In this document: positions 1 through 20,680 of the stretch, piece after piece | Layout: each line of letters starts with the position of its first letter | Position numbering within the stretch: the first letter of the stretch is position 1 | Virus record (IMG/VR): IMGVR_UViG_3300023215_001336 | Coordinates: 1-20,680 of that record | Length of the DNA: 20,680 bases | Reading direction: 5' to 3' (one strand) | Origin: a virus | Translations under genes and position numbers: made by a program | The notes under the pieces: model-generated | What the model was told of the DNA's origin: nothing | Database searches by the model: none | Seen by the model: the letters and a program-made list of their open reading frames with translations, nothing else

Positions 1-2340
1 GACAGCTATCTCTATTCTCGGCACGCCAAAGAACGTAACGTCCAGATACGCAAGATCACGGAAGGCAAAGAGGACAAGGGTTCTGGCTGGACGGATGAGA
101 AGGCCGACGAAGTTATGGCTGGGTTCAGCGCGGAGAAGATCACCGCTCTTGAGAGCATCGCTGGCGACGTTGACATGATTATCCAGCGGTCGTTGCAGCG
201 CCGGATCGATGCCGGTCTATTAAGTCAGAAGGCCGCGAAGCAATGGCTCTCGACATATAAAAGCTACGTTCCTCTGCGCGGCTTCGCAGACGAAACTCTA
301 GGCGCTGACCACGTTGAGTCTAGCCGAATGAACACCGGCAGGGGATTCAGCATCAAGGGTGCCGAGTCACTGCGTGCGCTAGGTCGAGAATCAGAAGCCG
401 GTCCTATCCTCGCGAACGTGCTTATGAACGCCGACGAGGCAATCATTCGTGCCGAGAAGAACATAGTCATGCAGTCGTTCTTCAAAATGGCGCAGGCAAA
501 TCCAAACGATTCGTTCTGGGAGATCAGCAAGACGGAATACACCAAGGGCGTCAACAAGAGTACGGGGCTTGTCGAAGCGAAAGTCGATGCACGCTACACG
601 CTCCGCGACAACGTAATGTCGGTCAAGGTTGACGGCGAGCAGTACTACATCACGGTCCACCATGAGGGCGTCGCGCGCGGCATGAAGAACATGGGCGCAG
701 AGGATACCGGCAGGCTGACCCGCGCGCTCCAGACGGTGAACCGATATCTCGCGTTCGTGAATACAAGCGCCAACCCTGAGTTCATGTTCGGCAACTTCTT
801 CCGCGATGTCACTACCGCTGCTATCAACCTCTCGGAAGAAGAAACTGAGCATCTGCGAGTCAGCGTCATGCGTGATCTCAAGGCTGCTCTCAAGGGCGCG
901 TTCGGCGGCATCAAGGGCAAGCGCGACACCGAATGGCAGAGGCACTTCCATGAGTATGCCAAGGCCGGCGGCAAGACCGACTTCTTCGGCCTTGAGGATG
1001 CGCCGCATAAGATGAAGCGGCTTGAGAATATGATGGCGCAACTCGATCCGTCAAAACCGCTCAAGGTTAAGCGCGCTTTGAGAGCGGTGTTCGACATGAT
1101 CCAAGACCTCAACGGTGCCGTCGAGAACGCCGTCAGGCTGTCAACCTATGTGAACGCGCGCCGAACTGGTACGAGCGAGCAGAAAGCTGCGTACCTTGCT
1201 AAGAATCTGACGGTCAACTTCAATAGAAAAGGCGAGTGGTCGGCGGCTGCCGGCGCGCTCTATCTGTTCTATAACGCCAGTGTGCAGGGCAGCGTGCGGG
1301 TCATCCAGGCGCTCAAGAGCAAGAAAGTTCAGAAGGTCGTCGGGGGAGTGATCGCGACATCGTTCTTACTGGAGTTCGTCAATTCGGCGCTGTCACCAGA
1401 GGGCGACGATGGCGAGGATGAGTACGGCAAGATCACCGAGTATAATCTGGCTCATAATCTCATCATAATGAATCCGTGGGCAGACAAGGACAGCGACACG
1501 CCGTATGTAAAGATTCCTATGCCATATGGCTACAATGTATTTGCGGTTATCGGACGCAAGATGGCGGAAGTCGTTACCAACAAGACCGGAGTGATGGAAG
1601 CGTCGGGCGATATTGTCGCCGCCGTTGCTGGATCGTTCAACCCGATTGGCGCGGGTCACGATTTCCTGTCCACCATCACGCCGACATTCCTTCAACCGGC
1701 TGTCGAGCTTGCCACGAACTTGAACTACATGGGCAGCCCGATCATGCCGGAACAAAACCAATTTGGTCCTGAGAAGCCCGAAAGCCAGTTGGCGTTCAAG
1801 CGAGTCAGCAGCGTCAGCAAGTGGATTGCCGAAACGCTCAACGAGCTTACTGGTGAAATCCCCGGCGGCGGCGAAGTGTTCTCTGGAAAAATAGACTTCT
1901 CGCCGGAAATACTCGACCACGTTGCGGCGTTTATCACAGGCGGCGCCGGATCGTTCGCGTCGCGAGCGGTGGACGCGCCGCTCAAGCTAGCGAGCGGCGA
2001 AGCTGAGTGGAACGATGTCCCTATTGTACGGCGCTTCCTGGGCGGTCCAAACAATTATTACGACCAGACCAGATACCGCGAACTAAGCGTCATCATGGAG
2101 CAAGTCATGTTGGCACGGCGCACGTTTAAGGGCAGCGCACGCGCAGCATTGATGAGCGATATGGCAGTCGAAATATCCGTGCTTGGTAAGTTCGCGGCTA
2201 CTCGCGCGCGGCTTCGCAAGCTATATAAAATCAAGAAGCGGGCGTCGGGTGATCGGGTTAAAGCGATCGATAAAGCGATCAATGAAGCGGTCAGAAGATT
2301 CAACGGCGCCTACGCGGAGGCTGTAAAAAAGCAACAATAA
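1..2340 (+). CDS. Large polyvalent virion-associated phage protein, C-terminal part (LPD38-like), 5' end outside window
   Basis: The frame is open from base 1, so the gene begins upstream; the first ATG at 115 is internal. The visible 779 residues are the end of a very large phage protein of the type packaged in virions of podovirus-like phages and annotated as large polyvalent proteins. The stretch KSYVPLRGF (262-288) and the block from NFNRKGEW through YNASVQGSVRVIQAL (about 1216-1320) resemble the large polyvalent protein associated domain 38 as I know it. A hydrophobic segment (VVGGVIATSFLLEFV, about 1336-1380) could insert in a membrane during genome ejection. The C-terminus is highly basic and helical (RARLRKLYKIKKR). 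No enzymatic motif is visible in this part. The role as an internal or ejected virion protein is inferred from family and from position just before lysis genes; the N-terminal domains cannot be judged. Confidence 0.75.
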   Translation, partial: DSYLYSRHAKERNVQIRKITEGKEDKGSGWTDEKADEVMAGFSAEKITALESIAGDVDMIIQRSLQRRIDAGLLSQKAAKQWLSTYKSYVPLRGFADETLGADHVESSRMNTGRGFSIKGAESLRALGRESEAGPILANVLMNADEAIIRAEKNIVMQSFFKMAQANPNDSFWEISKTEYTKGVNKSTGLVEAKVDARYTLRDNVMSVKVDGEQYYITVHHEGVARGMKNMGAEDTGRLTRALQTVNRYLAFVNTSANPEFMFGNFFRDVTTAAINLSEEETEHLRVSVMRDLKAALKGAFGGIKGKRDTEWQRHFHEYAKAGGKTDFFGLEDAPHKMKRLENMMAQLDPSKPLKVKRALRAVFDMIQDLNGAVENAVRLSTYVNARRTGTSEQKAAYLAKNLTVNFNRKGEWSAAAGALYLFYNASVQGSVRVIQALKSKKVQKVVGGVIATSFLLEFVNSALSPEGDDGEDEYGKITEYNLAHNLIIMNPWADKDSDTPYVKIPMPYGYNVFAVIGRKMAEVVTNKTGVMEASGDIVAAVAGSFNPIGAGHDFLSTITPTFLQPAVELATNLNYMGSPIMPEQNQFGPEKPESQLAFKRVSSVSKWIAETLNELTGEIPGGGEVFSGKIDFSPEILDHVAAFITGGAGSFASRAVDAPLKLASGEAEWNDVPIVRRFLGGPNNYYDQTRYRELSVIMEQVMLARRTFKGSARAALMSDMAVEISVLGKFAATRARLRKLYKIKKRASGDRVKAIDKAINEAVRRFNGAYAEAVKKQQ

Positions 2341-2373
2341 TCCGCCTGTGCGGCGTTCGACGGGCGCTTAATC

Positions 2374-2402
2374 TTGCATACAACGTTTTGATATGCTAAT
2401 CG
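2374..2402 (+). promoter_or_regulatory. Possible promoter for the small secreted protein gene
   Basis: The 98-bp gap before the gene at 2439 contains TTGCAT (2374-2379), a 17-nt spacer and TAATCG (2397-2402). The -35 is good and the -10 weak; TATGCT at 2392-2397 is an alternative -10. A small CCGC-CTGT-GCGG hairpin at 2342-2353 follows the stop of the upstream gene and is too weak to call a terminator. Confidence 0.25.
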
Positions 2403-2438
2403 TACTTTATCTTTCTTAATCATAAGAAGGGGAATCCG

Positions 2439-2795
2439 ATGAATATCAAGGCAATTTTTCTATCTGTTGTTTTGTTGTTTTCTCTCCCGATCGGTGCCAA
2501 GGCAGCGCCGGGAGACATAGCGGAGGCCAATTGGGGATGCTTCACGGAAGGTTCGATTCTCGACATTGTTCACGCTGGCAAGTGGTCTGTGGAGATGGCT
2601 AGGAGCGCGCTTCGTGCCTTTCTGCAATCAGGGGAATGTATCATTATCCCACATATGGAGTTGGAACTCGGCAAGCTCGTCAAGGCAGCCAACACGACTG
2701 ACGGAATTATTGAAGTGTGGGAAGTATTCGGTCGAACTAACAGCCTCTTTATTGCCGTTAAAAAGATCGAAAGATTTGAAGAACTTTCTGTCTGA
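2439..2795 (+). CDS. Small secreted protein of unknown function
   Basis: This 118-residue protein has a clear N-terminal export signal: a short Lys-bearing n-region, a hydrophobic core (IFLSVVLLFSLPI) and a likely signal peptidase I site after AKA at residue 22. The mature part is about 96 residues with two cysteines (C34, C67) that could form a disulfide in the periplasm. The ATG is preceded by a strong Shine-Dalgarno sequence (AAGAAGGGG, 7-nt spacer), and the gap upstream could hold its own promoter. I do not recognise the family. Between a virion gene and the lysis region it could be an independently transcribed 'moron' gene expressed in the lysogen, or an envelope or exclusion factor; this is speculation from position and export signal only. 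Confidence 0.65.
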   Translation: MNIKAIFLSVVLLFSLPIGAKAAPGDIAEANWGCFTEGSILDIVHAGKWSVEMARSALRAFLQSGECIIIPHMELELGKLVKAANTTDGIIEVWEVFGRTNSLFIAVKKIERFEELSV

Positions 2796-2847
2796 TGGGG
2801 TTTGTGATGATTAATGACGTTCGATTAACAAAACTGAGTATTGTTAT

Positions 2848-4377
2848 TTGAACTGTCCAAAATGTTCTAGCAATAAACTATGGAAGCACGGCAAGACGCC
2901 ATCTGGAAAGCAGCGGTACACCTGTAAGGATTGCGGTCATAGGACGACGAATCCAAATCAAACTTCTGACGCCGTTGACAAGATCGACTTTCCTTCGCGC
3001 ATACCGAGGGCGAAGCGATATTTGATTACGTCGGCGCAGAACGCCACGCCGGTACACGGCGGCTTCTTCGCGGCGCTCAAGAGCTACGCAAAGGCCGTCG
3101 ATGCGGCGCTGATTGTCATCCCACTTCGCTATCGCAATCCCACAAGCCAGTGGACCGCAGAAAACGCGAGCCATGAGTGGTGGGATAAAGGGCTTGCCAA
3201 ATACCTGTACGACGGTCGGTTCAATCTGACGAAAAGCCTGACAATCCTGGCCGACATCAAGGTTCAACCCACGGCAACCTCGCCGCTCACTGGGCTGGAA
3301 AGCATAACGGGCAATCGATCGGGAATCCTTGGGCATCCTAAAATCCGGTTCGCGACCATCCCAACGCCGCAACACAAGCTGCCAAAGATCATGGTCAGCA
3401 CAGGGTCGGTGACGCAGCGAAATTACACCGACACCAAGGCCGGTAAAAAAGGCGAGTTTCATCACACTCTTGGCGCCGCGATGGTCGAGCTTAGTGAGGA
3501 CGGCGAATTTCACATCCGACAGATCATTGCAACAAGCGATGGATCGTTCATCGATCTCGACAGGATGGCGACGCCGGGTGGCGTGATTGATGCGCCGCCG
3601 GCAGAGGCTCTTGTCATGGGCGACACGCATGTGGACTTCGTTGATCCCGACGTTGTGGCCTGCACGTTCACGGACAAAGACAGCATGTGCGCCGTACTCA
3701 AGCCCAAGCGGCTCATCTGGCATGACCTGATCGACTTTTATTCGCGCAACCACCACCACAGAGGCGATCCTATCACCGCCGTCGTCAAGCACCAGAGCGG
3801 CATGGGCGACGTTAGAGGCGAGGTCGAGAGATCATGCGCCTTTGTCGATAAATACACTCCTCACGGCTGTGAGAGCGTCCTTGTGCCGTCGAATCATCCA
3901 GAGGCTATGTCGCGGTGGATCAAGGAAACTGATTGGCGTAGCGATCCTGAGAATGCTGAATTTTATCTGGAGACGGCCCTAGCGATGGTTCTATCAGCGC
4001 GTATGACGGATCATGGCTCCAAATCAATTGATCCATTTTCGTATTGGGCAAAAAAGCTCATCAAGTGCGACGCAATAATTCTCAAGCGTGACGCCAGCTA
4101 TAGCGTCAAGGGCATCGAGTGCGGGATGCACGGCGACAGGGGCGCCAACGGAGCGAGGGGCAATATCAAGTCGTTTGCCCGCATGGGACCGCGCTCTATC
4201 GTCGGCCATACGCATAGTCCTGGCATCATCGAGGGCTGCTACCAAGTCGGCACATCAACGCGGCTGCGCCTCGATTACAACTCCGGTCCCTCAAGCTGGC
4301 TGCAAACGCATTGCGTCGTTTACGCGAACGGCAAGCGCAGCCTCATCAACATCGTAAACGGGAGATACCGAGCATGA
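2848..4377 (+). CDS. Zinc-ribbon / calcineurin-like metallophosphoesterase fusion protein
   Basis: The predicted 509-residue protein begins at a TTG; an in-frame TGA at 2815-2817 and the lack of an ATG leave few alternatives, and no good Shine-Dalgarno is seen. Residues 1-30 form an InsA/IS1-like zinc ribbon (C3, C6, C26, C29, with GKQRYTCKDCG). From about residue 255 the order of motifs fits the calcineurin-like phosphoesterase fold: GDTH (258-261), WHD (291-293), SNHPE (348-352, the usual GNHE position) and GHTH (453-456), i.e. two-metal binding residues in the expected order. Residues 50-250 are unassigned. A nuclease or phosphodiesterase acting on nucleic acid brought by the zinc ribbon is the most reasonable reading. 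Phage T5 A1-type proteins with a metallophosphatase fold are a possible functional parallel, which I cannot verify. It overlaps the next gene by ATGA. Confidence 0.7.
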   Translation: MNCPKCSSNKLWKHGKTPSGKQRYTCKDCGHRTTNPNQTSDAVDKIDFPSRIPRAKRYLITSAQNATPVHGGFFAALKSYAKAVDAALIVIPLRYRNPTSQWTAENASHEWWDKGLAKYLYDGRFNLTKSLTILADIKVQPTATSPLTGLESITGNRSGILGHPKIRFATIPTPQHKLPKIMVSTGSVTQRNYTDTKAGKKGEFHHTLGAAMVELSEDGEFHIRQIIATSDGSFIDLDRMATPGGVIDAPPAEALVMGDTHVDFVDPDVVACTFTDKDSMCAVLKPKRLIWHDLIDFYSRNHHHRGDPITAVVKHQSGMGDVRGEVERSCAFVDKYTPHGCESVLVPSNHPEAMSRWIKETDWRSDPENAEFYLETALAMVLSARMTDHGSKSIDPFSYWAKKLIKCDAIILKRDASYSVKGIECGMHGDRGANGARGNIKSFARMGPRSIVGHTHSPGIIEGCYQVGTSTRLRLDYNSGPSSWLQTHCVVYANGKRSLINIVNGRYRA

Positions 4378-4901
4378 TTATGGCAATCATCGGTCTGCTG
4401 GCGCCGTTCTTGCCGGATGTCCTCGGCATGTTCAGAGCCAGCCAGGACCACAAGCAAGAGCTTGAGATGCTGGAGCTTCGTCATCGCATGGCGAAGGACG
4501 AGTTCGGCTGGCGCATCGAGGAAGTCAACGTCAAGGCCGACATCGCGGAAATGCGCGCGATCCGCAAGCCTCATGCTTCATATGGCATCCAGCTTCTCGA
4601 CAAGGCGCAGCAGTCGGATGGCGTGATTTGGAAGTGGGCGATCAACTGCGTATTCCTGATGTTTGCGGTTCTTGATTGGGCTATCAGTTCCGTGCGCCCT
4701 GGTGTGACGTATTGGATATTCGGCCTCTATGCCGCCATTAAGACGGCGACGATCTGGCGCCTATTCGAGATTACCGAATCAATGACCGACGCCATCCTTA
4801 ATGACCGAGTGTGGACGACGTTCGATCAGGAACTTCTGATGCTGGTCGTATCGTTCTGGTTTGGTCAGCGACTCCGAGCGCGGGCGATCAAGGGTGGATG
4901 A
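4374..4901 (+). CDS. Holin-like three-helix membrane protein
   Basis: The 175-residue protein starts at the ATG of an ATGA overlap with the upstream stop codon and has GGGAG about nine bases before it; an in-frame upstream start at 4311 would overlap far more and is not needed. A hydrophobic N-terminus (IIGLLAPFLPDVLGMF) is followed by a charged helical, possibly coiled-coil stretch (about 22-80), then hydrophobic segments at about 84-104, 108-126 (after the SVRPGVTYW motif) and 152-165, with a basic C-terminus (RLRARAIKGG). The RPxxTYW motif and the layout match the phage '3TM holin' type often found beside endolysins. The neighbouring GH24 lysozyme supports a role in forming membrane lesions that release or activate it. 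No Rz/Rz1 spanin pair is visible nearby. Confidence 0.65.
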   Translation: MIMAIIGLLAPFLPDVLGMFRASQDHKQELEMLELRHRMAKDEFGWRIEEVNVKADIAEMRAIRKPHASYGIQLLDKAQQSDGVIWKWAINCVFLMFAVLDWAISSVRPGVTYWIFGLYAAIKTATIWRLFEITESMTDAILNDRVWTTFDQELLMLVVSFWFGQRLRARAIKGG

Positions 4902-5343
4902 GGTTCTCGACATCGCTAGTGAATTAGCGAGAGACTTTGAGGGCTTGAGCCTCGACCCTTACTACGACCCTGTAGGCTATCCAACGATCGGATACGGACA
5001 TCTGTTGTGTAAAAAATCGTGGGATATTTTGTCGCAATGGAAAAGTGTATCAAAAAACGATGCCATAATTTTACTCCAAGACGATATGCAAATTGCATAT
5101 AACTCCGTTCAGCGCCTCATCACAGTCGATCTCAACGACAACCAGCAGGCCGCTTTAGTTGATTTCGCGTTCAATTGTGGTGGCGGCAACCTCCAGGCAT
5201 CGACTCTTCGCCGCGTAATAAATCGCGGCGCGCTGCATGAGGCGCCGCGTCAGTTCAAGCGGTGGGTCTACGCTAATGGCATCAGCCTACGCGGCCTTGT
5301 TCGTCGCCGCGCCGCCGAAGCGGAACTGTTTGTATCTGGATAG
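4894..5343 (+). CDS. Endolysin, GH24 (T4/P22-type) lysozyme
   Basis: This enzyme hydrolyses the MurNAc-GlcNAc bond of peptidoglycan. The GH24 catalytic triad is complete with exact spacing: E16-8-D25-5-T31 in the region EGLSLDPYYDPVGYPTIGYG, followed by H at the expected place. DNQQAALVDFAFNCGGGNL and LRGLVRRRAAEAELF are the typical downstream lysozyme landmarks. I chose the GTG at 4894 (149 aa), which overlaps the stop of the holin gene and puts the catalytic Glu at the normal distance from the N-terminus; a TTG at 4861 would give 160 aa with an unnatural N-terminus. There is no signal peptide or SAR segment, so the enzyme should be cytoplasmic and holin-dependent. Confidence 0.93.
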   Translation: MDEVLDIASELARDFEGLSLDPYYDPVGYPTIGYGHLLCKKSWDILSQWKSVSKNDAIILLQDDMQIAYNSVQRLITVDLNDNQQAALVDFAFNCGGGNLQASTLRRVINRGALHEAPRQFKRWVYANGISLRGLVRRRAAEAELFVSG

Positions 5344-5522
5344 AGGTTCAATTGAACACGCCGAGCCTCTAAAACCCGCAGTCTATATAGTGAGGCTGTT
5401 GTCCGGCAAGGATGACATGTTCACCATCCATGGTAGATCAATAGGGGTCAATACGCTCTATGTTGTGGCATCGGGGCCATAGATAGTCACGAAAACCGAT
5501 ATTTGTGTTCAATTGAACCTCT
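5342..5522. repeat. Paired 18-bp inverted repeats flanking the lysis/integrase junction; candidate attP or Int/Xis binding region
   Basis: AGAGGTTCAATTGAACAC (5342-5359) is repeated as its exact reverse complement at 5505-5522, separated by 145 bp. Each copy contains the 12-bp perfect palindrome GTTCAATTGAAC, so each arm could also bind a dimer on its own. The element fills the non-coding stretch between the lysozyme and the convergent integrase stop at 5549, the usual place for a phage attachment site. No tRNA 3' end is recognisable, so the core crossover cannot be located from this window alone. Confidence 0.6.
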
Positions 5523-5548
5523 CACGGTAAAAAATAGGGGATCACCGT

Positions 5549-6517
5549 CTACAATTCCAGCGCGGACGCTGCTCCCGCTAGATGCTCTGGACTGTACTTG
5601 GCATAGACCCGCTCAGTTATGCGGCTGTCTGAATGACCTAAGAACTGCGCGATCTCGGACATCATAGAGCCGCCTTCCGCCATCCAGCACGCCGCGCTGT
5701 GGCGCAGAACGTATGGTGTAACTCCCTTGAGACCGGCGCGCTGTGCGGCGTTCCTAATACCCGTTCGCACGGTCATCAAACGATTCCCTCCATACTCTAT
5801 AACATACGGAGACAGGGCCGCTTCCTTGGCTTCTATCAGAGCATCCCTGACGGAATTTGTCATCGGTACGGTGGCGCGTCCTTTTCTGAATTGTCCATCA
5901 CCTCCGTTCGCGAGCCTGATCCTGTTCGCCTCAAAGTCAACCCTGCTCCAGGTCAGGTCAAGGATTGCAGCCGGTCGAGCGGCTGTCGAGATTGCCAGGA
6001 TAAGCCATAGTTTCATGTGCGGCGCCTTCGCGCCATCGAGCAGCCTCATAAACTCTGGCTTCGTCAAATGACGCTCTTTCGGCGGTGTGCCTGGAAGCAT
6101 CTCAATACGCGCTAAATGGCGATTGTCGTGCCAGTTCAAAGCGGCCTTGAGCATCCTGAGTTCTTTGTTGATTGTGTTGTTACCAACGCCGGTAGAGTGG
6201 CGGTGGTCGTGGTATTCTCGCGACTTCGCAACATTCACTTGATCCGGCCTCAAGCTGGCGAACGTGCTTTTTAAGACGCGCCAGCATTCGCACAAGCGCC
6301 TGTGATCTGTGACCCTATTGAGTTTTTCTGCTAGATACGCCTCGATGATCTCGCCGCAGGTATCCCTTGGGCCTCGCTCACGTTCGATCGCGTCAGCTAG
6401 GGCTTGTTCTGCAAGCGCACGATCCGCAGTCCCGAAGGACCGCCGAATCGGCTTTCCGTTTTCGCGCCAGTAGGCACACCACTTCCCTCGGTACAACCTG
6501 AGTTCTGGCTGTTGCAT
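5549..6517 (-). CDS. int: Tyrosine-type site-specific integrase
   Basis: A 322-residue tyrosine recombinase that would join phage and host attachment sites. The N-terminal arm-binding-like segment (RLYRGKWCAYWRENGKPIRRSFGT) and a SAM-like core-binding domain (about 50-135) are followed by the catalytic domain. Visible active-site residues are R181 (TAARPAAILDL), a probable hairpin Lys K212 (RKGRATVPM), R272 in YVLRHSA, H295 (LGHSD) and the nucleophile Y305 (ERVYAKYSP). The first position of the HxxR box is Tyr (Y269) instead of His, a substitution tolerated in some members of the family. The gene's 5' end overlaps the excisionase-like gene by 121 bp, and its 3' end faces the lysozyme across the inverted-repeat region, the normal layout for int/attP. 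Confidence 0.93.
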   Translation of the reverse strand: MQQPELRLYRGKWCAYWRENGKPIRRSFGTADRALAEQALADAIERERGPRDTCGEIIEAYLAEKLNRVTDHRRLCECWRVLKSTFASLRPDQVNVAKSREYHDHRHSTGVGNNTINKELRMLKAALNWHDNRHLARIEMLPGTPPKERHLTKPEFMRLLDGAKAPHMKLWLILAISTAARPAAILDLTWSRVDFEANRIRLANGGDGQFRKGRATVPMTNSVRDALIEAKEAALSPYVIEYGGNRLMTVRTGIRNAAQRAGLKGVTPYVLRHSAACWMAEGGSMMSEIAQFLGHSDSRITERVYAKYSPEHLAGAASALEL

Positions 6518-6696
6518 GACGGGTTTTCTATCCTCTCGATTGCGTCGGGCGAGAAACGTATCAAATGCCCAATTCTAAAGCAAGACACTGTTCCTTTTGA
6601 GACCATGCGTTTGATGCTGGATTCGGAGCAATCCCATCGTTCAGCGAGAGACGCGATTGTGTAGGGTTTCATGCCTGTAACGCGGATCATTTCCAT
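6397..6696 (-). CDS. Excisionase-like winged HTH DNA-binding protein
   Basis: This 99-residue protein begins with a MerR/excisionase-type helix-turn-helix: TIASLAERWDCSESSIKRMV, then a wing-like FRIGHLIRFSPDAIERI, the classical HTH_17 pattern. It lies directly upstream of, and overlaps by 121 bp, the integrase, so it is probably the recombination directionality factor that bends attP DNA and promotes excision; some relatives instead act as regulators. The last ~40 residues are low-complexity and encoded by the frame overlapping int. The start ATG overlaps the stop of the upstream small membrane protein gene (GCATGGAAATGA), implying translational coupling; ATG at 6672 is an alternative start. 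Confidence 0.72.
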   Translation of the reverse strand: MEMIRVTGMKPYTIASLAERWDCSESSIKRMVSKGTVSCFRIGHLIRFSPDAIERIENPSCNSQNSGCTEGSGVPTGAKTESRFGGPSGLRIVRLQNKP

Positions 6697-6842
6697 GCCG
6701 CCACGAAATCGGCTCGGACATCGGCCCAGGTGTCAGCGATCGAGATGAGACCGCCGATGATGATCAGCAGCACACAATATGGTCCTGCGAGCAGGACCAT
6801 GACGCAGCGGCGAATCCACAACGGGTTGATTTTGGAGATCAT
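6687..6842 (-). CDS. Small membrane protein, 51 aa
   Basis: A short gene with a strong Shine-Dalgarno (GAGGA, 8-nt spacer) before ATG at 6842. The product starts MISKINPLWIRRC and carries one hydrophobic stretch (VMVLLAGPYCVLLIIIGGLI) flanked by Arg residues at the N-side, then an acidic/aromatic tail ending FVAAWK. One inner-membrane helix with the N-terminus inside is predicted by the positive-inside rule. It precedes and overlaps the excisionase-like gene. Function unknown; small membrane proteins in this position may affect superinfection or lysis timing, but nothing in the sequence decides this. Confidence 0.6.
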   Translation of the reverse strand: MISKINPLWIRRCVMVLLAGPYCVLLIIIGGLISIADTWADVRADFVAAWK

Positions 6843-6884
6843 GCTTTCATTCCTCAAATCAGTCGAGAGAGGATCGTGCCATTG

Positions 6885-7166
6885 CTAGATGATGCGCTCC
6901 GGTCCACGACCCTCTCTCTCGCCCTTTTTATGCGGTGGCAAGGGGGCAACCCTTTCTGTTTCCCGCAAGGCGTAAGCTGTCCGTCTCACTAGACGCCGCT
7001 CTCGCTCTATAGCGTCAGTGAGGTCCATTCCGTTGTCATCGAAGCGGCGCCCATTTAGATTCTTGCGCCACAACTCTTCTGGATATTCCGCGAAACTGGG
7101 CCAGCCGTCTTTGCGCGGCTTACCCATGAAACCTTGAGATGCCATCACCTTATTATCCTCAGACAT
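6885..7166 (-). CDS. Unknown small phage protein, basic C-terminus
   Basis: I do not recognise this protein of about 93 residues. It contains GKPRKDGWPSFAEYPEELWRKNLNGRRF, then a highly charged C-terminus (DAIERERRLVRRTAYALRE... and PPHKKGEREGRGPERII). The frame is open further to a TTG at 7211, but MSEDNK from ATG 7166 or MASQGF from ATG 7145 are more plausible; the latter has AAGGTG and GAGGAT just before it. It is the first gene after a probable promoter at 7255-7289 and so may head the small-membrane/xis/int transcript. Confidence 0.5.
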   Translation of the reverse strand: MSEDNKVMASQGFMGKPRKDGWPSFAEYPEELWRKNLNGRRFDDNGMDLTDAIERERRLVRRTAYALRETERVAPLPPHKKGEREGRGPERII

Positions 7167-7201
7167 TATTGGAGAGACGGCCCGCTCGACCCGCTCGACA
7201 G

Positions 7202-7237
7202 GGTGAGGCAACCCAACGGGGAGTAGACCGCCTCACC
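7202..7237 (-). other. Leader hairpin upstream of the 6885-7166 gene
   Basis: GGTGAGGC (7202-7209) and GCCTCACC (7230-7237) form a perfect 8-bp stem with a 20-nt loop in the leader of the gene at 6885-7166. There is no U-run directly after it on the minus strand, so it looks more like a leader structure or attenuating hairpin than an intrinsic terminator. A tandem CCGCTCGAC duplication lies just downstream at about 7182-7199. Confidence 0.35.
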
Positions 7238-7254
7238 AATAACGCCTCGAAAAC

Positions 7255-7289
7255 ATAATACACATTGGATTGAAAACATCAACATTATA
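7255..7289 (-). promoter_or_regulatory. Probable promoter for the unknown gene / xis / int transcript
   Basis: On the minus strand TTGATG (7282-7277), a 16-nt spacer and TATTAT (7260-7255) give a reasonable sigma70-like promoter. A consensus TATAAT (7289-7284) just upstream could be a second -10, with TTGCAA (7314-7309) at a long 19-nt spacing. The stretch 7212-7295 is AT-rich and otherwise non-coding. Confidence 0.4.
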
Positions 7290-7295
7290 TCGAAT

Positions 7296-7631
7296 TTAGA
7301 ACGGGATATTGCAAAGATCAGCAATTTTGCCGTCGTAGGATTTTGCCCATGTCAGGCATACCTTTATCCATTGGTCACTGGCAAGCAGGGCGGGGTCAGT
7401 GACCCCATACTCAGCAAGAGAAAACTCCATAGCCGTCTTGCCCGCATGTAATGCTGCGATTTCCACTTCAAATTCGCTCCTTGTGAACTCGTACATTTTC
7501 TTGTTTTCTCTCCAATACCGGCTTATCATTTTCAAGTGCTTCATTGAGCAGGCGTGACCCGTCTTGATGTTCGTGCGTGGCGGCTTGAAGCCGAAACCGC
7601 GCGCTGGCGCATGGCAGATTTGGCAAATCAA
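7296..7631 (-). CDS. Small Cys-containing phage protein (possibly DUF6511-like)
   Basis: A 111-residue protein beginning MICQICHAPARGFGF and continuing to HACSMKHLKM: CxxC plus a later H/C pair suggests a small treble-clef-like zinc site in the first 35 residues. The remainder is helical with no motif I know. The opening pattern CxxCxxPARGFGF with a later CSxxH resembles short alphaproteobacterial phage proteins annotated DUF6511; this is recalled, not verified. The start codon overlaps the stop of the upstream gene (ATGA at 7628-7631), so it is translationally coupled to the diphosphohydrolase-like gene. Confidence 0.6.
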   Translation of the reverse strand: MICQICHAPARGFGFKPPRTNIKTGHACSMKHLKMISRYWRENKKMYEFTRSEFEVEIAALHAGKTAMEFSLAEYGVTDPALLASDQWIKVCLTWAKSYDGKIADLCNIPF

Positions 7632-8071
7632 TTATCACCCCTTACATAAGGCGGCGCGGATTCAGGGTGGCGCTTAATAATCTCATCAACAATCTGTTGC
7701 ATGTATTCTCTGTGGACTGCGACCCGCAGCCCTTCTGGCGGTCGATCGTCGATCACCATATTGTTAATCATGCCGTCACGAAGCACGACGAGAGAAGCCA
7801 GCGCCTTGGTAATATGATTCAGCCCGCTATCAGGATCGATATCCTCGCCCGCCACCCAATAATCCATATGACGCCTAGCAGCGTCTATATAGACCGATGC
7901 CCTAATCCCGGCGATGCGGTAGTTGTAGCTTCCATACTTACGGGCGCCTTCCATCATGGCAACGCCTATCTCCTGCAAAACCATCACAGGAACGGCTGAC
8001 ATTCCAGGCTTGAGAGCGCCTATGGCGTCTTTTGGATTCATTACGAAGTCAGGCTCTCGTTTTAATATCAT
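7628..8071 (-). CDS. dATP/dGTP diphosphohydrolase-like protein (DUF5664 / MazG-like)
   Basis: The 147-residue protein shows the conserved blocks of the phage dATP/dGTP diphosphohydrolase N-terminal family: KDAIGALKPGMSAVP, MMEGARKYGSYNYR (E41, K45), DAARRHMDYW, GEDIDPDSGLNHITKALASL and VVLRD. Members are all-alpha MazG-like enzymes thought to hydrolyse dNTPs to dNMP and pyrophosphate with acidic metal ligands. MazZ of 2-aminoadenine phages belongs to a related set, but no PurZ, DatZ or DNA polymerase is seen in this window, so a role in nucleotide-pool tuning is the safer call. It lies between a methyltransferase and small ORFs in the early operon. An ATG at residue 11 (MNPKDAIG) is an alternative start. 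Confidence 0.75.
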   Translation of the reverse strand: MILKREPDFVMNPKDAIGALKPGMSAVPVMVLQEIGVAMMEGARKYGSYNYRIAGIRASVYIDAARRHMDYWVAGEDIDPDSGLNHITKALASLVVLRDGMINNMVIDDRPPEGLRVAVHREYMQQIVDEIIKRHPESAPPYVRGDN

Positions 8072-8095
8072 AAACTTTCTTTCGGTTTGTCAAAT

Positions 8096-8674
8096 CTATC
8101 GGCCAAAAAAAAGGGTTCCGAAACTCCTTCTTTTTTCGTGAAATAAATACCACGCGCAGTTATCTTTGCCTGGAACAGACCCAGGCTTATCAATCCATTT
8201 CACCCGTCCGACACTTACAATTTTCACGCAGCGATGAGCAACCCTTGAGTAGTATTTGTTGTGAGCAAAATCGGCGCTAAGAAGAAACCAAGTCGGCGCA
8301 ATCGATGATAAATGCAACGCCATCTCGACGGTCGGATTGCCGTGCTTTCCGATAGCAGGCCAGGGCGGATTCGTAATAAACATATCGCCCATGCAGTTGT
8401 CCAGCGTGAATAGGTCTCGCCCCTCTCGATAACTACGAGACCTATTCACGAATGTTTGTATGTCTGTGCCGCGTGAACAGATGTGTCCGTGCCGCGCCAG
8501 ATGACCCATGAGTTTCATCTTCTCGCCACAGCATGGCTCATCGTATCTGATGTGTCCCGGCAAATGAGCTATCAGCGCCGCGATCGCAGAATATGGCGTC
8601 GGATAGTAGTCGCGCTTAACGCGGTCGAATGAACCTGTGCTGCGTTTACCCATTACAGTTTGATCGCTTTCCAT
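8096..8674 (-). CDS. Phage DNA N6-adenine-type methyltransferase
   Basis: A 192-residue AdoMet-dependent DNA methyltransferase of the small phage type. DYYPTP (22-27) precedes motif I EPCCG (46-50, AdoMet-binding loop), the Asp after the second strand is in GTDI (69-72), and motif IV is NPPW (102-105), which flips and methylates an exocyclic amine; NPPW fits N6-adenine or N4-cytosine enzymes. The likely role is self-modification against host restriction. ATG 8674 has GAGG eight bases ahead and overlaps the upstream gene by 22 bp; ATG 8653 forms a TAATG overlap and is the alternative. No target recognition domain can be assigned, as usual for this size. Confidence 0.82.
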   Translation of the reverse strand: MESDQTVMGKRSTGSFDRVKRDYYPTPYSAIAALIAHLPGHIRYDEPCCGEKMKLMGHLARHGHICSRGTDIQTFVNRSRSYREGRDLFTLDNCMGDMFITNPPWPAIGKHGNPTVEMALHLSSIAPTWFLLSADFAHNKYYSRVAHRCVKIVSVGRVKWIDKPGSVPGKDNCAWYLFHEKRRSFGTLFFGR

Positions 8675-8982
8675 AGCTCTCGCCTCGATGACCCATGAAA
8701 GTGAAGCTCATCTAGCTTTCGATGTAGTTTTTGATCGATGCGGACGGCGATCTGCTCGTACACACAGAAATCCTTACCGTCATCACCGCCCCATGAGCTT
8801 ACTTTCTTATGAAATATCTCAATCTCGCCATTGAGGTACGCATCACAAACGACATCTGATATGTACGCTGGCGTGGTACAGACCGTTCCCCGGTGGAACG
8901 TGATACGATCATTCACCTTAGACTGACTGGTCAGCCATTGATTGAACTTGGCTGGCGTGATGAAGGATTCCTTTTTCTTCAC
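8653..8982 (-). CDS. Unknown phage protein, 109 aa
   Basis: The start is a GTG at 8982 with a good AGGAG about seven bases before it, inside the tail of the helicase gene's intergenic gap. The protein is mixed alpha/beta (FITPAKFNQWLTSQ, AYISDVVCDAYLNGEIEIF, YEQIAVRIDQKLHRKLDELHF) with no catalytic motif I can name. The C-terminal half RIDQKLHRKLDEL resembles a small RHH-like or dimerisation helix, weakly. It sits between helicase and methyltransferase and overlaps the latter. Confidence 0.6.
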   Translation of the reverse strand: MKKKESFITPAKFNQWLTSQSKVNDRITFHRGTVCTTPAYISDVVCDAYLNGEIEIFHKKVSSWGGDDGKDFCVYEQIAVRIDQKLHRKLDELHFHGSSRRELWKAIKL

Positions 8983-8991
8983 AAGCGGCTC

Positions 8992-10572
8992 CTAAAACTC
9001 TACCGATGTTATTTTGGTATATTTGCCCTCTGGCTTGACGCAAATACGGGTGGGAATGGGTAGGTATTCGGATGCCTTTAGGACCACTTCAACAGTGTTC
9101 GGTACAGGATATTTAGGCATCCTCCGCGACCACCATTGGCAAGCCTTCTGGCGCGCGAAGCCGGCATGTTCAAAACACACCCATTCGGAAAATGTTGTAA
9201 GACCACATCTGTAATCGACACGCATCGACGGCGTGCCGCCGCCACGCTTCTGATGGCGCGTGTAAGTCACCTTCGTTACGTCGCACCACAATGATTGAAG
9301 CTGCGATGTCAGGATCGCATTAGTCGCGGCCTTGCGTGACAGCCTGATTTCGGGTGGCGGAAATTCGTGATCACACGCAGGGCAAATCTTGATGGCTGCG
9401 TGCAGTATTTCCTGACAATCAGGGCAAATCTTTACTGGCGCATCGCCTTCGCCACCGCCATCTTCCTTCGTCTTGACGTTGAGCGCATCGAGCGGGCCGT
9501 GGCGAGCCGTGTTGCCCGCGAAATCCAGTACGAGGCAATCCTCTTTACCTTCCGCCAGCCGTGTGCCTCGCCCCAACATTTGAACATACAGTCCGGTCGA
9601 GTTGGTCGGGCGCAGGGAGGCTATAAGATCGACGCCAGGGGCGTCGAAGCCGGTTGTTAGGACATTGGCGTTCGTAAGCGCGCGTATGCGGCCCGCCTTG
9701 AACTCAAGAATGAAGCGATCGCGCTCCGGTCCAGGCGTATCACCAACGACAGTTTCGCATGAGATGTCGCGCGATTTGATCTCCTCGGCAACCGCGTAGG
9801 CGTGCTGAACGCCAGCGCAGAATATCAGCCAGGAGCCTCGACCCTCTCCAAGCTCGACAATCTCATCGACTGCGCTTTTAGTTATGATGTCGATGTTGAC
9901 CGCCGCCTCAAGCTCACCTGGGATAAACTCGCCGCCGCGCTTGTGTACGCCGGTCACATCGAGTTGAGTTTTAGTCGCCTTGGGCCTAATCTCAGATAGA
10001 TATCCCTGCTCGATCATTTCAGCGATATTAGCTTCGTAGCAGATAGCATCAAACAGAGCGCCTTTGCCTTTGTGCAGCATCCCGGTATCCAGGCGCCAAG
10101 GCGTCGCGGTCAATCCGATGACCTTCATCGAAGGGTTCTTTTCAGCGAGTGCTGAAAGCGTCTTGCCGTACATTGTGTCGGCGTTGCGCGGGATCAGATG
10201 AGCCTCATCGATAATGACTAAATCAACCGCTTCCCACTGATCGGCGAGTCGGTGAATCGATTGGATACCCGCGAACACGATCTGGCTGTGCTTGTCTCGA
10301 CGCCCCAGGCCCGCGCTGTAGATACCGGCTGGTGCGTCGGGCCAGATCGAGAGCATGGCTGCGTAATTTTGCTCGATAAGTTCTCTTACATGCGTCAGGA
10401 TCAGGATGCGCGTAGCAGGATAGTTGCCGATGGCGCCGCGAGTGAAGTCAGCCAAGACAAGACTCTTGCCTGTGCCGGTCGGCAGCACGATCAGCGGCCA
10501 CCCGTCATGCGACATGAAATAAGAGTAGACGCTATCAACAGCGGCTTGCTGGTATGGACGGAGTTCGATCAT
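8992..10572 (-). CDS. SF2 DEAH-box helicase with C-terminal zinc ribbon
   Basis: A 526-residue ATP-dependent DNA helicase or translocase of superfamily 2 (type III restriction Res/UvrB-like fold). Motifs in order: Q-like RPYQQAAVD (5-13), Walker A PTGTGKS (31-37), Ia LTHVRELIEQ, DEAH (122-125), motif III TATP (155-158), motif V TTGFDAPGVD (306-315) and motif VI QMLGRGTR (331-338). A four-cysteine zinc ribbon follows (C383, C386, C397, C400), then a C-terminal domain of about 110 residues of unknown fold. It is preceded by a nuclease-like gene with an ATGA overlap. In phages of this layout it unwinds DNA in replication or recombination. Confidence 0.92.
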   Translation of the reverse strand: MIELRPYQQAAVDSVYSYFMSHDGWPLIVLPTGTGKSLVLADFTRGAIGNYPATRILILTHVRELIEQNYAAMLSIWPDAPAGIYSAGLGRRDKHSQIVFAGIQSIHRLADQWEAVDLVIIDEAHLIPRNADTMYGKTLSALAEKNPSMKVIGLTATPWRLDTGMLHKGKGALFDAICYEANIAEMIEQGYLSEIRPKATKTQLDVTGVHKRGGEFIPGELEAAVNIDIITKSAVDEIVELGEGRGSWLIFCAGVQHAYAVAEEIKSRDISCETVVGDTPGPERDRFILEFKAGRIRALTNANVLTTGFDAPGVDLIASLRPTNSTGLYVQMLGRGTRLAEGKEDCLVLDFAGNTARHGPLDALNVKTKEDGGGEGDAPVKICPDCQEILHAAIKICPACDHEFPPPEIRLSRKAATNAILTSQLQSLWCDVTKVTYTRHQKRGGGTPSMRVDYRCGLTTFSEWVCFEHAGFARQKACQWWSRRMPKYPVPNTVEVVLKASEYLPIPTRICVKPEGKYTKITSVEF

Positions 10573-11039
10573 GGGGGTATTCCCAGATCACAGAATTTAA
10601 CGTACCGTATAGGGCAGGCGTAAAATGACTCCATGTTGCCTGTGTTTGATGCGCGTGTTTGTTTTTCGTACCAATGTGGTTTCGTATCAACATTGACCAC
10701 GGCTGCATAATTCATATCCGCGCTCAGAGATATGTAAGCAGAAACTCGACCCCTGTTTCTTTCAACGGTTGCTTTGTTTGAGACAAAAACTTCTTTAAAT
10801 GGCCAATCAGCAGAGCCGCTAAATTGAATCCCCAATCGCTTCACTTCGATAGCTTGTTTGGTTAGAATAAAAATATCTCCGACATCAATATAGCTATCTG
10901 ATTCTGCTGCGGTTGGTGAAAATTGGACGGATGGAATCTCGATATCCAAACCACTAAAATGAAGCCACTGAGCAACACGCATAACGGCTTCGCGAGACCT
11001 TGCTAGACGATTTAAGAATCGTTTATGTTGCTCACTCAT
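10569..11039 (-). CDS. Putative small PD-(D/E)XK-fold nuclease or related protein
   Basis: The start is placed at ATG 11039 because AGGGG lies seven bases upstream; an earlier ATG at 11072 would overlap the preceding gene. The 156-residue product contains DVGDIFILTKQAIEVKRL, where D55 and E65-x-K67 fit the D...ExK signature of PD-(D/E)XK enzymes after an N-terminal helix, followed by VFVSNKATVERNRGR and the beta stretch YAAVVNVDT. This is a motif-level guess; no close relative is recognised. It overlaps the helicase start (ATGA), so the two proteins may cooperate in processing DNA ends or branched intermediates. Confidence 0.6.
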   Translation of the reverse strand: MSEQHKRFLNRLARSREAVMRVAQWLHFSGLDIEIPSVQFSPTAAESDSYIDVGDIFILTKQAIEVKRLGIQFSGSADWPFKEVFVSNKATVERNRGRVSAYISLSADMNYAAVVNVDTKPHWYEKQTRASNTGNMESFYACPIRYVKFCDLGIPP

Positions 11040-11049
11040 CACATTGCCC

Positions 11050-11334
11050 CTAATGCAAAACTCTCGGCTCATTCACAGGGCCGTACTCCTCCACCGTACC
11101 CGCGACATACTCGGATAGGGCCATAAGCTCCGCCGCCGCCTCGGCGTAGGGGTCTATCGATCCTCTCTGTTGAGCAAGGGAAATGGCGATTGAAATGGAA
11201 CATACTGTGTTAGCCAGCATGGCTATTTGCAGACCATTACTGTAATCGGTGCATTTCTCAAAGATGAACTTAAATACCAAATCCATCAATTCTTGGGATA
11301 AGTCGCTTGATTTCTTTCTTGCTTTACGATCCAT
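11050..11334 (-). CDS. Unknown phage protein, 94 aa
   Basis: ATG at 11334 is supported by GAGGA eight bases upstream. The protein is basic at the N-terminus (MDRKARKKSSD), then helical with a hydrophobic middle (LQIAMLANTVCSISIAISLA) that is too polar at its ends for a confident membrane call, and ends with an acidic helix. It overlaps the Fe-S nuclease gene by 11 bp in the early operon. Function unknown. Confidence 0.55.
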   Translation of the reverse strand: MDRKARKKSSDLSQELMDLVFKFIFEKCTDYSNGLQIAMLANTVCSISIAISLAQQRGSIDPYAEAAAELMALSEYVAGTVEEYGPVNEPRVLH

Positions 11335-12283
11335 CACGCCATTCCTCGCCGTTCAACAGGCGATAAAGCGTCCAGTTTTCTTGTTCGTTACCGTCGATCA
11401 GTTCGCCAGCTATAACGTGCGGGTTGTAGCGATGATCGACACAACCGGCCTCCTGCATCTCGTAAGATAAATTCTCCTCATGGCGCTCGCACCACCAGCC
11501 GCCCTTGCGTAAAGCTGTCGAGTGCATACAGGTCCGACAGTTGCGGTCGGCGGGCTGGCCTTCGTGGCAGATGCCGGAATAGTCGCACCAGCGGCAAATA
11601 TAGAAGGTAGCATCGCCGATCTTGGCGGGCGGCTCCTCGTTGAAAATTATCCTCTCTGCTTGATCGCGTAGCCGTTGCGCCTCGACGGGATCGGAGTTGG
11701 TGCGGACGCTCGTATCGTCGCGACCCCCCGGCGTCGAACAGGTCATGTAGTGGCGCGTATAACCGCCGTAGTCCATGTAGGTGACGGCTTGGCCGTAATA
11801 CGTCGCATCCCATTCGCGCAGCGCGTGCTTCTCGCCAAGCGTATCGCGCAGCTTTTTCAGCTTCTTGAATTTCGTTTCGTTGGTAGCCTTGTGTTCCCAG
11901 ACATGCGGCGTCACGGGTGCCTGTAGCAGTCCGCGAATGTCACCGTCCATATGGCCTTTGAAGTGACCACCGAAATCTTCAAAGCCAATCTGCCGTCCTG
12001 TCTCTGGATCAGACGTTATAAGAGTCACGCCGGGGATGGCACGCAAGCGCGCTGCGTACACATCCTCGATGCGATGACCGTCCTCAAACAGCTTGAGTGT
12101 ATGAGCAGAGAACGACGACCGCGCGACCCATCGAAAGCCGTACCATTGCTCTCGCGCGCAGGGCCGACCGATGCTCGACATACCGAGATACGGACGCCGC
12201 TTTTCACGCTTTGATTTTGCTTCAAGCTGCTCGTCCATAGCGTCGAGAGTCGGGTCGGTCCAAAGATTCGATACATCAACCAT
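11324..12283 (-). CDS. Cas4/AddB-like PD-(D/E)XK exonuclease with Fe-S cysteines
   Basis: A 319-residue nuclease of the RecB/Cas4 family. SSIGRPCAREQWY contains C42, H70 lies in EDGHRIEDVY, the metal-binding core is D113 (HMDGD) with E130-x-K132 (WEHKA), and the family motif Q165xxxY169 (GQAVTYM) follows. C230, C233 and C239 (CRWCDYSGIC, the C-x2-C-x5-C pattern) together with C42 match the 4Fe-4S ligands of Cas4/AddB proteins. Additional cysteines at 249, 252 and 265 may form a separate zinc site. In this operon, with Sak4-like ATPase and SSB, it probably provides the resecting exonuclease for phage recombination. No CRISPR array or cas genes are nearby. Confidence 0.88.
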   Translation of the reverse strand: MVDVSNLWTDPTLDAMDEQLEAKSKREKRRPYLGMSSIGRPCAREQWYGFRWVARSSFSAHTLKLFEDGHRIEDVYAARLRAIPGVTLITSDPETGRQIGFEDFGGHFKGHMDGDIRGLLQAPVTPHVWEHKATNETKFKKLKKLRDTLGEKHALREWDATYYGQAVTYMDYGGYTRHYMTCSTPGGRDDTSVRTNSDPVEAQRLRDQAERIIFNEEPPAKIGDATFYICRWCDYSGICHEGQPADRNCRTCMHSTALRKGGWWCERHEENLSYEMQEAGCVDHRYNPHVIAGELIDGNEQENWTLYRLLNGEEWRDGS

Positions 12284-12285
12284 AA

Positions 12286-12609
12286 TCAGGTTTCGACCAC
12301 TCCCATGCCCAGATGAAGACCCATTTGGATGAGGACTTCATTGATTTCGTTCAGTGACTTGCGGCCGAAATTCGGGGTCCGCAGCAGAAACCGTTCGGTC
12401 CTTTGCACCAGATCGCTGACGTAGATGATATTGTGGTTCTTGAGGCATCTGGCCGACCGCACCGAAAGTTCTAGCTCATCGACCTTACGCAGCAGATTGG
12501 GCTTGACGGCGGACATCCAAGGCGTCGGCACACTCACCAGCGCATGAGGGTTGATGGGGCGCGTGATTTTCACCACGCGCTTACCATCGGCTGACCACGC
12601 CTGAATCAT
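12286..12609 (-). CDS. Stand-alone RNA polymerase alpha subunit C-terminal domain homologue
   Basis: A 107-residue protein whose residues 36-104 are unmistakably the alpha-CTD of bacterial RNA polymerase: [35 protein letters not shown] and [11 protein letters not shown], ending GLHLGMGV. By alignment to E. coli alpha (offset 214), DNA-contact residues R265 (R51), C269 (C55), G296 (G82), K298 (K84), S299 (S85) and E302 (E88) are kept, while N268 is replaced by Arg (R54). The alpha N-terminal assembly domain is absent; residues 1-35 are unrelated. ATG 12609 overlaps the stop of the SSB gene (ATGA), so this is an integrated operon member and not a host gene fragment. It may compete with or redirect host RNAP at UP elements or activators, or use its helix-hairpin-helix-like fold in recombination. 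Confidence 0.9.
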
Positions 12610-13148
12610 AATTTTTCCCAAGGCGCTGCGGGTGGCGGGTTACTAGCACTGATTGCAGGCGCTGGAGCAGGCGCTGGAGCAGGCGCTGGAGCAGGGGGCG
12701 GTGCTGGAGCAGGGGGCGGTGCTGGAGCAAGCGCGGGGGCAGGCGTGGGAGCGAGCGCCGTGGGAGCTACAGCCGAAAACAATGAGATGTCATTCCTTGT
12801 GTTGTCTTTTTTTTGATAAATGACTTCCGCTACAACGACGATTGAATTTAATTCCTCCGCATCATTGACCCGAATCTTTCCGCAGGCGCGAATGAACGAT
12901 GAAAAAAGTTCTCTACTCCATTTTTTTGTATTAGGATCATGGTGAAAAATGTTGAAGTTTTTCCAAACCTTACGGCCTTGAAATTCACCATCGTAAACAT
13001 TGAACTCAAGATTAATGCCGCCGCCGGTCGAGGTCAGCTTGGAATTAACGAGTATGACGCGATATGCGCCGGGAGGCAGGGCGTCGTAAGAAAGTGGCGC
13101 CGGATCATTGAATTGGCTAGCATCGAACGTGCCGTTGAGAGCAACCAT
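12606..13148 (-). CDS. DUF669-family phage single-stranded DNA-binding protein with Ala-Pro-rich tail
   Basis: The start is ATG 13148, with GGAGG eight bases ahead and a TAATG overlap with the RecA-like gene; the longer frame to 13223 is an artefact. The 180-residue protein has the DUF669 pattern: an N-terminal [48 protein letters not shown] and an OB-fold-like beta core to about residue 115, then a long Ala/Pro linker and the C-terminal tip [12 protein letters not shown]669 proteins commonly accompany Sak4-type annealases and are thought to be the phage SSB. The flexible tail and hydrophobic tip may recruit partner proteins as in bacterial SSB, though acidic residues are few. Confidence 0.82.
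12655..12726. repeat. In-frame 12-bp and 18-bp tandem repeats in the SSB tail
   Basis: On the plus strand GCAGGCGCTGGA occurs three times in tandem (12655-12690), followed by two copies of an 18-bp derivative, GCAGGGGGCGGTGCTGGA (12691-12726). All units are multiples of three and encode the Ala-Pro-rich linker, so copy-number changes would lengthen or shorten it without frameshift. Confidence 0.9.
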
Positions 13149-13978
13149 TATGCTGCCTCCTGTTTGGTCATGGTTTGAGAGGGAGATGCGAGATAAGGAA
13201 TGGTCGCCGCGAGAGCGTCCCAATTGAACGGAAGCTCGTCGGGAATGCAGAACCGATTCTTGGCTTCGTGTGTCGGTTTATCAGTGCAAAGCAATAGACG
13301 CTCGCCCGTACCGATAGCGCGGACTCGCTTGTTCCCAAAGCCGGTATCAGTCGATGTCGTAGCGACGCTGTAGTTGGCGAAGCCGACTACATCAGCCCAC
13401 TCCGTCAGGATTGGGCGAGTTGTTTTCGGATGCAGTTTGGGTTGGTGGATAGTGTACTCATCGACTTCTGGGTTTACACTCTTCCGAATCTCTTGGTGAC
13501 TTAAAAGAATCACCGTCATTCCCCGGTTTACGCCCAGATATTTGACCGCCGAGATGAAGCCAGCCCATACCGAGAGCGCCTCTTTATATCCGGCTCCGTA
13601 GGGTATCTTTTCGATATGCTCAACTTTGTGTTGAGCAGCCACCTGTTGCCATACCAGCGCCTCCAGCCAATCCACCGAATCAACTACAAGCGTTTTGTAT
13701 TCGTGATCCTCAGTTGCGAGGGCGGTGAGTTGTTCATTAACCTCGGCGTAAGATGTAACGATTGGGCCAACAGCGCCCCCTTTGTCGTAGATGTGTTCAA
13801 TGACGGGCCTTCGATCCGGCATCAGCCCGCCTAAGCCATCCTCGATCTGGATGAAAAACGGAGCGGGCGCGCTGGCGCCGAAAACCGTTTTGCCAATGCC
13901 GGGAACTCCATAGATAAAGAGTCGCGGCGGTCGCTTTTCGTGATTGCGGTCGAGCGCATCATTCAGTTTGAATGCCAT
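13148..13978 (-). CDS. Sak4-like RecA-fold ATPase (AAA_24), putative single-strand annealing protein
   Basis: A 276-residue P-loop ATPase of the phage AAA_24/Sak4 class. Walker A is GVPGIGKT (24-31), followed by the family hallmark FFIQIEDGLGGL, and Walker B is TLVVDSVDWLE (D100). HQEIRKSVNPEVDEYTIHQPKLHPKT and the ADVVGFANYSV region are typical of the domain's second half, and it ends in a short basic tail. Sak4 proteins are RecA/Rad51-related annealases that need an SSB partner; the DUF669 gene follows immediately with TAATG coupling. AAGGA eight bases upstream supports ATG 13978. Confidence 0.87.
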   Translation of the reverse strand: MAFKLNDALDRNHEKRPPRLFIYGVPGIGKTVFGASAPAPFFIQIEDGLGGLMPDRRPVIEHIYDKGGAVGPIVTSYAEVNEQLTALATEDHEYKTLVVDSVDWLEALVWQQVAAQHKVEHIEKIPYGAGYKEALSVWAGFISAVKYLGVNRGMTVILLSHQEIRKSVNPEVDEYTIHQPKLHPKTTRPILTEWADVVGFANYSVATTSTDTGFGNKRVRAIGTGERLLLCTDKPTHEAKNRFCIPDELPFNWDALAATIPYLASPSQTMTKQEAA

Positions 13979-13992
13979 TGATCTATTCCTTT

Positions 13993-14478
13993 CTATTCCT
14001 TGATGATTCCGATTTTGATGGTCTGCTTGCCGGTCTTGACCGTGCGAGCGGGCGCGAACATGGCCCTCCAGTCGGGCGCCATCCCGTTGAATTTCGATTC
14101 GGTAACCGTTCGCTTGATTTTAATATAATCTAACGGATCGCAATTATCATCTTTCAATCGCGTTTCGATTACTGAAAGCAGATCGGTACACCATTCAATT
14201 CTTTTTGGACGATCGATAGAAATCCTGTAGCCGCTGTCATCAACGCTTGTCTTGCCCAGCGGCTCGCCCTTTGTTGCGTATGCTGCCTCGATACGCTCAT
14301 TGTATTTAGCTGATACTGTGGCGTCGAGTATGCCTATGGAAACCTTGTGCAGCTTTAATAGATGCGCCGCTTCGTCGTAGAGAGCGGCTAGGTGGAAAAT
14401 TGGCAGTTCCCGCAAGTCAGCGGGCGCCATGGCGGCGATATTCTCGATCCGTGGTAGATTACTTAAATAGCTGCTCAT
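13993..14478 (-). CDS. Conserved-type phage protein of unknown function, first gene of the early operon
   Basis: A 161-residue protein with GAGGAT five bases before ATG 14478; it is the first gene behind the early promoter. The N-terminal half is helical (ADLRELPIFHLAALYDEAAHLLKLHKVSIGILDATVSAKYNERI, given by its flanks), and the C-terminal part contains PLDYIKIKRTVTESKFNG followed by a basic end. No catalytic motif is seen. Genes of this size and layout often precede Sak4/DUF669 pairs in alphaproteobacterial phages, so an accessory recombination role is an inference from context only. Confidence 0.65.
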   Translation of the reverse strand: MSSYLSNLPRIENIAAMAPADLRELPIFHLAALYDEAAHLLKLHKVSIGILDATVSAKYNERIEAAYATKGEPLGKTSVDDSGYRISIDRPKRIEWCTDLLSVIETRLKDDNCDPLDYIKIKRTVTESKFNGMAPDWRAMFAPARTVKTGKQTIKIGIIKE

Positions 14479-14518
14479 TTTTTATCCTCATCTAGAGCCA
14501 AAGTTCATCGCGTCGATA

Positions 14519-14606
14519 AATTTCAAATGAAAATTATCTAAACGCATCATCATAATAAAAGATATAAATGATAATTTCAAAATTGCTACATTTTTTTACG
14601 GAAATT
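14519..14606. promoter_or_regulatory. Candidate repressor operators (AATTTC repeats) in the divergent control region
   Basis: AATTTCAAA occurs at 14519-14527 and again at 14573-14581, 54 bp apart (about five helical turns), and GAAATT at 14601-14606 is the inverted half-site. Two copies extend to near-palindromes (AATTTCAAAATT; AATTTC...GAAAATT). An 8-bp inverted repeat AAATTATC/GATAATTT (14531-14538, 14570-14577) brackets the early promoter. The middle copy overlaps the -35 box. Assignment to the adjacent S24 repressor is inference. Confidence 0.45.
14552..14580 (-). promoter_or_regulatory. Early promoter of the recombination/replication operon
   Basis: On the minus strand TTGAAA (14580-14575), an optimal 17-nt spacer and TATTAT (14557-14552) make a near-consensus sigma70 promoter, with transcription expected to start near 14545 and reach ATG 14478. 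The -35 overlaps one AATTTC repeat, consistent with repression in the lysogen. Confidence 0.6.
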
Positions 14607-14624
14607 GTAATAATATGATATATA
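14595..14624 (+). promoter_or_regulatory. Likely repressor-maintenance promoter
   Basis: TTTACG (14595-14600), an 18-nt spacer and TATATA (14619-14624) point toward the repressor start at 14663. The inverted half-site GAAATT (14601-14606) lies between the boxes, allowing autoregulation. The -35 is mediocre, as often in maintenance promoters. Confidence 0.4.
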
Positions 14625-14662
14625 GGGGTAGCGTATGAAGTTTCGGTCATTGGAGAGCGATG

Positions 14663-15313
14663 ATGCTAAATTTTGATTCAAGGTGGTTTCGCGACAAGCT
14701 GATAGACAGCCGGAAATCTCAGCGTCAGATGGCAGACGCCCTTGGCATCGACAAAGCCACCGCCCACAACATTGTCAATGGAAAGCGCCCCATCAAGCTA
14801 GAGGAAGTCGGCGCTATTGCTGCCTTTTTCCACGTTACTGCCAACGAGGTTTTAACGCACGCTGGCGTCAGTGGGATAAAGCGAGGCGCGTGTCTCGAAA
14901 ATGAAGATAAGCGGATCGCCGAAGTTGATGTGCGCGGTCTCGATCTATCCAACGACGACATCATCAACGCTGATGAATCTGGTTGGAGCAGTTCAGCGCC
15001 TTATTTCGCTGTCTGCGTGGAATATGACCCCAGCACCGCTCGCGTGATCGTCATCCAGGGCGACTCGATGGAGCCGACCTTGAGGAGCGGTGATCGCGTT
15101 TTGATCGATTCGACTGACGTTGTGCCTTCGCCTCCCGGCGTTTTTTCTGTCTGGGATGGCGTCGGAATTTCGATCAAGCGGCTGTCGGTGTCGTTGAGGG
15201 ATCGGATGATTGTCGAGGTTAATTGCGACAATCCGCTGCTGCCAAATCACACGATCGAGCTTGCGGAATTGCGGATTCTGGGTCGCGTTGTTTGGGCAGC
15301 GCGCAAGATGTAA
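14663..15313 (+). CDS. Phage repressor: HTH plus S24/LexA-like domain
   Basis: A 216-residue CI-like regulator. ATG 14663 is preferred over 14660 because GGAG (14652-14655) then has a seven-base spacer. Residues 8-65 form a lambda-repressor-type HTH (SQRQMADALGIDKATAHNIVNG). The C-terminal domain carries the S24 Ser-Lys dyad: S135 in GDSMEP and K172 in ISIKRL, with RSGDRVLID between them. No Ala-Gly or Cys-Gly cleavage pair is visible at the expected distance before S135 (the only AG, at 67-68, lies at the edge of the HTH), so induction may not rely on standard self-cleavage. It is transcribed opposite to both flanking operons and presumably represses the promoter at 14552-14580. Confidence 0.9.
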   Translation: MLNFDSRWFRDKLIDSRKSQRQMADALGIDKATAHNIVNGKRPIKLEEVGAIAAFFHVTANEVLTHAGVSGIKRGACLENEDKRIAEVDVRGLDLSNDDIINADESGWSSSAPYFAVCVEYDPSTARVIVIQGDSMEPTLRSGDRVLIDSTDVVPSPPGVFSVWDGVGISIKRLSVSLRDRMIVEVNCDNPLLPNHTIELAELRILGRVVWAARKM

Positions 15314-15362
15314 GCCGAGATCAAATAAGCGCCCTGACTTCACCTTTCCGCCCTCAATTTCT

Positions 15363-15417
15363 ATGAAAACGAATCGTAATCTCCGCATGATCTAAGGAGA
15401 TTACGATCCGTTTTCAT
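15363..15417. terminator. Long inverted repeat, probable bidirectional terminator
   Basis: Two 22-bp arms (15363-15384 and 15396-15417) pair with a single mismatch around an 11-nt loop. The arms end in ATGAAAAC and GTTTTCAT, so each strand ends in a short U-rich run after the stem. It lies in the 116-bp gap between the convergent repressor and primase-helicase genes, the right place to stop both transcripts. The stem is longer than most intrinsic terminators. Confidence 0.75.
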
Positions 15418-15429
15418 ATTATTTATGGC

Positions 15430-17706
15430 CTAGCCTGTGGCAATGTAGGCTTGTCGTGGACGCCCGCGACCCCCGGTGTTCACCCTATCGAACATGATCT
15501 GTTCTGCGAGAGTGAGTGCATCTAAAATCTCTGTCAGGTCTTTCGGCCTATGATGTGAGAACGGCGGTTGCTTCTGCATCTCGCTCCAAGTTGTTCCACG
15601 CTGGCCCTGCTCTCTCAGCGCCCTTAATACGGCTTTCTTTGCGGCATCAAACGGGCTTCCACTGATCTCGTCTTTAATTGCGAACACAATGGCATCAAGA
15701 GCATGTTTAACGTATGCCACGCTCCAGGTCATATGTGCCTCGCTAATATTGCCGGCAGCGGGGTTTTCCGACAGCGCAACGATTAAACTCACCTTCGCCG
15801 CCATTTCTGCTGATCTGCCACATATCTCTGCGAGTCCCAGAACGTCTAATTTATTCGCTAATTTAATGATATATCTATCAAATTCAGCAACGACACTCTT
15901 CGCGGCTTGAGAGATTGGTATGATGATCGGCTCTGGCGCGTCGGCTGGCAGACCTGGAATCCCAATATCCTCTCCGCATCGCGTAATCACCGCTTTAATC
16001 CAATTTAGGATATTTGTCGGCACTTCAATAGGCGTGGGATCGGACTTTTCCTTGCGAATGATATCGGAATACTGCACGATAAACCTGCCTAGAAATCCAT
16101 CTTCAATCGACCTCAATGAGATGTTACGGAAAAAAACCTTGGGTGTGGTCATGCACATCAGCGTCAGACCGGGATGAACGCAAATTCGGTTTGTAATATC
16201 GTCTGCTTTTTCTTTTGTTAAGGTCATCGTTGAGTAGGATGGTGGCCTCACTATGCCGCCACATTGACCGATAACTTCCATCAATTTTGTGTTAGCCTCA
16301 TGCTGCATCTGATTAGAATTTTTAGAGTTCGATGCCTCAAGGTAGCGACCAAATTCATCAATGACCGTGATATGCTTTGGCTTCCGCAGCAGAGTCGATA
16401 CAACCGCGCCCTGGCTTGTGTATCCGCCACCCGCGATCAAGTGTCCTAGATCGGCGGCTTCTAGAATTTTATCGATAACGTCGCGGGCATGTTCTTTGCC
16501 TCTACCACTATCTGCAATATTGAGCAGATACAGAGACGACCAGTTATTTTTATTGGTTGCATAGGATCGTGCTAAAATCACGCTCACAATAGCTAGCGAC
16601 GTTTGCACCGAAAATCCCGGCTGCTGAACTCTGGCTGTCTGATTATAATACGCGACGATATCTCCTAGCACGCCAACCGGACTCAATAATTCGTCAGGCA
16701 GGATGTTTAACAGAGCGGCGGCGTCGTAGACCTTCGGCTTGGTCGCCAGCAGCGCCTTAACCGCCTCAATCCCTTCCCTCCGCGCCATATCGTTGAAGTC
16801 TGTATCGTCGCCCTCGACGTTTGGATAGATCACCTTACATCGCAGCATGTTACTCGCAGCGTCAGCCTTGTCTCGGCCTGGGTTGTCGTCTGTCTTGTGA
16901 TCGTCGTCTGCCGCTATTACGATATAGGTGTCTGGATTCTCGTCCTTCGCGGCTGATGTGGACTCCATGAGGTTGCCGGCGTTGAACGCCACATACACGC
17001 GATCGCCCGTAGCTTCGTGGATCGTAGCACCCGTAGCGAAGCCCTCGACCACATAGACCGTATCGGTGGGTGCGCCTATCACATAGCTGCATCCCTTGAC
17101 TTCCCCGCCACTCAGAAACTTCTTACCGCCGTCCACGCCGACGAATTGCAGCGACATAATCGTACCGTTTCTCGTTACGGGAATTACAATGCTGCCACGG
17201 CTCACGCGCACGCCATGCGGCTCTATGCCCTTGGCCTTGAGGTACGGATGCTCGGCTGGCGCCTCGATAGCGGCCTCCCAGATGGCTTGAGCCTTCGTCG
17301 CTGCTGCTTTGCGCGTTTCAATAAGCGCGACCTCGCGCGCTATCTTCGCGGTCTTGATCTGCTCGTCCAGGCGCGCCTGCTCGATGCTCGACATGGAATT
17401 GCGGCGCTTGCTCGACCATGTGATTTTGCTCGACAGCTTCCAGTCACCGAACACGCCGAAACCGATCAGCGCCCCAGGCTTAAAATCGTCCGTAAACTCG
17501 TTGTACCAATACCAGCCGTTTTTCTTGCCGCGCTTGTCTCCTGGCGCCACTACACGCTCGATCTTTCCAATGGTAGGGATAACCGAGAGGCCGCTATAGC
17601 CGTGGCTCTCCATTTCTTCCATGAAAGAAGTGCGAGGGTCGTCGCAAATGTAAGTTGGCTTTTCTTCTGGTAGGACGGTGAAGCCGCCGGGGATCAGGAC
17701 GCTCAT
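15430..17706 (-). CDS. TOPRIM primase fused to a helicase-like ATPase domain
   Basis: This 758-residue protein is the central replication protein. Residues 60-160 resemble the primase N-terminal region (WYWYNEF, FGVFGDWKLSSKITW, HPYLKAKGI). The TOPRIM domain follows with the catalytic Glu in VVEGFATG (219-226, E221) and an Asp cluster IAADDD (264-269), then FND. The C-terminal half (about 340-700) looks like the DUF3987-type phage helicase/ATPase: LYLLNIADSGRGKEH holds a P-loop-like GRGK (401-404) with Glu instead of Ser/Thr, and Walker B is ITVIDEFG (446-453). No zinc-binding Cys set is seen. It would synthesise primers and unwind DNA at the fork. Its ATG overlaps the stop of the RHH gene (ATGA). 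Confidence 0.88.
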   Translation of the reverse strand: MSVLIPGGFTVLPEEKPTYICDDPRTSFMEEMESHGYSGLSVIPTIGKIERVVAPGDKRGKKNGWYWYNEFTDDFKPGALIGFGVFGDWKLSSKITWSSKRRNSMSSIEQARLDEQIKTAKIAREVALIETRKAAATKAQAIWEAAIEAPAEHPYLKAKGIEPHGVRVSRGSIVIPVTRNGTIMSLQFVGVDGGKKFLSGGEVKGCSYVIGAPTDTVYVVEGFATGATIHEATGDRVYVAFNAGNLMESTSAAKDENPDTYIVIAADDDHKTDDNPGRDKADAASNMLRCKVIYPNVEGDDTDFNDMARREGIEAVKALLATKPKVYDAAALLNILPDELLSPVGVLGDIVAYYNQTARVQQPGFSVQTSLAIVSVILARSYATNKNNWSSLYLLNIADSGRGKEHARDVIDKILEAADLGHLIAGGGYTSQGAVVSTLLRKPKHITVIDEFGRYLEASNSKNSNQMQHEANTKLMEVIGQCGGIVRPPSYSTMTLTKEKADDITNRICVHPGLTLMCMTTPKVFFRNISLRSIEDGFLGRFIVQYSDIIRKEKSDPTPIEVPTNILNWIKAVITRCGEDIGIPGLPADAPEPIIIPISQAAKSVVAEFDRYIIKLANKLDVLGLAEICGRSAEMAAKVSLIVALSENPAAGNISEAHMTWSVAYVKHALDAIVFAIKDEISGSPFDAAKKAVLRALREQGQRGTTWSEMQKQPPFSHHRPKDLTEILDALTLAEQIMFDRVNTGGRGRPRQAYIATG

Positions 17707-17882
17707 CCCTCATGCTCCCCCTTGAAAATCTCCAGCCGCTTTTCGGCGGCATACGAGCGGATTGCCGCGCGAATAAAATCCGACATCGAAAGATGTAACT
17801 TGGCGCGAACGTGATCCATGTTCGCAAGGTCTAGTTTCGTTATGTTGAACAACAGTTTCTTGGCGTAATAGGGTTCAGCCAT
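17703..17882 (-). CDS. Small ribbon-helix-helix-like DNA-binding protein
   Basis: ATG 17882 is supported by GGGAG eight bases upstream. The 59-residue protein has a beta strand (KKLLFNITKLD) followed by two helices (NMDHVRAKLHL and SDFIRAAIRSYAAEKRLEIF), the Arc/MetJ-like RHH pattern with the typical MSDFIRAAI second-helix start. RHH proteins bind DNA as dimers through the strand. It lies between an unknown gene (8-bp overlap) and the primase (ATGA), so it may regulate replication timing or bind the origin. Confidence 0.72.
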   Translation of the reverse strand: MAEPYYAKKLLFNITKLDLANMDHVRAKLHLSMSDFIRAAIRSYAAEKRLEIFKGEHEG

Positions 17883-18174
17883 GATTGGCTCCCGCCGTGT
17901 TATCTGGTTCTTCATCCACGGTAACGTCAGCGTAGATCAAAGCCTTGCAGATGTAGTCGGCCAGAGCGTAGTCGTTATGATTGCGAGCGACGTTACGAAT
18001 CGCCAGCAGCGTTCGCGCCAAACGAAAAGCCGTGCGAAGCGGACGCCACCCAAGGCGCGGCGCACCGTTGGTGAGATTTTTCTCCGCCTCGTCGTATTTG
18101 AGCTTCCAATAGAGCGCCTTCTCATGGCGCGGCTCTCGCGGCGGCGGAAGAATGGTATATCCAGAGTTAGTCAT
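17875..18174 (-). CDS. Unknown phage protein, 99 aa
   Basis: The protein has a basic central helix-rich part (KALYWKLKYDEAEKNL, then LRTAFRLARTLLAIRNVARNH) and an acidic C-terminus (DVTVDEEPDNTAG). No motif is recognised. Its ATG overlaps the upstream stop by ATGA (18171-18174), and its end overlaps the RHH gene by 8 bp, so it is clearly a member of the right-hand early operon. Confidence 0.6.
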   Translation of the reverse strand: MTNSGYTILPPPREPRHEKALYWKLKYDEAEKNLTNGAPRLGWRPLRTAFRLARTLLAIRNVARNHNDYALADYICKALIYADVTVDEEPDNTAGANHG

Positions 18175-18368
18175 TGTGGGGTCGCTCTTCTGTATTTCTC
18201 TAGCGCCTCACCTAAATTTCTCACGCGAGCGTGAGAGATAAAATGGTTGGCACCATCGCAATGATTCTGCGCTGCTAAATCACGCGCCATCTCAAAGCTG
18301 ATATCTCGCATGGCGGCGTGAGCGGCGCGCCATAGGTTGTCCGCTGCTCGCAGTTTATCGTCGCTCAT
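18171..18368 (-). CDS. Unknown small helical phage protein, 65 aa
   Basis: An all-helical 65-residue protein (DNLWRAAHAAMRDISFEMARDLAAQ) with several His/Cys (HCDGANHFISHARV). ATG 18368 overlaps the stop of the 47-aa upstream gene (TAATG) and has GAGGAT eight bases ahead. Function unknown. Confidence 0.6.
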   Translation of the reverse strand: MSDDKLRAADNLWRAAHAAMRDISFEMARDLAAQNHCDGANHFISHARVRNLGEALEKYRRATPQ

Positions 18369-18511
18369 TATTTTATCCTCGTTACGTTCACTCGGCGCTC
18401 TGTGCCTGGGAGACCTGCCGCGCGGCGGCGGTCGAGCGTGTTGACGCGACGCTCCTTTGTCGGCGGCATCCTGCTCTTAAGTTTCAAAAATCGCAATATC
18501 ATTTTAATCAT
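18368..18511 (-). CDS. Small basic protein, 47 aa
   Basis: A short gene with a perfect AAGGAG seven to eight bases before ATG 18511. The product (MIKMILRFLKLKSRMPPTKE, then an Arg-rich end with repeated ERRVN motifs) is strongly basic, with RRVNTLDRRRAAGLPGTERRVNV at its centre by position. It is coupled to the next gene by TAATG. A nucleic-acid-binding or host-takeover peptide is possible; nothing more can be said from sequence. Confidence 0.6.
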   Translation of the reverse strand: MIKMILRFLKLKSRMPPTKERRVNTLDRRRAAGLPGTERRVNVTRIK

Positions 18512-18531
18512 ATCTGTCTCCTTTCGGTTTG

Positions 18532-18648
18532 TTAAATGGTTAAGACAAGCGAAAACATCAAGATTCCCGCAATAGCAAACGCCACAAACACGGCGACAAG
18601 CACCGATTGAATGGCAATTAGTGCGATGGATTTCAGGTCTGCGCGCAT
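18532..18648 (-). CDS. Tiny single-pass membrane protein, 38 aa
   Basis: ATG 18648 has a strong GGGGGAG seven bases upstream. The product, MRADLKSIALIAIQSVLVAV onward, is one continuous hydrophobic helix of about 28 residues ending at the C-terminus, with charged residues only at the start. It would sit in the inner membrane. Function unknown; its early-operon position argues against a simple holin. Confidence 0.55.
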   Translation of the reverse strand: MRADLKSIALIAIQSVLVAVFVAFAIAGILMFSLVLTI

Positions 18649-18773
18649 GTTTCGCTCCCCCCTTTTTTGTGCTTCGCCCTCCGCTTGTACTTCGGCGCCG
18701 CTGGCTTGATCCGCTGGCGGTAGAGCAGGGTAGCCAGGGCGCGAGCGGGTGGCGAGCGGGGTTTAGGTTTCAT
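18633..18773 (-). CDS. Small basic protein, 46 aa
   Basis: This frame bridges the gap between the 38-aa membrane protein gene (16-bp overlap) and the upstream 75-aa gene (11-bp overlap). The product is very basic and Pro-rich (MKPKPRSPPARALATLLYRQ, then KYKRRAKHKKGG). The Shine-Dalgarno is weak (only CGGGG), so translation would depend on coupling to the upstream gene. It fills an otherwise empty 114 bp, which favours but does not prove a real gene. Confidence 0.45.
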   Translation of the reverse strand: MKPKPRSPPARALATLLYRQRIKPAAPKYKRRAKHKKGGSETCAQT

Positions 18774-18990
18774 CCCCGACCAAATCCATCCGGTCGCTCG
18801 CTTCGCTCATGGCGACAGCCAGCAAGCCGAGCGCGCCCTTTCTGGTCGGTGCCATATCGAAGGTAGCATGAATCAGATGCGTGAGCGCAGCGAACAGGCT
18901 CTCATGCGGCGATAATCCCTTGGCTTCAAATTCCTCCAGCAGCTTTAGTGTAAGCTCGCTAGCGGTGTCGTGTTGCTCTTGTGCAGTCAT
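18763..18990 (-). CDS. Unknown small helical protein, 75 aa
   Basis: ATG 18990 has AGGAG eight bases ahead; the longer frame to 19050 would overlap the upstream gene without an RBS. The product is helical and acidic (MTAQEQHDTASELTLKLLEE, LSPHESLFAALTHLIHATFD, ALGLLAVAMSEASDRMDLV). I do not recognise the family. Confidence 0.6.
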   Translation of the reverse strand: MTAQEQHDTASELTLKLLEEFEAKGLSPHESLFAALTHLIHATFDMAPTRKGALGLLAVAMSEASDRMDLVGDET

Positions 18991-19012
18991 CTCGTTCACT
19001 CCTGTTTGGTGT

Positions 19013-19198
19013 TTAGTAATCGTCATCGATCCGTTCCCCCATCGTGTCATAATGAGGATCGGTCAAAACCTCTGGCCGGTAATGCGCCAGCTTTTCTTTG
19101 CGGCAAACGTGGCACATATAACCCAACCCGATTCCTCTCGCGTCGTATTCAACGTTGGGCCATTCGCCAGAGCCGCAGGGACATTCTTTGAGTGCCAT
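19013..19198 (-). CDS. Small zinc-ribbon-like protein, 61 aa
   Basis: ATG 19198 follows GGGGA with a seven-base spacer and lies 2 bp after the upstream stop. CPCGSGEWPN (C6, C8) and CHVCRKEK (C29, C32) give a four-cysteine site likely to bind zinc. The overall pattern is that of small phage zinc ribbons sometimes compared with restriction-alleviation (Lar-like) proteins; that function is not demonstrated here. Confidence 0.62.
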   Translation of the reverse strand: MALKECPCGSGEWPNVEYDARGIGLGYMCHVCRKEKLAHYRPEVLTDPHYDTMGERIDDDY

Positions 19199-19200
19199 CA

Positions 19201-19401
19201 CTATATCCCCATGCCATCGGCCAACCGCTCGGCCTGATACTCGCCGCCGATCCTGATGCAGTCCTCTGCAGCACGAACCTCGCTGATAAACTCGGCTGGA
19301 GATAGGTGGTCGAGCGTCCCGTTCAGATCGCGCATGAACGCCTCGATGTGGCGGGCGTTGTATGCGCTTGATGCAATCTCTCGGATTATGTCTTGGTACA
19401 T
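19201..19401 (-). CDS. Unknown small helical protein, 66 aa
   Basis: ATG 19401 is preceded by AGGAG about ten bases away. The product is fully helical and acidic (MYQDIIREIASSAYNARHIE, SPAEFISEVRAAEDCIRIGG). No family recognised. It forms a unit with the zinc-ribbon gene 2 bp downstream. Confidence 0.58.
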   Translation of the reverse strand: MYQDIIREIASSAYNARHIEAFMRDLNGTLDHLSPAEFISEVRAAEDCIRIGGEYQAERLADGMGI

Positions 19402-19438
19402 TATTTTCGTCTCCTGATTGGATGACTGATATCGTCGC

Positions 19439-19546
19439 TCATTTTTCTAAAGCTTCTGTTGCTACTACCGCCTCAAGCCGCGCCGCCGAAAGGTTGCGTG
19501 GCTCTTGGCATAGACCTTCTTTCGATTTTCTAAACGCGACAGCCAC
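19439..19546 (-). CDS. Possible 35-aa ORF starting with GTG
   Basis: A GTG at 19546 lies two bases after the stop of the 19549-20034 gene and opens a frame of 35 codons (MAVAFRKSKEGLCQEPRNLS, then AARLEAVVATEALEK). AGAAGG about 11 bases upstream is a modest RBS. It fills most of a 147-bp gap, but length and start codon keep confidence low. Confidence 0.3.
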   Translation of the reverse strand: MAVAFRKSKEGLCQEPRNLSAARLEAVVATEALEK

Positions 19547-19548
19547 GA

Positions 19549-20034
19549 TTAAGCGGCCTTCTTTTGCAAAAGCTCCACCAAGCAAGTCGCACCAGAATGT
19601 TTCAGCGCATCGTGCGCTTCTTGTATTGATCGAGTGGATTCTTGAAGGTTGTGCATTACAAAGTCCCGCAACGCCAACGTCGCTTCAAAATGTTCCACTG
19701 TAGCCATAAGTGACGAAATCCATTTGGCATCCCTCCCACCGCCTGGGGAAATACAGAAAAAAGCGGGGATATTACCCAGAGTTCCACGAAGTGATTCAGG
19801 CACTATTCCATAACGCTCTATCGCTACATCAGTCAGGTGACGCGACATTTCACTCGTGACACCGGTCATTAAATATTGGTAATCTCTTTCATGGATATCA
19901 GCCAATGAGTAATCTTCATCAACAACCATACGGACTAAATCTTTTACGATTTCTCGTTTGCTAAATGGCTTATCCGATAAAACATGAATATCAACTGCCA
20001 GGGCAATTTTCAGTTTTAGAGCCTTACTGTTCAT
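19549..20034 (-). CDS. Unknown phage protein, 161 aa
   Basis: ATG 20034 has AAGGA eight bases ahead and overlaps the upstream stop by 11 bp. The N-terminal 100 residues are helical, with KPFSKREIVKDLVRMVVDED and TSEMSRHLTDVAIERYG resembling a winged or plain HTH arrangement; GNIPAFFCISPGGGRDAKW is a distinctive middle segment, and a helical tail (residues about 120-161) follows. No confident family. A regulatory or DNA-binding role is a guess. Confidence 0.58.
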   Translation of the reverse strand: MNSKALKLKIALAVDIHVLSDKPFSKREIVKDLVRMVVDEDYSLADIHERDYQYLMTGVTSEMSRHLTDVAIERYGIVPESLRGTLGNIPAFFCISPGGGRDAKWISSLMATVEHFEATLALRDFVMHNLQESTRSIQEAHDALKHSGATCLVELLQKKAA

Positions 20035-20680
20035 TGTTCTTTTCCTTCCATATGTCACTTAAACCGATCAGCCAGAGCGCCGCCCGTTCAAGCTCTTCAT
20101 CGGCGTTCCAATCAACGAATTGCCACGGTTTAGCTCTGTTGAACCAATCATCCGGCGCAACGTCTATAGCGGCGATTACATCCACGGCTTCGCGGATGCT
20201 ATAAATCAAATTCCGAAGTTTTTTCGCGTCATCTTCTTCTTTTTCGGTTGCGCCGAAGTGGAGTCTCTTGGCGGAATCCATAGTTACGGTGCCGGTGTCA
20301 CGGGCTATTTGACGCGCTTGTTTGGGAGACGGGAGCGGTGCGGCGCTCTCGACTTGACGGGTGACATCTTTGCGAGCTTGTCTAGCTTTATGAACATTGA
20401 CCCCTGGTGTATTCAGAACATGCGAAACGACTTCTGGCGGGGTATTAGCGGCGGAAATTTCAACCAGTACCGAAAACCCTGGAAGTGGTCTCGCCGATTT
20501 CGCCGACCCATATTTTTGCGTCACTCGTATTATTTTCCCCGCCGTGGAGGAATCTAACTTAGCTTCTTTTTTTAGCCAAACGCTCCATCGGTCGGCACTC
20601 ACACATTCTTGTCGTTGGCCAAAATAATCAAATTGCAAACGCGCATCAATCAAGGCTCGTCCAGTTTCAAAGATACCTTG
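20024..20680 (-). CDS. DUF3102-like phage protein, 5' end outside window
   Basis: The frame is open to the right edge (upstream of the TTG at 20653 it still reads QGIFETGRALIDAR), so the true start is outside the window. The visible N-terminal part, ETGRALIDARLQF...DRWSVWLKKEAKLDSSTAGKIIRV, follows the DUF3102 pattern (GRxLIEAK...WL...S..TA...) of small phage DNA-associated proteins. A charged linker (ATEKEEDDAKK) and a C-terminal helical region rich in Trp (DDWFNRAKPWQFVDW) follow. Role unknown; position near the head of the early operon suggests regulation or partition-like DNA binding. Confidence 0.6.
   Translation of the reverse strand, partial: QGIFETGRALIDARLQFDYFGQRQECVSADRWSVWLKKEAKLDSSTAGKIIRVTQKYGSAKSARPLPGFSVLVEISAANTPPEVVSHVLNTPGVNVHKARQARKDVTRQVESAAPLPSPKQARQIARDTGTVTMDSAKRLHFGATEKEEDDAKKLRNLIYSIREAVDVIAAIDVAPDDWFNRAKPWQFVDWNADEELERAALWLIGLSDIWKEKNNEQ

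Follow-up and report, generated by a model that had tools for sequence, protein, structure and literature searches.

The window analysed here, meaning the whole stretch of DNA under study, comprised 20,680 nt of one strand (IMGVR_UViG_3300023215_001336, positions 1 to 20,680). The following genes were located at and around the gene of interest:

1..2340, + strand: 3' end of the gene for a large polyvalent protein, LPD38 (PF18857, E 4.2e-40)
2439..2795, + strand: 118-aa protein with a signal-peptide-like start (judged by eye), between the polyvalent protein and A1
2848..4377, + strand: A1-family gene, 509 aa, TTG start (matches to PHROG 1745 and T5 A1)
4374..4901, + strand: PHROG 6637 protein (E 2.4e-24, no function annotated), putative holin/membrane protein
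4861..5343, + strand: phage lysozyme (endolysin; Pfam PF00959, E 1.6e-38), overlapping the PHROG 6637 gene
5549..6517, - strand: tyrosine integrase (PF00589, E 3.9e-17)

The window phage is probably a temperate tailed phage. A repressor-like gene with HTH_3 and Peptidase_S24 matches lies at 14660-15313 on the + strand, and replication-type genes (AAA_24, Toprim/DUF3987, helicase) are found on the - strand. Large polyvalent proteins of this type may be injected; the LPD38 frame at 1-2340 is the same ORF as one in locus L002 (1-6171), where it was open for 2057 aa with its start not reached, and the protein resembled large proteins of Vibrio, Ruegeria and Stx phage records. The 118-aa protein matched no family in Pfam or PHROGs. 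The PHROG 6637 ORF is a putative holin, judged from its position and hydrophobic stretches only.

An earlier note, made from the DNA letters without database searches, had reported the ORF at 2848-4377 with its TTG start, and this was borne out, TTG being the sole ATG, GTG or TTG start 5' of the conserved core in the frame of the A1 gene. As the note had also stated, no strong Shine-Dalgarno sequence was visible, a GAG triplet lying about 9 nt 5' of the TTG. At the other end of the gene, the stop codon (4375-4377) overlaps the ATG of the following gene (4374-4376) in an ATGA arrangement, and the suggestion of coupled expression gains support on the 3' side from this overlap. The lysis genes said to adjoin the ORF were present, with the lysozyme gene downstream and the putative holin gene between.

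The protein consists of an InsA-like zinc ribbon, a middle domain of about 200 residues and a C-terminal metallophosphoesterase, in that order. Its features were placed as follows:

2851..2940, + strand: N-terminal zinc ribbon, residues 2-31 (C3, C6, C26, C29)
3013..3591, + strand: middle domain with a predicted degenerate metallophosphoesterase-like fold, about residues 56-248 (fold predicted alone, VIA, Foldseek)
3595..4371, + strand: C-terminal metallophosphoesterase domain, residues 250-508 (VIA fold matches)
3619..3630, + strand: GDTH, residues 258-261 (D259 and H261, both identical in 123/123)
3718..3726, + strand: WHD, residues 291-293 (D293, 123/123)
3889..3897, + strand: SNH, residues 348-350 (N349 and H350, 123/123), within SNHPE, residues 348-352
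4129..4131, + strand: H428 of GMHGDRG (123/123), a ligand motif absent from the list in the earlier note
4204..4215, + strand: GHTH, residues 453-456 (H454 and H456, 123/123)

In a profile search of the window proteins, residues 49-507 matched PHROG 1745 ('DNA transfer protein') with an E value of 5.9e-160, and BLASTP against A1 of coliphage T5 gave 35% identity over 473 aligned columns (E 9e-91). Relatives of A1 were found in 1126 of 50,697 phage records, with one place covering at least 80% of the query in 1103; many of the record annotations read 'A1-like protein' or 'DNA transfer protein'. No A1 relative was found by a sequence search of the PDB. Because of the PHROG 1745 and T5 A1 matches, together with the spread of the family in phage records, the window protein is, as judged by sequence, a full-length relative of T5 A1; it belongs to an established phage family and is not an orphan fusion. 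The fusion of a zinc ribbon to a phosphoesterase described in the earlier note is real, but it is one version within a widespread family whose N-terminal piece is variable.

An A1 hit was obtained in 200 of 201 loci and a complete core in 195, and 123 proteins were left after a redundancy filter; the alignment used for modelling held 56 of 70 non-redundant proteins, L034 having failed the motif filter. The L082 contig, 104.5 kb long and assigned to Parvibaculum, encoded a relative with 59% identity. Relatives were also present in Patescibacteria-type bins (Lloydbacteria, Kaiserbacteria, Parcubacteria and WWE3; L084-L087, L089 and L091), a clade in which zinc-ribbon and other heads were mixed. 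Among the loci examined, A2 was confined to T5-like ones, and no A2 relative was detected within the window (best E, 1.7). A pre-early position together with A2, a feature of T5 and not of the whole family, was not found for the window gene, which is sited in a lysis cluster.

The whole-protein AlphaFold model, built with 56 relatives in the alignment, had a mean pLDDT of 91.5 and a pTM of 0.88. Structure prediction had been proposed in the earlier note as a check for a calcineurin-like fold, and when it was run the characteristic fold was present in residues 250-508. With VIA, this region aligned best with the PolD DP1 exonuclease subunit (6t8h; Z 13.2, 199 residues, 3.3 Å), while LpxH reached a Z of up to 11.9, a near tie with the nucleases, and Mre11/SbcD gave values of about 10.5 to 11.6, lower than that of PolD DP1. 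These matches bear out the proposed two-metal phosphoesterase. A Foldseek search of the whole model against the PDB returned nothing at an E value of 0.001 or better. The window protein itself matched no Pfam phosphoesterase model; among 56 family members, 21 matched the PHROG 221 metallo-phosphoesterase (best E, 1e-11) and 4 matched Pfam Metallophos (best E, 2.1e-4).

The ligand pattern of the metallophosphoesterase superfamily is DxH, D, NH, H and HxH, and the full set is present in the C-terminal domain. The GDTH, WHD, SNHPE and GHTH motifs recognized earlier were real, with their positions confirmed, and the eight presumed ligands (D259, H261, D293, N349, H350, H428, H454 and H456) were invariant in all 123 non-redundant homologues, which excludes a chance origin of the motifs. 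This ligand set would bind metal, and the fold match over the motif-bearing region, together with the conservation, suggests that the eight residues meet in one binuclear site.

The residues between the zinc ribbon and the phosphoesterase, about 200 in number, had been called unassigned. The region is real, but it can now be given a probable assignment: it folded confidently alone and was most like a degenerate metallophosphoesterase. When residues 47-252 were predicted alone from 52 sequences, the model had a pLDDT of 90.9 and a pTM of 0.89. The top VIA-align match was Vps29 (Z 9.5, 146 residues, 3.6 Å), followed by YfcE (8.1), LpxH and Mre11, and all 50 of the 50 entries listed were metallophosphoesterase-fold proteins. 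Foldseek against the PDB also placed Vps29 first (E 8.2e-4), with the DNA polymerase delta B-subunit and LpxH chains lower; TM-scores were low (0.25-0.39). In BFVD, Foldseek returned phage phosphoesterase models from an E value of 2.6e-6, ranked below three probable A1 relatives (so judged by identity). The predicted fold match is of moderate strength, and the middle domain is probably a degenerate metallophosphoesterase-like domain. The canonical ligand set (DxH, D, NH, H, HxH) was absent from the conserved columns of residues 57-248. Four other residues of the domain, Y95, P146, G199 and H206, were strictly conserved (123/123).

An internal duplication, with one half of the protein copied from the other, was considered and dropped, since by hhalign and profile shuffles the similarity was no better than chance. 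Alignment of the middle and C-terminal domains with hhalign, in both directions and in local and global modes, gave E values of 0.22 or worse, and the profile alignment score of 12.7 was reached by 54 of 200 column shuffles. Motif pairings made by eye between the two halves were also discarded. Duplication is not claimed because the halves lack sequence similarity.

At the N terminus, residues 2-29 matched Pfam Zn_ribbon_InsA with an E value of 6.7e-9 and 35.8 bits, above the cut-off of 26.1. The four cysteines (C3, C6, C26 and C29) were taken straight from the sequence, and the InsA-like zinc ribbon proposed earlier is therefore significant and has its four Cys ligands. It probably binds DNA. 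The zinc ribbon was retained among the nearest relatives, and farther relatives carried another type of N terminus, mostly helix-turn-helix where it could be identified. Thus, 6 of 10 scanned non-zinc N termini matched Pfam helix-turn-helix or sigma-70 region 4 models at E values up to 0.05 (five of them below 0.001); those of L008, L199 and L060 gave no match, and that of T5 matched a DUF only. The label 'other' used below does not equate to a proven helix-turn-helix.

Under rule-based labelling, 61 heads counted as zinc and 60 as other, with 15 changes between them. Four proteins (L018, L034, L039 and L157) were relabelled to zinc by hand, and seven heads (L172, L181, L183, L184, L185, L196 and L200) were left unscored. 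After relabelling there were 65 zinc and 51 other heads, with at least 10 changes between them on a FastTree phylogeny of 123 cores, at least eight of which were forced by well-supported branches. Similarly, a quick IQ-TREE phylogeny of 123 core sequences required at least nine changes between zinc and other, at least seven of them forced. Sister pairs with unlike heads included L053/L066 (support, 98) and L008/L017 (support, 99). By these core-sequence trees, the N-terminal piece is exchangeable, having switched between zinc ribbon and other types at least 9 to 10 times.

The surroundings of A1 varied among the relatives. The downstream neighbour started at or within the A1 stop codon in 19 of 105 cases. 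In L006, genes for an endolysin, A1, an unidentified ORF and an amidase-type endolysin overlap in a row and are followed by an integrase gene; in L004, a holin gene lies close downstream of A1 and is followed by an integrase gene. The gene next to A1 in L003 belongs to PHROG 3108, for which no function is annotated, and in L082 the neighbours encode an HslV-family peptidase, a nucleoside deoxyribosyltransferase and a tail sheath. Across 121 loci, 189 neighbours were found, and among the 99 scanned, chiefly from zinc-ribbon loci, there were five HslV-family peptidases, three head maturation proteases and two endolysins. In many relatives A1 lies among replication genes, as in Stappia phage SI01, where it is beside helicase and ligase genes. 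Given this mixed tally, linkage to lysis genes was rejected as a family-wide rule; it is true for the window, L004 and L006.

The closest clade to the window A1 is integrase-carrying. An integrase was present in 6 of 40 records of one set (the window, L003, L004, L006, L066 and L071) and in 1 of 26 of a second, the two sets comprising 65 of 80 loci plus the window, the first including non-zinc loci as well, and most records being fragments. Loci L002, L005, L007, L008, L022, L027, L033, L036, L039, L041, L046, L052, L063, L065 and L070 were left out of this count. Because head types were mixed and records fragmentary, an integrase was not concluded to be a mark of zinc-ribbon A1 phages.

In 12 of 121 loci, A1 had a gene for an HD-type deoxynucleoside-monophosphate phosphatase no more than 1.6 kb away, and none was found farther off in the stretches examined. 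When the count was restricted to the 6 of these loci that had played no part in building the search model, such closeness was equalled by 40 of 20,000 random placements. The phosphatase genes directly adjoined A1 in L011, L015, L016, L028, L038 and L048. In T5, dmp, which encodes an unrelated deoxynucleoside-5'-monophosphatase, is near A1. The linkage is compatible with a pathway from DNA to nucleosides.

T5 A1 is described as indispensable both for degrading host DNA and for second-step transfer, and host DNA is not degraded by A1 mutants (PMC13250531; PMC3556154). It is also described as copurifying with RNA polymerase and as too toxic for expression in E. coli (PMC7472727), and it has been called a putative DNase (PMC7232257). 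The destruction of host DNA suggested in the earlier note is consistent with this role, which is on record for T5 alone (PMC13250531, PMC3556154, PMC7472727). PMC8541194 notes that, as of that paper, nuclease activity had not been described for T5 A1. Gp48, a different phage metallophosphoesterase, is described as degrading DNA in vitro, with loss of activity on ligand mutation (PMC12287305).

We consider it likely that the A1-family protein is a metal-dependent nuclease that degrades host DNA, directed by its N terminus and probably acting late. A DNA nuclease was judged the best explanation on three grounds: T5 genetics, DNA-binding heads and the link to deoxynucleotide phosphatases; we infer the activity itself, its substrate, when it acts and what the head does. 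The C-terminal domain would be the catalytic part, using two metal ions to cleave DNA phosphodiester bonds much as Mre11/SbcD and the PolD exonuclease subunit do. As for the middle domain, it would serve as a scaffold or as a surface binding DNA or a partner, and the zinc ribbon would be a swappable DNA-binding part that brings the nuclease to its substrate. The protein would be made late in lytic growth, with the host chromosome broken down before or at lysis; late timing is probable because the A1 stop codon overlaps the start of the putative holin gene and the lysozyme gene comes next. Against this reading stand the pre-early expression of T5 A1 and its action with A2, of which the window has no relative, as well as the statement on T5 A1 in PMC8541194, the failure of the window protein to match a Pfam phosphoesterase model, the siting of A1 among replication genes in many relatives and the mixed neighbour tally.

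If the catalytic domain instead hydrolysed a small nucleotide (a cyclic dinucleotide or another defence signal, for example), A1 would be a counter-defence phosphodiesterase. The metallophosphoesterase fold has many substrates, the LpxH score nearly equals those of the nucleases, and T5 A1 orthologues of jumbo phages are presented as calcineurin-like phosphodiesterases predicted to act on signalling nucleotides (PMC7824862). This reading is nevertheless unlikely, given the undegraded host DNA of T5 A1 mutants (PMC13250531, PMC3556154), the zinc ribbons or helix-turn-helix motifs on most of the examined N termini, which suggest a DNA substrate, and the association of A1 with deoxynucleotide phosphatases. 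Quite improbable is a chiefly transcriptional role, in which A1 would bind host RNA polymerase and shut off genes, the loss of host DNA being indirect: the copurification of T5 A1 with the polymerase (PMC7472727) favours it, as does the argument that A1 without A2 is limited to binding RNA polymerase (PMC8541194), but a pure binding protein would have no need of the full catalytic ligand set that is invariant in 123/123. Very improbable is a role in DNA entry, whether in second-step transfer or in ejection, for although second-step transfer needs T5 A1 (PMC7472727) and the gene lies directly downstream of the large polyvalent protein, it is T5-like phages that are known to use two-step transfer, and the window has no A2. 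Action at ejection, as put forward in the earlier note, has no direct support, virion evidence included.

Returning to a nuclease acting on host DNA, a wider version of it is put forward tentatively, as rather doubtful: A1 proteins may be modular, targeted genome-destroying nucleases, in which a fixed core, made up of a degenerate and an active metallophosphoesterase, with swapped DNA-binding heads (zinc ribbons or helix-turn-helix domains) would distinguish the DNA of a host or competitor from that of the phage. In the window phage, the zinc-ribbon version would stay silent in the lysogen until its release along with the lysis genes. We know of no account that settles how T5-like phages destroy host DNA yet spare their own. 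The T5 enzyme is described as hard to study because it is too toxic to clone (PMC7472727). The family-wide view makes the question of sparing testable, with a head that varies, a core that is fixed and catalytic residues that are named. The presence of A1 with lysis genes in an integrase-carrying phage raises a further question, namely, how a phage that needs a healthy host keeps the enzyme off. A1 has been described before as a calcineurin-like phosphodiesterase (PMC7824862). Three points may be new: a second fold that is degenerate, DNA-binding heads that were exchanged repeatedly, and an A1 gene coupled to lysis genes in a phage with an integrase; the middle-domain fold, module swapping and an A1 gene in a lysis operon were not found in the literature searched.

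Among known systems, mycobacteriophage Gp48 resembles A1 in being a phage metallophosphoesterase that damages host DNA, and it differs in that no zinc ribbon or second domain is evident from its description (PMC12287305). With InsA of IS1, the zinc ribbon alone is held in common, the rest of the IS1 transposase being absent from A1. A chimeric nuclease of phage ICP1 reportedly targets satellites, the attached DNA-binding part being said to set the target of the nuclease; the idea of a head-directed phage nuclease is the same, but the nuclease itself is different. Mre11/SbcD and PolD DP1 share the metallophosphoesterase fold across the entire C-terminal domain (Z 10.5-13.2), whereas identity is 11-16% and A1 has an extra middle domain and N-terminal module; we know of no Rad50/SbcC or polymerase partner for A1. 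The T5 A1 protein can be aligned over both the middle and C-terminal domains and retains all eight ligand positions, but it has an N terminus of its own of about 96 residues without a zinc ribbon. It is also encoded by a pre-early gene, near A2 and dmp, in a phage whose life cycle is strictly lytic, whereas the window gene belongs to the lysis cluster of an integrase-carrying phage.
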